In this document: positions 1-64,000 of the stretch, one piece after another
How positions within the stretch are numbered: the stretch's first letter is position 1
Layout: each line of letters starts with the position of its first letter
From: Phytomonas francai
Lineage: Eukaryota > Euglenozoa > Kinetoplastea > Trypanosomatida > Trypanosomatidae
Assembly: GCA_001766655.1 (NCBI GenBank)
Contig: MJCC01000020.1
Coordinates: 130,331 to 194,330, forward strand
Direction of reading: 5' to 3'
DNA: 64,000 bases
Notes under the pieces: generated by a model
The model's input: only the letters and a program-made list of their open reading frames with translations
The model's database searches: none
What the model was told of the DNA's origin: nothing
Program-made: the position numbers and the translations under genes

Positions 1-488
1 GGGTCGAGGCGGGGGGGGGAGCGGGGGCGGGGAGACGTCGTCCGAATTTTCCTTCCCCGCCCCCGCCCCCACCCCGCGCCGCGCGCGAATAAACGGCGTC
101 GCGGCGGGGCCGCGGTGTGGCAAGGGGCCGTCGGCCTCGCGCGGCCCCCGCGCAAGACGCGGCGACGGGGGGAGGGGCGGCGGGGGCCGCGCCGAGAGCG
201 CGGGCGAGGCCCCGACCCCCCCCCCCCGGCCTCCGACTGGACGGCGTCGCTGAGGTGCCGGCAAAGCGCCCCCGCGAGTAGCCTCAGGGGGGGGGCGGGA
301 CGGAAGACCCCCGGCGCGGCCAACGCGAGGACCTGCGGGCGGAGCGGGCCGAAATCGCCCCCCCCCCACGCGGGGTGACGGTGGGTCGTGCTCGCACGCG
401 CATTCGCACTGGAGGACGGGGGAAAGGAGACCCCAGGGGGGGCCTCCAGGGGGGGCTCGGAAACGGCCTTTCGAGGACTGCCGCCCAT
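1..488 (-). CDS. Partial GC-rich gene running off the left edge, product unknown
   Basis: On the minus strand one frame is free of stops from position 1 to the stop at 741. In-frame ATGs lie at 488, 545 and 734. I chose 488 because GC content rises sharply there, matching the CDS/UTR contrast elsewhere in the window. The predicted N-terminus (MGGSPRKAVSEPP...) is rich in Pro, Ala, Gly and Arg and I recognise no domain. A second minus frame is interrupted only by one stop at 284, so GC-driven openness is a real alternative explanation. A purine-rich stretch at 1055-1075 is a pyrimidine tract on the coding strand and could serve trans-splicing of this gene. The 3' end lies outside the window. 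Confidence 0.35.
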   Translation of the reverse strand, partial: MGGSPRKAVSEPPLEAPPGVSFPPSSSANARASTTHRHPAWGGGDFGPLRPQVLALAAPGVFRPAPPLRLLAGALCRHLSDAVQSEAGGGGSGPRPRSRRGPRRPSPRRRVLRGGRARPTAPCHTAAPPRRRLFARGAGWGRGRGRKIRTTSPRPRSPPRLD

Positions 489-2027
489 GCTTTCCACCTT
501 TTCATAACCTCTTCGAGCGCTTCGAATCGCGTTATCTTTGCGCATCGTACTTTTATCGCTACGAGGAGGAAGGGACTTGGTATTGCTATTATCCCCGGTC
601 GTTTTCCCCTCGGAAAGACTTGTTGAGAGCTCGGAATTGGGATGGTGGGAAAGATGATTTTTTTGGATCTTCGCACAAAGAAATCTCGCCGCGTTAAAAG
701 AGGAGGAGCTTTTGATGGGATGATTGCGATCCATCGTCTCTCAGATGATGATAGCAACCCTTGATTCCGGCGTCAAACTTCCCCCCTCCCCTTCTTCTCT
801 TACTTCTGCTTTCCTTCCTTTACAATGATGCTTTGCTAATAAACAGCGTTGATAAGGAAACCAAATGAACAATATGGTGCACCCTGTACTCTATAGTTTC
901 GTTCAATCCTATATTTACTAAAATCATAGAAAGTGGAACTGATGAAATTTTGAATTTCCCCCCTATTGAGCTTTGTATTTCCTGTTGTTGACGATTTTAT
1001 ATTACATGCACAACAGAACCATACCCCAAGCAACTGCCTAAAGTTTCCCATATAAAAAAGAAAGGAAAGGAAAAAGTACCAAAATCAATCATATATAGTT
1101 GAGGCATATTCCAATCGATCTTCTTTTAGTTAAGAATAGAAAAATAAATAAACTCTTAAAAAAAAAAACCGTTTATCGTGCACTGAGATCCTTTTTTGAA
1201 AATATAGTGCCAGATAATCCTTATTTTGCCGATAGTTACGTCTTTTTTGCATCTGATATTGCATTTAACAAGAAAAAAAAATGGGAATTTGCTATCTTTG
1301 CCTTTTCCCTTTTAATAAACCATTCTATATTTATCACTAATAGTTGAAAACATTGACCACTTTCCCTCCACACGATCATCCCTTCAATTTTTACTTTAAA
1401 AAAAAAATGTTATAATTGTGCATGTTACTGCACAAATTTAAAAAAATGCGAACAACAATATAATTGGTATTCGAATATTTCTGCCTCACCATTTCCTAAC
1501 TGCGAAGGGATACAGGGGGTTGCGAAAAAGGAAAGAAGAATATTCAGAACTCATACACATTCTTTTAAGTATTGCTTTATATATTATAGATGTGAGAGTT
1601 GATCTAAATTAATTAGTCCAAATTCTTTGCACTAATCATAAAATACATTGCTTTTCTTTTTCCTTATTTGGTGCTTTCAAAAGCACTTTTATCCCCTTCA
1701 TCACCCAGCATCCTTGCTCCTCGCACGTGGAGATACACACACAAAAAAACCTCCTCCTCTTACTTTCATTTGCAATTGAAGAAAAAGAAACTTAAATGTA
1801 AAACATAGCTTAGAAGAGGAAAGGTAATAAAATATTTGAATAAACAAAACCCTACGAAAAAAAGACCATCTAACAGAATTACTTCATTTGCAGAGTTCTT
1901 ATCAAAGTCAAGCAAAAATCCAATTGCTCGAAATTACTCCGAACAAGGCAATCTCTATTTACCGATTTACTGAAAACTGTAATTGATTTTTAAATTAAAA
2001 AAAAAATGATTGTTGAATATCGTTCCC

Positions 2028-2071
<44 letters not shown>

Positions 2072-2509
2072 TAAGAGTTTAAACCTGAAAAGTTGGAGTA
2101 AAACTGAGAGATACAGATGAAATGCAGTTGAAAAGTGTGCACAGGGAGGGCTTCAAAAAGAAAATTACCTTCTCTCCTTTCCTATATTTGAATTCGCTTC
2201 TATATCTTTAAGGAATTTGAATAGTAATAGTCTCAATGATGCTCAAGAATCTTAGAGAATCTCATAAAAAGATGATATAGATAGATGGATATAAAGATTA
2301 ATATATAGTACCACGACACAGGTAAAATAAAGGAAAAGAAAAGCAGCACAAATAAAGGTTAGATATAATACAAGATTGTTACTCAATCCTTTCAACCATT
2401 GCCCTTTCAACAAATTATATAGGATTAAAGAATTCAACAAGTAAATTACCCAAGGAGATGAAAATAAAACAGGAGGATTCTTCCCGTGAGGTGCAAGAAG
2501 TATACTTTT
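489..2509. other. Intergenic, AT-rich, no supported gene
   Basis: This interval holds short ORFs only, none with recognisable protein character. It contains A/T homopolymers, a TA microsatellite near 2029-2068, and a coding-strand pyrimidine tract (purine-rich on plus) near 1055-1075. It should contain the 3' UTR of the b5 reductase gene and the 5' UTR of the edge gene. Confidence 0.6.
2029..2068. repeat. TA dinucleotide microsatellite
   Basis: Near-perfect alternating TA run in intergenic DNA. Confidence 0.9.
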
Positions 2510-3601
2510 TTAAAAGATAAATATATCCTCCTCGGTATAACCCATCTTCTCCAGGTTTGGCTTTACAGCGATCTTATTCATCGCATGTGGCCCGCAAACC
2601 AGAGCGAACACCGAAAGCGACCTCTCTTTGTTAGCTTTTTCCTTTCCAGTATTACTTTTTCCGTTTGTTTCATCAGCTTTCATTCCGTCTCCATTCTTAT
2701 CCGTTTCCACATTTGTGTTGCTGGCTCTTTCTGGGATTGGCAGGTGCGCGCGGAGCATCTCCTCCGTAATATGTCCGACGTCGTACGGCCAGTCAAGCGG
2801 CGCGTTCCGACTGACCGTGTACCACACCTTCACCTTCCCTTGGCTCGTTCGCGCGATCTCGTCGAGTTCCTCACGCAATAAAATATCCTCTGGGGTTTGG
2901 TTCGCGAAGATCAGAATGACCTTCGTCGGGTCGTCGGGGTCCTGGCAAATGGTGTGGATAATCTGGAGCAGTGGGGTGAGGCCGGACCCGCCGCCGATCA
3001 TCGCAAAAGTTCCCGTGTGGAAGGTGCGGGCCTTCGACGACGCCGCCGCCCCGCCCCCGATCCGGAAGTGGCCCTTGCCGAGGTAGGTAAAGCGCCCCGT
3101 TGGCCCCCGCATCTCGACCGTGTCATTGGGCTTCAGCCCGTAGAGGTGCTGCGTGAGGCGACCGCCGCGCGGGAAGTCCGGATTCCGCCCCGCGAAGTAC
3201 ACCTTCACGAGCAGCTCCATCGTCCCCCGCGCGTCCGCGTAGAGGGGCGTGTAGGCGTGCTGGACGACTACGCCCGGGGCCTTTTCGTCCCCCCCTTCGC
3301 CCCCCCCCACCTCGCAGAGCGCGCGAAGCTGGACGTGGTGGCCGACCGGGAGCCCGAGCGCCTGCTCCGGCGTCGCGAGGGCGAAGCGGAAGACGAAGCT
3401 GTCCGGGCTCACCTGCCGCCGCTCGAGCAGGCGGAACGGGCGGAAGGTCACGGGGTCGAGCGGGCCGGCCGCGGCGGGCGTCTCTTTCGCATCCGCGTGA
3501 CTGTCCATTGACAGACTGTTCGGGGCCAGCCGCCGCCACCACGAGCCCCTCGCCACGAGGAGGAGGAGGAGGCTGAGGAAGAGGAGGAGGAGGGGGGTCA
3601 T
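2510..3601 (-). CDS. NADH-cytochrome b5 reductase-like flavoprotein, membrane-anchored
   Basis: A 363-residue FAD/NADH oxidoreductase of the cytochrome b5 reductase family, which passes electrons from NADH to cytochrome b5 for lipid desaturation and related reactions. Residues 3-16 are a hydrophobic Leu run, a likely signal anchor to ER or mitochondrial outer membrane. The FAD domain spans about 50-180, with the flavin loop at 115-120 reading HAYTPL where the family usually has R-x-Y-T. The NADH domain has MIGGGSGLTP at 201-210, CGPHAM near the C-terminus, and the terminal Phe typical of the family. Length exceeds the usual ~300 because of the anchor and a Gly/Glu-rich insert near 98-110. Position 3601 is the first ATG; the frame stays open and GC-rich upstream to a stop at 3752 but without an ATG, so a longer N-terminus is possible only if there is a sequencing error. 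Confidence 0.85.
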   Translation of the reverse strand: MTPLLLLFLSLLLLLVARGSWWRRLAPNSLSMDSHADAKETPAAAGPLDPVTFRPFRLLERRQVSPDSFVFRFALATPEQALGLPVGHHVQLRALCEVGGGEGGDEKAPGVVVQHAYTPLYADARGTMELLVKVYFAGRNPDFPRGGRLTQHLYGLKPNDTVEMRGPTGRFTYLGKGHFRIGGGAAASSKARTFHTGTFAMIGGGSGLTPLLQIIHTICQDPDDPTKVILIFANQTPEDILLREELDEIARTSQGKVKVWYTVSRNAPLDWPYDVGHITEEMLRAHLPIPERASNTNVETDKNGDGMKADETNGKSNTGKEKANKERSLSVFALVCGPHAMNKIAVKPNLEKMGYTEEDIFIF

Positions 3602-4480
3602 GAGGAGGGTGAGGCCGACGGACCTGCTCAGCTGGATGTGTCGGCGGTTGCCCTTGCGCAGAATCCGTGTGCTCGCGGGGAGGGCGAACGTGTGCTTGAA
3701 GAAGAGCAGCGTGAGCGAGAAGGAAGGGGGAGAGTCTTTACCACCACACCTTTACACCTGCGTGCGCGTGAAACCTCGTGAGGGGGGTTCGATGGCGAGG
3801 AAGATCGTAAGAATAAGCGGCGAGAGCTCTGAAAAGGACGGTAAAGCAAAATCTTAAAAAATCGACACAAGCGAAGCTACAAAAGATTAAGCCTAAGGGA
3901 ATAAAGGTGAATGCAAGTGTAGTAAAAAGAAAGAAAGAATGGGGTAAATTAATTGCATCAAAAAGGGGGAAAATTAAATAACACAGGAGTCTCAACACAT
4001 AGACAAAGTATATGTGTGTGTGTGTGTGTGTGTGTTTAGCCACTTGCCATCTCTTCTTGAGGCTTCTTAGTTGCTGTTGTTTATAGGGAATTTTTCAAAT
4101 ATGGATCTTCATTAGTATATAACGTTTGGCGGTCCATTCAATAAACACCATAGGGGCTAAAAAACATTATTATATTCAGCTTCTCATCACTTCGCCCCTG
4201 TTTTTTCTCTTTATGAATTCCCCACTGTTGGTGAAATTTTGAATTTTATACAAATTAGGTGTGTATGTGTGTGTGGGGGGGGAGGGGGGGAGAGATCGAT
4301 TTAATAAACGAATCCGGAATCGGCAGTGTCGTAATAATAATGATACTAATATTTTCAAAAGAAGGTTTACGTAATATCGTTGCCTCTTCGCTTTTTTCCT
4401 TTCCCCTCCCCCCCCTACACACACACAAAATTCTAGAAAATGTCGGGGTTCATTCTGTTTTCGTTTCCGTTCCTTCTTGC
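3602..4480. other. Intergenic region between b5 reductase and Rpt2
   Basis: The first ~120 bases are GC-rich and coding-like in the b5 reductase frame, then the sequence turns AT-rich. It holds a TG microsatellite (4013-4034) and short G and C runs near 4275-4290 and 4406-4416. No supported gene. Confidence 0.6.
4013..4034. repeat. TG dinucleotide microsatellite
   Basis: Eleven TG units in intergenic DNA. Confidence 0.9.
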
Positions 4481-5794
4481 TTACAGGTAGAATTTTGAGT
4501 ACGACGACTTATCTTTACGATATTGAACATTTTCCTTCCCTTTGACAAAATCCGCCTGACAAACCTTCATCCGACGCTCGCGCAGCGCGAGCAGCCCGGC
4601 TTCCGTGCAAATCGCCTTAATATCCGCCCCGCTCATCTCATCTTTGGCGTGAATAAACTCGCTAATATCGACATCATTCGCGAGCGACATTCGACTCGTA
4701 TGAATATCGAAAATCATCTTCTTCGTTTTTTCGTCCGGGAACGGAAATTCGATCTTGCGGTCGATTCGACCAGGTCGAATGAGCGCGGGGTCGAGGGTAT
4801 CGATCCGATTCGTCGCCATGATGACCTTGACATCGCTCGAGCTATCAAAGCCGTCGAGCTGCGTGAGAAGCTCGAGCATCGTGCGCTGGACCTCTTTTGT
4901 CCCGCTGCTGTCGGTGTCGTACCGCTTCGTTCCGATCGCGTCGATCTCGTCGATGAAGACGATCGACGGGGAGTTCTCCTCCGCGACGCGGAAGAGCTCC
5001 CGGACGAGCTTTGGCCCCTCCCCGGCGTATTGCTGGATGAGCTCCGAGCCGACGACGCGCAGGAAGGTCGCGCTGGTTTGGTTCGCGACGGCCTTCGCCA
5101 GGAGCGTCTTGCCGGTGCCGGGGACCCCGTAGAGGATGACCCCCTTGGGGGGCTTAATCCCGACCTCGTCGTAGAGCTCCGGGTGGGAGAGCGGGAACTC
5201 GACGGCCTCCTTGATCTCCTGGATCTGGTCCTCGAGCCCGCCGATGTCCGCGTAGGTGTCCGTGGGCGCCTTCTCGACCTTCATCACGCTCACGAGCGGG
5301 TCGACGTTGTCCTTGAGGACGCCGACGATGCTGTGCTGGCGGTCGTGCAGCAGCACGCTACAGCCCAGCTCGAGCTGCTCCTTGTCGACGAAGGAGAGCA
5401 GCGGGACGTAGAACTCGGAGCCGGAGATGGACACGATCGCGTGACTGTCGTCGATGGCCTCGTCCAGGGTCGCGACCTCGAGCGGGGTGCCCCGGATCTC
5501 CTCGACCTTGCGCAGCTCCGCCTCGTAGTGCGACATGCCGCCCTCCTCGAGGCTGCTCTGCGCCTCCCGCTGGGCCCCGATCGCGCGCAGGAACTCCTCC
5601 TCGAGCAGGAGGTAGTCCTTGCAGCGCTCCAGACGGTACTGGCGGAGCAGGCAGGCCCGCGCGGGGTTCACCTTCGGCAGCCGCGTCGCCGCGTCGGGGC
5701 CGCTCTTCTTCTTCCGCTTCCCGATCTGCGGGGCGACCGGGGGCTCCCACTTCTCCGGCTGCTTCCGCGGCCCTTTATGCTGCTGCTGGCCCAT
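4481..5794 (-). CDS. RPT2: 26S proteasome regulatory ATPase Rpt2 (PSMC1, S4)
   Basis: A 437-residue AAA+ subunit of the proteasome base ring that unfolds substrates and gates the 20S core. The N-terminus begins MGQQQ, a plausible N-myristoylation site as known for Rpt2. A coiled coil and OB domain fill about 60-175. Walker A lies at 223-230 (GVPGTGKT), Walker B contains FIDEIDAIG, and the second region of homology contains [17 protein letters not shown]. The C-terminus ends FYL, a hydrophobic-Tyr-X tail that docks into the alpha ring. Length and domain order match the family. One oddity is Val at the second Walker A position, where the orthologues I recall have Pro or Ala. The start is the first ATG, just 3' of a coding-strand C/T tract (G/A-rich on plus at 5813-5860). 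Confidence 0.97.
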
Positions 5795-6076
5795 CGCCCC
5801 TCAACAAGGGAGGGGGGGAACAAAAAAGGGGGGGGGGGAAAGACAAGAAAGGAAGGCTCGCGGTCAAGGGCCTCGCTGCACGCCTCCCTTCACCGAATAC
5901 AAAATAATAATAAAAAGGGATAATAAAGCCGAAAAGAGGGCCGCTTTCCACACGCCGAGAGCGCGTTCGACGTAATACTGTTGAAGAAGAAACTTATTGG
6001 TCCTAGTTGTGGGGGAAAAAATACGGTGAAATAAACTCGGTAAAATCCTAAGATATAAATAGATAAAAGGTTAAAT

Positions 6077-6096
6077 GGGGGGGGGGGGGGGGGGGG
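6077..6096. repeat. 20-base G homopolymer (C on the coding strand)
   Basis: Uninterrupted G run read directly from the sequence. Confidence 0.9.
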
Positions 6097-6520
6097 AGTT
6101 AGAATATTAAGGACATTATTGCTGAACGCAAGAAGAAGAAAGTAGGTATATATACCCCATATCAACACGTCGTTCCTTAGCCATTTTAGAAATGTAAATG
6201 ATAACCAATATTGCGCGCATTAAAATTCTTAAAAAATATTAAGCTGTTAAAGATTCATTTTATGATTCACACTTGTGGGAAAAGGAGAAACCAATACAAT
6301 GCGAAAAAAAGAAGGATAAGGAAATTAGATGATTGACTATAGATGCATCGATGTATAGCAATGCTGAAAGGAAAAGAGACACTCGGGCACTCGAGCACTG
6401 GATGCACTTTTCTTTTCAAAGCTAGAGATCATACTCAAAAAAAGGATGCGAGTGCTTAGGAATCTCAAAAAAATCAATGATAAATATCCCCTCCTTCAAA
6501 ACACATTAGGTTCTACCATA

Positions 6521-6523
<3 letters not shown>

Positions 6524-6561
<38 letters not shown>
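6524..6561. repeat. CA dinucleotide microsatellite
   Basis: About 19 CA units, just 3' of the leucyl-tRNA synthetase gene. Confidence 0.9.
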
Positions 6562-6563
<2 letters not shown>

Positions 6564-6642
6564 GATTACACTATTCGCTTTATTTATTCAGAATTAGAAA
6601 TGGCTAAAACACAGAATGAGGAATACTAAATCGATATTTTAT

Positions 6643-9600
6643 TTATTCCGAAAAAGTAAACGCCAGGGAGGGCTCCCCCGGACGACATTTCCGACGAGCT
6701 GCGGCATGCGCGCCGTAGCTTTCATCCGTTGCAAGCTTCACCACGATATTATTCACACCGGAAAGTTTCCGAATGTTTTCACTGATGTCCGAAAGAAGCT
6801 CAAAATCGTTGACAACGGGTGTTAAAGACATTGCCTGCTCGCCATACTTCTCCACATTCGCGCGTACGAACGAGACAAAGGCCATTGTATCTGGAATCAG
6901 GTTCTTCGGCAGAGAATCCGAGACGGCATTAATGATCATCTTGCCGATATCAGCAGGAAAGGAATTATTGCTTTCCGTGTAAATTGTTTGCAATTGCGTA
7001 AGCGCGCTAAGCTGCCAATCCGCGTACGACGGAAGGGTATAGATCACGACCGTGTCCACCACCTTTTTCTTCTGCTTTCCGCTCTTCACGACCTGCGCAC
7101 GGATCTCCTTCAAGACGTCCATCATCACGCGATTCATCACGATCAGCGAGTAATCCAGCGGCGCGTCGGGGCTCGGGAAGCGCTGGTTGACCACCGACCC
7201 CTCCTTCTTTAAGACGTTCATCCACATATGCTCGCAGAAATGAGGCGCTAACGGCATCAGCAACAAGGTCAAAAGCTCGTAAAAGCGCCGGACAAGCGCG
7301 CCGTGCATCATTGTATCGCCGCAGTTGAGCCTGTACTGGCCAAACTCGTTCGTGAGTTCGTGGAAGGCGGTGCTCAGGACCATTCGGAACTGCATAGTCT
7401 CGTAGTACCCCTCGGTCGCCCTCGTGATTGTATTCAGGGTGTTGTTAAAGATCCGATCAAAGACGCTCAAAGGCCCTTGGCGCATCGCCGCCTCGCGGGA
7501 AAGGTGCTCCTTGGCCTGGTCGAGCAGTGTGGTGAGCTTTAGAATAAAGTTCGCGGCGGTGTCCCGGAGGAAATTCGCATCCTCCAGCGTATCCCCCGCA
7601 TCCGCGCAGGCCAACCGGGTGGGGTCCGAGCCATAGGTTTCGATTGCCTCCCCGAGTGAGATGAAGTTTCCTTTCGATTTGGCCATTTTTTCGTTATCGA
7701 CTTGAATATGCCCATTGCAGAAAATCGCGCGGGGCCATTTGGCCTCGTCGTTCGGCCAGATCGCGGCGTGGTTGTACAAGAACATTGTGAGGTGGTTCTG
7801 AATGAGGTCCTTCCCAGAGCAGCGGATATCGACAGGGTAGAAATACTCAAACTCGTTTCGCATGAGCTGGAGCGATTGGAGGGGCATCCCCACCTCCGAG
7901 GACAGCTTCGCGGCGTCGCCGACGCCGTGGAAGATGTAGTCGAAAATGGCATCGGTAAACATCTCCGCCTTTAGCCCGAACGCGTTATCCTCGGCGCCGG
8001 CCAACACGAGCGCGCCCTCGGCGTTGGTGTGAAAAAAGCGGCTGATGGTGTAGTACGCCATGTAAATGGTGGAGTCGGAGAGGCTGTCGATGATCATGGA
8101 GTGTCCCTCATCGCAGGGGAGGTAGGTCCCGAGCCCGAAGGTGCGGCTGCAGGGCCAATCCGAGAGCCAATTGAGCACCTCGGCGAAGCCATTGCGGAGG
8201 CCCGGGTAGAACATATTCATCTTCTCCAGGTGCCGCTGAACGGCGGCGCGCCACTCGGGCTGGCCGTACTCGATATACCACTGATCACAGAGCGCGACCA
8301 CGCATTCGTCGCCGGAGCGGCTGACGACCTGCCGCGCGGGCTCGCAGTACCGCAGGCACTCCCCGCGCTCCTCCATCCAGGCCTGGGTGAGGGTTTTGGC
8401 CTCGGAGACCTTCCGCCCCGCGAAGGGCCCCGCGAGCATCACGCCCTGGTAAAAGCCCGCCTGATAGCAGACGTGTTTCGCCTCCTCGAGCAGCTCCGTC
8501 GCGTTCGGGCCGTTGATCTTGAGCCGCTCGCACATCGTCCGCGCGCACTGGTCGCCGAACTCGGGGACTTCGATAATCGGGACCGGGGTGAAGGGCATCA
8601 CCCACGCGTCCTCGAGCCCGAGCTTCCGCCGGTACTCCGGTTTATTGCGGAGCTGGAGGAGGTTGACGTAGTCGTCGGGGGAGTCGGAGGGCTCCGACAT
8701 CACGACCCCCGTCCCCTTCGCCTCCACGATCGTCGCCATCGGGAGGGTGTAGAGGGTGGGGTAGGCCGCGAGCGGGGCCGAGAGCGGGAGCCCGACGAGC
8801 GCGGCCCCGGCGACCTCGAAGAGCGCCGCCGGCGTCGCCCATCGCGCGCCGTTGAGGGTGAAGCCCTGGTAGGCCATATTCCGCGCCGCGCGCGCGGTCA
8901 TGAGGAAGACCTCCTCCTCCCCGCCCGGGGCGTCGACGACGGCGTACGCGCGGTAGACAATCGCCGGGCTCACCCAGCAGTTCGTCTGCCCGACGACGGT
9001 CTCCGCGCGGAGCGTGGCCGCCGGCAGGATGACTCGGCGGGCGCCGATGAGGCCGCGGAAAGGGGCGAGCGCGGGCCGCTCGAGCGGGGCCTGCACGGCG
9101 AGCTTCACGAGCGTGTACTCCTGCGGGACGGCGCCCTCGCCGCTCGCGCGGTCGTGGTCGGCGCAGGGCTGCCCGTCCAGCGGGGAGTAGACGCAGTAGC
9201 GCTTGCCGAAGTTCAGCAGCCCGGCGCGGCGGAGCTGGCGGAATTGCCAGCTCACGAAGCGGTCGAAGTACGGGTTCCGCGTCGTCGTGATGAAGGACCG
9301 GCGGAAGTCGATATGGCAGCCAAACCGGCGAAGGTCCTCGATCGCGATCGGGGGGAAGGTGTCCAGCCACTGCTGGGGGTCCGCGAACTTTGGGATCTCG
9401 CCGTCCGGGATCCCCATCGACTGCATGATCTCCCACTGCGGCTTCGCCGGCCCGACCTTCCCGCGTTTGCCCTTGAATTTGATCAAGTCCGTGAGCGCCG
9501 TCTCCGAGGACGGGGACTTCTCATCCCCGCTCGTCGGCAAGGACACCGGGAAGATGGGCGGGTTCCCGTACAGCTCCATCTCCTTCGCGATCTTCTGCGC

Positions 9601-9900
9601 GCAGGCCGCGATCGGGGTCCCCGTGGCGTGGAAGCCGAAGGGCCAGAGGGAGCGAAACCCCTTCATTCGCTTATAACGCGACACGAACTCCGACTTCGTG
9701 AGGGAAAAGCCATGCCCGAGGTGAAGACGGCCGTTCATGTACGGGAACGGGAAGGTCGTGAGGTATTTTGGCGGCTTCTCGGCGCCGTCTTTCGCGTCCT
9801 GGGGCAGGGGCGCATCGATCTCGTGCAGGCGGTGCTCTTCCCAGTAGGCCTGCGAGGCCTTCTCGATGGCCACAAGCGTATCCCGGCGGATAGTTGACAT
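6643..9900 (-). CDS. Leucyl-tRNA synthetase, cytosolic (eukaryal/archaeal) type
   Basis: A class I aminoacyl-tRNA synthetase of 1085 residues that charges tRNA-Leu. The HIGH-type signature lies at 53-65 (PYMNGRLHLGHGF), and the KMSKS loop at 738-742 reads KMAKS, a known variant of the eukaryal enzyme. A long CP1 editing insertion occupies roughly 260-530, the LeuRS/IleRS/ValRS position; anticodon-binding and C-terminal extension regions follow. Length matches cytosolic LeuRS (about 1,060-1,180) rather than the shorter bacterial/organellar form. GC is high in the N-terminal half and lower in the C-terminal third. The start ATG abuts a coding-strand TTTTT/AAACAG tract, so the 5' UTR may be very short. 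Long ORFs on the opposite strand are GC shadows. Confidence 0.97.
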   Translation of the reverse strand: MSTIRRDTLVAIEKASQAYWEEHRLHEIDAPLPQDAKDGAEKPPKYLTTFPFPYMNGRLHLGHGFSLTKSEFVSRYKRMKGFRSLWPFGFHATGTPIAACAQKIAKEMELYGNPPIFPVSLPTSGDEKSPSSETALTDLIKFKGKRGKVGPAKPQWEIMQSMGIPDGEIPKFADPQQWLDTFPPIAIEDLRRFGCHIDFRRSFITTTRNPYFDRFVSWQFRQLRRAGLLNFGKRYCVYSPLDGQPCADHDRASGEGAVPQEYTLVKLAVQAPLERPALAPFRGLIGARRVILPAATLRAETVVGQTNCWVSPAIVYRAYAVVDAPGGEEEVFLMTARAARNMAYQGFTLNGARWATPAALFEVAGAALVGLPLSAPLAAYPTLYTLPMATIVEAKGTGVVMSEPSDSPDDYVNLLQLRNKPEYRRKLGLEDAWVMPFTPVPIIEVPEFGDQCARTMCERLKINGPNATELLEEAKHVCYQAGFYQGVMLAGPFAGRKVSEAKTLTQAWMEERGECLRYCEPARQVVSRSGDECVVALCDQWYIEYGQPEWRAAVQRHLEKMNMFYPGLRNGFAEVLNWLSDWPCSRTFGLGTYLPCDEGHSMIIDSLSDSTIYMAYYTISRFFHTNAEGALVLAGAEDNAFGLKAEMFTDAIFDYIFHGVGDAAKLSSEVGMPLQSLQLMRNEFEYFYPVDIRCSGKDLIQNHLTMFLYNHAAIWPNDEAKWPRAIFCNGHIQVDNEKMAKSKGNFISLGEAIETYGSDPTRLACADAGDTLEDANFLRDTAANFILKLTTLLDQAKEHLSREAAMRQGPLSVFDRIFNNTLNTITRATEGYYETMQFRMVLSTAFHELTNEFGQYRLNCGDTMMHGALVRRFYELLTLLLMPLAPHFCEHMWMNVLKKEGSVVNQRFPSPDAPLDYSLIVMNRVMMDVLKEIRAQVVKSGKQKKKVVDTVVIYTLPSYADWQLSALTQLQTIYTESNNSFPADIGKMIINAVSDSLPKNLIPDTMAFVSFVRANVEKYGEQAMSLTPVVNDFELLSDISENIRKLSGVNNIVVKLATDESYGAHAAARRKCRPGEPSLAFTFSE

Positions 9901-9952
9901 ACTGTTTAAAAAGAGTTTCAGCTCGAATTATTAATAAGGTGTATGTAGATTA

Positions 9953-9958
<6 letters not shown>

Positions 9959-9984
<26 letters not shown>
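9959..9984. repeat. TA dinucleotide microsatellite
   Basis: Alternating TA run about 60 bases upstream of the LeuRS start. Confidence 0.9.
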
Positions 9985-10620
9985 CGTAGTCGTTGACGAA
10001 ATGGTAACTTTTAAAAAATTTATAGATCCCTTTCACACAATACGAACTTGATACTAGCTGCTGCTATTTGGGAAATGTCCAAATAAATGCTAGGCGATTT
10101 AAGCAAATAGGATGTGGGAGGGAGAGGGGGGAGAGAAAGAGACGAGTAAAAGCAAAAATATAGTTCAAAAACCCTGCAGATATCATTATAGACTCTGTTT
10201 TCCCGCGAAGAATGAAAAATACGCTTTAATAAAAATAGGATTACTTAAGACGTGGATATGTGCGCATACAAAAGTGGGGAGTGTTAAGTATGGAAAACCT
10301 CCCCATTTCTTGCACCAAACCTCAAGTAACTATCTTGTAAATTTTGGCATATTTGTTTACGTGGGGGTTCGAAACACATAAGCCACTTATTTTACATTGT
10401 TTGACTAAAGTACACGAAGAAAACGCAACATCAGGAGGATATAACCTCCCCCTCTTTCCCCCCTATCCCTCATAAAAAAAAAAAAAACTCTAGATAAATG
10501 CCACGCGCCTCACCATAAGTATGTAAAAAGGATTCACAGGGTAAAGCTATACATTCCTTTATACTATTTCACATCAACTCAATAAAAGGTACTCGAGATG
10601 CATCTAAGCAATGGCAAGCT

Positions 10621-10621
<1 letters not shown>

Positions 10622-10654
<33 letters not shown>
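10622..10654. repeat. TAA trinucleotide microsatellite
   Basis: About eleven AAT/TAA units in the intergenic DNA. Confidence 0.9.
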
Positions 10655-10655
<1 letters not shown>

Positions 10656-10757
10656 CAAGTTCTAACACTCCATCATACCTTCCCATAAATCTCTTCTCTC
10701 GCACGAAATTAAGATGCAATATGCAAACGCTTCGTTCCTTTCTTTTTTTTTTTTTAA

Positions 10758-12317
10758 TTATTGCATCCGAGTGGCTTTCTCAACAAGTGCAGGGTGCATA
10801 TCAGGCGGGATTTGCGAACGAATGTACTCTAAATACCTAGCATCGTCCGCCGCCATCTCTTCAATTTCTCTTTGCGCGTTTAACCGCTCCATTTTCTTTT
10901 CCTCACGGATTTTCCGCGATCGTTCATCAGCCTGTTGTTTCTGAAAAGCCTTTAAAGCATCTGCAGAGGTTTTTAGTGCGGCTTTTTTGGCAGCCTCCTC
11001 TGCGCGGATTTGCTCTGCTCGACGCTGGTTATCTGCCAAATACGCTCTTTCCTCCTCCTCGCACACAAACCCATACGCGGAGGCCTCTGCCTTAGGATGT
11101 TTTGAGGACGATAAACGAGGCTGGTGTCTCTTATTGTTAAAATTCAGATGCCTATTTGCTTCTTCGACCTCCTCACGTTCTTTTTGGAGTTGCTGGCAGG
11201 CCTCTTTCCTCGCGCGAAGCCTAGCCCCCTCGCCGGATTCCATTTGGTCTAAAAAGCTCGTAAATTTCGTCTCAAAGACATCCTGTGTGCGGTACGTGGG
11301 GCTGCGCTGAGCTTTGACTTCTGCATATTTTGTTAAACCAATTTCCTTTAGCTTTTCAAACGCCTCGCGTTTTGCCCTTTCGCGCGCCAAAAGTTCTTTT
11401 CTTTTATTGGATATCAAATCTACTTCCTTCTCTTCACTTTCCGCTCTATTCGCGACGACTTGGCGAAGCCGTAGGGTCGGCGTCAGGTGCGGCTTCGCGA
11501 GCTTCTCGTTAAAAGCTTGTATTTCTGCAATCTTTGCCAGTCTTTGCGCCTCTTCCATTTCATTTTCCTCGCGCTCCTCCGCGGCTTCCTTTTGCACATC
11601 CTGATATTCCTTCTTCTTCTCCTCACGCTGTTTCCGACGCTCAGCAATTTGCTGGGAGACCCTATTCATATTAGCGAGCTTCTCCTCCATATTTCGCTCC
11701 CGTGCGACGAGTTTGAGCTGCGCGGCCTCGGCGGCGTCCCCCCAGAGTTTTCGCTGAAGCTCGACGACCTCCTCGCGGGCGGCGTCCCGCTCGTCGTCGT
11801 TGACGGCGTTTTTAAATGCAATCTGCTCCTCCCGTCCTTTTATCGCTTCATGGAGCATTCGCATGCTTTTCACGTTCCGGCCGCGGGCATCCTCGTGGCG
11901 GTTCTTTAGCTCCACCCGTGCGATGCTCGCCAGTCGCTGGGTCTCCAGCTGGGCAGCGTAGAGGTCATCCAGGGCCTTTTTCCGCTCGGCGGCCTCTCTG
12001 GATATGGTCTCCTGCTCCTTTAAAAAGTTCGCGCGGCGGGCCTCGAGGGTGTCCGGCCAGCCGGCTTGTTTGGCCGCGCTTGTGGCGCGCCGCGCGTCCT
12101 CGCGGGCCGCCCGCGCGCTCGCCGCCCGCTCCCTCACGACCTCCTCGTCGGCGAGGCGGCGGATCGCGGCGAGCTCGCGCTCGCTGAGGACGCCCACGGA
12201 GGAGAGATCGAGCCCGGCGGCCACGGCGTTAGCGAGGCCGACCCGCCGCTGGGGGTCCACCCGCGCCCGCGTCGAGCCCCCACCGAAGTGGACAAGCCCC
12301 GCCGTCTTCCCGGACAT
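10758..12317 (-). CDS. Coiled-coil flagellar protein, CFAP210/CCDC173-like (trichohyalin-plectin homology)
   Basis: A 519-residue, almost wholly alpha-helical protein rich in Glu, Arg, Lys and Ala. It has a short Gly-rich N-terminus (MSGKTAGLVHFGGGS) and then a continuous coiled coil from about 40 to the end, in the style of TPH-domain axonemal proteins such as CFAP45 and CFAP210. The segment MRMLHEAIKGREEQIAFK resembles the CFAP210 helix as I remember it, which favours that member; CFAP210 is a microtubule inner protein of ciliary doublets. Frames extending to 12335 rely on a TTG, so I use the ATG at 12317. No cysteine-rich or catalytic motif is visible. The exact subfamily is uncertain, but a structural axonemal role is likely. 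Confidence 0.7.
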   Translation of the reverse strand: MSGKTAGLVHFGGGSTRARVDPQRRVGLANAVAAGLDLSSVGVLSERELAAIRRLADEEVVRERAASARAAREDARRATSAAKQAGWPDTLEARRANFLKEQETISREAAERKKALDDLYAAQLETQRLASIARVELKNRHEDARGRNVKSMRMLHEAIKGREEQIAFKNAVNDDERDAAREEVVELQRKLWGDAAEAAQLKLVARERNMEEKLANMNRVSQQIAERRKQREEKKKEYQDVQKEAAEEREENEMEEAQRLAKIAEIQAFNEKLAKPHLTPTLRLRQVVANRAESEEKEVDLISNKRKELLARERAKREAFEKLKEIGLTKYAEVKAQRSPTYRTQDVFETKFTSFLDQMESGEGARLRARKEACQQLQKEREEVEEANRHLNFNNKRHQPRLSSSKHPKAEASAYGFVCEEEERAYLADNQRRAEQIRAEEAAKKAALKTSADALKAFQKQQADERSRKIREEKKMERLNAQREIEEMAADDARYLEYIRSQIPPDMHPALVEKATRMQ

Positions 12318-12964
12318 CCCGCTGGTTTCGCTCAACGAATGGTCGCCGTGTTAATCCTAGTAAGGCTATGAAAATACGAACAGAACTGGTGCTGCTACCA
12401 CGCACAGTGCCGTTTGTGTAACAGAATGTGAAGAAAGAGGGAGGGGAGGGAGGGGGGAAGCGGTGAGAGTATTGTGACAGGAGATGTGGAAATGAGGAAA
12501 AAAGAGGAGGGGGAGATAGCCTCGTTTTTGGAAGGATTGTTACATCTTTCCTTCTTCTTTTTTTTTGTGTTGTTAGTTGATTTTAATAGGCAATCACGCC
12601 AGAGTTGAGCGCGTTTGCAACAAGAAGACGGGCTAGGGGAGGTCGAAGGGTGTCTATAATCAACAGCCATGCGTGGTTTGTTAGCTTAGATGGTTTATCG
12701 GGCCATTCAAGCTCCTTACGAAATCCTTCTCAACAAACAAAATCCGAATTATTCACACAAGAAACCACATACACCTACACATATTCAGCTTTACCCTAAG
12801 GGTTGTAACGAAATACGGAGTACGCCGTTCATATCAATCAAGCGATAAGCAGGAAAGATCCATGCCCAAATTCACCACCATGTCTTTTCTCCCCTTTTGG
12901 CATCTTCCCTTCCTAAAGTTCGTCTAGCCATGCAAAATAACAGTCAGAAAAAAAATCCTTTTTC
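12318..12964. other. Intergenic between CFAP210-like gene and RPB10
   Basis: No supported gene. A purine-rich block on plus (12430-12530) is pyrimidine-rich on the coding strand and may direct trans-splicing of the CFAP210-like mRNA. Confidence 0.55.
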
Positions 12965-13207
12965 CTAAACAGCGTAATTGTCTGCAAAGGGATCGTTCAG
13001 CACATTCGTATCCGCGGGGTTAAACTTCAACAATAAGTCGGTCATGTCGACGTGCGTGAGCATCATTCGACGACAACAAAAGCGATGAAGGTGAAAAGCA
13101 TTCATGGCGGCCTCCTCGGAGACGCCCTCAGCAATCATATCCAAATAGAGTAAATACTTATCCGCAATGACATTCCCGCAGGTAAAACAACGCACTGGAA
13201 TAATCAT
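12965..13207 (-). CDS. RPB10: RNA polymerase subunit RPB10 (shared by Pol I, II and III)
   Basis: An 80-residue zinc-binding subunit of all three nuclear RNA polymerases. The family start MIIPVRCFTCG is preserved, with zinc ligands C7, C10, C44 and C45 (the CC pair followed by RRM). The ATG at 13207 fits this exactly; an upstream in-frame TTG would add five residues and is not needed. The C-terminus is about ten residues longer than the usual 65-71, ending in an acidic tail (NDPFADNYAV). Too short for paralogue assignment, but the family call is firm. Confidence 0.95.
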   Translation of the reverse strand: MIIPVRCFTCGNVIADKYLLYLDMIAEGVSEEAAMNAFHLHRFCCRRMMLTHVDMTDLLLKFNPADTNVLNDPFADNYAV

Positions 13208-13656
13208 AGCTTCTAAAATCAAGACACCTTTTTTTCTTTTTGTATCGTTGGGAGAGGAGGAGGAAAGAAAATTGTATGATGGGAAACATGGGTTTCATAT
13301 AGTACAAATTAACAGAATATAGAACATCAGCTAGAAGGATTCTTTACGACCTTTTTTCCGTCCGTGTGCGTGTATGTTCGCACTGAAAAAGTTCAATACA
13401 TGCACTTCATGTGCAAATGCAAGTCTAAAACTTATTTTATTCATAAACTTTAAACATTTCAGCGGGTATCTTGTATACAATCTGTATAGTATCTCCAATA
13501 TTTTGTATCGGTGCAGCAAGTAGATACATATACAAAAAGGGAAGAGACTTTCGCGAGAATCCACACACACAATGTCAACGTCTTCAGTGTACCGAAGAAC
13601 TAAATCCCCATATCCCTTACCTCCTCCTTTTCAATTTGTAGTCATTCAATAGGAAT
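13208..13656. other. Intergenic between RPB10 and the ABHD11-like gene
   Basis: AT-rich with a short AC run at 13562-13571. No supported gene; one 79-codon minus ORF (13331-13570) lacks any protein-family signal. Confidence 0.5.
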
Positions 13657-14898
13657 TTACTCTCTACTTTGTAGGTGCTCCGCGATAAAAGGTGCCGTTG
13701 TTTCCACAAAGGCCTCCATCTTTTCGTAGTGAACGAAATGCCCGGCGCCCCCCACTTCCACCTCCTGCGCATTGGGGAAAAACTTTCTCAGCCACTTTCG
13801 CTGCACAGGATCGTTAAAAGGGGAGTTTCCACCGAAAACGAATAAAATCGGCAGCGTGCAAGGCCGTGGGGCGATATCATTCCGACTTTTACCTTCCACT
13901 ACGTCGTTATTATCAAACCATCGCACAATATCCGGTGCGAACTCGCCGTAGGAGTTTGAAAGAACGGGAAGATTACACCGCCAGCTCGCCGCACCGCCCT
14001 TTTCATTTGAATTCAACACAATATTCGTCGTGATAAAATCTCGCATGCCTTTGTCCATAATCCCCACACGGATCAACTCCTTCTGGGCATCGCTGTAGTT
14101 CTGAATAGCGCTTAAATTTACCCTCATCATACAGTCCAGTGTTCGAAAGACGCCATCATTCGATTCGATATTTTTGTCAAGAGGGACGGTAGGGGTGACA
14201 TCCACAATAACGCACGCTGAGATACGCCCGTGCAAAGGCAGAGATGATGATGAAGAGGAAGCTCGAGAAAAAAAAGAAAAGACGCTTTTTTCTTCTTCTA
14301 CAGCGTTGGGGTCATAGAAAAGAACATCGCGGAGGGATTCATTTTGAGCGAACCCAAAAGCCTCGTTTACCGCCTCCATCGCCGCCGCGCACTCTTGCCG
14401 CTGCGCAGAGCCCCACTTTCCAAACGATACCGCTGAATCCTCTCTTCCTCCTTTTTTTTTAAGGGCGAAATCGTCAAAAATGGCTTTTTCATTATATCGC
14501 CGGAGAAGAACCCCCATCGCCGCCAATCCTCCCATGCTATGCGCAATCAGTACGCTATGCTGCGCGACTTTGTCGTTTCCTGAATTCATACTTCGCTGTG
14601 CGTTTAAAATAACCCCCTCCAAATCGCTCGCGAGGGCTGCATTGTCGTGGATTGGAAAATGAGGGCTTCTGCCGTGATTTCGCATATCCAAAGCAAGCGC
14701 TGAATTGACTTTTTCTAATAGCAAGGGATGTTGAACTAAACGCCGGGCTGCCGTTATCCAGTTTTTAGAATTTCCGAGCAAACCATGCGTGATGTAAAGG
14801 TTGCTCTTAACTGCAGAAGAATTCAAAGGCTTTGGGAAAATGGTTTCACATGCTAATTGAGCCGGCCCTAACGCCGTACGTAAGGAAAGATTTGCCAT
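13657..14898 (-). CDS. Alpha/beta hydrolase, ABHD11-like
   Basis: A 413-residue alpha/beta-hydrolase. The oxyanion segment ITHGLLGNSKNW lies at 36-47, the LDMRNHGRSP strand at 70-79, and the nucleophile elbow AHSMGG has Ser121. VIVDVTP precedes the cap. The C-terminal GGAGHFVHYEK carries the catalytic His near residue 387, and an Asp in the FNDPVQRKW region may complete the triad. This order matches the mitochondrial ABHD11 family (esterase/lipase-like). The protein is longer than human ABHD11 (about 315) because of polar inserts near 140-215 (a Lys/Gly and Ser run). Substrate cannot be inferred. The N-terminus is not a clear mitochondrial presequence. Confidence 0.85.
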   Translation of the reverse strand: MANLSLRTALGPAQLACETIFPKPLNSSAVKSNLYITHGLLGNSKNWITAARRLVQHPLLLEKVNSALALDMRNHGRSPHFPIHDNAALASDLEGVILNAQRSMNSGNDKVAQHSVLIAHSMGGLAAMGVLLRRYNEKAIFDDFALKKKGGREDSAVSFGKWGSAQRQECAAAMEAVNEAFGFAQNESLRDVLFYDPNAVEEEKSVFSFFSRASSSSSSLPLHGRISACVIVDVTPTVPLDKNIESNDGVFRTLDCMMRVNLSAIQNYSDAQKELIRVGIMDKGMRDFITTNIVLNSNEKGGAASWRCNLPVLSNSYGEFAPDIVRWFDNNDVVEGKSRNDIAPRPCTLPILFVFGGNSPFNDPVQRKWLRKFFPNAQEVEVGGAGHFVHYEKMEAFVETTAPFIAEHLQSRE

Positions 14899-15330
14899 TT
14901 AGAGGTGAAACAGTTGCAAGGAAAAGATCTCTTTTCCAGCTTCCTATCATGTTTACCAACAATTTTATTCCATAGTTTTGGTTAGGGAATATGAAAGAGT
15001 GGGGATATAGATTTCAATATTGATGGGGGGTGTTCATAGCATTAATTCGGATCAATTGATAGAAATCCATGCTTTCCCATAGTATGAACAGAATTATTCT
15101 TTTTTTTTTAGTTGCAAATCGTTGTACAAAAAGGTACTATTGTGCAAAAAGTAGGCTTAAGGCAGCAGTTTCACTCATATTAATAAGTTTACCAATGTAT
15201 ATTATAGGGTATGTATGAGTGTCTAATGTACATAAAGGTAACTTTTCATATCGTTTCTGATATTCAAAGGGAAAAATTCTGGAAATCCGTTCCTCTCCCT
15301 CCATCACCCCCCTCTCGCCTTTCGCAAGCC
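14899..15330. other. Intergenic, AT-rich
   Basis: No supported gene; holds a T run near 15101-15110. Confidence 0.5.
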
Positions 15331-15882
15331 CTATTCTTTGTCGAAGATAATTGAAACGAAGTCGATATAGTTGATTTCCCCGGTACCTTTGGGATCCACA
15401 ACGGCAATCAGCTTATCGGCGTCCTCAGCGCTCAGTTTTTCTGACCCGTAGGTCATCAAAGCCTGCTTGAGGACATTCGTTGAGACCATCCCAGCCGGGA
15501 GGTCGTCGGTCTCGAACTGCCTAAACGCATTCCGAAGCTGCTCGGGTGTATAATCCACCTGTACCCTTTTTGACATAATCGCTACGAATTGATTAAAATC
15601 GACCGTACTATTCAACACACCCATTCGATTGCCGGCCTCTTCGCTTTTGGAGAAGGCTTCCTTCGCTTCTTTCCCCCCACTCTCCCCGCTAGGATGTAAA
15701 AAGGCGCTATCGAGGGCATTGCTGAGCATGGAGAGCTGCTCCTCCTCGGTTGGGCGAAGATTTAACCGATCCATTAGGTGAAGTAACTCCTGCTTCGTGA
15801 TTTGCCCGGTATGCGTCGTATCCACCATGTTGAAGATCTCACGAAACTCCTCAATCGTCTTCTCAGACAGGTTGGCAGTCAT
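15331..15882 (-). CDS. EF-hand protein, calmodulin/centrin-like
   Basis: A 183-residue protein with a calmodulin-type four-EF-hand layout. EF1 is at 21-32 (DTTHTGQITKQE) with Asp at position 1, Gly at 6 and Glu at 12, so it may bind calcium weakly. EF2 is broken by an insert of about 25 residues rich in Glu, Lys, Gly and Ser. EF3 (ETDDLPAG) and EF4 (DPKGTGEINYID) are degenerate at ligand positions. This resembles calmodulin-like or myosin-light-chain-like proteins more than a full calcium sensor. The ATG at 15882 is the only good start. The target is unknown. Confidence 0.85.
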   Translation of the reverse strand: MTANLSEKTIEEFREIFNMVDTTHTGQITKQELLHLMDRLNLRPTEEEQLSMLSNALDSAFLHPSGESGGKEAKEAFSKSEEAGNRMGVLNSTVDFNQFVAIMSKRVQVDYTPEQLRNAFRQFETDDLPAGMVSTNVLKQALMTYGSEKLSAEDADKLIAVVDPKGTGEINYIDFVSIIFDKE

Positions 15883-16215
15883 CTTCCTTAAGGTTGAACA
15901 AAATAAATATGCTTGCTTTTCTTTTTTTAATACCCTCCCCTCTCCCTCAATTTTTAAAATTGATTCCTGCTTGAACGTGCAGTGATGTAGGAAAAAGGAA
16001 GGTGTAATCGAGTGAGCTTATTGAAGACTTTCAAAAACAAACTAATGCATAAAAGCAAAGGGAAAAGTGAAATTTGTAAGGAAATCATAACGCAACGTAC
16101 TCTACCCCCGAAAACGTGTTGGAATAAACTCAAAAAAAAAAAAAGAGACCACGCTTCTTATTTTATGAATGGCAACTTTTTAGAAAAAGTATATTCGTTT
16201 GGTTTAGACGGGCCA
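15883..16215. other. Intergenic, AT-rich
   Basis: No supported gene; contains an A run at 16131-16144. Confidence 0.5.
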
Positions 16216-18251
16216 TCATAAAGGACGATTGCGTGGCGCGCGCTGCAAGGTTTCCGCCATCACCTGCCAGCGCGCAAGCCACCCCATATATTCCTCCTGC
16301 TCGAGGAAAAACTGCATTTGGCAGACGTACTCCGCCAGTTCGTGGTTGATTTTGAGGTTCACCATCACGTAGGTGAGAAGGGCGTCCTGGAGCTCCTTGG
16401 AGAGCTCTGTAAAATAGGGGCCGCCGTAGCCGAGCGTGCGGGCCACCTCCCCGGTGTAATTCCAGCACCCCATCAGCAGCCTTTCCCCGGGCGACGCCAA
16501 GGAGGAAAGCAGCGAGGGCGAGGGGTCCGACGCCTTCCCTGTTCGCTCCCGCCGCGCCTCGAGCGCGTTGAATTGGCGGACGAGGTCGACGAAGAGCGGA
16601 TCCCCGCGGCCGAAGGCGGCGAACTCCTCGAGCGCGCGCGCAAGCCGGGCGGAGAGAAATTGCACGCCGCGCACGCGGAGTTCGCTGTTGACGACGGCGA
16701 GGCGGATCCACAGGCCGCCGCGGGCCTCCCACGCCCGCGAAAATCCGGCGGGGTCGCTGCCTGCGGGCCTCACGCGCGTCTTTCGCGCAAGCACATCGAA
16801 GAGCGCCCACTCGCAGACGCCGACCGCGGGGTCGAAGGCGGAGAGATCCTGCACGCGGAAGGGCGCAACGAGCGTCAGGTGCGTGTGTGGGCGGCCAACG
16901 CCGGCGTCGGCGTCGCCGGGGTGGGGCCTCCCCCCCCTCCACGCGGGGCTCGCGCGCCGCCGGAGCTCCTCAAGCCGCTCCTCGTGGAGGCTGCGGTACC
17001 GCGGCTCTCCCCTCGCGGCATCGCTGGCGGCGTCGAGGGCTGTGGACATGGTGAAAAAGCTCGTCCCGGGGTGGTGGTGGAGGGCCCACCCCGCAGGCGG
17101 CAGCGGCGGAATCGCCGCGCCGCCGTCGACGCTGTCCCGCGCTACCTCCGCGCGAATCTCCGCCGCGGCGACGCTTTTGAGGGCAGCCGCAGCGTCGAAA
17201 AACGGGCGCTGACGACGCAGCGCCTTTTGAGTCCCGTCGCTGATGCTGAGGGCGTGCGTGCTAGGAGGGCCATGCGTGTTATGAGGGCCCTGTGTGTTAT
17301 GAGGGCCCTGTGTGCTAGGAGGGCCATACGTGCTAGGAGGGCCGTGCGTGCTAGGAGGGCCCTGTGTGCTAGGAGGGCCCTGTGTGCTAGGAGGGCCCTG
17401 NNNNNNNNNNNNNNNNNNNNNNNNNNNNNNNNNNNNNNNNNNNNNNNNNNNNNNNNNNNNNNNNNNNNNNNNNNNNNNNNNNNNNNNNNNNNNNNNNNNN
17501 NNNNNNNNNNNNNNNNNNNNNNNNNNNNNNNNNNNNNNNNNNNNNNNNNNNNNNNNNNNNNNNNNNNNNNNNNNNNNNNNNNNNNNNNNNNNNNNNNNNN
17601 NNNNNNNNNNNNNNNNNNNNNNNNNNNNNNNNNNNNNNNNNNNNNNNNNNNNNNNNNNNNNNNNNNNNNNNNNNNNNNNNNNNNNNNNNNNNNNNNNNNN
17701 NNNNNNNNNNNNNNNNNNNNNNNNNNNNNNNNNNNNNNNNNNNNNNNNNNNNNNNNNNNNNNNNNNNNNNNNNNNNNNNNNNNNNNNNNNNNNNNNNNNN
17801 NNNNNNNNNNNNNNNNNNNNNNNNNNNNNNNNNNNNNNNNNNNNNNNNNNNNNNNNNNNNNNNNNNNNNNNNNNNNNNNNNNNNNNNNNNNNNNNNNNNN
17901 NNNNNNNNNNGTGCTAGGAGGGCCCTGTGTGCTAGGAGGGCCCTGTGTGCTAGGAGGGCCCTGCGACTCTCCGTCCGGTCGAATAGCACGTGCCGCGCTC
18001 ACGTGCGATGCATGGACGCCATTACCGACGAAATCATCGCTATCCGAGATGGGATGGGGTGGGTCGGTGATGCGCTCATTACCCAGCACGACCTCCTCGC
18101 CCTGGTTCTTATATTCAGACCCAAGACCTCGGAATTGCGTCTGAATACGAGGTAGAAAGGAATAAGAGAAATCACCCCCAAAGTAAAGGCCGTGCAAGGG
18201 ACAGGCTCGCTGCGCTTTATGCAAGGCGGGCGATATTCGCCGCCAAAGCAT
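16216..18251 (-). CDS. Mitochondrial p32/MAM33 (C1QBP) family protein with GPPSTQ repeat, interrupted by assembly gap
   Basis: I join two minus-strand blocks into one gene. The 5' block starts at ATG 18251 with a presequence-like MLWRRISPALHKAQRA, runs through about 90 residues, then enters GPPSTQ hexapeptide repeats. After the N run (17401-17910) the repeats resume in the 3' block, followed by HALSISDGTQKALRRQ, an Ala-rich helix, GWALHHHPGTSFFT, and the p32 core. The C-terminal YFTELSKELQDALL and EYMGWLARW segments are diagnostic of p32/MAM33, an acidic trimeric matrix protein linked in trypanosomatids to mitochondrial RNA metabolism and ribosomes. An alternative start at 17049 would cut off conserved core sequence. 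With the N run as written (510 bases) the two blocks are out of frame; a gap of 18n+1 bases restores the frame. The family call is firm, the single-gene model is inference. Confidence 0.8.
17255..17963 (-). repeat. 18-bp tandem repeat encoding GPPSTQ-type hexapeptides, with 510-base N run inside
   Basis: Unit gtgctaggagggccctgt, 18 bp, perfect or nearly so on both flanks of the gap. About three copies lie on the right (17911-17963) and about eight on the left (17255-17400). On the coding strand it reads GPPSTQ; copies at the left (C-terminal) edge have diverged to GPPSTH, GPPSTY and GPHNTQ. The period is a multiple of three, so copy-number change would not break the frame. The N run at 17401-17910 is presumably an unresolved stretch of the same array. 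Confidence 0.95.
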
Positions 18252-18933
18252 CGCCAATAACAGTACGCAGTTCACGTAAAGAAAATCGAAGCTAAGGCTT
18301 CCTCCCCCCCTCCAAAGAAAAAAAGTGATTAGAAATGCTTAAGAAAAAGGGTCCAAAGAGGTCATTCAACCTCTGTTTGTGAAAGATATTCGTTTGCTCT
18401 TTTATAGATATATATTATTAAATAGGAAAATAAGATTCATGCAGCGGCAAAAAAAGGGAAAAAAAGACGCAACGCAGTCTATATTTAGAATAGTAAAAGA
18501 TGGATAGAATGAGAAAAAACGTTAGGAAATTTGCACATTTACACCTGCACAAGGTTCTTTGCGTGGTACTAAAATTCGCTCTTTTTTTTTTTCAATAGGT
18601 GGTAGTGGCTCAACATACATCAAAAGGCCTTTCAGCCTCGCACACTCCATTCGAATGATGCTAATGAAAGAAAACATTGAATAGGAATACAAGAAGTAAA
18701 ACAAAAAAAAGCAAGCCCAAAATTCAATAGAGCTTCAGCTTTCTCTCGTTCATTCATTCCTCTCTTCCGTACTATTACACCAGATCTGCTTCTCCCAGCA
18801 GTGTGGTTCCCTCCCTCTCCACTTTTTTCACTTGCTTCTTCATATCCGATGAATAATAGCCAAAAAAAAAGAGAGGAAGGCAAAGGAGGATGAGGAATTG
18901 GGGGTGAGTGCGAAGGAGTAGGACAGAAGCAAC
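18252..18933. other. Intergenic with trans-splicing-like tract upstream of the p32 gene
   Basis: On the coding strand a T/C tract near 18321-18335 is followed by AG dinucleotides near 18318 and 18293, and the first ATG after them is 18251. This supports that start. The rest is AT-rich without a supported gene. Confidence 0.6.
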
Positions 18934-19290
18934 TCAGTTTAATTTCAAAAAGTATACCGTAACTGTGCATATCAGCGAGTCATTCTCAAAGGGCACGTGC
19001 ACAATTCCATCCTTCGTATTATCCCACAAACTCGCAAACCCGCTCGCCATCGCCGCGCCGGTACGCTGCATTATCGTGCAGTTCACGACATACTTAAAGG
19101 GTTTCTTAAGCTCCGCTAATTCCTTTAAAATACTCCCGATAATATCCTCAACCCAGATATCAACCTTCACCGTACTCCACTCCTCGTTGGCGAGCTTATT
19201 GCGCAGCAGCGTGAAGACATCCTCCTGGATGCCCTCATTGCTAATCGTCATATTCTCATCACCAAGATCGTCCATTTCGTATTCCGCCAT
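18934..19290 (-). CDS. Dynein light chain, Tctex type
   Basis: A 118-residue Tctex-1/DYNLT family protein, a dimeric light chain that binds dynein intermediate chains in cytoplasmic or flagellar dynein. The N-terminal 20 residues are acidic (MAEYEMDDLGDEN). The fold signature follows: helix with VDIWVEDIIGSILKEL, strand KYVVNCTIMQRTG, SGFASLWDNTKDG, and the final strand CTVTVYFLKLN. Length fits the family (110-120). Whether it serves axonemal or cytoplasmic dynein cannot be read from sequence. Confidence 0.93.
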   Translation of the reverse strand: MAEYEMDDLGDENMTISNEGIQEDVFTLLRNKLANEEWSTVKVDIWVEDIIGSILKELAELKKPFKYVVNCTIMQRTGAAMASGFASLWDNTKDGIVHVPFENDSLICTVTVYFLKLN

Positions 19291-20368
19291 TATGGAATGA
19301 AGAATAAAAAAGGAATAGTCAATTAAGCTTCACAGGGGGTCGAGAATGTACTTTCACGGATTTTCGTTTCTGTCTTTCAGTATATATATATAATATTATA
19401 AATTATCTCAAGTGTGTAGCGTTGTATACACGATAGCAGGGATATGAAAAGAGGTAGGAAGGGGGGAGGAAGAGGGTTTTATGGCCTTAAGAATGTTCGC
19501 TATTTTCCTTGAGAGCTAAATAATTCGACTTTAAAGGAATCGGAGTCAGGCTTATAAACCGAGTAGTGTAGGGAAACAAGATTTTTTAAGAAAGGAATTA
19601 GAAAATGAAAACCATGTATGAATAGAATGTTACAAGCTAACTTTTAGAAACGAATCTAACTCTTTGCCATATATAATGCACCTCCTTTCGCATTATAATT
19701 TTCACAGATATGTTTATTTCGATCACTGTACACACAAGTACATAGACTAAACAAATGTTAAAGAACATGTGCATAAATACATAAAGACATGCAATTACCT
19801 TTGATATTGGCGAATCAGATGTAAAAATAACGAAACATTCTTTTCATGTATCAGTTTTAAATCTAATTCAAAATCAACTCCTACTGATCGCTAAAAAAAA
19901 AAGTAATGACGGTGTGTATACTGAATAGTTCAACTTTAAAAAATTAGATGTACATGTAAAGTTCAAACTAAGGCAACCCGTAGCACTCTTAAACTATCAT
20001 TTCGACTAATTTACCTTTCCTATACTGATGCCTTAAATTAAGATATAACAGAATTTAAAAAATTTCAAAACCTAATTTCGACAAAAGAAAAGTAGACTAC
20101 GAATACGTAACATGCCAATAGAAAAACAAAAGCAAAGATGCAGCCTTTTTAGATTAAGCCTAAAAGGGCTAAGCCAAGAGAAACGATATACTGATAATTA
20201 TGCTAGCCTTTTTTATTTTCCATTTTTTCGTTTTTAATCACTTCAAGAGAGAGGAAAAACTAAGATCAACTTTCATTATTGCCAAACAGGCTCCTCTTCT
20301 GACGCTATTTAACAGGAACTCTTTCCCCGCTCTCCCGCGCAGATCAGCTTCCCTTATACCCACCGATT
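19291..20368. other. Intergenic, AT-rich
   Basis: No supported gene in about 1.1 kb. Purine-rich on plus near 19440-19475, which is a pyrimidine tract for the Tctex gene. Confidence 0.55.
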
Positions 20369-22444
20369 TTACGACTGATTCAGGTAGATAATGTCATCGC
20401 CGCCCGGACCATTGCCTATGGAGAGCACCTTGCACCCTGTGAAGTGCTCGACGGTGGATAAAAATTCACAGAGCGCGGGCGGGAGCGAGGCGCCCTTCCT
20501 CCGTTTCGTCGACGCGATCGGCGTGTCCTTCCACCCGTCTACGAGTTTCACAATGGGATGGCAGTAAGCGAGGACGGCCTCGCTCGGGACCGGGTCCCCC
20601 GCGCGGATGATATCCCCATTTTGATACCGCCGCCCGTTCGCCTCGCTGACAACGCCGTCGAGGCTGAAGTAGACGTACGCGATGGTGATCCCGATCCGGT
20701 CGTAGGCGTCGCCGCGGTCCAGAGCGGAGATGGTGAGGTACGGCCCCTGGATCGCGTTCACCTCGTTGTGTAAAACGCAGTCGAAGAAGCCGCAGATCCG
20801 CGGCTTTCGCGTTACCGCACCGAGCTCGCCATGGAAGGCGGAGGAGGCGATCGCCATCGCCGCGTTGATGTTATAGGTCCCAGACCCATCCGTGTACTCA
20901 ATCGGCTCGGCGATCCCGTTAAATCGGTCTGGATCGTTCGCGTGGGGGAAGGCATAGTTGAAGAACAAGGACTGGATGGCGTCAAAATCGACACAAATAT
21001 CCTTCGGCAGCTCATCTAGCGTCCGAATATTTCGCGAGGAGAAGAAATCCTGCGCGACAAAGCTACTCGGGCAGGCACCGATGCCCACGCGGCTGGAGGC
21101 GGGCGCCTTGTGCACGTTAATCACGACCGTCTTCACGTGCTGGAAGTTCAGCTGCGATGCCGCGAAGATGCCGGCCGCCGAGGTGTTCGCGGAGGTCGAG
21201 CTAACCCAAAACTTATCGCAGGCATTGCTCAGCCAGAAGGACTGAGGGCCCTCCAGGAGCACCTTGTCCCCGCGCTGGACCGTGGCCGCCATCTCCCGAA
21301 CCGCGTCGCAGCGCTTCGGAAAGGCCGGGTTCTCACGAACCCGCGCCTTGTAAAGCTCCACGAGGTACTCGATCTTATCCTCTGCGGTGGCGAAGTTCAC
21401 GACATATGGGGGGACGCGCCGCATGGTGCCGCTGTTGGTCTCCTTGCAGAGCTGCACGACGTCCTTGTCTGTCATGTTCTTCTGCTTGAGCATCCCAAGG
21501 TACACCTCGAGCCCTTTTTGCAGTTGGCTGCGCAGGGCAGCCTCGTCGTTGAAGATGTGATCGAGGCGAATCCCCTGCTTGGAGACCTTTCCCGCGTGCG
21601 CCGGCGAGATCCCTTTCAGCGTCGACGCGTTCACCTTGGAGAGGACGAGGTCGAGCAGCTTGTGGTAGGGCGTCACGACGTAGACGTTGCCGACCCCGAT
21701 GCGCCCCTGGTAGGGAATCTCAGCGTCGATGAGCTGCTGAAGCTCCGCCTCGAGGAAGGAGATGGGGTCCATCACGCACTCCGGGCCGATAAGGCATCGC
21801 ACGCCCTCCGACAGGATGCCCGAGGGGAGCAGGTTGAAGACAAACCGCCGGCCCCGCCCGTCGTAGACCGTGTGCCCGGCGTTCTCGCCGCTGTTCACGC
21901 GGGCCACGCAGGCGCACCGCGGGTGCCGCGAGACGGCCTCGACCGTCTTGCCCTTCCCCTCATCCCCGAAGTAGGCCCCGGCGACGATGATGACGTCGTG
22001 GGCCTCCACGATCGGGTAGAGCACGTCCTCCAGCGCGGCCTCCGCGTAGCTCCGCAGCGTCTGCGGCTCCCGCAGCTCCGGCAGGGGGGTGAGCCCGCCC
22101 AGCGCCGCGTAGAGCTCCCGCTGCGCGTCCGTCGTCCGGAAGGACTCGAGCGCTGCGGGAGGGGGGGGGGAGGGAGGTGCGGGGGCCGAGCAGACGGGAA
22201 TCGGCGCGCCCTTCCCTTTGGCGGACGACTCCTTGGGGTGGCTCAGCTGCCGCCGCCGCCCCCCCGTCGTCTTCCCCGTCGCATGCCCCTCCCCTCGCCC
22301 CTTTTCCACAGCCTCTCCCTGTGTCCTTTCCAGGGCCTCCTTCTGTCCCTTCTCCGCAGCCTCGGCAGGGGCTTTGTTGGGGTGAAGTTTGGAGCCGAGC
22401 CGAATCCTGTCCGGCGCAGCGGCGGACGGGGCCGAGAGAACCAT
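20369..22444 (-). CDS. ADSS: Adenylosuccinate synthetase
   Basis: A 691-residue enzyme joining IMP and aspartate with GTP to give adenylosuccinate, the committed step from IMP to AMP and central to purine salvage in purine-auxotrophic kinetoplastids. The phosphate loop GDEGKGK is at 160-166 with the catalytic Asp at 161, and NSGENAGHTV carries the catalytic His. Other conserved blocks are LLPSGILSEG and GIGACPSSF. The first 100 residues are a low-complexity extension rich in Lys, Glu, Ala and Pro, and the body holds inserts that lengthen it beyond the 430-460 of most organisms; long forms are known in trypanosomatids. The ATG at 22444 is the first in frame. No peroxisomal (glycosomal) tripeptide is present; it ends NQS. 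Confidence 0.95.
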   Translation of the reverse strand: MVLSAPSAAAPDRIRLGSKLHPNKAPAEAAEKGQKEALERTQGEAVEKGRGEGHATGKTTGGRRRQLSHPKESSAKGKGAPIPVCSAPAPPSPPPPAALESFRTTDAQRELYAALGGLTPLPELREPQTLRSYAEAALEDVLYPIVEAHDVIIVAGAYFGDEGKGKTVEAVSRHPRCACVARVNSGENAGHTVYDGRGRRFVFNLLPSGILSEGVRCLIGPECVMDPISFLEAELQQLIDAEIPYQGRIGVGNVYVVTPYHKLLDLVLSKVNASTLKGISPAHAGKVSKQGIRLDHIFNDEAALRSQLQKGLEVYLGMLKQKNMTDKDVVQLCKETNSGTMRRVPPYVVNFATAEDKIEYLVELYKARVRENPAFPKRCDAVREMAATVQRGDKVLLEGPQSFWLSNACDKFWVSSTSANTSAAGIFAASQLNFQHVKTVVINVHKAPASSRVGIGACPSSFVAQDFFSSRNIRTLDELPKDICVDFDAIQSLFFNYAFPHANDPDRFNGIAEPIEYTDGSGTYNINAAMAIASSAFHGELGAVTRKPRICGFFDCVLHNEVNAIQGPYLTISALDRGDAYDRIGITIAYVYFSLDGVVSEANGRRYQNGDIIRAGDPVPSEAVLAYCHPIVKLVDGWKDTPIASTKRRKGASLPPALCEFLSTVEHFTGCKVLSIGNGPGGDDIIYLNQS

Positions 22445-22518
22445 GGCGGGCGGCTTCGTACTCCTTGGACGCGGTTGGGGACTACTGGATGATGGGTTTC
22501 GATTTCCCCCTTTGATGA

Positions 22519-22542
22519 TCTCTCTCTCTCTCTCTCTCTCTC
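22519..22542. repeat. TC dinucleotide microsatellite
   Basis: Twelve TC units, about 75 bases upstream of the ADSS start. Confidence 0.9.
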
Positions 22543-22830
22543 GATTAATATAGATTGACCAGTTGCTAAATCGTTAGGTATTTATCTGCGTATTTCCTAG
22601 TGCGTTATCCTGAACGTTATGCTACCTAATGCGAATTGAAACAATGAAATGGAAAGCCTTTAGGTAATACAGAACGGCGATGTCACTGAGAAGACCTGTG
22701 GAATAGCAACCAAAACACAGAGACTGGTGAAAAAGTTACTCTGCTCTAGGGTACTAGCAGGAACCAGTTACAACAGAAAAGCAAATGAACCCACAAGAGT
22801 AAATCGGAACATGTTTTTTTTTTTTTTAAA

Positions 22831-22848
22831 GGGGGGGGGGGGGGGGGG
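22831..22848. repeat. 18-base G homopolymer (C on the coding strand)
   Basis: Direct reading; preceded by a 14-base T run. Confidence 0.9.
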
Positions 22849-23158
22849 TAAACTTCAGAATAGGTAAAAAAGACTTGGATAGGTCTCGTTAGATCGTTTT
22901 GGAGATGGAAGTGATAGGAATAGGAAAGGGGATCTTAGGAACCTCACATGGCCGGCTTTCTGTTCTAAATTATTTTCCCACCCATTTGCAACCCAACGAA
23001 TCCCACCTTGCCGCACAGCTCCGGGAGAACGATGATCTAGTCTGATCGAAAAGTCACCCACAAAAATGTACCCGCCTCAAAATCCAATAGAAGTAGGGAA
23101 GTGAGAAGAGCATAGACTTCCCTATCCCCCCCCCCCTCACCGTCCTGCAGGCGATGGC

Positions 23159-23716
23159 CTACTCGTACGCGTAACGACTCCGTGGATCCAGCTTCTGCAG
23201 CCGCCCTCGGGTGAATAAATTCGGATCGCGAAACCTCTCCGTGGCCTTGCTTGGCCGCAGGACCCGGGCCCGCCAGTCGGGCTCCTCGAAATGGTCGAGC
23301 TCCGGCCTGTAGACGGGGTTGCTCGCGACGAGCGGGGAGGCCTGCCCGCGGGCCTGGAGGGCCTCGCGCAGCGCGCGCGACCGCGCGACCTTCTGAATAT
23401 CCGGCTCCACGTCCAGCCATCGGTAGCCCGGGTGGATGCGCGAGGTGCGAATCGAGACGACGCCTTTGGTGGTCGCGTAGAGGGTGTAGGTGTTGGGGTC
23501 CATCCGGACATTCCGCCCCGGGCGGTACTCCGGCTCCCGGGAGTACCGATCCTGCCCAAAGCGCCGGCGCTGCTCCTTCAGCTTCTCCACCGGCACCACG
23601 GGGGTGCCCGGGACGACGTGGAAGACCTTAAAGGCCTTGCGCGAACGCCCCGCCTGGTTCTTCGCGTTCCCCCCGGTCACCTTGCTCGCCAGACGAGCGC
23701 GGGTCCACGAAAGCAT
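23159..23716 (-). CDS. Mitochondrial large-subunit ribosomal protein bL27m
   Basis: A 185-residue protein of the bacterial-type L27 family, a large-subunit protein near the tRNA acceptor site. The N-terminus MLSWTRARLASKVTGG is basic and amphipathic, fitting a mitochondrial presequence. It runs into the L27-like ASKVTGGNAKNQAGR segment, followed by PGRNVRMDPNTYTLYATTKGVV, which corresponds to the L27 beta domain. The C-terminal 85 residues are a kinetoplastid-style extension. I start at the ATG 23716; upstream extension to 23779 would need a TTG. Confidence 0.85.
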   Translation of the reverse strand: MLSWTRARLASKVTGGNAKNQAGRSRKAFKVFHVVPGTPVVPVEKLKEQRRRFGQDRYSREPEYRPGRNVRMDPNTYTLYATTKGVVSIRTSRIHPGYRWLDVEPDIQKVARSRALREALQARGQASPLVASNPVYRPELDHFEEPDWRARVLRPSKATERFRDPNLFTRGRLQKLDPRSRYAYE

Positions 23717-25445
23717 CCTGGCGGAATCGGAAACGACGCGGGACGGGCGAGGAAATGCGGCTTTGCGTGCAGCTGGCAAACTCTACAAGAAGGCCTCCGT
23801 GCGTCGTGCGCGGCGGCTCGGGATCGGCACCGCGGAGGCAAATGGCAAATGGTTTCCCCCTATCCCAACGGCTCCTTCGCCTACTTTCCCTCACCTTTCT
23901 TGATGAAACCTTTAAGGATAGATGTTTGTACAAAACAGGCTTCAAAGGGAAAAAAAAAGGAAGTGAGAACATCAGGGGTCATGGATCATTCTTTCCGTGT
24001 ACACGGTAAAAGGGACAAGCAGTACCAAAAAAAAAACGCATCAATCCTCCTTTGTTTCTTTTCCTGTTTTCAGCAATACCACTTTCACAGGCGAATCGGG
24101 TTGTTCTCGGTGGTCATTTATAAGCACTATATTTTACCATTAATTAGTCTTCGAATTTAATTTAAAAACATTAAATACGTAGCGTTTCACATAAGTTCGT
24201 AGAAATATAAGCAGTACGCATGAACGGAATTTATATATAAAAGAAGCAATGAATTCACGAAAATGAGCGTTTCTCTCAATGGGAAAATAAGCCTTTTTCG
24301 ACTACACCTATTCTAGTTTAAAGTTATTTCAGTTTAATTTATAAATGTTTCAACGCTAAAAAAAGGTAAACGAGAAAGAATTTAACATTATAAAGAAATC
24401 CTACTTCAACCAAAATAAAAAAATTAAGTCAGTATTTCGTAAAAATAAAAATGTGAAAAGCAATTCAACTCTTGCTTTCCAACAATGGGTAGGGAGCGGA
24501 CAGCGAGTGTCCTATAGGGCCGTTACGGCGTTAAAAAAAAAAAAAAGAAAATTATTACCAAGTGTTTATCATAATAAACCATTTTCTATAATTAATAAAA
24601 CCAAATTAGTGTATATACGGAATTATCGAAAGAAAGAAACTCGTTTTCACATTCTATCTTTCGATGTGTTGCAGGGCATTGGGGGAAAAAACGAAAAGTT
24701 TGCTTGGTACGCACTCAGCAGCATTTTGGCACTTTTCTTTCTCATGCTAATAATTGCTCCATTGTAACATTTTTACATGATACATCGCACCTCAATTCAA
24801 GCCTACCAATAATATTAACGTAGCCTCAAGATTGTGTAACTTTAACGGGAAACAACGTATCTATTTTTCCTATTAACGAGCAAAGGCTCTTATTCATGTA
24901 ATGACGTTTACTAGACCAACATGAATCATTAAATTACATAGTTTTAATGATTCACTCAATATGTCCTCGTCAGTCTGCATTTATCGAAAAAGCTTGAGGT
25001 GAACATAAAGACAATGAGGAAAGGTTTAAGTTCCATACGCCAGCGTTTAAATAATAAAAAAGCTTCAAATTACTTACGCACCCCTCGTAAGCTTCCCCCT
25101 TGCAGCAACCGTTCCGGTAGTCGTTTCCATGCTAAAAACACCACAAGATGAGTGTCAAACAGCATAGTGTGTTAGTCATTGGAAACAATGCTTTTTTATC
25201 AAAAAATAAATAAATAAATAAATAAATTTAAAAAGTAAAGGGCGGGATGAGATAAACATATTAATTTTCAACAGATTTATCAGAAAGCACTCATCCGTTT
25301 TTCCTTTACATGTTTTTCTACGCTGGATACGAAAAAGAAACGCATGCTAATGTCGCAAGAAGGAAAGTGAGGGGGAGAAAGGAGAGATTTTTTTTCAAGA
25401 AGAAGGATCTCATCAAGACCCTCTCCTCCCTCTGAGGGATGGACC
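23717..25445. other. Intergenic, AT-rich, 1.7 kb
   Basis: No supported gene on either strand. An AAAT repeat lies at about 25204-25227. The 150 bases next to bL27m are still GC-rich. The rest is homopolymer-rich UTR/spacer. Confidence 0.6.
25204..25227. repeat. TAAA tetranucleotide repeat
   Basis: About six TAAA units. Confidence 0.85.
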
Positions 25446-26906
25446 TTACCGTCCGAGGAGGGAAACTACGCCAAGGGCGACGAGCGAGGCCATCGAGACG
25501 CCGCCGAGGAGGGAGATCCCCATGAGCTGGCCCGCCATCGCGCGCTGGCCGTCGGTGTGGATGCCCGGCGTGATCGGCCCGTACACCATCGCGAGCGAGC
25601 CGAAGAGCCCGTTTGTCAGGCCGAGCGTCGGGGTCAGCATGAAGGGCACGGCGTGGCCGGGGATGTACTTGTAAATGCAGAGCAGAATCGGGACCAGGAA
25701 GAGGCAACGGGATAGGACCGCGACGAGCAGCGCCCGCCGCGGGATCCAGAGAAAGCGAAAGGACGAGGAGAGCCGGCCCGTCGCATCCCCGATGTTGTAC
25801 AGGAGCACCGCGATGGTGGCGAACCAGTTATCATCGCGATCGATCGGAATCACCAAGGAGGGGAAGATGATCAGGGAGAGAAAGAAGGTGCTGAAGCACG
25901 TGAGCATGCTCACGTAGACCAGCTTGAAGACAGGTCCAACCGCGGTGCTCCTCAGCTGCTGGGTGGTGGACATGTAATTCTGCGAGCCAGCGACACACTT
26001 CGTAAAATCATCGGATTCCTCATTCAGATCCTTATCCTTGCCATTGTATACGGGGGTTTCCACGCCCGTAGGGTTTGAATCGGCTACCTGAGCATAAGGG
26101 ATGCCTTCTGAATTTTGGCCAGGGACCACAAGTTCGTTGCCATGCATATTTGAATTCCTTGCATTCATCCCAGAATCCTGCATCTCGCTCTTCAGCTTTG
26201 CCATGTTGTACTCACCTACATAATTCTGTGCGAAGCTATTCCAGCGGAGCGTCAGTGACATCACCAGCCCTGCAAACATACAACAGAGGGTGAGGCTGAA
26301 GTAAATGTAGGACTGCTTCAGAACGGACTCGTACGTGTTTGGGAATGAAGCTTTGATGACGCACTGCAGGATCGACGACGTGACGCCGGAGAAACTGCAG
26401 CCGAACATGACAGCGGACATAAACTTTGACGGCATCGTACCGACGAGAACGTAGCATGTCGCCTCGAGGTACGACTTCCCCACCCCCGCCGCGATCGTGA
26501 CGATGAAAAAGGCCACTATCGCGAACTCCTGGCTGACCCTTATAGCCGGTAAGAGGAGCGTGACGATGACCTCGGACATCATGAGGGTGATCGACACGAA
26601 AAAGCGGAGGTTTAGGGAAAACTTGCGCGCAAAAGGAAGAAGCACGGTCGGACCCACGACAATTTGAGTAATGGTCGATGCTACATTGTAGAAAACGAAG
26701 ATGTTTGCCCAAAAGAATTCGTTGTTCGGCTTCGCATCCCTATCTCCTGTAACGTACTTGTAGTAGTCAACCATGTAACGAGGGGCCGAGATCAGGGCGT
26801 TAAATGGCATGAGAATTGAAATACCAAGCATCAAACACGTAACATACGTGTAAACCTCAGCGAGGGAGCTGAATTGAAAGCACGACGCCTGCTTACCTTC
26901 GGTCAT
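25446..26906 (-). CDS. Equilibrative nucleoside transporter (ENT/SLC29 family)
   Basis: A 486-residue multi-pass membrane protein of the ENT family, which imports nucleosides or nucleobases; kinetoplastids depend on these for purines. TM1 has the family look (YVTCLMLGISILMPFNALI at 15-33). About six TMs precede a hydrophilic cytosolic loop (about 230-315, rich in Asn, Asp and Ser), and five follow, ending in a hydrophobic last helix and LLGR. The total of about 11 TMs and the large central loop are typical. Substrate specificity cannot be read. It shares a purine-salvage theme with ADSS three genes away, though polycistron neighbourhood means little here. Confidence 0.92.
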   Translation of the reverse strand: MTEGKQASCFQFSSLAEVYTYVTCLMLGISILMPFNALISAPRYMVDYYKYVTGDRDAKPNNEFFWANIFVFYNVASTITQIVVGPTVLLPFARKFSLNLRFFVSITLMMSEVIVTLLLPAIRVSQEFAIVAFFIVTIAAGVGKSYLEATCYVLVGTMPSKFMSAVMFGCSFSGVTSSILQCVIKASFPNTYESVLKQSYIYFSLTLCCMFAGLVMSLTLRWNSFAQNYVGEYNMAKLKSEMQDSGMNARNSNMHGNELVVPGQNSEGIPYAQVADSNPTGVETPVYNGKDKDLNEESDDFTKCVAGSQNYMSTTQQLRSTAVGPVFKLVYVSMLTCFSTFFLSLIIFPSLVIPIDRDDNWFATIAVLLYNIGDATGRLSSSFRFLWIPRRALLVAVLSRCLFLVPILLCIYKYIPGHAVPFMLTPTLGLTNGLFGSLAMVYGPITPGIHTDGQRAMAGQLMGISLLGGVSMASLVALGVVSLLGR

Positions 26907-27284
26907 TTCTTACACAAATAGATATTTGAAGGGTATGTGTAGGAAGAGTTCTTTAGGTGGTGTTGTCTTTTTCGCTCTGCGATCTGTATATTTTTTCCTT
27001 AAAGAAAAGCAATAATAAGCTTTATAAAAAAAAAAGGAAGGACTACGTTTAATTATCTAACAGGGTTAAAAAGGGAAAACAAAAAATAGGGAAGAAAAAG
27101 GTTGACGTTAAGAAAACCAAAAACTGCAGTAGTTCTAATTACACCAATGTCAAAACGGTAGACCTCAACCAGTACATATATCTTAAGTACATGAACAATG
27201 TAAAAGTTAAAAAATAATAATTGAAAGAATCATGGGCTAAATTGAGAAACACAAATGACGGGGGACTTCCGACGTTTTGAACGC
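26907..27284. other. Intergenic
   Basis: AT-rich, purine-rich on plus at 27015-27110 (pyrimidine tract on the coding strand). No supported gene. Confidence 0.5.
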
Positions 27285-28106
27285 TTACTTGCGAGCCTTG
27301 CGGAGGAGGGGGCGTGGGGACGCCTTGCGCACCTCGGCCGCGATGAGCTTCTCCTCGCGCTCCTGGATCACGTTCATGCGCAGGCCCTGCTGCTTGGGCA
27401 GCGTCACGAGGATGTTGCTCAGGCTCTTGCCGACGACGAACACGTTGCTGGCGCGGGTCGCGAACTCGTTGCCGGCGGCGTCCTTCAGGCGGGCAATGTC
27501 GAACGCGCCGGGGTGGCGCTCGATGCTCACGATCTCGCCCACGCGGCCGCGGTTAGCGCCGGCGGTGATCATCACGGCCTTGCCGGTGCCGCGCTTCACC
27601 AGGTCGATCGCCTTCTTCTCCTTGGTGTTGTACACGATCGTATCCCCGATCGACGTGCGCGGGTCCGGGTAGCGGATGCGGTGGCCGTCGTGCGTCACGG
27701 CGACGGGGATGCGCCCGGTCGCGGTGTACAGGTTCACCACCTTCAGCAGCTTCAGGTTCCCCTCGTCCTCGGAGACGCTCACCATCACGAAGCGGCCCTT
27801 GACGTCGTACATCAGACGGAAGCGGTCCCCCGTCTTCGGGATCTCGACCACGTCCATGAAGCCCGCCGGGTACTTGCCGTCGCAGCGGGGGTGGTTGTCC
27901 ACGTGCACGAGGCCCTGGCGCAGGATCATCTCGCCCTCGCGCGCGTTCAGCGCGTACTTCAGCCGATTCCGGATGATCACCAGCAGCGGCAGGCACTCGC
28001 GAAGCTTGTGCGGACCCGGGCGCGGGCGCGGCGCGAACACGCCCGTCAGCTTGCTCAGCATCCAGTCAGCCGGCGCATACAGACGTTTCAGGTGCTTCTT
28101 GGCCAT
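27285..28106 (-). CDS. RPS4: 40S ribosomal protein eS4, copy 1
   Basis: A 273-residue small-subunit protein with the family start MAKKHLKRLYAPADWMLSK. An S4 RNA-binding domain lies at about 40-105, the central domain has GDTIVYNTKEKKAIDL, and a C-terminal KOW-like segment reads GANRGRVGEI. Length is slightly above the usual 260-265. The coding sequence reads identical to the downstream copy. A pyrimidine tract on the coding strand near 28140-28164 followed by AG at 28115-28116 predicts a 5' UTR of about 8 bases. Codon use is extremely GC-rich, as for highly expressed genes. Confidence 0.97.
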   Translation of the reverse strand: MAKKHLKRLYAPADWMLSKLTGVFAPRPRPGPHKLRECLPLLVIIRNRLKYALNAREGEMILRQGLVHVDNHPRCDGKYPAGFMDVVEIPKTGDRFRLMYDVKGRFVMVSVSEDEGNLKLLKVVNLYTATGRIPVAVTHDGHRIRYPDPRTSIGDTIVYNTKEKKAIDLVKRGTGKAVMITAGANRGRVGEIVSIERHPGAFDIARLKDAAGNEFATRASNVFVVGKSLSNILVTLPKQQGLRMNVIQEREEKLIAAEVRKASPRPLLRKARK

Positions 28107-28364
28107 GTTTTTTTCTTGTAAAAAGTACATCACGATTTTAAGAGGGGAAAAGAGGAAATTCAAGGAACGGCCCAAGGCTCCGATAAAGTTGACATACCGT
28201 TTTGCATACACATTTCGACCCCGTGTGACAAACACACAGAGTCCCCTGTTGGAGCTCCCATCAGAGTCTTTTTCGAATGAACAAGTAAATCAAAACAAAG
28301 GAACCGTTGGAAGAAAAATAAATTCAGTGATTCGCAACTCACTTTCGACTCGCTGCTTCACCGC
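28107..28364. other. Spacer between the two RPS4 genes
   Basis: 258 bases, unrelated to the sequence flanking the other copy, AT-richer than the genes. It carries the 3' UTR of copy 2 and the 5' UTR of copy 1. Confidence 0.7.
28115..28164 (-). promoter_or_regulatory. Predicted spliced-leader acceptor for RPS4 copy 1
   Basis: On the coding strand a CCTCTTTTCCCCTCTT tract is followed, without an intervening AG, by ACAAG whose AG sits at 28116-28115. The ATG follows after about eight bases. Prediction by pattern only. Confidence 0.55.
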
Positions 28365-29186
28365 TTACTTGCGAGCCTTGCGGAGGAGGGGGCGTGGGGA
28401 CGCCTTGCGCACCTCGGCCGCGATGAGCTTCTCCTCGCGCTCCTGGATCACGTTCATGCGCAGGCCCTGCTGCTTGGGCAGCGTCACGAGGATGTTGCTC
28501 AGGCTCTTGCCGACGACGAACACGTTGCTGGCGCGGGTCGCGAACTCGTTGCCGGCGGCGTCCTTCAGGCGGGCAATGTCGAACGCGCCGGGGTGGCGCT
28601 CGATGCTCACGATCTCGCCCACGCGGCCGCGGTTAGCGCCGGCGGTGATCATCACGGCCTTGCCGGTGCCGCGCTTCACCAGGTCGATCGCCTTCTTCTC
28701 CTTGGTGTTGTACACGATCGTATCCCCGATCGACGTGCGCGGGTCCGGGTAGCGGATGCGGTGGCCGTCGTGCGTCACGGCGACGGGGATGCGCCCGGTC
28801 GCGGTGTACAGGTTCACCACCTTCAGCAGCTTCAGGTTCCCCTCGTCCTCGGAGACGCTCACCATCACGAAGCGGCCCTTGACGTCGTACATCAGACGGA
28901 AGCGGTCCCCCGTCTTCGGGATCTCGACCACGTCCATGAAGCCCGCCGGGTACTTGCCGTCGCAGCGGGGGTGGTTGTCCACGTGCACGAGGCCCTGGCG
29001 CAGGATCATCTCGCCCTCGCGCGCGTTCAGCGCGTACTTCAGCCGATTCCGGATGATCACCAGCAGCGGCAGGCACTCGCGAAGCTTGTGCGGACCCGGG
29101 CGCGGGCGCGGCGCGAACACGCCCGTCAGCTTGCTCAGCATCCAGTCAGCCGGCGCATACAGACGTTTCAGGTGCTTCTTGGCCAT
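28365..29186 (-). CDS. RPS4: 40S ribosomal protein eS4, copy 2
   Basis: The protein is identical to copy 1 (273 residues), and the line-by-line nucleotide comparison shows no difference over the whole CDS, offset by exactly 1,080 bases. Identity begins three bases beyond the stop codon and ends at the start codon; the UTRs differ completely. It is transcribed before copy 1 because the array runs right to left. An AG at 29192-29193 just upstream of the ATG is a candidate splice acceptor. Duplicate ribosomal protein genes in tandem are common in trypanosomatids. Confidence 0.97.
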   Translation of the reverse strand: MAKKHLKRLYAPADWMLSKLTGVFAPRPRPGPHKLRECLPLLVIIRNRLKYALNAREGEMILRQGLVHVDNHPRCDGKYPAGFMDVVEIPKTGDRFRLMYDVKGRFVMVSVSEDEGNLKLLKVVNLYTATGRIPVAVTHDGHRIRYPDPRTSIGDTIVYNTKEKKAIDLVKRGTGKAVMITAGANRGRVGEIVSIERHPGAFDIARLKDAAGNEFATRASNVFVVGKSLSNILVTLPKQQGLRMNVIQEREEKLIAAEVRKASPRPLLRKARK

Positions 29187-30095
29187 TTTAGCTACAATAT
29201 CTTCAAGGTTCCTATAGAATTTAAAATTAAATCAATAAGAAAAATGGAAATAAACATACGGTTATTCTACAGTGGTCGACCATAAATAATTAAAAAGCAG
29301 CTATGGGGGGGCTTTTTTGCGGGCATGGTCACTTTAGTAAGTGAAAATTTATTTATATATATGCACATATAACATTCAATCTTCTAGTTCGTATTCTGTT
29401 TTGATATGAATAAAGCACTGTAGAGAAGATGCTATTTTTGAGGATATGCTACTTTTATTATATCATAATATAAAAACAATACTTGAGAGGGGGGGGGGGG
29501 AGGAAGTTTAGGTTCCACAATTTATTTTATTGACTTAATGGACAAAAAGTCTAAGCCCTTCTAAAAATAATCAAAAAATGACTTTGTTACTTCTTGCTAT
29601 CCTTTACTTAAAATACTGAGAGTTAGTTTTACCTGCGTTCTTAAAAGTGAATATACTGCGTGTTTATTATTAGTGTGCAATACGATCCTGAAAAATAAGG
29701 AAATATAAAAACCCAATAGAGTGACATAGTTCATTCAGTATTGTACCACTATTGGTTATAATCTAAAGAATAAATACTTCTGATACGTCAAGGTTTGGTC
29801 ATAAAAATAATTCCTAAATACTCCATTTCTTCACTAGCTTTAAGCTCAATATTTATAAGATGCTTTTCGGAAAGAACAAAGGAGACCTAAAAAAAATTAA
29901 AGCACTATTTGCTTTCATTAGACAAGCAATTTGATGGCTATTTTTATCTTCGATAGTCTTAAGGATGACACTTTGATTATCCATCAAAATAAAAACGACA
30001 ATTTCAAAGCTAATGATAACTACCCAAGCACTATTCGAATAAAAGATTTATATACGGAATTCGAGACTAATTTATTTTCCCGATCAAATAGAAAA
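29187..30095. other. Intergenic, AT-rich with a 12-G run
   Basis: No supported gene. Contains a G run at 29489-29500 and otherwise A/T homopolymers. Confidence 0.6.
29489..29500. repeat. 12-base G homopolymer (C on the coding strand)
   Basis: Direct reading. Confidence 0.85.
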
Positions 30096-31826
30096 CTAAT
30101 CATATGCCTCACGGGCTACTGCAAGAAGTGTAGGTGGATTTTGATATAAGGGGTGCTTGTCATCGTGGGTGGGGGATAGTATTCGCAAATCCACCAATAA
30201 CAGCCCTTCCAACGCCGTGTTGGAGGTTGACACAATACCCGAGAAGGAAAAGGCGAATTGCTCGGTCTGTGTCACCCCGTCGTAGCGATTCAGCGGCGGC
30301 CCAGAGCGACCCTTCACGACGTTGTAAAGGAAGCCCGTCGTTTCCATTTCCATAACGTGTCCAAAAGGAATAATACCGCAGATATCGCCCTCGTGATCGA
30401 GCCGCGGGACCCGGTCCTTCCCCGGAGCTGCGGCCTCGCTTGTAGAGTCCAACACGTCGCCCGGAACGGCTTGCGGGGCGCTCCCCCCCACCCCGCCAGA
30501 CTTCCCCCGATCCGAAGAGGGATGAAGCCAGAGTGTGATGCCATTAAAGGCGCATGGAAACATAACATTCGAACTGTTTGTCAGGATTATGTGAAATTCA
30601 TTCTCAAAGTTGAAGAGCGTACAAACAGAGGCTATCTCCTGGTCAAAGCGGCCGCCAAGCGAACCAAGGATAGCAACATTGGGCAAGATGTACGTGTGTA
30701 GAAAGAGGGAATCATCGGCGCTCGATCCCTCACGGCGACCAATCATGCTGTGCTGCTGAACTTCTTTAAGAAGGTTCACGCAACGCCTGTTTTCGAACCG
30801 TGTCGACTCTCCATCGCTCGTGCTTTCAGAATTCGCATTAGGCTTACCTTTCTGTTCGTCATGATGCGGCACTGCCTTGGCAAGAGCCTCATGCGAGTCA
30901 ATTACGCTCTGTAGAGCAGCCCCATACCGTTGAATGATTTTTTGCAATAACAGCGGAATGCGGCCCGTGGCGTCGTGCTTCTCATGCGCCTCAACTTCAT
31001 GGTCGTTATCAGCATCATCGAACGAATCGACGAAGGGCTTCTCTGCATTGTTTGGATGCCTCCACAACGGGATGCCATCTTCATAGTACTCTGGAAAGTC
31101 GCATGGATAGAGGCGTTTTAGACGGCGTAGAATAAGCATGGATTTTGCGAAGTCAGTCGACATCTGGCATGTGATGGGGAAAAGATAGGGCAAGGTCGAC
31201 TCCAGCGCGGGGTACTCCCCGTCGTTGCTCCCTCGCGCCAAAGCCAAGGCGCGGGCTCGAATCGTTATAAGGGTTTCAAAGGGAATCTGCTTGACGTGAT
31301 CGTACCATTCCCCTGTGGACACAAAAGGAAGCTGCGGCCTCATAGTAGAGGGCGAGCCCTCATTTTGAGGGGAATCCTTGCAAGGTTGGTTTGAGACAGT
31401 GCAGGTGTTCATGTATTTTTCAAAGCGCTCGGAGCTGTCCATATCACCAATGATAATATCACAAAGCGGTAACGATGGGAAAGGTATAACTGCACCCGCT
31501 TTTTGAGCTTTTTCAGACATATCGGGGAGCAGCGCCAGCTCGTAGAGTTCGCTATAGTGAGTTTGGTAATAGCGTATAAGGGCATCATAAGCCCCATCGG
31601 CACAGATAAAGTAGCAGAGAGGACGGTCCTGAGGTGGCGCTGAGGCAGGACGTCGACCGCGGTAGAGTTTCAACAAACGAAAGTATTCTTTGCACGACCA
31701 CTCGACATTCTCCGGGCTATTCAGCAAGATAACCCCTGACAGGTTCTCCTGATCAAGGCGAGGCTCTTGGTTTGAAAATAGAGTCTCTGTCGAGCATAAC
31801 CTCACGTAGTTCTTCTTGGAGGGCAT
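30096..31826 (-). CDS. Thiamin pyrophosphokinase, long form
   Basis: A 576-residue protein with thiamin pyrophosphokinase motifs (ATP plus thiamin to thiamin diphosphate): ICADGAYDAL at 74-83, CDIIIGDMDS at 122-131 (the metal-binding GDxDS), LGSLGGRFDQ at 387-396, and the thiamin-binding C-terminal lobe with TTGFLYN near 496 and VSTSN near 533. The typical enzyme is about 240 residues. Here a 250-residue insert separates the two halves of the catalytic domain (about 135-385), and a second low-complexity insert falls near 435-475. The ATG at 31826 is used; upstream extension to 31856 needs a TTG. The insert shows no second domain that I can identify. Confidence 0.85.
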   Translation of the reverse strand: MPSKKNYVRLCSTETLFSNQEPRLDQENLSGVILLNSPENVEWSCKEYFRLLKLYRGRRPASAPPQDRPLCYFICADGAYDALIRYYQTHYSELYELALLPDMSEKAQKAGAVIPFPSLPLCDIIIGDMDSSERFEKYMNTCTVSNQPCKDSPQNEGSPSTMRPQLPFVSTGEWYDHVKQIPFETLITIRARALALARGSNDGEYPALESTLPYLFPITCQMSTDFAKSMLILRRLKRLYPCDFPEYYEDGIPLWRHPNNAEKPFVDSFDDADNDHEVEAHEKHDATGRIPLLLQKIIQRYGAALQSVIDSHEALAKAVPHHDEQKGKPNANSESTSDGESTRFENRRCVNLLKEVQQHSMIGRREGSSADDSLFLHTYILPNVAILGSLGGRFDQEIASVCTLFNFENEFHIILTNSSNVMFPCAFNGITLWLHPSSDRGKSGGVGGSAPQAVPGDVLDSTSEAAAPGKDRVPRLDHEGDICGIIPFGHVMEMETTGFLYNVVKGRSGPPLNRYDGVTQTEQFAFSFSGIVSTSNTALEGLLLVDLRILSPTHDDKHPLYQNPPTLLAVAREAYD

Positions 31827-34800
31827 TTTGTCTTTTAGCGAGTAAAAAGGAATCAAGCTACGATGATTTTTCGAAAATAATTGGCGTGCACTCAGAAAAA
31901 AAAGAAAATAGCTTGTACAGCTAATTATAGAGAAGTAAAGTTTAGAATAGAAATAAAATCACTTGAAATTCACATCCTCGTTCAGGTAAAGGATAAAATA
32001 AAAAGCGATGTGATCAAATTGCTTTTATAACTTAATCGATCGCGGCATATAGAAGCTCTAGCGATCAATACGGCAAAATCCTGAGATTAATGTAGGACGC
32101 AACCGCACACACAAAAAAATAAATAAACTGAAGTAAAGTATATGGGCATATTGACTTGAAATCTATTCTATTATAGACTTTAAATTGAAGAAAGCATCGT
32201 TTACCTAACGATAACTATAAAGCAAAATGGAAAATATAATGAAAATCCGAGCCAAAAGACGGGCAAGCCTTCACCAGATCTCCCGATCTTTTTTTTAGAT
32301 GCCAAAAATAAACGAAAAGAGATTATGACAGAATCAAAATGACTTTGTCTTAAAAGGAAAAGATCTCAACATTAGCACTTTTCAAAAAAAAAAAAAGATA
32401 TTGTAGCTCCGCCGCAGTTCAAATAAGCCACATGTCATATGAACCACAGAGCGGACACCAGAAGCAGCGGGGGCGGGGGGGGGGAGGGGGAGGGAAGGCA
32501 CACATTTTGCTATACGAGATCGATACTGTCGTGTCGATGCGAACCGTTGCCGCTCCTTTTTCTTTTTAATGATTTATGATCGTTTACACAGCAGTAGACC
32601 TACTGAGCGACGTGCGCCGAATAACGCAGTCATTGCTCCATAGGAACGCGGCTTATGGTGTATGATAAAGAACACAACAAACTGCATGCATAGGATGAAA
32701 ATAATGCAATGTCACAGCGGTAACAGACCCCAAAACAGGAAAAGGACAAGACGCTAAACCAAAGGGAAATGCACGAAAAGTGGTTTCTGCGGTGTAGCCC
32801 TTATAATGATAATAAAAAAGCACTGTCCCTGGTGTGAAGCCAGAAACGCATGACCTACTGCATCGTCTTTTCCTTATGCCTTGAAGAAACTCAGAGTATA
32901 GAAAACTTTCTGTCCCTTGAGCTGAAGTTTGTAGCCTAAATCAAAAGCGAAAGAGTCTAATTGTTCACTTCTGTAGGGAGTCTTCAGTTATCACATCCAC
33001 GAATTACCTCAATCCATATCCCTAGAAGAGATGCCTGATCCTTGAATTCTGGTCACTTCTTTTCCTTCTCTTCGCACAATTAGTGATCGCCCATCGGAGG
33101 TGGGGGGAAGAAAATGAGAGGCTGTACTCAAAACCAACAACGGAGGTGGTGTCGTCTCAGCATGCCACTTGAGCACCTTACAACACAGTCTACGATGCCT
33201 TAAAGCGATCAAGGCTAGCAAGCATAGTCAATTACAGCATTGGCTGCCGATTTCGTAATCATTTGTGCAGAGAACAATACCGCAGTCTATGTTGGGGGTA
33301 TAGATTCGGAAATTTTCAGACGCGAAGATACTGACAACGATTTTAAGTTTAAGACTTTGCCAAAGGAAGACACACTAGAAACAATCCGCGTGCCAGTTCC
33401 ATTGCCAAATGCTGAAATAGATCCAACACGAGGCTTGCATAGAAATACTATTCAAAGAATAAGAAGTGTTCTGTAAAAACTCCTAATTCAGAATACGCAT
33501 GTATTGAAGAAAGGACAGGGAAGCAGAGCTGACCTTGTGCCTTTACCTTGACTTTCAAGTGATCCATTTGGATTCCCCTTTGTCGATAGAAAAGGAGACC
33601 GACTTTAGAATGGTTGAAAATGGAAGAAAATAAGAAAAGGAATTGAAGCCACCTGCGCGCTGTCCTAGATCTGCAGAACGAAAAATGCACACCACACCAT
33701 TTCTGAAAGATAAACTAAATAAGCCCGCCTAATGGATAAATATAGACTATACGTAATCTCTTTTTTTTTTTTTGATATCACCTAATGACAACATTGATTG
33801 TTATTTTCGCCAGTTAGATATCTTATGTTATAGACATCCTAGCCTTTTATGTAGAACGTGTGTTAAAAAGATACACCACCAGTAACTATCGCATTCTTGC
33901 CATTATTGGAAATACATGCGTTCAAATATTGCGAAATGCTTTAGAGATGGCAAATGATGCGGTACATATACATAGCTGTTCACAGTCGTAGAAAGGAAGG
34001 AAATAAATAGGGCACATATACATCAGATATTCATAAGGGTAATGAACTGACTGAGGGTAGGTGATTCAAAGTTGTTGTATTTCTTTTCTTTTCGTGTGTA
34101 TTAACCAAATGCTTCTAAGACATAAAAGGGTATAAAATATTCGGTAACTTTTCCATTTTTATCCACTGTTTTCGAAACCTTATTTATCAGTATCCACATT
34201 CTTCCAAATTTTCGTATAAATGTATGCAAAGCTAACGCAAGACAAAAGCCAAATGGGGAAAAATAGAAAAAAAATATACTATGAAGTAAATACTTATGTT
34301 ACATAATCACACATATCCACGTACCTGAATACGTTGTCCAATAAAGCGCACAAAGTGGACACCGATTCGTTTCCAACCAACCAACCATCTAACCCCATTC
34401 TGAATTATATTGCCTCAGATGCGAGGAATAAAAATACATAAAAAAAATTATAGCATAGGTTTAGTAGTAAGACAACGGATAAATTTTCAAGAGGGTGAAA
34501 AAAAAAAGTAATATCAACATATAAAAGATCTCAAGTTCAGTGCTATTTTTTTTTTTTTTAAGAATCCTTTCCCTTACTTTTTTTATCTTGTACATTGATT
34601 TACCTATTATACAAACCATAAAAAGAAACAATAGCCTAGTAACAATGATAAAATTGAAGTAAAATGACTAGTGAACATATGATAAATCGCTTTGCACTAA
34701 AAGCTACACACATGGCGCATATGGCAAGGAAAGAACAAATAGGGAAGAAAACAAGCCATACGCCCAGTGGATAACTTCTTTTGAATCCGGTACGTTTTGT

Positions 34801-34874
34801 TTTTCCATCTTAATCGATGAATTCTTGGATTCGGAGGTAACCCACCACGTATTCAGCCGATTTAAATCCCCAGA
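31827..34874. other. 3.0-kb intergenic region with a possible coding relic
   Basis: Mostly AT-rich spacer without a supported gene on the transcribed strand. A G-rich block lies at 32468-32494. From about 32430 to 33700 the base composition is more balanced, and a plus-strand open frame at 33213-33476 looks protein-like (see findings). Confidence 0.5.
33213..33476 (+). pseudogene. Possible coding relic on the strand opposite to the array
   Basis: A plus-strand frame, open from just after a TAG near 33224 to a TAA at 33474-33476, encodes about 80 residues with a balanced, acidic, protein-like composition (for example GGIDSEIFRREDTDNDFKFK and VPVPLPNAEIDPTRGLHR). It contains no ATG near its beginning, and other frames are interrupted, so it is not an intact gene. 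I recognise no family. It could be chance. Confidence 0.2.
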
Positions 34875-36074
34875 TTACCCCGGGTGGTTGGCCCTTTTAA
34901 AAATAAGGACATTTGCAAAATTGGTAGGAAGAGCCGCCTCGGGTTCGGGGGAATCGTCCATGCCGCACGCCCCGATGGGGTGAAACTCCATGGGGGGCAT
35001 TCGATCCGCATCCCAGCAGCCGGAGGCCCTTGGGTTGGGCATAAAGCCTTGTCTCCCCCCATCGGGCTCGATCACGCGCTGGCTTATGAAGGACTTGCTC
35101 CGCATGAGCGCGTCGGCCTCCCTTTCGACCCACTCCGGGGCCATCTCCAGCGGCTCGTCCTCGTCCTCGCGGTCCTGGCAGCACCAGACAACGACGAAGA
35201 AGATGAGAAGGACGACGAAGGCGACGACGAAGTAGGGGACCCACCACGCCGCGTTCGGGCCGGGGTCCACCTTATGGAGCTCGTCCGCGATCGGCGTCGG
35301 GACCTGGATCTCGCAGACGGCGAGGAAGTGCTGCTTTGTTGCCTGCTTCGCGTCCTCGTCCCAGGTGCAGAGGGAGACGACGCTGTTGTAGGCGTAGCCC
35401 GCGTAGGTGTACCCCCCGGTATCGAGGTTGTCCGACCACGTCGCCCCCCCCGCGCCGCCGACGGCGAGGAGGTCGTTGCCGAGGAGGCAGTTCGGGCGGG
35501 AGGCCGCGGGGGTCGCGCCCTTGCCCGGCCCCGGGAAGAAGGTCGCGAACCCCCGGGCCGGCCCGAACTCCGGCGCCGTCATCGCGAAGTAGTTCCCGAC
35601 GAAGAAGGTGACGCCGAGGTCGGGGGTGTAGAAGGGCAGGGAGGCGTTGTCGGCGAGCCCGCGCCACCGGCCCTGGTCCCAGCGCCAGTAGCACGCGCAC
35701 GTCGCGCCGCCGCGCGGGGCCGCGGCGGAGAGGGGGGGGGGGCACTCCCGCCGCGCCGGGTCGCGGGTCGTCGCGCCGAGGTAGGCGAACCACGCGGCCC
35801 CCCCCCCGGCGACCCCGCGCGCGGCCTCCACGACCGCCGCCTGCGCGGCCGCCGTCGGGGCCGAGGCCAGGAGGCCGCCGACGGCGCCGCAGAGCCCGGT
35901 CGCGTGCGCCTTCGCCGCCTGCGCGTCCGGCATCGCCAGGAAGGCGAGCACCGGCGCGAACTGAAAGCCCGCCGCGGGCCCCGGAAGCGGCAGCAGAACC
36001 ACCACCCCAAGAAGCCCCAGAAGGAACAGAAACACACGCCGCGGAAGGGCGAGCGGCGCGCCGGCGCGGGCCAT
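34875..36074 (-). CDS. C-type-lectin-like single-pass membrane protein, GC-rich paralogue
   Basis: A 399-residue predicted surface or endomembrane protein. Residues 13-36 are a signal peptide or signal anchor. The lumenal part (about 37-260) has CTLD features: CACYWRWDQGRWRG at 126-139, NYFAMTAPEFGPARGFATFF at 161-180, and the closing HFLAVCEIQ at 249-257 with the usual Cys-Glu. A TM helix is at 278-298, followed by an acidic cytosolic tail of about 100 residues. It matches the neighbouring product at 42199-43530 in layout and in the Cys-Glu block, so the two are paralogues. GC is extreme (about 70%). The start is the ATG 36074; the frame is open upstream only to a TTG. The ligand is unknown. 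Confidence 0.7.
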   Translation of the reverse strand: MARAGAPLALPRRVFLFLLGLLGVVVLLPLPGPAAGFQFAPVLAFLAMPDAQAAKAHATGLCGAVGGLLASAPTAAAQAAVVEAARGVAGGGAAWFAYLGATTRDPARRECPPPLSAAAPRGGATCACYWRWDQGRWRGLADNASLPFYTPDLGVTFFVGNYFAMTAPEFGPARGFATFFPGPGKGATPAASRPNCLLGNDLLAVGGAGGATWSDNLDTGGYTYAGYAYNSVVSLCTWDEDAKQATKQHFLAVCEIQVPTPIADELHKVDPGPNAAWWVPYFVVAFVVLLIFFVVVWCCQDREDEDEPLEMAPEWVEREADALMRSKSFISQRVIEPDGGRQGFMPNPRASGCWDADRMPPMEFHPIGACGMDDSPEPEAALPTNFANVLIFKRANHPG

Positions 36075-36467
36075 CGACGCGGGCCTCCGGGAACAAGGCA
36101 GCGGGAACGGAGGGGTCCGGGACACGGGGCGCGATGCGAGAGCGCGCGTTGGAAGCGTTCGACAAATGAGACTAGAGAGACTAGCGAGATTCAGAAGAAA
36201 ACGGGAATCAAGAATGCACCTACTTGGCCCCGCACACCATCCCCCCAGGCACAACCCATTTCGTTCGGCGCCCAAAAGCACCCTCGTCGTCACCTCCAAG
36301 TCGGGCGGTGAAATCCCATTATTGGTTACGATTAGAACCGTTTACACACCATGTATGTTTCATTATTGTTTTTTAATAAAAATAAGCATCATCATCATCA
36401 TCAGAACACGAATAATCCCTTGTGACAGTGTGGGCGCCGTCCCTCGGCCCTCCCCTTCGGAGCGACG
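36075..36467. other. Intergenic with a CAT repeat
   Basis: Short spacer; holds a CAT trinucleotide repeat at 36387-36402. No supported gene. Confidence 0.5.
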
Positions 36468-37469
36468 TTAAAAACTGTCACCCTTCCGCAGATCCCTCTG
36501 GAAAGCCGCAAACTGGTGTGCCGCATTTGCCTCATTCTCTTTCTTCTTTCGCTCTATTTCGACTTCACGCATGCGCAGACTCTCCGCCTCGGCCTGGGCC
36601 TTGCCTCGCACGATCGCGGCTTCTAACTGGCTGAACCCAGCCCCGGTGACGGCGGAGACGGCCGCGCAGGGGATGTCTTCGTAGAACTCGTGCAAGAAGA
36701 GGGACATGGAGCGCGCGAGCGTGCTCGCGTAGCTTCCGCCGCCGCCGAATCCGCCAAGGGCGATGCTGGCGTCGCCCCCGGTTTGGGCCATCCCGGCCAA
36801 GGCGCCCGAGGAGCCGAGCTCGACGGCCTCCTGCAAGGCGTCGTTGTCGCGCATCCAGGATCGGACCAAATCCGCCGAGACCACGTCGGTCTTATTGAAG
36901 ACGAGCAGCAAAGGGAGCTGCTGCTTGAGCATGATCCCGCTCGAGTAGAGCATGGTCGAGACGAAGGTGCTCGGGTTGATGCACCGCGTCGTATCCGCCA
37001 CGAAGAGGACGATGGTCGGAAAGACGGCGGCCAGCGACTCCGCGATCAGCTGGCCAGACGCCGACCACGTGAAGACCTCAATCTGCCCAGGCGTGTCGAC
37101 GATAACCCACTCCAGGGCCTCCTTCTGCTCGAGAAGGGAAACCACTTGGTTGAACTTGGTGGCAAAAAGATTCAGTGACGTCATAATCGCACCGTTCGGG
37201 CCCAGCCGGTAGCCATTCATGACCTCCTTGTAGTTTACCGTATCCCGAATATCGATGTTGGCTCTGTAGGGTACCGAAGTCACCGCAGGATCGAGGTTGA
37301 TAAAGTAAGAACTAATGCGCTTTTCCAAAACGTAGTCCTGAAGCGCCTGCACAAGCGTCGTTTTGCCCGTACCAGCCATCCCAACTACTAAAATCACAAC
37401 CGGTTGTTTCCCCCCGTTGCCCCTAGAAATGGAAGCGGTATCGGGGTTCATTGACTCCTCTTCGGACAT
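36468..37469 (-). CDS. GPN1: GPN-loop GTPase 1 (XAB1/Npa3)
   Basis: A 333-residue GTPase that, in other eukaryotes, assists assembly and nuclear import of RNA polymerase II. Motifs: P-loop GMAGTGKTT at 30-38, NLDPAV at 58-63, the signature Gly-Pro-Asn at 90-92, DTPGQIEVFTWSASG at 125-139, NKTD at 192-195, and an AVSAVTGAG base-recognition loop. The C-terminal tail is charged and helical. The DTPGQIEVFTWSASG form and the C-terminal tail favour GPN1 over GPN2/3. I use the ATG 37469; the frame extends to a TTG at 37493. Confidence 0.93.
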   Translation of the reverse strand: MSEEESMNPDTASISRGNGGKQPVVILVVGMAGTGKTTLVQALQDYVLEKRISSYFINLDPAVTSVPYRANIDIRDTVNYKEVMNGYRLGPNGAIMTSLNLFATKFNQVVSLLEQKEALEWVIVDTPGQIEVFTWSASGQLIAESLAAVFPTIVLFVADTTRCINPSTFVSTMLYSSGIMLKQQLPLLLVFNKTDVVSADLVRSWMRDNDALQEAVELGSSGALAGMAQTGGDASIALGGFGGGGSYASTLARSMSLFLHEFYEDIPCAAVSAVTGAGFSQLEAAIVRGKAQAEAESLRMREVEIERKKKENEANAAHQFAAFQRDLRKGDSF

Positions 37470-37800
37470 CTTTTCCTCTATGGTAAAAAGCAAGGCGATG
37501 AAAGGGAGGAATAGTTTCGATTTTGATAAAGCCTCCTTCTTCGCATTGGGAATGTCAAAATAGTAAATCCAGGGAATGGAAGAAATATAAGTCGACAGAT
37601 AGTTATAATCGATGCATCGATAGATGCATCACGACGGTTTAAAAGACAAACACAAAACCCTTCCGCGGGTTCTTTGGAATATATTAAGTATTCCGGGAAA
37701 CTAACAAAAGAAAAAAGAAGAGCCGAGCTGCTTTGGAAAAGCTAACAATCATGGCTCCTTCACCACTTTGGAGCATCCCCCTAGAGTGTTGTGCCGCAGC
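37470..37800. other. Intergenic
   Basis: A 12-base palindromic-looking element, atcgatgcatcgat, occurs near 37608-37621. No supported gene. Confidence 0.5.
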
Positions 37801-40071
37801 TCACTTCGCAAAAGCCAGCAAATCTTCTAGACTCTTCAACTCCGCGTCAAACTCCGGACGACTTTTTAAGTGCCTAAGAACTAACAAATCTCGTAAACGC
37901 AATAGCCTGCCGATAAAGCACATCAAGTCTGTTTTCATTTCCAGACAAGCCCCTCGTACGCGCGCGGCAAGCTTCGCTGCAAGCCGCATCGTCTCGCTGA
38001 AAACAGAAAGCAACGTCAGATGAAAAGGCGACGCTTGCACGGCTCCACAACCCGTGATGGTCGCGGACGAAGAAGAAAGCGGAGCTAAGGATGACAACTG
38101 CTCAATCTGAGTGAGCATGGTCGCTGGGATACTGTTCCCTAACCGACACAACGTGAAGAGAAGATAGCTTGGGCGGTTGCCCTCGGGTTGATTCGATGCG
38201 TGGGGGTTACCCTGGGGGGGTGCAGAGGGTTCATCCAAACAAAAGGAAAGAAATCGAATGAGCAACTGGGCTAGCAAGGCATTTTGGTATGGGCTGCTGT
38301 CACCTCTCGACGAGTTAGAATAATTCGAGGAGAGAGACCTATCACCGAACTGGAAAGACGGCTGAGGGCCCTGGACAGGGATATCGTACCTGTTCGGAGA
38401 TTTCGAGCTATGGAAGTCCTGTTTCCGCCCCGGGTGCGATGTGCGGCTCTGAAGCCGTCGAAACCTATGAACCCATAAGCCCTCCCTCGATCCTGTATGG
38501 GTTCCCTCGCACTCCCTTCGGTCATAAGGTGAATCACTGGAACTTATCCTTCGAGTTTTGTGGAAAGAAGATGAAATGAGGCCACGCTGAAAAAGAAGCT
38601 TTCCGCCTCCAACAGGGCTCCACGTCTCATAGGAAGCCATCGAATGAATGCGATAGACCACGGCAGACAAAATTTGGTCGACATGGTATTGTATTCGATT
38701 GCTAAGATCAGCTGCATCTTGTTCGTTTAGGGAAAGGTCTTCTGCCCTCCCCTGTGGTTTCTGCTCATTTTGATTGGTACTATTTTCTATCCCCAAACCT
38801 GAAGTATTATTACGGGGGTGGTGCAACCACCACTGAAGAAACCCCGTGGAAATCACCTCTGCCGGCCACATGCCCAGAAGATGGAGCCATAGAGCGTGCG
38901 CGAATTCTCTGAGAGGAACAACGAGCGCAAGATAACCAGAAGGTCTAGCATTTGAAGGCTCACTTTCTTCGCTGTGGACTCCTATAGTCGCAGGTGGCTT
39001 CTGCTCCAAATTTAAGTGAGGACTCTTTCGATTTCCAACATCTCGCATCATCACGAGATCGAGGGCTTGTAGAATAAAAAACATAAGATGCATCGTATCT
39101 GTCAATGAGGAAAGCGCAGCGTGCACAGACTCAGGGTGGGCTTTTAGCTTGGAGATGGGCTCGGGCAAATCTGACTCCTCAACAGAGAGTACGTGCTTAA
39201 GTGCAACCGCGATTCCTTCCGCGTGAGGTGTGGAAATTTGGTTCGCCTCGCGCAACAAAAGCGCGCTCCGGCAGAGTAAGAAAGCAAACTCGCCGGAGAA
39301 GCCTTCGGAAATGATGGATGCGCAAACGTTTCTCGGAACGATCGCCATCGTCTCAGTACCCCCAGTTTTACCCCCATCGTAGTTATATTTCGGATCTACT
39401 CGACTGCGTAAGGGCTCGCTATCGGATTCAGTGGCCCCAGACCGCCTAAACGAAAACGAAGCCCTTGAGCTTCCATTTGTAGTGTTGTTACTTTCATCAG
39501 ACCCGTTATAAGCGTGGTTATGAATCCCTTTGGAGTTCATGTGAGAGCTCCCTAAGTTTGCATCCCCCCATAAAGAATACGAGCCAGGAAAGGGTAGAGC
39601 GTTCTGTTCTCGGTGACAGCGGTAATGGCAGGAAAAGAGTTCGGCAGCCCACCGAATCAATGCGCAGGGAAAGGCACCACTCTCTACATTTGGTATTGTC
39701 TTAGGCACCATCATGCAAACGTCTTCACTGAATTCTTCGTTTAATGGATACTGCATCGAAAGCACTCCATCCACATCACGGCTTCCCACGCCCCCCTCAT
39801 CCTGAGCCGCAACAATACCTGTCTCAAGTGAAAAAGCATCCTTAAATAAACACCTAGGACAGTTAAAGTTGTACGTAAAGCTCACAACAGGCGCACAAGG
39901 CGGCAATTCCGCAAAGGGGATTCTGTTCAGATGGAAATTAACCAACGCCTTGTTGCCGTTGTCGTTCCCGACGGCTGGCTGCCGCGCGGGGGGCGACGAT
40001 GGTAGCCCATGAAGACCTGGAGAGTATGGAACGACGCCATGATCGAGAGGGTCGGGTTTGCCAGAGAGCAT
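37801..40071 (-). CDS. Large conserved-looking protein of unknown function
   Basis: A 756-residue protein that I do not recognise. Near the N-terminus a CPRC pair (C71, C74) follows a Cys at 59 and could bind metal or form a disulphide. A second Cys/His cluster reads CHYRCHREQN. The middle is Ser/Asn-rich and low in predicted structure. Several helical blocks follow (for example HALWLHLLGMWPAEV and LLARVRGACLEMKTDL-like stretches), and the C-terminal 120 residues are Leu-rich helix ending LKSLEDLLAFAK, suggestive of a solenoid or coiled segment. No signal peptide or TM helix. The start is the ATG 40071; the frame reaches a TTG at 40092. Codon composition is ordinary for the array, so it is a real gene. 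Confidence 0.75.
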   Translation of the reverse strand: MLSGKPDPLDHGVVPYSPGLHGLPSSPPARQPAVGNDNGNKALVNFHLNRIPFAELPPCAPVVSFTYNFNCPRCLFKDAFSLETGIVAAQDEGGVGSRDVDGVLSMQYPLNEEFSEDVCMMVPKTIPNVESGAFPCALIRWAAELFSCHYRCHREQNALPFPGSYSLWGDANLGSSHMNSKGIHNHAYNGSDESNNTTNGSSRASFSFRRSGATESDSEPLRSRVDPKYNYDGGKTGGTETMAIVPRNVCASIISEGFSGEFAFLLCRSALLLREANQISTPHAEGIAVALKHVLSVEESDLPEPISKLKAHPESVHAALSSLTDTMHLMFFILQALDLVMMRDVGNRKSPHLNLEQKPPATIGVHSEESEPSNARPSGYLALVVPLREFAHALWLHLLGMWPAEVISTGFLQWWLHHPRNNTSGLGIENSTNQNEQKPQGRAEDLSLNEQDAADLSNRIQYHVDQILSAVVYRIHSMASYETWSPVGGGKLLFQRGLISSSFHKTRRISSSDSPYDRRECEGTHTGSREGLWVHRFRRLQSRTSHPGRKQDFHSSKSPNRYDIPVQGPQPSFQFGDRSLSSNYSNSSRGDSSPYQNALLAQLLIRFLSFCLDEPSAPPQGNPHASNQPEGNRPSYLLFTLCRLGNSIPATMLTQIEQLSSLAPLSSSSATITGCGAVQASPFHLTLLSVFSETMRLAAKLAARVRGACLEMKTDLMCFIGRLLRLRDLLVLRHLKSRPEFDAELKSLEDLLAFAK

Positions 40072-40130
40072 CAGCTGTGTGGATAACGTCAATAAGGGGG
40101 ATTCACCCTCCCCTGTTGCATAGATGTTTC

Positions 40131-40165
40131 TATATCTATCTATCTATATATACTATATATATATA

Positions 40166-40196
<31 letters not shown>

Positions 40197-40208
40197 GCTA
40201 TAGATATG
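40131..40208. repeat. TA-rich compound microsatellite
   Basis: Interrupted TA and CTAT units over about 78 bases. Confidence 0.85.
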
Positions 40209-40235
40209 ACTTTCTCAAATACACAAATCAACAAA

Positions 40236-40253
40236 AGAGAGAGAGAGAGAGAG
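40236..40253. repeat. GA dinucleotide repeat
   Basis: About nine GA units (CT on the coding strand). Confidence 0.85.
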
Positions 40254-40381
40254 CAAAAGAACACGAAATCAAAAGCCGAGGAGATTAGCATGTCTGACAC
40301 GCGAAGCGTTCGGTGAGGGAACGACGGTACCACGCCTACCGTTCCCCCTCCTCCCTTCCCTCTTCTTTGCCCTTTCGATAC

Positions 40382-40933
40382 TCACCACCCCTGAGGAAAC
40401 ATCGCCTTAAAACGCCTGACAAAGAACTTCTGCCGGGGCCCCCCGACGTCGGAGCCGTACTGCCCGCGGGTTCGCCAGATATCCCGCGAGTGCGTGAGCG
40501 GGGCGGAGCCGATCTTGTGGTAGTAGTCCGGGTGGACGTGGTAGTAGGCGGAGCGGAAGTCGGTGACCTCCGCCGTCCGGACGGGGGCCGCGCCGACGGC
40601 GTTGCAGCGCGCGGCCTCCTCGGCCCGCCGCCGGTCGCGGGCCTCCGAGAAGAGCAGCATCTCGCGCGAGACCTCGTCGCGGGAGTGGAACCAGTGCATG
40701 TTTTGTGCGTAGGTCGCGATCGCGGCCACGCGCTGCCAGCCCAGCACGAGACGGTAGTCGACCTCCTTGGGGGGGAGGGCGGCGAGGTGGGGGTCGCGGA
40801 AGGTGCCGCGGACCTCCTCCAGCACGAGCTCGCGGCGCGAGCGGAGGGGGAAGCGGTGCGCGCCCTTGATGAGCGCGCGGTAGAGCCGAAGCTTCTCCGC
40901 GTGTTTGTAGCCGCCTGCAGACGAAAGGGGCAT
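40382..40933 (-). CDS. LYR-motif protein, probably mitochondrial
   Basis: A 183-residue protein with the LYR signature at 17-19 in the context HAEKLRLYRALIKGAHRFPL, then ELVLEEVRGTFR at 35-46, the layout of LYRM/complex I accessory proteins that bind acyl carrier protein. The family is mitochondrial: complex I subunits NDUFA6/NDUFB9, Fe-S and assembly factors, or mitoribosome-linked factors. The second half (about 75-183) is a basic, Tyr/His-rich extension without a family match that I know. I cannot say which LYRM it is. The start at ATG 40933 puts the motif near the N-terminus as is usual; a longer form would begin with a GTG. Confidence 0.75.
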   Translation of the reverse strand: MPLSSAGGYKHAEKLRLYRALIKGAHRFPLRSRRELVLEEVRGTFRDPHLAALPPKEVDYRLVLGWQRVAAIATYAQNMHWFHSRDEVSREMLLFSEARDRRRAEEAARCNAVGAAPVRTAEVTDFRSAYYHVHPDYYHKIGSAPLTHSRDIWRTRGQYGSDVGGPRQKFFVRRFKAMFPQGW

Positions 40934-42198
40934 GCTAACGCAATCTACATGCACTTTCTTCTATCTTATAAGAGGTAAACTATCATATATATATATATAT
41001 ATATAAGAAATATTGGGTTCTTATTTCGCACGCTTGATATCCGAAAGACTGAAAATTTCAAACCAAGAGGTATGAACGAAGCTCATTAACATCCTGTCGT
41101 TTTTGACACAGCATTAATATGAGCTAAAATATATAAAGGGGTTTTATCAAACTGATATTCTTATAATGTGTGAGTAAAAATTAAAAACACACAGAAGGAA
41201 TCATTCTGTCAAATAGAAAATGATAATGATTATTGGATATAGACGTATATATATATATGTATATATATACGTAGCTTTACTCACACTACATACTATTTTA
41301 GGAAAAAGTTTAGAAATTGAAACAAAATTACAAATATTCTAAAGAAATTTAATGGGAAAAATCACCAATTTACTAGATAAAACTTTGTTTTTATCATTGA
41401 AACAATATCGCTTAAACACTTCAGCTTCTTGAAAATAATATCAGTCTACGAAAATTCTGACAAACCTATTTTTGAAAAAAAAAGAATAGCAATGGATTGC
41501 TTAAGAAATGTGATGCCCTAATATACATATGGGTGGTACAATTTTATTCAAGTCCAAGTAATAATATATAATATACACAAAAGTTACGTAACCATACAGC
41601 TAAAATAAGCAAACAGATTCATACCTTTTCAAGAGAACATCAAGCATTTCGGGTGATTTAGACAATGAATAATTGAACAAAAAAGTAAGTAAAACAAGAG
41701 AGAGGGGGAAGTAAAGTGAAGAAGAAAACATGCTACTCAATTTCATTCTTCTCAGCCACTAACTCTAAAAGATTTCCTAACGGGGAAAATAATACGGAAT
41801 ATAAAGTAAAATATTAACATTTTGCTTGCGCGGCACTTGTGGAACATAAATGAACTCACAAGGAACCAATATTACTCAGAAGCAGTTTTAACTAGGCTGA
41901 CCATCTCAGTAAGCTCCACGCAAAGGTGCACAATCGGAAAAAAGCATTCGATTCAATTTCCATATGACAATGAAAGTAAATAATTATTAAAGAAATATTG
42001 ATTTACATACAACTATACCTCATCCTCATATGGTACATGATCTTTTCCACAATGAGCCTCACATTATTTACCCTTTTAAATGAACAATAAAATTCTTGAA
42101 CACGACAAACCTCACGGCCGGCGCATGTAGTTCAGTGCGTTCAAGATCGCGGTGCATAAAAAGTAACGGTATTTTTTCCCCTTATGAAGGAATAGTGT
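40934..42198. other. Intergenic, AT-rich with a TA palindrome
   Basis: No supported gene. TA repeats at 40985-41005; a 30-base perfect-looking palindrome acgtatat...atatacgt at 41243-41272. Confidence 0.6.
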
Positions 42199-43530
42199 TC
42201 AGAGCTTGATATTGGCTTCATGAACCTCACCAGCACTAGGCATATCGACCTCACTAAAGACGCATGGAGCGGAAGTATGGCTGCGAGCATGTCGACTGGT
42301 CTGGCTCGACATCAAACGCCTCTGCACTTCTTTTGCTGGCGGAGGAATTGATGAATTGGGATCCCCGACAGGGGCGTCCTTCATGTTTTGTGGACCGTCG
42401 AAGCAAACACCTTGACCATCCTCTTTCATTTTTATAAGCTGCTCGCTACCGTAAGAGTTCGCATTGCTATACTGATTGACATCTGGTGCCTCGAGTACCA
42501 GGGGATTTCTCTGGTTAAAATCCTCAGGTTTTACGTGTGGGGTGGGATCCCAATGGTTAAGCGGGAACTGAAGGTGCGCAGCATTCACTGCACTCCCGTT
42601 GTCCACTTCAAATGGAAACCCCCGGTACTCGCGAATGACCATCGAATTAATTGGCTTTCCAGCGGACTTCGTCATGGACGTGATACAACAATATCCCGCA
42701 ATTAGCGAAATGATTAACAATAGGACAAATAGGAAAGCACTGTAGATTAGGAACCAGTTCTTTTGAGCCCACGTCATTTCATCCCATCCCTTAACAAAGA
42801 TCGGCTGTGCCGCTTTGGTAACTTTGGGTGAATCCATAGGATGAGACTGAACTTCGCACGCAATAAGAAAGTTTTCCCGCGCGTTGGCGGACTTTTCATG
42901 AGGTCTTTCACTGCAATCCGCCCGGTAGAGCAAACCATCAGTGGCATTATACCCATTTATCATGAAGTAATCCCCGTATGGGTATGTACTTGTCTCGTTC
43001 CAATTGTACTGAGTATAGAAATTTAACGCAGCCTTTTCGGGGTTCTTATCGAACCTGTATATGCCTTCCCAGAAGGCGGTGCCCGGCTCTTTCATGTAGC
43101 TGTAATAGTCGTAGAAACCGAATATCCAACGGAAAATGCAATTTGAGCCATTATAGGTACCCGCCTTAGCCGGATGACAGAAGGTGGTAGCGTAATTGGA
43201 GGGCTGCGCGGTAGCGCCTGTATAAAAGCTCGTGCCGGTTATATTCCGATAATTCTTAATATGAAAGGCGATGGCATTGGTGTAACCGAAATTCGGATCG
43301 CTCGCGGGCACACCGCCGTGCATCGCGCAGTGCTCCACTGCAGTACGAAATCCGGCATGTGTATAGGCGGTATAACCATTTGGAAAGTCTAGTACGAAAT
43401 GACCGCGCATCTGCAACAGAAAAAGACCGGGGCCTGCAGTTTTAGCCCTTGCGATGCTCCCCAGGAAGACCAACATGAGGAACTGCGCAAGCATAGCGGA
43501 CAGTCTACGCCGGTGATGTAACGAAAGCAT
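42199..43530 (-). CDS. C-type-lectin-like single-pass membrane protein, low-GC paralogue
   Basis: A 443-residue protein with a signal peptide (hydrophobic core at about 14-28), a lumenal CTLD-like domain (about 40-230), a TM helix at about 260-283 and a long polar cytosolic tail (about 160 residues). Conserved with the product at 34875-36074: FCHP and CIFRWIFGFYDYYSY around 117-145, GDYFMINGYNA, and the closing NFLIACEVQ at 220-228. Cys at 68, 118, 131, 206 and 225 could pair as in CTLDs. Several NxS/T sites lie in the lumenal part. GC is much lower than in its paralogue. Two ATGs are possible (43530 and 43494); both keep the signal peptide. Extension to 43671 needs a GTG. Confidence 0.75.
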   Translation of the reverse strand: MLSLHHRRRLSAMLAQFLMLVFLGSIARAKTAGPGLFLLQMRGHFVLDFPNGYTAYTHAGFRTAVEHCAMHGGVPASDPNFGYTNAIAFHIKNYRNITGTSFYTGATAQPSNYATTFCHPAKAGTYNGSNCIFRWIFGFYDYYSYMKEPGTAFWEGIYRFDKNPEKAALNFYTQYNWNETSTYPYGDYFMINGYNATDGLLYRADCSERPHEKSANARENFLIACEVQSHPMDSPKVTKAAQPIFVKGWDEMTWAQKNWFLIYSAFLFVLLLIISLIAGYCCITSMTKSAGKPINSMVIREYRGFPFEVDNGSAVNAAHLQFPLNHWDPTPHVKPEDFNQRNPLVLEAPDVNQYSNANSYGSEQLIKMKEDGQGVCFDGPQNMKDAPVGDPNSSIPPPAKEVQRRLMSSQTSRHARSHTSAPCVFSEVDMPSAGEVHEANIKL

Positions 43531-44208
43531 ACACAGAGATGTCTGCGTCAGGGATAGAAGAATATTTAGAAAACGCGTACCAGTGGGAGAAAAGTGTACC
43601 TTGCTGCTACCTTCGCACTTAGAGAAAACCTGTGTATGCACGGGTGTCTGCTCTGAATTTTTTCCTTTCACAACTTTTAAAAAGATTCGAAATCATAGAA
43701 CGCAGATTTAGAAAGAATGAGGAGGAAGCACACAAATGCATTCAATCAGACAAGGCAAGACGTGATCATGCCAAGAGAAATTTATGGGAATCCTTGTTAG
43801 CAGGGAAGGTAAGTGTCTGAATTAATGTCAATGGTATCAAGTGATGTACTCATTTGCTGTTTCCGCAACCAAAGTATGATGGGAAAAAATAAAGAAAACT
43901 CTGAATAGTAGGCAAACGGAGAAGGGGGGGGGGGGGGGGGGGGTTACAACAACCATGTTTCAATGGAATAGCTAGTCACTGACAGTAATACAAACAGAGA
44001 CGCAGGTACCCTATGAAGATGTTGGTTGTAAAAAAACAACATCGGGGACATACTCTCATAGTTAAAGTGAAAACACTGGGGATGGCATTCAATTGGCAAT
44101 GCAAAGAAGACCATTGAAATAAAACTACATAAATTTAACTCTCTTCCCCCGAGTACACTATATCATTATCTATTGCACGCCTCTCCTCTGTCAAATTTAT
44201 TTTTGCTG
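43531..44208. other. Intergenic with a 20-base G run
   Basis: A 20-G run at 43924-43943. A plus-strand frame of 62 codons (43632-43820) has no ATG and no family signal. No supported gene. Confidence 0.55.
43924..43943. repeat. 20-base G homopolymer (C on the coding strand)
   Basis: Direct reading. Confidence 0.9.
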
Positions 44209-46197
44209 CTATTTTGTTTTTCTTGACTGAACCCATCTAACAGCAATAAGAATTCCTCTTAAACATCCTAAAACGTAAAAATGTATCCCAGGACTATGAC
44301 ACAAGGCTGAGGATACATTCGTTTTAGTTGTATGCTTGGGAAGAAACGAAAGGATGATAAAACAGAAACCAGCATCCACTAGTGAAGTTGCTAAGGCTGG
44401 ACAGGCACCGCATAAGTACTTGATAGTGTACCACGTACCTTCTGAGAGCCTTTGAGAAGCAACGCGCATGAATTTGCAGAGTGCTCTAGCTTTCCGGCCC
44501 CATTTGCCCCGTTCCATGGAAAAGTCCAAGTATGCCGCATTATCTTGATTCAAAGTTTTATCATTGGCACTAGAAAAGGCTCCTGCACAAAAACGAGGCC
44601 TTGGAATGCACGCCAACACTTTTGTCCATTTCCCGTTAGTGCTGTGCGATTGGTATAGATGCACGCACAAAGACCACCAATCAAGATCCAGAAAGGAATG
44701 CGTGACAACCTCTGGCAGCGAGTAAAGCAGCATGCAAACAAAGTAGCCTTTGGGTGTGAGTCCCCTCCATACCCTGTCAGCTACGAGATATGAAAAAATA
44801 CTGCGGCCGTTTTCATCAAAAACAGTCTGAGAGCGCACCCATGGGGCAAATGCCGGCCGGCCGATCCATTCCACAAATAGGAACATCCTCCACATGGGCA
44901 CCAACCATAATGGCAAACAACAGCGCACCGTAGGCGAATCCGCTGAGATTAGAAAGACATATAAATCAAGAAGGCTATCTATTTTAAAGTCTCGAGACGC
45001 ATTTGGCACCTCGTTCTGTGCGGGTTTCAAGTAGACATAACTCAAAGGGCCTGTAAAGATAGGGTCTCGAATCAACGACGCGGCTAGGTCTCTGGCGATG
45101 CGGAGGATATTAAGGGGGCTCTGCGCAAACACGGCGAATGTGAAGTCTGCAAGCGTTCCCTGGGGCACGTATGCACAATTGCTCCCAGTGCTGTAAAAAT
45201 ACATAAAACGGGCCAGGGCACGACTAATGCAAAAAACGGCAACATGTATAGTTGCGTCCTGCGCCGCCATGCAGCAGAGCGAACGCAACGACTTAAGCAC
45301 AAAAAAAGTGCTAGTAGTAGTGGCAACGCTGTGCGCAAAATCTCCGTCGGTAGTGCGTTGCTTAGCTAAAATGACCTGAACGAGCGGCGCCAACATTTGG
45401 CTATAATCATCACATAATCGGGAAATGAGCTGCTTCCGACGGTAAGGGTAGCAATTATCACTGGGCAAAGTTCCTTCCACCTGCACATCATGATGATGTA
45501 GTTGTGAACCAGACCGAATGCTCGAATTTTTAGGTGAATAGGAAGTCGAGACTGATGCAAAGGGGCTTTTAAAGAAAAAATCACTACGGAGACTACCCCG
45601 GTATGAAGTAATATAGCTTTTTCTCCCTCTATTAGCATTTGTCATATCGGTAGTTTGAAATGTGTGTTTAACGTATGGCGTCGCTAATCGATCGTAGCCG
45701 TTGATACTCTTTTGAACAAGATTCTTGGGCACTGCGCGCTTATCAATGTTATTTTCAGATTCGTATTCAACGTTCCCGGCGAAAGAAAAAACGCGTTTGG
45801 CACTGTTGGAAGTGGCCTCTCGTGGTAAAATCTCCCCTCGACTCCATTCCTCCCTGAATTTGGTGCCTTTTGTAATCTCCGTGCTAGTGCTATCCCTATC
45901 ATTATCATGTGTAGATAATGGCGTGTTTTGAGTCTCTTTGCCTTTTTTCGACCGCGGTATGTATTGATTTTCATTTAAACAGTGAAGCCGCCCGTATTCA
46001 AGCTGTGAAGCTAATTTTGTTAGTGTATCGCGGCGTTTCCTTCCCATGAAGTGTGCTGCACTGAACATAAAAGGAGACGTTACTGCTACAAAAAAGACCA
46101 TGACTAGGTATCGGTGAGCAGTAGATTGTAAGAGATTTTTAAGCAACTGCAGGTCGTTCTCAAACGCTGAAGAACTATAAGTATGGCCTTGGGACAT
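44209..46197 (-). CDS. Multi-pass membrane protein of unknown function
   Basis: A 662-residue protein that I do not recognise. A hydrophobic segment YLVMVFFVAVTSPFMFSAAHF lies at about 29-49, then a polar Ser/Arg/Asn-rich region to about 250. Several hydrophobic stretches then appear (for example CLPLWLVPMWRMFLFVEWIG, YFVCMLLYSLPEVV, LVDAGFCFIILSFL, and YVLGCLRGILIAVRWV near the C-terminus). This predicts about four to six TM helices and a large soluble N-terminal loop. There is no catalytic motif that I can identify. The start is the ATG at 46197, one codon after a GTG. It sits in the same array as the lectin-like proteins, but no functional link follows from that. Confidence 0.7.
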   Translation of the reverse strand: MSQGHTYSSSAFENDLQLLKNLLQSTAHRYLVMVFFVAVTSPFMFSAAHFMGRKRRDTLTKLASQLEYGRLHCLNENQYIPRSKKGKETQNTPLSTHDNDRDSTSTEITKGTKFREEWSRGEILPREATSNSAKRVFSFAGNVEYESENNIDKRAVPKNLVQKSINGYDRLATPYVKHTFQTTDMTNANRGRKSYITSYRGSLRSDFFFKSPFASVSTSYSPKNSSIRSGSQLHHHDVQVEGTLPSDNCYPYRRKQLISRLCDDYSQMLAPLVQVILAKQRTTDGDFAHSVATTTSTFFVLKSLRSLCCMAAQDATIHVAVFCISRALARFMYFYSTGSNCAYVPQGTLADFTFAVFAQSPLNILRIARDLAASLIRDPIFTGPLSYVYLKPAQNEVPNASRDFKIDSLLDLYVFLISADSPTVRCCLPLWLVPMWRMFLFVEWIGRPAFAPWVRSQTVFDENGRSIFSYLVADRVWRGLTPKGYFVCMLLYSLPEVVTHSFLDLDWWSLCVHLYQSHSTNGKWTKVLACIPRPRFCAGAFSSANDKTLNQDNAAYLDFSMERGKWGRKARALCKFMRVASQRLSEGTWYTIKYLCGACPALATSLVDAGFCFIILSFLPKHTTKTNVSSALCHSPGIHFYVLGCLRGILIAVRWVQSRKTK

Positions 46198-46421
46198 CAC
46201 CGTTCCTTTCTTTATTATTATTGTTTATAAATAGTATGCATTTATGATGACTGAAGAAGTTTTGGTGCGGAAGCCATACAAACATTCCTGAAGAAATAGC
46301 TTCTTTTAACTTGTTTTTCTTTCTATGGTCAAACACGCACACACGAAAGAATCTGCATCCAAAAGGACAATTTATATTTATTGAAATTTGATACTTAAAA
46401 TAATTGCTTTATAAATATAAT

Positions 46422-46448
46422 ATATATATATATATAGATAGATAGATA
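46422..46448. repeat. TA and GATA short repeats
   Basis: TA run followed by three GATA units. Confidence 0.85.
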
Positions 46449-47083
46449 TTGGAATCCTACCTATGCATGGTCAATGCGAAGAAGTCATCCGAATCCCTGC
46501 ACGTATGGAGAGGAAGAGATGCACGAGACATCGCACATTCGTGTTTACTCCAACAACAACAACAACACCCACCTATCTCGTCCCATTACCAGTCCAGCAA
46601 CTCAGAGCAAACACCATTGCCTTCCAATATTTCTCTCTCTCCATGCTACCCAGTGAGCCTTGTACGTCTTGCTGAGGAGGTCCCCAGTGGTGCCGGCTCT
46701 CCATTTCGTCCTTACCACAGCAACCTAATGTGGCGGCCCCTTTACGTACTTAACGTTTCCTCCAGGGGTTGTTAGTTTGACCACATGCCCTATAGTCTCG
46801 CTAAACGAGGAAGCACATCGATTACCTTTGATTGTAGAAAAGTAATGGGCCCTACTACCTCACTTTAACAACCACAGCTTGTACCCAATATGAGCTCGCA
46901 TGTGTTTACCCAGTTCAATAAGCCGTCCCCAGACGCGATATGAATCCGATTCCTAAATCCTCCAAAGTGCGAAAAAAACAGAAAGAACGGGATTCCCTCC
47001 TGTGGAAACTGGAAACCCCTGATGGATTGTCTTTTCAAGATATGGAAAGAATACTCTTTGCTTTTACGATTTTTTTTAAAATG

Positions 47084-47100
47084 CCCCCCCCCCCCCCCCC
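47084..47100. repeat. 17-base C homopolymer
   Basis: The only long run in this array with C on plus (G on the coding strand). Confidence 0.9.
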
Positions 47101-47299
47101 ACGTTTGACTAGAAGCATGTAAAGTCAAGCTATTGTAAACAATTTAGTTGTAAAGTATAATGTATAAAGGGCCATCTCAACCTAGTTGAAGTTACATGCA
47201 AGAATAATGTCTCGAACAATATAATATAACACTGGTGATGTTAGGAATATTAGTTTAAGGAAAATTCCTCGAGGCATTACTAAAAATGCCGAGCACGCA

Positions 47300-47682
47300 G
47301 TTACTCATAGGGTTTTACCTAAACTTGACACATAAGCCTAAGTGGTACCGTAATGGGCCATAAGCGGAGAAATTTACCTTGTCTAAGAGAAAGCTGCGTA
47401 AATGGATTTTGGTGATACAGTTTAGGCTACCCTCTTTATAGGGATGGTCTTAACATAAAATCATGTGTTACAAATTTCGGTATCAGAATAACTTATTGGC
47501 AACCCCGTTACCTTGCAGGAATCAAAAGGTTGGATATTGCTGATTACGGGTTTGTTCTCTATTACGAGCGACATCATAAAGCTTCCTGGATGTACTAATT
47601 GTCATAGTGGCTCTGGTAGTGTTACACATTTCACAGCCAATATCATGAATTTCACTATCAAGAACAGCTCCACTTGTATCCT
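47300..47682 (-). pseudogene. Possible decayed minus-strand coding sequence
   Basis: On the minus strand a T/C tract (about 47695-47720) ends in TTTACAG with AG at 47682-47681. It is followed by 52 open codons to a TGA at 47524-47522 that look protein-like (for example DTSGAVLDSEIHDIGCEMCN). A shifted frame continues the protein-like text (SCKVTGLPISYSDTEICNT), and a further segment nearer 47320-47420 reads YHQNPFTQLSLRQGKF. I recognise no family. Reading-frame shifts make an intact gene unlikely. Confidence 0.25.
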
Positions 47683-48131
47683 GTAAATCTCAAAGAAATG
47701 TGAAAGGGAGAAAAAAAGTGCAAAAATTACGCATTGCTGATTTATAAATGGCTACAGCAACATATTTACGGTTTTTTGTGCCGTGTATCGGCAGTCTTCT
47801 TGTATTTTCAAGACTCCAAGAAGCCCTTAGAGAAGGCGAAAGTATCTGTATTGTTTATGCTTTGTATTTTAATTTTCATCCGGCAAATGGATTTGCAAGA
47901 TAAAAAAGCATACAAAAGGTGATAAAATGGAATACTTTTCATCGTGCACCCTAAAACAAGAATAAGTAAATACATCAACCTTAAAGTTTTTTACCTCCGG
48001 AAAAGGAAGATACTCTCGCATTTACAAAGGTATATCAGTCAAGAAACCTAAAAATGCTATACATTAGTGCTACAGCGAAGCGTACGTCCTTATATAAATG
48101 TGTAGGGATAATGAGAAGCTTTTGCACGTTT

Positions 48132-51100
48132 TTACAGATCCATAAATATTTCGTCATGTGGATTGTGTCGAAGTAACCACTTGGCTAAGTGTTCAGTTGG
48201 ATTTTCAGGACGCTGCTCACAAACCTCAACTAATCCTTTGCTAAGCAATGGCATTACCTGTTTCATTAAAAATTTTCGAAGGGGATCCTTCCTCTCCTCG
48301 AGAGCTGCACGATCCGCAGCTTGGATAGAGAGCAAATCGTTGCTTGTGCTTTCTCGGGCGATAAGTTCTTCTTCATAAGCCTCTTGTTCGCGATTGCGAG
48401 CCTCTTGCTCGAGACTCTTCTTTTCACTGATTCGTTCCTCTTCCAAGCGGACGCGGCGAACCGTTTCCTTATGCACCTCCAGTGGTGATTTACCAAAATA
48501 ATGAGGGGGTCCCAATTTTTGCTGAGCCGTGAGCTCCAAAACACTCGTTGGAGGAAGTTCGTATTTAGAGCTCGGAGCAGGCGGAGGAATCAGTGGTTCC
48601 TTTTGGACGTTAATCTGGTGAACTCGAATACGACGACCACCTGGGGTGATGCTGGTTGAAACCGTTACGGCGCACTCAAGGTAGTTAAGCATACTGTACA
48701 ATTGCCCATTGACAGACTTCAACGTCACCACACTGGCGCTCCGCATTCGACCGGTAAGACTGGCATCGTACATGGCACCGAATCCCCGCTTAAACTCCTC
48801 AAGCTCCTCATTGAACGTCTCAATCGTCTTTTTGTGGGGTTCACCTGTTAACATCGAAAAAGAAGTTATGGTATTTTTCTTCCACGTTGCTGACGCTTCC
48901 ATTGCGCCATCATTTGGAGGAAGCACGCCCGAATTTCCTGGGATCAAATTATCAGTCACACATGTATCAGAAAAAGGGGTAAGTGCTTTGAGCCCAGAGA
49001 AAGCATTCCAACGCTTGAGAAGATACTCATCATCCGCACAAAGTATCAGGACGTCGTCCGGAAGACGACCCTCGTCCGAGAGCTCCTGATTCCATGCCAC
49101 GTGTTGGCTATCCTCAGCTTCTTTGTTCTCGTTGCTGGGGTCAGTACCCTGTGTTGGTGCGGGGGAACGCGGGTTAAGTGCCTCTTCCTCCGTGGCAGGT
49201 GCAATGAGAGGTTCAAATCCGAAGCTGTACCTCGCCTGCTGCAGATTTTGCGGGAAACTAACAAGAATATAGCCTTGATTGCGACAGTCTGGCCAAGCCA
49301 ATCGCCACCTCAGCATCAAAGCAAGCCCTTGGTCCTGAAAGGGGGCATCTTGTAAGGCCTCCTTGGCTTGCTGCAGCTCCTCTTCCTCTTTCTTCCGCTG
49401 CTGTTCCTTCGCAAGTCGCTTTTTCGATAAGCTTGATTTGTTCACCGTACGTTTACTAGTGGTAGCGGCATTTGCGAGATCATCTGCTCCCACTGTTGAA
49501 AGTCTCACTTTCATGAGCAAAATACGCTCCATTTCCGCAATTTTATTGCGCCACCGCTCCACCAAAGGGCTGTTCGCTATTTTTTCCTCTATGACCTGCT
49601 CCACCTCGTTCAGCTCCTCAGACGAGAGAGTACACGGCGGCGCGAGGTCGCTCTCGCCGTCGTCATCATCGGCTACGACGCTGGCGCGGTACACGTAGCC
49701 ATATTGGGCATCCTTCCGGCCAACAGGATTGGAAAGTCGGTGTTTTCCATTTATTTGCATTGCATTCCTTTCCTCCTCCTGTGCCTCTTGCCCATCTTCC
49801 TCTCCTGTTGCTTGCAGTTGTTCTGCCAGCATGGCTCTCCTTTTCTGAAGCCGCGCTGCTCGCCTTTTGCGGCTTGTCTTAATCACCAACCGACGTTCCT
49901 CTTCACATCGGATTAGCTCTGTACGGTAGTCCTCTAATTTTTTCTTACACTCGCGCAAATATTGACGAAAGGCCTCGACGACGTCATCAATACGAAAGAC
50001 AGGTATCTTATAGTAGCGAGCTAGCATAGCAGCGAGGTAAGACTTACCGGAAAGTGGGGGTCCAAGGATCAGCACACGTTTGGGGGTTACATTTCGTGCG
50101 ACGCGGAACTCCAGGGAAATCTTTTCAATATTTCGCTTAAAACCTCCTTCTGAGACCCACGTCCCTGTTTCCTTTGTCCCATTGCTCATGACTTCATTCA
50201 GGTACTGAGCGTTTGCTTCAAGCTTGAGCTGCGCCCTTCCCTCCACGGGCAATGGCACCTCATCCATCTCCATGATGGTCTTGATTGCGCCGCGCTCCAA
50301 GCACAAATCAATCGTAAAGTGTTCAATATTGCTATACAACGCGCTGTCGGCGGGTTTGACCACCTGCAAGGCACAGGCCCCCCCAAACGCCCGATTGATC
50401 GCTTTAATAATGTCCCCCCAGGAGAGCTGCGTGTCGCTGTCGGTGGCGAAAATGTACCGCTGTGGGGGTAGCACCTGCGATGGGCAAGACAGGAGTTTTC
50501 GCGTAAAGGTCGCCAAATCCTTTACGTGAATCATCGGCACACGCTGCTCGCCGGTGCCGAAAATTGGCAGCGTGGGATTCGGCTCTTCCCCTTGCTTCTC
50601 CATCGTGGCATTCCAGGATTGGCGGAAGAACGGCTCGAGAATATCCTCGCCCTCACCGTAGGCCAGACCGGCGAAAATGACAAAAGTATCGAGTGGCAGT
50701 CCATGGGCGCGATGCGCCGCAGCCACGGCTTTCTCTGCATCACGCCAGTTAAAGTATTTGATATGCGGAATGCGGCGGTTATACTGGTCCTCTGTTAGTA
50801 TTTCGTTCTTGCCGACGGTCTTGTCAAATTCAATCCCTTCACCTTGCTCCCCTTCCTCGTCGTCGCTTCCCTCAATTTCACCCAGCAAAGAAGCCCTGTC
50901 ACCCTCCGGGGGCGGTGGATACGGCGCGTCGATTTCAACATCCTCATCATTATCCTCTAGCCTGTTGCCTGGATCGTCATTCTCCTCATCCTGTACATGT
51001 TCTGTTTCCACATCTTGTGGAAACGATAATCCGTGGAGTGGGGGCGTCGCAAACCAGCTCATAAAGTTAGAAAGGAGTACAAATCTCTTAGGTTTATGGA

Positions 51101-51590
51101 AAAAGGAAGAGTTCGTTTTTTCTGAGGAATATAAAACTTCGGAAGTTGGGGAGGATAGCTTCGAGTGCCCTTGCTGGTTTTGGAAAATCTGTAGAATGTC
51201 AAAAACGTCTTGGGTCTCTCGTTGCTCTACCACAATCCATTCACATTCCCTGAGAGCTGCTTGCACAGCAGCGCCGTCACGTCGCCAAAAAAATCTACAA
51301 GAAATCATAGTAGTGGGCGAAGTACCCCCTGCCACTATTGAAGGCTCAAGCTGTTCTATTTCAGTTTTTTGTTTACTCCGATCCGAATAGTGTCTTTTTT
51401 CTGAATCACTACAGACGGATGCCCTGTCACTTGTAGCCAGTAGGTCATGCTGCTCAGTCAGGCTTGCAATATTGTCGTTATCCCAAACACATCCATGGAC
51501 GGAAAAAAGGGTTGGCTTATGTTCAAACTGCCGAAGGAGTTGCTTCCCGATATAAGTATCTACATAAGCAAGGAAGACGTTTATGGGCAT
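48132..51590 (-). CDS. AK7: Adenylate kinase 7-like protein with N-terminal SDR-like and C-terminal Dpy-30 domains
   Basis: An 1152-residue multidomain protein. The N-terminus (1-460) looks like an extended-SDR/epimerase fold (MPINVFLAYVDTYIGKQLLRQ, later VPMIHVKDLATFTRKLL), split by an acidic insert at about 190-265. A nucleotide-kinase P-loop GPPLSGKS is at 510-517 with RYYKIPVFRIDDVV following. Long charged coiled segments come next (about 540-620 and 720-770), then the second half of the kinase. A Dpy-30 motif closes the protein (about 1105-1145, VMPLLSKGLVEVCEQRPENP). This order is that of adenylate kinase 7, a ciliary/flagellar axonemal nucleotide kinase. The family call rests on motifs and architecture. 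The start is the first ATG. Confidence 0.85.
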   Translation of the reverse strand: MPINVFLAYVDTYIGKQLLRQFEHKPTLFSVHGCVWDNDNIASLTEQHDLLATSDRASVCSDSEKRHYSDRSKQKTEIEQLEPSIVAGGTSPTTMISCRFFWRRDGAAVQAALRECEWIVVEQRETQDVFDILQIFQNQQGHSKLSSPTSEVLYSSEKTNSSFFHKPKRFVLLSNFMSWFATPPLHGLSFPQDVETEHVQDEENDDPGNRLEDNDEDVEIDAPYPPPPEGDRASLLGEIEGSDDEEGEQGEGIEFDKTVGKNEILTEDQYNRRIPHIKYFNWRDAEKAVAAAHRAHGLPLDTFVIFAGLAYGEGEDILEPFFRQSWNATMEKQGEEPNPTLPIFGTGEQRVPMIHVKDLATFTRKLLSCPSQVLPPQRYIFATDSDTQLSWGDIIKAINRAFGGACALQVVKPADSALYSNIEHFTIDLCLERGAIKTIMEMDEVPLPVEGRAQLKLEANAQYLNEVMSNGTKETGTWVSEGGFKRNIEKISLEFRVARNVTPKRVLILGPPLSGKSYLAAMLARYYKIPVFRIDDVVEAFRQYLRECKKKLEDYRTELIRCEEERRLVIKTSRKRRAARLQKRRAMLAEQLQATGEEDGQEAQEEERNAMQINGKHRLSNPVGRKDAQYGYVYRASVVADDDDGESDLAPPCTLSSEELNEVEQVIEEKIANSPLVERWRNKIAEMERILLMKVRLSTVGADDLANAATTSKRTVNKSSLSKKRLAKEQQRKKEEEELQQAKEALQDAPFQDQGLALMLRWRLAWPDCRNQGYILVSFPQNLQQARYSFGFEPLIAPATEEEALNPRSPAPTQGTDPSNENKEAEDSQHVAWNQELSDEGRLPDDVLILCADDEYLLKRWNAFSGLKALTPFSDTCVTDNLIPGNSGVLPPNDGAMEASATWKKNTITSFSMLTGEPHKKTIETFNEELEEFKRGFGAMYDASLTGRMRSASVVTLKSVNGQLYSMLNYLECAVTVSTSITPGGRRIRVHQINVQKEPLIPPPAPSSKYELPPTSVLELTAQQKLGPPHYFGKSPLEVHKETVRRVRLEEERISEKKSLEQEARNREQEAYEEELIARESTSNDLLSIQAADRAALEERKDPLRKFLMKQVMPLLSKGLVEVCEQRPENPTEHLAKWLLRHNPHDEIFMDL

Positions 51591-52310
51591 AATTAGTCAC
51601 AGGACAATTCCTTTCCCTACTTCTACCCGATTTGTTATTATACTCGATTTGTGAGGACTCGAGTCATTAGAAAAAGTTTTGTTGCGTACAACATTCATAG
51701 ATTGAAAAAGAGAAGAATGGTTAACGAGAAAGGCAAAAAAAAAAGCAAGAAATATCGACATAATGAGAAGTTCTATTGTCTGCAAAAGCGTAGATGTATA
51801 AAGGTGTATATTCTTTGATTATTCTGTTTCTTTTTACTGTTACTGACACTGAATATCTAACAGAAAGACTGTGTAACTCGATAATAGAAATGCTAACAAG
51901 GGGACGGCTGAACAAAGAAATTACCTAATGGTTTACAAATTCAGACCTAAACGCTCTTTATACTATCGTAGGTTAGCCCCGCCAAATGCGAATATTTATA
52001 GGAAGAATGAAGAAGTTACCTCTGTTAGGAGAGCATACACAAGGAAAATACGCGCATCTAAAATATATCGAAGATAGTTTCCATTTAAAACCCTTCTGCT
52101 ATGCATATCCTCCCTATTTGAACTCACTTCGTAGAACGAAATGAGATCACTCCCCTTTCCCGAGCACATTTAAAATAGAGATTTCTTACCATACCGCTCC
52201 AATTAATTAAAAATAATATGTCCACGCATTTTATCAACTACTCAAAAGAAAAAAAATCATGAATCACAGTTTGTTTCGTATTTGCATTCAACTCCGTTTT
52301 CGGTCATTAA
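51591..52310. other. Intergenic, AT-rich
   Basis: No supported gene. Confidence 0.5.
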
Positions 52311-54782
52311 CTAATCTTCTAATATATCTTCAATTAGTTTCTTGACTAAACGGTATTTGTTTTTACTTTTACGGTCAAGTGTACTGATGTCAATCTCCCC
52401 TAAGTAGCCTTGCACTGTTTTTATCTCACGTTTAGTCGTTTCAAATGCTTTAGCTTGTCGTTCGTCCTTAATGGCCTGCTCTTTAATACTCTTTAAGCGA
52501 TCGTCCCAGTTGACATAAAAGTGATGAAGCATACTTATACGCATCACAATACTGCTTGGGTCACTATTAAGTTCAAACGTCAGCTGCAGACATAAACTGA
52601 GGAAAACTGGAAGGCTTAGCGTGTTAGGGGCCGTCAAGACAGAGATGTTCTCTTGGCAAATATTGCTTTCCAGAAACCTCAACAGCGCAGTGATGTCGTT
52701 CGACTCTAATAACATAATGAGAGCTCCCGCCCATTCGCCAGTTTCGGCCTGTGCGACGGCGTGAGCGACGAGCGTGTCGGGATCCACTAGCATCATCTGA
52801 ACCGGGCTCTGTAGCGCCACCAAGGACATCTTCACATCCGCGACTTCACGTTTAAGCTCATCGATGCCCTTGTTAATGGACGCGGCAAAGCTCCGTGCTT
52901 GCTGAACCGCCAACTGCGTCTCGCTGGACGAGGACTCAAGGATTGGCTTCATCTGCGCATGGAGTCCGCGTACGGCGACTAACATTTGCCGCGACGAAGC
53001 CTCAAGATCAGCCCGAAATTGTTTCGCCGCATCCGTGGACGAGATGTTTCCGACCCCCACGTCCGCGGCCTCCGAGTGAGCCAGACTCGACAAGACCCTC
53101 TCGGCGGAACTTTTAAGATGCTTTTGCAGGCACACCTTGAGAGCGGCCGCGGCCGCGGCGGCGCTTTCTCCTTTAACCTCCTTCACGAAGTTCGTGATGC
53201 ACTGGATCAGCTCCTGATGCTGTTCGGACAGGAAGCCAGGCTCCGCACGCTGCTCAGGACTCCCCACGGTACGACCGGAGGGGGTCGACTGCAGCCGACT
53301 CTGATTTCGCGCGGCAAATCGACGGCCCGTCGACTGCGCCTCCTCGCGAAAGCGGGAATCCTGAAACATGCGAAGGTTGTCGGAGGCACTTTTCTGCGCA
53401 TTCGCAAGCTCGGCATCGAACTGAAGAAGTTGTTCGCAGAATTTCGACGTCTGCTGTCGAACCACCTTTCCCGCACTTGCTTCGGAAATGGTGTTGGTGA
53501 TTTTATTGTCACCTAAAAGCGATGACGAAACAGCAGTGAGCTGCGTGCTGGCTCCGGCTCGGCCGCTCGCTTCATTAAACTTATCCGTCAGACCCGTAGA
53601 GGACGGCTTTGTAAACCAGTTAGAACTCGAAACCACGACAGAATTTTTGTCAGCGCCCGAGGAGCTCGGTGTGTTCGATGCCCCCATAAGCTTGGTGCTG
53701 TCTAGCATGGCCTGGAAAAATCCTTCTTGGGTGCGAAAGGTGAGAAACAGCTCGTAGCTAACGGACTTACTTTGCGCGCTCTCGGCAACCTTTCGGATAC
53801 TGGCCGCACAGCATAGCGCAGGGCCCTGCGTCTTCCAAGTCGTCATCCGGTGCACCTTGAAGAGGGTGTGGTGTAATTCAATGACAACCGCAAACGCGTG
53901 TTGGCGTGAGGTGAGGACGATGTATTCCTCGCCTGGCGTAATGCCAATTTCGAACTCTCCAGCTGGAGGCGTCGATTTGTCGTCCTTGTTCACAATAGTG
54001 ATCTCCTGCTTAAGGTTAAACCGCTGGGTCTCGGTATTGAAGGACCAAAACCTCAGCTCCGAGTTGTTGCGCGCAGTAGTCAGCATGTAAACAGACCCGC
54101 TCTCCTTTTCCTCCTCGAACGTGTGGAGATGGAAAAAACGCGCAAAGATTGGAACGGCGTCTGCGTGGGGTTCCCACGCCTTGCTGAGCACACGCTTGTG
54201 GGTTTGCGAGGAAATAAGCTCTAAGTGAGTATTTTTGGAGGGAAGAACGATTAGATTTGTCTGGTGGTGATAGTCAAAAGTGGGGTATCGTACTACAGTC
54301 TTGGGCGCCAGGCTTGCTATCTCTAACAGTTCCTCTGTAGCTTCGTTGACTTCAAATACATGGCTTTCGCTGAGCAAAAAAACCTTTCCGAAATCACTTG
54401 TGACAGCGTATAATTCTTCAGAAAACATGGATTCCTTCACAGAAATCGATAACTCCCCAGTGGCAAGGATTTGAGGCGATAAAATAGCTAATTCTTTGCC
54501 GCCTACGGCAAAAAATAGCAAAGGGTGGCTGGGATGCGACTCGGTAGAGCCGAGGTGACGAATTGCTTCCATCTTTAACATGGTATCTATGTATTTTCCC
54601 TGACGACTGAGAAATCGGATAGCGTTGGGAAGCTTTACATTCATGCACAAAAGCTTACGGCATTCGGTAACAACCGGTCGAACGTCTTTGGAATACTGAG
54701 TTGCTGATGTTTTGCTTAAAGGGTAGAGTGATTTACATGGGACAGCGTCTGCCTCCCCCGTACAGTACGTCAGAGTAGCCAT
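52311..54782 (-). CDS. EDC4/Ge-1-like mRNA decapping scaffold
   Basis: An 823-residue protein. The first 370 residues are beta-rich and read like a WD/propeller domain (for example LLFFAVGGKELAILSP, ELRFWSFNTETQRF, EYIVLTSRQHAFAVVIEL). A Ser/Gln/Ala-rich linker with coiled-coil helices follows. The C-terminal domain begins near 671 (LVAHAVAQAETGEWAGALIM, LPVFLSLCLQLTFEL), which resembles the conserved all-alpha C-terminus of EDC4/Ge-1/varicose. EDC4 scaffolds decapping complexes in P-bodies; kinetoplastids use an ApaH-like decapping enzyme rather than Dcp2, so an EDC4-like protein here would be part of that system. I use ATG 54782; the frame runs to a GTG at 55016, but the extra part is AT-rich and UTR-like. 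Confidence 0.65.
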   Translation of the reverse strand: MATLTYCTGEADAVPCKSLYPLSKTSATQYSKDVRPVVTECRKLLCMNVKLPNAIRFLSRQGKYIDTMLKMEAIRHLGSTESHPSHPLLFFAVGGKELAILSPQILATGELSISVKESMFSEELYAVTSDFGKVFLLSESHVFEVNEATEELLEIASLAPKTVVRYPTFDYHHQTNLIVLPSKNTHLELISSQTHKRVLSKAWEPHADAVPIFARFFHLHTFEEEKESGSVYMLTTARNNSELRFWSFNTETQRFNLKQEITIVNKDDKSTPPAGEFEIGITPGEEYIVLTSRQHAFAVVIELHHTLFKVHRMTTWKTQGPALCCAASIRKVAESAQSKSVSYELFLTFRTQEGFFQAMLDSTKLMGASNTPSSSGADKNSVVVSSSNWFTKPSSTGLTDKFNEASGRAGASTQLTAVSSSLLGDNKITNTISEASAGKVVRQQTSKFCEQLLQFDAELANAQKSASDNLRMFQDSRFREEAQSTGRRFAARNQSRLQSTPSGRTVGSPEQRAEPGFLSEQHQELIQCITNFVKEVKGESAAAAAAALKVCLQKHLKSSAERVLSSLAHSEAADVGVGNISSTDAAKQFRADLEASSRQMLVAVRGLHAQMKPILESSSSETQLAVQQARSFAASINKGIDELKREVADVKMSLVALQSPVQMMLVDPDTLVAHAVAQAETGEWAGALIMLLESNDITALLRFLESNICQENISVLTAPNTLSLPVFLSLCLQLTFELNSDPSSIVMRISMLHHFYVNWDDRLKSIKEQAIKDERQAKAFETTKREIKTVQGYLGEIDISTLDRKSKNKYRLVKKLIEDILED

Positions 54783-55111
54783 GGTAGTGAATATATTTGA
54801 ACAAACCCCTTGGATGCTATATAGTTTCAAATAAAAATTGGGTAACTTCAAAGACCGAAAGCTACAACTTTTTTGTTGCGTCTGAACGAAACTAAAAACT
54901 AAAAGAGGGAACAAATTAATCAAAATAAAAAGACAAATATTTTGACCATCAATTGTACTGTTGAAGCTTTTCTTTAGGGAATAGGGTGTTGGATTATACC
55001 TAATATGGTGATTCACGTGTCGCTATTTTTAGACAATTTCAAATAGCCAACCTGACGTAATTTTTACACGCATGAGTATATTTTTATTTTTTAAATCAAG
55101 TAAGTATCACT
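54783..55111. other. Intergenic, AT-rich
   Basis: No supported gene. Confidence 0.5.
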
Positions 55112-57106
55112 TCAATCGACCATAATGTTTCCAACTTTTAAATGCCATAATCTTTCACCTGATTTGAATTCGGAAACCTCTGCTATTACGCGTTGTACGA
55201 TTTGCGGAGGGATACCTTGCTGTTCTGGTTGTGGGTTATCGGAAGACACGTCTTCTTTGTGTTCCTTCTTTATTCCATTTAGTTGACTGAGGACAGCTCG
55301 AGTTTCAAATATTTTTAACTCTAATAGTACTGCAAGAATGAGTGGACGGTGCCGATCGACAGAAGGTTCACCTAATGTCTTCAAGACCCACGTGGTGTTC
55401 GTAAAAGGCTGCACCTGAGATTGCAAAGCGGCACTAAGCATTTGATTTGTGGCGTTAGGGTAATGAGACTCCCTCGCCTTCAGCACTAATTCTTTTGCAC
55501 GTAACTTATTGATCACACCATGCTCCGCAAAAAGAATTCGAATGTATTGCTGAATTGGCGCAAGATCCTGCCCAGTAAACGTATCCGCCACATTTTTGTG
55601 GCTACCTGAAGAAGCACTATTCGATATTGAACTCCTATTCATGCTGTTAGCATTATTATTAATATCAAAGCGATTTATAAGAAACAGGGTCGGAGATGCT
55701 TGTCCGGAATTAATATAAAGAAGATGATTAAGAATTTGCGATGCCCTATTAGCCCACAACTCCCGTTGAGTGGCTATTTCGCATTGAAAACGATCTTCGA
55801 TGGAACTTATATTTTTTGAATATTCAGTACTATCCTCAGGAACGTAGCGCAGCCTCCAGCGTCTTTTCTCTGGGTCAGGTTCTCCGGAGTTAAGTACTGC
55901 AATGGTTTCAAGAATTTCTTTTATAGAACGACGCAGGTTAGATGTATTTACCAAGCTGTTTAGCTGTGATCGCTTAAGAGAGCCGTCAGATGAACGCTGA
56001 AATTCCAAGAGTATAACTTCTCTTAAAGCAGCAATAGATCCCTTGAATCGTTCTGAAAAGCAACAAACCCATACTCCATGCATATACACTGCGGTTGACT
56101 TCAAAGATTCCATGATACTCGCTTTAGATACGCGGTTGTCCAGGGTTGTGGAATTTGGCTCTGACAAATTTTCTCTGAGGATTTCAAGTGTCAGGACCTG
56201 AGATCTCTGCAGCATGTTACTGACCTGCTCCAAAATGGTATAGGAAGCTGCAAAGCGTCGAATAATAGACGGCAAAGCGTTCTCGCCGGCACAAATGCCA
56301 CCGGAATGACAAAGTTCAGATGGGTAAAAGCTGTTTTCAATCTGAGCTTCCCTCGCCTTTGAAAGAGTCGTGTATGATGCGTTTTCTTTTGTGGAACAAA
56401 TAAGTCTTTTTTTGACGTTGCAACTGTCTTCAGACCTCGAAAAGTAAAACTTAAACTCCACTGCAGTATCTGCGTCAGAATTAAGCATCACACTTCTTTG
56501 ACGCAAGAGTTCTTTCTGCAATCGAATAGATGCGAAAATACCTGAAACAGCACTTGTTGTTTGTGTGCTACAGTGTTCTTGGCTCACGCGAACTGCCCCT
56601 CCGTGCAACTTTGCGCCATCATCGCCGTCACCTAATTTGGATGGAAGAACGGGTAAAAATTGTTGAATAGAGGAAACCGGTGACAGATGCAGGCCACCGC
56701 CGTGGAAGTAGCCAATTACGTAGTCTGAATGAAAAACAAATGGTTTCGACTTGAGGGAAAATGAATAGGTGTGTTCTCTACCAGCCAAACCGTTTTTATT
56801 TTCGTCAACTGCGTCTGACCTAAATGATTTTGAATTGAAGGTATCAAGTGTGCACCGCATCGTGAGACGGGAGTTAGCGTTTATTAAGGCTTTATTTCCG
56901 CTGCTTGCATTTGACGAAGAGATGCCCGAGCTAAAACCCTCAGTAGAAAAAAGTTTTATGTCGTTTGCTTCATATGGTCTTTTGCTTTGCCTATGCGGGT
57001 ATTGGAAAATATGTGTCTGGTGTAGAAGAGATGGTGTAAAATATACACTGAAAGACGCTAATACTTCATCGTCCTCGATTTTCTTTGAACGACGGCCAAA
57101 GTGCAT
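55112..57106 (-). CDS. RNA polymerase III subunit RPC5 (RPC37) -like
   Basis: A 664-residue protein. The N-terminus has the RPC5/Rpc37 pattern: VYFTPSLLHQTHIFQYPHR at 21-39 (yeast and human have a similar FQYP block), a Ser/Asn-rich insert, then YVIGYFHGGGLHLSPVSSI at 129-147, the dimerisation-module strands that pair with RPC4. The C-terminal region (about 540-640) reads like winged-helix repeats, as in the long metazoan form. It is the first gene of the minus array, next to the strand switch. Codon use is markedly AT-richer than in the ribosomal genes. The call rests on the N-terminal motifs. Confidence 0.65.
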   Translation of the reverse strand: MHFGRRSKKIEDDEVLASFSVYFTPSLLHQTHIFQYPHRQSKRPYEANDIKLFSTEGFSSGISSSNASSGNKALINANSRLTMRCTLDTFNSKSFRSDAVDENKNGLAGREHTYSFSLKSKPFVFHSDYVIGYFHGGGLHLSPVSSIQQFLPVLPSKLGDGDDGAKLHGGAVRVSQEHCSTQTTSAVSGIFASIRLQKELLRQRSVMLNSDADTAVEFKFYFSRSEDSCNVKKRLICSTKENASYTTLSKAREAQIENSFYPSELCHSGGICAGENALPSIIRRFAASYTILEQVSNMLQRSQVLTLEILRENLSEPNSTTLDNRVSKASIMESLKSTAVYMHGVWVCCFSERFKGSIAALREVILLEFQRSSDGSLKRSQLNSLVNTSNLRRSIKEILETIAVLNSGEPDPEKRRWRLRYVPEDSTEYSKNISSIEDRFQCEIATQRELWANRASQILNHLLYINSGQASPTLFLINRFDINNNANSMNRSSISNSASSGSHKNVADTFTGQDLAPIQQYIRILFAEHGVINKLRAKELVLKARESHYPNATNQMLSAALQSQVQPFTNTTWVLKTLGEPSVDRHRPLILAVLLELKIFETRAVLSQLNGIKKEHKEDVSSDNPQPEQQGIPPQIVQRVIAEVSEFKSGERLWHLKVGNIMVD

Positions 57107-57294
57107 AAGCTATGCTTAAGTATTTTGCCGTTGTCTAAGAGAGTATAAAATTGAAGCAGCTTTATTGTTAAAGCAAATGTTATAGCACTAACTTACTTTC
57201 AATGGGCTTCCTGTTTTTTTTTTGCTTGACTTTACTTATATTGACCCTTAAATATATGTCGAGTTATTTAAATAAATAACAAACCTTATGCAAG

Positions 57295-57313
57295 TAAAAA
57301 AAAAAAAAAAAAA
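57295..57313. repeat. Poly-A run on plus (poly-T on the coding strand)
   Basis: Uninterrupted A run just upstream of the first gene of the minus array. Confidence 0.85.
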
Positions 57314-60160
57314 GCAGCATCGCATCGCACGAAAACGGGAAAAAAATCGGACGATTTCCACACTCATTTTTGAATATATTAATAAAACATTTTTTCCAGT
57401 ATAATTATTTCTGTTAGCAAATAAAAATATTGCCATACCATTCTGAGGTTAAAGAATAATCTTTAAAAATAAGAAAATATCATTGCAAAAGGCCGGTAAA
57501 AAAAAAAAAGGTAAACCTATCCAGGTGCCTTACATCAGAAACGAATACAAAAATATTGAAATACATATGCTGTAAATGAGATTTACGACGATTTTTTCCC
57601 AACGGACAAAATATGATACGCTCATTTAATCAAGAAACAATGGTCTTAATATAATGATTTAAGTGAAAGAAATGAACAAAGTCTAGAATGAGAATATCAT
57701 TTGTAATAGAACCATGTTGCGTTCATACTCGCATAAAAACACCAAAAGAAGGTTATTCATGCCGAAACGAATTATCATTAATATTTTGTCTGTTTCTTAA
57801 TTTATTTTTTAAAGCTATTTTTTTAATATGGAAAGTTACAGAATTTTGAGGGAAATTGAATGGTGACCGTCTGCCTACTTATATTATCATTTTTCATCTT
57901 CATTATTTTTATTTGCTTTTTATCACGATTGGTAGCATTACGTCTAGATAATATAGACACTAATATCACTAGTAATGCAATATCAATATTTAAGTTTAGA
58001 AAAGCGTATTCGTCTGACACCAGATGTAAAAAGTACCAGTGACATAATCGAAGATAATGATGAAAAAAGGATATTTTAAGTAGCCAAGAGAAGAGGTTCC
58101 GTGTAAATTAAACCTTATTTATTGTTAAAGAAATAATAATAAAAGCTATGTCTTATCGTATAGCAGTGTCCATAAAATTAGCCCTTAATGGTTGGAGCCA
58201 CATGACTAACTCTATTTGCGTAATATCATTTCTTTCTAGATACAAAGCTTAACAGTACTGAACTTGTGAATAGACATCCATAAAGATAGAGGACCGACAT
58301 CGGCGGATTTTTTTTTTGAAAAAAAATACATACAAACAGCCTTAAATAGAGAAGTTCCACATACAAGATTTTCCTCCCATGTTTTCCTTTTCCCCGCCCT
58401 TGCTATTATCAAAAATCAGTAATTTTTATAAACCAAGGCCGATGCAAATAAGCGAAAGGTGGGGGGAGGGGGAGCCTAACCCGAAAGAAAAGCTCTCCCA
58501 CAATTTCAATTCCCGGGCTCCTCCGCAATGTCTCACCCCACACCCCTAGAATAATTATTCTTTGTGGGCACAGTTCTAGATTTTGATTTGTTATCATTAT
58601 CACTTTCGAATTAGGAAAAGGACTAAAACTATTGAAGTAAACATTGGACCACCACACACAACCCTCAACATTTCTTCACCCCCCCACCCCCCGCTCAGGG
58701 TACAAATTCGAAGCGCCCCNCCCCCACCCCACCAGCGCAGAGAAAGACCTTTCGTAAAAAAATTCAGGTTGGGGTGGCGTATTTCGTATTTCCGTCTCTG
58801 TCGTGTATGCTCTGCATTAGAAACAGGTTTTCGGTTAGATATCTATCTATATGCATCTGTCTATATATGTTGGATAGGGTTATTCCATTATTCTCCCATA
58901 ACGGGCGTGGGTGGGTTTTCAGAACTGCATCAGTAGGGGGTATTAAAGTTAATATAGTCCAGTTTGTTTGGGATCAAAGGTAAAGATTTCACTTTTGTTC
59001 ACCTCATACGATATCGCCCACGGGGTCTCCACGGCGATTATGCATTTTCTTTTCCCCAACAGGCCCCTTAGACTTTGGAAACTGAATACTCCTAGGAAAC
59101 AATATGTCACTGCTTTTAGAATGTATTTTCTATTGACTACTTTACTTGAGAGCGTGAAGCGTTTCTAATGAAGACCTTTTTCTTTTTATGTTTCTTAAAC
59201 CCAGAGGAAAATCTAGAGTCGTTTGCTCTATACCAACTATCAACCTATGAAAAAAGTAGTTGACATTTAACGATCTGCATCGTTCATACGTTGTTGTGAA
59301 CATGGTGTGACTACGAAACTGAAGAAGAAAAAGCCTTTTTCCTCCGTTAGCAGTTTTAGTTATTTAAAAAAATCATTCATTTAATAAAAAGTTTATATCT
59401 TTGTAAAAATTTTATTTATTTTTCTGATTAATAAAAATTTATCAATATTGGATTTCTATAATAATATTAAGTTTGTTTATTGTAAACTCTTTATTTCTAC
59501 ATGCTACCATTTATTTCCTTAGAAATTCTTCAAATGAACATTTTTTTCGTACTTTTTTATTTTAATCGGAGTTTTTATGTAACTACAAGGAGCAATGAAT
59601 TTCTTTTATAATTTTTATTTTCTTCCAAAAATATCAGTTTTATTTGATTTCACTTCAGAATTACGTGTATACTTAAAATACTTACCACAAAACATTTAAA
59701 TACCCCAATCCTGTATTTACATAGAATTCAAACATATATCCACCAAATTTTGGACCTATAGAGCTATTATGTCTTTCCATATTGGAGCTTTAGTTGAGTA
59801 TTGAGATTTCCCGCTTTTTTTTACCATACGATGTTTTCCCTTTATAAGTTTTATTTATTTATACTAACATTTCATTGCAAACAAGATTAATCATAAAAAT
59901 AGTAACTCCTTTGTCGTGTTCGTATTTTTAATTAACTGAATAGTAGATGTTTGGATGAACCATCTACATCTTAAATGATGTCAGTTTCCCACTTCATTCT
60001 GAGTCAAAAAAAAGTGTGCATGTATCATTTTCCATTTATTGTTTAAATAATTTTCACATTTTTGCATTCTTTATTTTTAAAGTCTATCCATTTCATAGGT
60101 TCAAATAAGCTTCACTAATAACCTTTTAGTTTGGCCAGAAATATTTCTTATACGCTTAAC

Positions 60161-60176
60161 GTTTTTTTTTTTCAAG
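60161..60176 (+). promoter_or_regulatory. Predicted spliced-leader acceptor for P5CR
   Basis: A T11-12 tract followed by CAAG with AG at 60175-60176, about 90 bases upstream of the ATG. Pattern-based prediction. Confidence 0.5.
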
Positions 60177-60265
60177 AACTCAAGGACTTTTCTATTACCT
60201 TAAAAATTAAACTATTTGATTTTTAAAATACCAAGGGACACTAAATTATCCAAATAATAACAATA

Positions 60266-61084
60266 ATGGCGAACCGTTTCATTATTGGATTTCTAGGTTG
60301 TGGAAACTTAGCGGAATGTATCTTGTCTGGGATTTTAAATTTGGGATTTACAACTCATGATAGAATTTACATTTGCAATCGCACTGAGGCTAGCATGAAT
60401 CGGATTTGCGAAAAATATCAGGTAAGACGTGCTGATGCTACTGAACTTGTAAGAGTAAGTGATATAATTTTGATAGGTGTTAAGCCATACGATGTGGCCG
60501 GCGTTCTTGCTGATATTAGTGAGGAAGTGACGAGTGATAAGATAATTGTTTCCCTGGCGGCGGGAATAACAATCAAGACTATAGAGGACAAATTGCCACC
60601 TCTCTCTAAGGTTATACGAGCGATGCCCAATGTTTCCTCCTCTGTTTGTTGTGGCTCAACATGCGTCGTACCGAATAAGGAAACCAATGACAGTGATGTA
60701 TCATTAGTTGTTGACCTATTTAATTCAGTTGGTAAGACCGTGATACTGCCCGAGTCAGCTATGCATGGATTCATTGCACTTTGTGGCTCATCACCAGCAT
60801 TCGTTTTTATGTTTATCGAGGCGCTTAGTGATGGGGCTGTTCGGTTAGGATTACCACGCCAGTTGTCGTATGATATGGCAACTCAAACTGTCATGGGTGC
60901 CGCAAAAATGTTGCAGGAAACCGGTAAAGTTCCAGCCCAACTGAAAGATATGGTATCCTCTCCTGGAGGAACTACCATCGAAGCATTGAGCACACTCGAA
61001 AAAGGCTCCTTCAGATCTTTGGTAATCGAAGCAATGTACGATTGTGCTGAAAAATCAAAAATGATGGAGCGTTGCAATAAGTAA
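60266..61084 (+). CDS. P5CR: Pyrroline-5-carboxylate reductase
   Basis: A 272-residue NAD(P)H enzyme for the last step of proline synthesis. The Rossmann motif GFLGCGNLA is at 8-16, IGVKPYDV in the N-terminal domain, and MPNVSSSVCCG near the catalytic interface. The C-terminal signature VSSPGGTTIEAL lies near 230-241, and the dimerisation helices LCGSSPAFVFMFIEALSDGAV are clear. Length matches the family. It is the first gene of the plus array and has an AT-rich codon use. No targeting signal is seen. Confidence 0.95.
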   Translation: MANRFIIGFLGCGNLAECILSGILNLGFTTHDRIYICNRTEASMNRICEKYQVRRADATELVRVSDIILIGVKPYDVAGVLADISEEVTSDKIIVSLAAGITIKTIEDKLPPLSKVIRAMPNVSSSVCCGSTCVVPNKETNDSDVSLVVDLFNSVGKTVILPESAMHGFIALCGSSPAFVFMFIEALSDGAVRLGLPRQLSYDMATQTVMGAAKMLQETGKVPAQLKDMVSSPGGTTIEALSTLEKGSFRSLVIEAMYDCAEKSKMMERCNK

Positions 61085-61307
61085 AAAAAAAGTATTGCTT
61101 CCCCGTTTACTATAGTTTAAAATGACTATTTAGCGAGGGCGATGCGTTTTATTATTATTCTACTTTGAACCTCATAAAGAAAAAAAAAGGAAAAATCCTG
61201 TTTGGTATTCGTATTTGAATATTTTTTAAATGTTATCCTATTCCTGTGTTATATATACTCGATTATCAAAAATTGCATTTTTATCTCCAATTATTTTATT
61301 TATTGTT

Positions 61308-61338
61308 GTCTCTTTTCTTTTCTTTTTTTTTTACATAG
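61308..61338 (+). promoter_or_regulatory. Predicted spliced-leader acceptor for the eL42 gene
   Basis: A strong T/C tract ends in ACATAG with AG at 61337-61338, the first AG after the tract; the ATG follows 15 bases later. Confidence 0.65.
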
Positions 61339-61353
61339 TCTCAATTTTTCAAG

Positions 61354-61674
61354 ATGGTCAACTTCCCGAAGAAGAAGGTTTTGCACTGCCCCGACAAGCG
61401 CTGCAATACGCACAAGACCTTTAAGGTGGTCCAGTACAAGGCCGGCAAGGCCCGCCTGTACGCTCGTGGTAAGCGTCGCTACGATCGCAAACAGTCCGGT
61501 TATGGTGGTCAGACGAAGCCCATTTTCCACAAGAAGGCGAAGACCACGAAGAAGATTGTCCTGAAGCTTCAGTGCTCCGGCTGCAAGTCCATCATCCAGA
61601 GCGTCCTCAAGCGCACGAAGCACTTTGAGCTGAATGACAAAAAGAAGACTGGCAACAAGGACCCCACCTGGTAA
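61354..61674 (+). CDS. RPL44: 60S ribosomal protein eL42 (L44/L36a)
   Basis: A 106-residue large-subunit protein near the E site. The N-terminal [17 protein letters not shown] and the later LQCSGCKSI give the four-Cys zinc site. The E-site loop [19 protein letters not shown] is conserved, with Pro after the TK pair, the residue linked in yeast to cycloheximide sensitivity. Length and sequence match the family. It lies 269 bases from P5CR and 261 bases before CCT6. GC is high, typical of a strongly expressed gene. Confidence 0.97.
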
Positions 61675-61935
61675 AGTAAGTTAAGGCCCAGGATATTTCA
61701 TTGAGATGATAATTTTTATTTATTAATAAAATTTTCAAAACAACAACAACTAATTGGCATAGTATATTCTTTGGATTTTCTTCTCTTTTAAAAAATTCCT
61801 TATGATGCATCCCTCAACTGCTTTTATTTTTTTTCTTATTTATTTTAATGAATCTTATGATATAGATAAATCTTAATTTATTTTTATATTTGAAATAGTA
61901 AGCACATCACTTCTACATATTTTCTATCGCTTACC
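61675..61935. other. Intergenic, T-rich on the coding strand
   Basis: Short spacer with a CAACAACAAC run and several T tracts that could direct polyadenylation of eL42 and splicing of CCT6. No gene. Confidence 0.5.
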
Positions 61936-63564
61936 ATGAGTTCAAACCTTGCATACATTAACCCCGGTGGGAGTCAAGCGCGAAAGGTTAATGCGCTCGA
62001 TATCAATATGATAGCTGCGCGGGGCCTACAGGAAGTCCTTAAAACCAATTTGGGCCCACGTGGTACGATGAAAATGCTCGTTTCGGGCGCGGGGCTCATC
62101 AAGATCACCAAGGATGGAAATACGCTCCTTGGCGAGATGCAAATTCAACACCCAACCGCGGCACTCATCGCCCGCGCGGCGACGGCGATCGACGATATTA
62201 CGGGGGATGGTACGACGAGTATGGTGTTGGTGATTGGCGAGATGATGCGTCAGTGCGAGCGCTACGTCAACGAAGGGATCCACCCCCGCGTGTTGACGGA
62301 GGGGCTGCACCTCGCGAATAAAGAGGCCGTTAAATTTCTACAGCTCAATACCGTTAGCATCCCAAAAGAGGAGCGCCGTGAGTACTTGACGAATGTCGCT
62401 CGCAGCGCGCTCAGCACGAAAGTGACCCCCTCGCTCTCCGGCATCATTTCCGAGGCCGTGGTAGACGCCGTCTACGCGGTCGCGGAGGAGGGGAAAGAAG
62501 TGGATCTTCACATGGTAGAGGTGATGCACATGAAGCACCGGCTCAGCTCCGACACGCGTTTTGTCAACGGGCTCGTTTTGGACCACGGCGGGCGAAACCC
62601 GGATATGCCCAAGTATTTGGAAAACGCGTATATCCTGACGTGCAATGTCTCCCTCGAGTATGAGCGGTCGGAACTCACAACGGGGTTCTATTACAAGAAT
62701 CCGACGGAAAAGGCCCGTATGGTGGAGGCAGAGCGCAAAATGACGGACGATCGAACCAGGCAGATTATTCAATTAAAGAAGGAAGTTTGTACAAAGGAAA
62801 ATGGTCGAACCTTTGTAGTGATTAATCAAAAAGGAATTGACCCGATTGCCTTGGAAATGTTTGCAAAGGAGGGGATATTGGCCCTACGACGTGCGAAGCG
62901 CCGTAATATGGAGCGTTTGGTTCTTGCCTGTGGTGGCGAGGCCGTTAATACAACGGATAATTTGACTCCTGGGATTTTAGGCGAAGCTGGTCTCGTTCAA
63001 GTGCACACACTGGGCGACGACACGTATACATTTGTGGAGGATGCGAAGATGGGGAAAAGCTGTACGCTACTGGTAAAGGGCCCGAATGATCACACTATCG
63101 CTCAAATTAAGGATGCCGTTCGGGATGGCCTTCGCGCAGTCAAGAATGCGTACGAGTCTTCCGCTGTTGTTGCGGGCGCTGGTGCTTTCGAAATTGCCCT
63201 GCACGAACACTTGTGCGATTTTGAAAAATCCGTGAGTGGGAAGCAAAAGATGGGCATAACGGCATATGCGAATGCGCTACTTGTTATTCCAAAGGTACTT
63301 GCAGAGAATTCGGGCTTGGATGTCCAGGAATCCCTCATCACCTTACAGGAAAAAAGCAGCGCCGCTCGAAAAGAGGGTAAATGGGTCGGACTCTGCATAG
63401 ATTCTGGAGACGTCCAAGATCCAATCGCGGCTGGTGTTTTGGATAGCGTTATTGTAAAAAAGAACTTGCTAGAATCTAGCGGTGAGATTGTTTCTCAGCT
63501 TATTCTTGTGGATGAGGTTATGAAGGCAGGTCGTCGCGGCGCTGGAGGTCCACCACAGGGATAA
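61936..63564 (+). CDS. CCT6: Chaperonin CCT zeta subunit (CCT6)
   Basis: A 542-residue subunit of the cytosolic TCP-1 ring complex that folds tubulin and actin. Motifs: TNLGPRGTMKML at 37-48, TKDGNTLLGEM, and DDITGDGTTSMVLVIGEMM, the ATP-binding group II chaperonin block; ENAYILTCNVSLEYERSE and RRGAGGPPQG at the C-terminus. The sequence pattern is that of zeta (for example MQIQHPTAALIARAATA). Length is as expected. The start is the first ATG after T tracts. Confidence 0.95.
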   Translation: MSSNLAYINPGGSQARKVNALDINMIAARGLQEVLKTNLGPRGTMKMLVSGAGLIKITKDGNTLLGEMQIQHPTAALIARAATAIDDITGDGTTSMVLVIGEMMRQCERYVNEGIHPRVLTEGLHLANKEAVKFLQLNTVSIPKEERREYLTNVARSALSTKVTPSLSGIISEAVVDAVYAVAEEGKEVDLHMVEVMHMKHRLSSDTRFVNGLVLDHGGRNPDMPKYLENAYILTCNVSLEYERSELTTGFYYKNPTEKARMVEAERKMTDDRTRQIIQLKKEVCTKENGRTFVVINQKGIDPIALEMFAKEGILALRRAKRRNMERLVLACGGEAVNTTDNLTPGILGEAGLVQVHTLGDDTYTFVEDAKMGKSCTLLVKGPNDHTIAQIKDAVRDGLRAVKNAYESSAVVAGAGAFEIALHEHLCDFEKSVSGKQKMGITAYANALLVIPKVLAENSGLDVQESLITLQEKSSAARKEGKWVGLCIDSGDVQDPIAAGVLDSVIVKKNLLESSGEIVSQLILVDEVMKAGRRGAGGPPQG

Positions 63565-64000
63565 AGAAAGCCCCTTCTCCTCTCTTTATATGTGGGGATG
63601 AGCATGCATATATATATATATATATATGCACGTTCAGTATTATGAATAACACCATTATTATTTGATTACCTAAGACTGAAGAGTGTTGAAAAGATCAGAA
63701 TTTCGCGAAGTTCTTATTATTGTAGCGTGGTGCTAAAAAAAAGAGGCAGAGTATTTTGTATAGCGTGGCAAGTTATCTATTCAACATAAAGTGTGGTTTT
63801 AAGCTAAGAGCTAATATCCTAAAAAAAAAAAGGAAAAAAAGAATAAGTAAATAGCTGTATTGAAAGGATAAGACTTTTTTTCTTATGTGTTAACAAGCTA
63901 TACAAAGCTAATAGTTGCATTTCGCTGATTTCTATGCAAATTGGAGCAACTAAGAAAAATGACATATCTGAATGGTTTCATTTTATCATAGCTTTCTTCA
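63565..64000. other. Downstream of CCT6, no gene seen
   Basis: A TA repeat inside a palindrome (63605-63630, tgcatata...tatatgca) follows the stop. The rest is AT-rich; the window ends here. Confidence 0.55.

What the first reader, a model, noticed from the sequence alone, without database searches (positions are those of the whole stretch)
16216..18251. A p32/MAM33-family gene spans the assembly gap and carries a GPPSTQ repeat
Seen: the p32-like core continues upstream of its first internal ATG (17049) in the same frame into GPPSTQ repeats without a stop; on the other side of the gap a presequence-like ATG frame (18251) also runs into GPPSTQ. Both flanks read GPPSTQ in the same register if the gap is 18n+1 bases. 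The N run of 510 is not of that form, so ORF finders split the gene. Known p32/MAM33 proteins do not, to my knowledge, have a proline-rich tandem hexapeptide between presequence and core.
Basis: partly seen in the sequence, partly recalled or inferred. Interest (0 to 1): 0.8.

Follow-up and report, generated by a model that had tools for sequence, protein, structure and literature searches.

The report
Mitoribosome assembly gene with repeat linker
A gap in a trypanosomatid genome assembly appears to cut one gene for a known mitochondrial-ribosome assembly protein in two, because a short stretch repeats over and over in the protein's floppy front part; this is a species-level oddity of a familiar protein rather than a new system.

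Summary
The only long gap of the window (17401-17910, 510 N) is flanked on both sides by the same 18-bp unit, read in the same register as (Q)GPPST. The block downstream of the gap is the counterpart of mt-SAF16, a subunit of the p32-like heterotrimer of the trypanosome mitoribosomal small-subunit assembly intermediate. Conserved core sequence lies upstream of its first in-frame ATG, so the start must lie in or beyond the gap; the upstream block supplies a presequence-like start. One gene is by far the likeliest reading (inferred, no reads). The last 53 nt before the gap equal the first 53 nt after it, so the array may have as few as 8 units (490 aa) rather than about 39. None of the 20 homologues listed has the repeat. 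The linker is predicted disordered and unconserved, and coding minisatellites occur elsewhere in the genome, so a tolerated minisatellite expansion explains it. The partner subunit mt-SAF19 also carries an unrelated coding minisatellite that runs into a gap. Low to modest interest.

The parts
18117..18251 (-). Putative start ATG (18251) and mitochondrial presequence-like segment, residues 1-45 (5 R, 1 K, 1 D, 0 E; net charge about +4; amphipathic stretch WRRISPALHKA)
   Evidence: presequence call is by composition only, without a predictor or a control
17964..18116 (-). Acidic linker (residues 46-96, net charge about -6)
   Evidence: no convincing similarity to the N-termini of 20 homologues
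17911..17963 (-). Upstream part of the 18-bp coding minisatellite, 2.9 perfect units of QGPPST
17401..17910 (.). Assembly gap, 510 N; true length unknown; in frame if 18n+1, including -53 (flanks overlapping by 53 nt)
17257..17400 (-). Downstream part of the minisatellite, 8 units: three QGPPST, then HGPPST, YGPPST, QGPHNT, QGPHNT, HGPPST
16216..17256 (-). mt-SAF16 core (N-terminal helix, beta strands, two C-terminal helices; PF02330 match at the C-terminal end), with stop codon at 16218-16216

Best explanation
One nuclear gene for the mt-SAF16 subunit of the p32-like heterotrimer (mt-SAF16/19/25) that sits on the maturing mitoribosomal small subunit of trypanosomatids. The protein is made with an N-terminal presequence, enters the mitochondrion, and its p32-type core joins the trimer. 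Between presequence and core lies a disordered linker in which an 18-bp unit has expanded by slippage or unequal exchange in this Phytomonas-like lineage. The frame survives because the unit is a multiple of three and the linker tolerates length change. The repeat broke the assembly, and an N run of unreliable length split the gene for ORF finders. Shown: sequence, subfamily, phase, absence of the repeat from the 20 homologues listed. Inferred: the join, import, trimer membership in this species, the cause of the gap, neutrality of the repeat.
For:: T. brucei mt-SAF16 (6sg9_FH) E 2e-64, next mt-SAF19 2.2e-9; in the reverse search T. brucei mt-SAF16 hits this locus best in the whole assembly (8.5e-45 and 2.8e-16; next locus 3.4e-8). 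(passages read): mt-SAF16, 19 and 25 form a heterotrimer homologous to p32/Mam33; the model has the p32 layout and Foldseek ranks mt-SAF16 first (9hny_FH 2.9e-20, 6sg9_FH 4.6e-19), then p32-like chains down to rank 9; conserved helix and PPLPPAGW motif (about residues 80-105 of the downstream block) lie upstream of ATG 17049 (residue 118); the frame of ATG 18251 scores best of six and is the only stop-free one; the known frames of the core and of the EF-hand neighbour also score best of their six; 53-nt terminal identity; pyrimidine runs of 8 or more upstream of 18251, none between 17400 and 17049. Length: with 8 units 96+394 = 490 aa, against 450-711 aa in the 20 homologues; no tandem repeat in 20 of 20 homologues; linker residues 6-53 have pLDDT below 50; 7 of 11 codon differences of the 8 units from unit 1 change the residue (possible single changes: 14 synonymous, 40 not), no sign of strong constraint.
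Against: No read, transcript or peptide spans the gap. The upstream block has no convincing similarity to any homologue N-terminus (20 tested; best P0004 14 of 500 and P0001 23 of 500 shuffles as good, uncorrected). The margin of its codon score is small (0.068 against -0.049 and -0.131 bits per codon). The upstream block itself holds two pyrimidine runs (18171-18164 and 18162-18154), so a spliced-leader site there is not excluded. Agreement of the two reading frames has a chance of about one in three. The EM1 relative (P0002) is annotated with a start close to the core, so a shorter form is conceivable. The model superposes poorly as a whole on mt-SAF16 (rmsd 13.4 and 11.6, target TM 0.58 and 0.59).
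Confidence: 0.88

Rival explanations
1. False gap (compatible with the one-gene reading): the two contigs overlap by exactly 53 nt and the true array has only 8 units, so there is no hidden expansion.
For:: exact 53-nt terminal identity; one of the 6 other gaps examined (L014, 245 N) also has 47-nt identical ends, the other five have 0-3. The right contig starts in the same phase as the array does (about 1 in 18 by chance, own reasoning). The resulting 490 aa falls within the homologue lengths.
Against: A perfect stretch of 53 nt with period 18 holds no repeated word longer than 35, which should not by itself stop an assembler; a longer perfect array is a more natural cause of a break (own reasoning). 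N lengths vary (30-510 in the 7 gaps), as in scaffolds with estimated gaps, and 510 would allow about 28 more units.
Confidence: 0.4
2. Two genes: an upstream presequence-like protein and a separate core gene, each with a piece of repeat, with an intergenic region in the gap.
For: Nothing sequenced links the blocks; 510 N could hold a short intergenic region (neighbouring spacings are 682 and 333 bp from the coordinates).
Against: The same private 18-bp unit in the same phase on both sides and nowhere else found in the assembly; the core has no in-frame ATG upstream of 17049 and no pyrimidine run of 8 or more between 17400 and 17049.
Confidence: 0.05
3. The repeat is a selected, functional extension of the p32-like trimer, for example a proline-rich spacer or binding array, paralleled by the HNTTQSSPF array in the partner mt-SAF19.
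For: Two subunits of the same trimer carry coding minisatellites in this genome, while Phytomonas Hart1 lacks one at the mt-SAF19 site (P0013) and none of the 20 mt-SAF16 homologues has one.
Against: Different units, different positions. Of 102 ORFs of 200 codons or more in a sample, 3 besides this locus have 4 or more tandem units, so at least one further case among the 4 other PF02330 genes is expected by chance at about 8-11% (own arithmetic with 2 or 3 of 101). Degenerate units change residues freely.
Confidence: 0.07

Closest known systems
mt-SAF16 (P32), T. brucei mitoribosomal small-subunit assembly factor (PDB 6sg9/6sgb/9hny chain FH)
   Same: Aligned over residues 59-153 and 168-387 of the downstream block at E 2e-64, same fold type, best match in both directions
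   Different: A (Q/H/Y)GPPST-type array in the N-terminal linker, absent from the T. brucei protein (P0021)
mt-SAF16-like proteins of Phytomonas Hart1 and EM1 (P0001, P0002)
   Same: 64.7% and 65.7% identical over the core, nearly as close as the two are to each other (67.6%)
   Different: No tandem repeat in either database sequence; Hart1's is marked partial and EM1's starts close to the core, so the linker there is not fully known
p32/C1QBP, yeast Mam33, kinetoplastid p22
   Same: Pfam PF02330 and p32 fold
   Different: The solved chains of Mam33, p22 and the L. major p32 homologue are shorter (182-227 residues); human p32 is called an acidic protein (title of a reference seen) and a homotrimer, whereas this core has a computed pI of 9.07 and is of a heterotrimer subunit type
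Coding minisatellites of trypanosomatid proteins in general
   Same: In-frame tandem units, also in this genome (L019 SQPPL, L016, mt-SAF19)
   Different: In the one listing that I saw on this (10 of 61 papers, titles and abstract starts) the repeat papers concern antigens or a cytoskeletal protein, not an assembly factor

Membership tests
mt-SAF16 orthologue group | Best match in both directions to T. brucei mt-SAF16 | tested here: met
   of the four other PF02330 loci found, L001, L002 and L005 are best matched by 1yqf (L. major p32 homologue) and L003 by mt-SAF19. No query matched a chain named mt-SAF25
mt-SAF16 orthologue group | Member of the mt-SAF16/19/25 heterotrimer on the small-subunit assembly intermediate | not testable with these tools
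   known for T. brucei from passages of PMC11785013 and PMC7515705; no biochemical data for this species
p32/MAM33 superfamily (PF02330) | Pfam profile above the curated cut-off | tested here: met
   40 bits against 21.9; partial match, profile positions 148-207 of 212
p32/MAM33 superfamily (PF02330) | p32 fold: N-terminal helix, antiparallel sheet, two C-terminal helices | tested here: met
   (mean pLDDT 61.5, pTM 0.54; helices 55-92, 335-348 and 353-387 mostly well predicted; target-normalised TM 0.77, rmsd 6.9 to 1yqf_A); the strands are of mixed confidence
p32 in the strict sense (acidic homotrimer) | Acidic protein | tested here: not met
   core pI 9.07; 12 homologues 6.05-9.45. Hence filed as an mt-SAF16-type member of the superfamily, not as p32 in the strict sense
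p32 in the strict sense (acidic homotrimer) | Homotrimer | not testable with these tools
   the T. brucei counterpart is in a heterotrimer
Mitochondrial matrix protein with cleaved presequence | N-terminal basic amphipathic presequence | tested here: inconclusive
   composition and hydrophobic moment fit (no control), but no predictor and no homology of the segment
Collagen-like repeat | Glycine at every third residue | tested here: not met
   glycine at every sixth residue; Pfam collagen 9.9 bits, E 0.83, below the cut-off of 27.2

The most novel reading that the evidence does not exclude
In this Phytomonas-like lineage at least two of the three subunits of the mitoribosomal p32-like trimer have independently gained length-variable tandem linkers, a change in the architecture of the assembly machinery that goes with a reduced mitochondrial translation programme (the maxicircles of Phytomonas HART1 and P. 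serpens lack COI-III and Cyb; PMC3916237 passages).
Probability: 0.06. Interest if true: 0.5.

Novelty: new member of a known kind. Interest (0 to 1): 0.2.

Why it matters
It gives a precise name to a gene that ORF finders would split, and warns that N runs inside coding minisatellites break gene models; here two subunits of one complex are affected. If the linker arrays proved functional, they would be a lineage-specific remodelling of mitoribosome assembly in a group whose mitochondrial genome has lost cytochrome genes. As a tolerated repeat it is ordinary.

Tried and rejected
Collagen-like reading: rejected (glycine every sixth residue). Chance ORF: rejected, since the core is homologous over most of its length. 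Antisense ORF 16222-18144 (+, 640 codons including N): follows from a GC-rich gene and an array open in several frames; looked at only. Homology of the upstream block to homologue N-termini: tested against the 20 homologues with 500 shuffles each, no convincing match (12, 8; the lowest were 14 and 23 of 500, not corrected for 20 tests). The upstream block has no Pfam match up to E 1.

Literature: seven searches. Phytomonas with minisatellite returned one unrelated paper. None of the listings showed a paper on a tandem repeat in mt-SAF16; supplements were not searchable, most subscription papers are not held, and I did not see the 2019 Science paper on the assembly intermediate. Seen: passages of PMC11785013, PMC7515705 and PMC3916237; abstract and section 9 of PMC6868369 (on tandem repeats and assembly gaps; it says that the effect of tandem repeats on gaps is harder to quantify). 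All others only as search listings.

Counting caveats: the 102 ORFs are stop-to-stop, greedy, non-overlapping ORFs of 200 codons or more, not curated genes; for the window the script kept the overlapping plus-strand ORF, so the window's case was counted under that ORF. One of the four ORFs counted (L024) is a polyserine run. The all-N stretch L027 and the deliberately chosen L009 were left out of that sample. The gap count (7 gaps) includes L009. The repeat scan leaves out repeats of one or two residue types; one search shows homopolymer runs of 6-7 in P0003, P0007, P0010 and P0011 of 15 proteins. Protein database searches scored only the candidates sharing most words (7993, 7996), so absence of the repeat holds for the 20 homologues listed. 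The codon score rests on 35 training ORFs.

Full report
What is there. The window lies in a 17.4-Mb, 37-contig assembly. On the minus strand an ATG frame starts at 18251, runs 113 codons and ends in 2.9 perfect 18-bp units (QGPPST) at a 510-N gap (17910-17401). After the gap the same unit goes on in the same codon phase (8 units, three with the residues QGPPST, then five variants), followed without a stop by 346 residues that end at 16216. The unit was found only here in the assembly.

What the core is. By sequence its best solved relative is T. brucei mt-SAF16 (P32), PDB 6sg9 chain FH, E 2e-64; the next is mt-SAF19 at 2.2e-9, then the Leishmania p32 homologue 1yqf, yeast Mam33 and p22. The reverse search of T. 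brucei mt-SAF16 (P0021) against the whole assembly returns this locus first (8.5e-45 and 2.8e-16), the next locus at 3.4e-8. The PF02330 search finds five loci in the assembly; the other four best match 1yqf (L001, L002, L005) or mt-SAF19 (L003). A structure model of the downstream block (mean pLDDT 61.5, pTM 0.54) shows helix 55-92, strands, and C-terminal helices 335-348 and 353-387; Foldseek puts mt-SAF16 first (E 2.9e-20 and 4.6e-19, though with rmsd 13.4 and 11.6 over the whole chain), then p32-like chains to rank 9. mt-SAF16, mt-SAF19 and mt-SAF25 are described as a heterotrimer homologous to p32/Mam33 on the small-subunit assembly intermediate (passages of PMC11785013 and PMC7515705). 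The core is not acidic (pI 9.07), so it is filed under mt-SAF16, not p32 in the strict sense.

Which organism. Over the core, Phytomonas Hart1 and EM1 are 64.7% and 65.7% identical to it and 67.6% to each other; Leptomonas (P0004), Leishmania infantum (P0007) and Trypanosoma grayi (P0009) are 48.2, 45.8 and 42.6%. A third Phytomonas-like species is the natural inference.

One gene. Invariant positions of the alignment with 12 homologues (E81, A84, E85, R88, D89... G104, W105) lie upstream of the first in-frame ATG (17049, residue 118), so translation must start in or beyond the gap. There is no pyrimidine run of 8 or more between 17400 and 17049, but several upstream of 18251, and two inside the upstream block. 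The upstream block has a basic, amphipathic start followed by an acidic stretch, and its frame is the only one of six without a stop and the best scoring by codon use, by a small margin. With the repeats left out, the AE(V)..RD motif of the N-terminal helix would start near residue 132 (96+84-48); in the 19 of 20 homologues with that pattern it starts at 32-246, median 124 (P0023 lacked the exact pattern). Against: the upstream block has no convincing sequence match to any of the 20 homologues, and nothing sequenced spans the gap.

How long is the array. The last 53 nt before the gap equal the first 53 nt after it. Among the 6 other gaps seen, L014 has 47-nt identical ends and five have 0-3. 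So the contigs may overlap, with 8 units and a 490-aa protein; or the array may hold about 39 units (about 676 aa) if the N length is roughly right. Both are in frame (gap -53 or about 505).

Is the repeat unusual. None of the 20 homologues listed (12, 8 more) has a tandem repeat of this sort; a few have homopolymer runs, among them a polyglutamine run in the same linker of T. theileri (P0011). The database N-termini of Hart1 and EM1 are partial or short, so absence there is not certain. In this genome, 4 of 102 ORFs of 200 codons or more in 23 stretches (282,441 bases, the window included) have 4 or more tandem units, the window's included; one, in L019, is a proline-rich array of about 12 SQPPL-type units. 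Among the window's 8 units, 7 of 11 codon differences from the first unit change the residue. The linker is predicted disordered (residues 6-53 below pLDDT 50). All this fits a coding minisatellite tolerated in a linker.

A parallel. The mt-SAF19 counterpart (L003/L009) carries six HNTTQSSPF-type units (one ending in S) running into its own gap of 364 N, between the GRRRWEP motif and the rest of its core; Phytomonas Hart1 has none at that site (P0013). With 2-3% of ORFs carrying such arrays, at least one more case among the other four PF02330 genes has a chance of about 8-11% (own arithmetic), so this is suggestive only. The maxicircles of Phytomonas HART1 and P. serpens lack COI-III and Cyb (PMC3916237 passages); relaxed demand on mitochondrial translation is a possible background, untested.

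Verdict. Real, correctly read, one gene with high likelihood; a known assembly factor with a lineage-specific coding minisatellite that probably broke the assembly. Low to modest interest.

Noticed in passing
L009:5524-5887 and flanks (G000 C32, about 422.5 kb), minus strand: mt-SAF19 counterpart carries six in-frame HNTTQSSPF-type units (27 bp) that run into a 364-N gap inside the gene; the unit and the position differ from those in mt-SAF16, and Phytomonas Hart1 lacks it.
   Followed up: partly
L019:7076-7259, minus strand: Coding minisatellite of about 12 SQPPL-type units in a 1515-codon open frame that is cut by the end of the stretch.
   Followed up: no
L014:8663-8907: Gap of 245 N whose two ends are identical over 47 nt, possibly a false gap.
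   Followed up: partly
L016:8258-8314, minus strand: Tandem TPCG/TPCA-type tetrapeptide repeat (12 bp) in a 337-codon open frame.
   Followed up: no
L005:1372-2643 (-) and L002:1306-2067 (+): Two further PF02330 proteins (423 and 253 aa) whose best solved match is 1yqf and not a named mt-SAF chain; their roles are unclear.
   Followed up: partly
L027 (G000 C35:100001-110000): The whole 10-kb stretch reads N.
   Followed up: no
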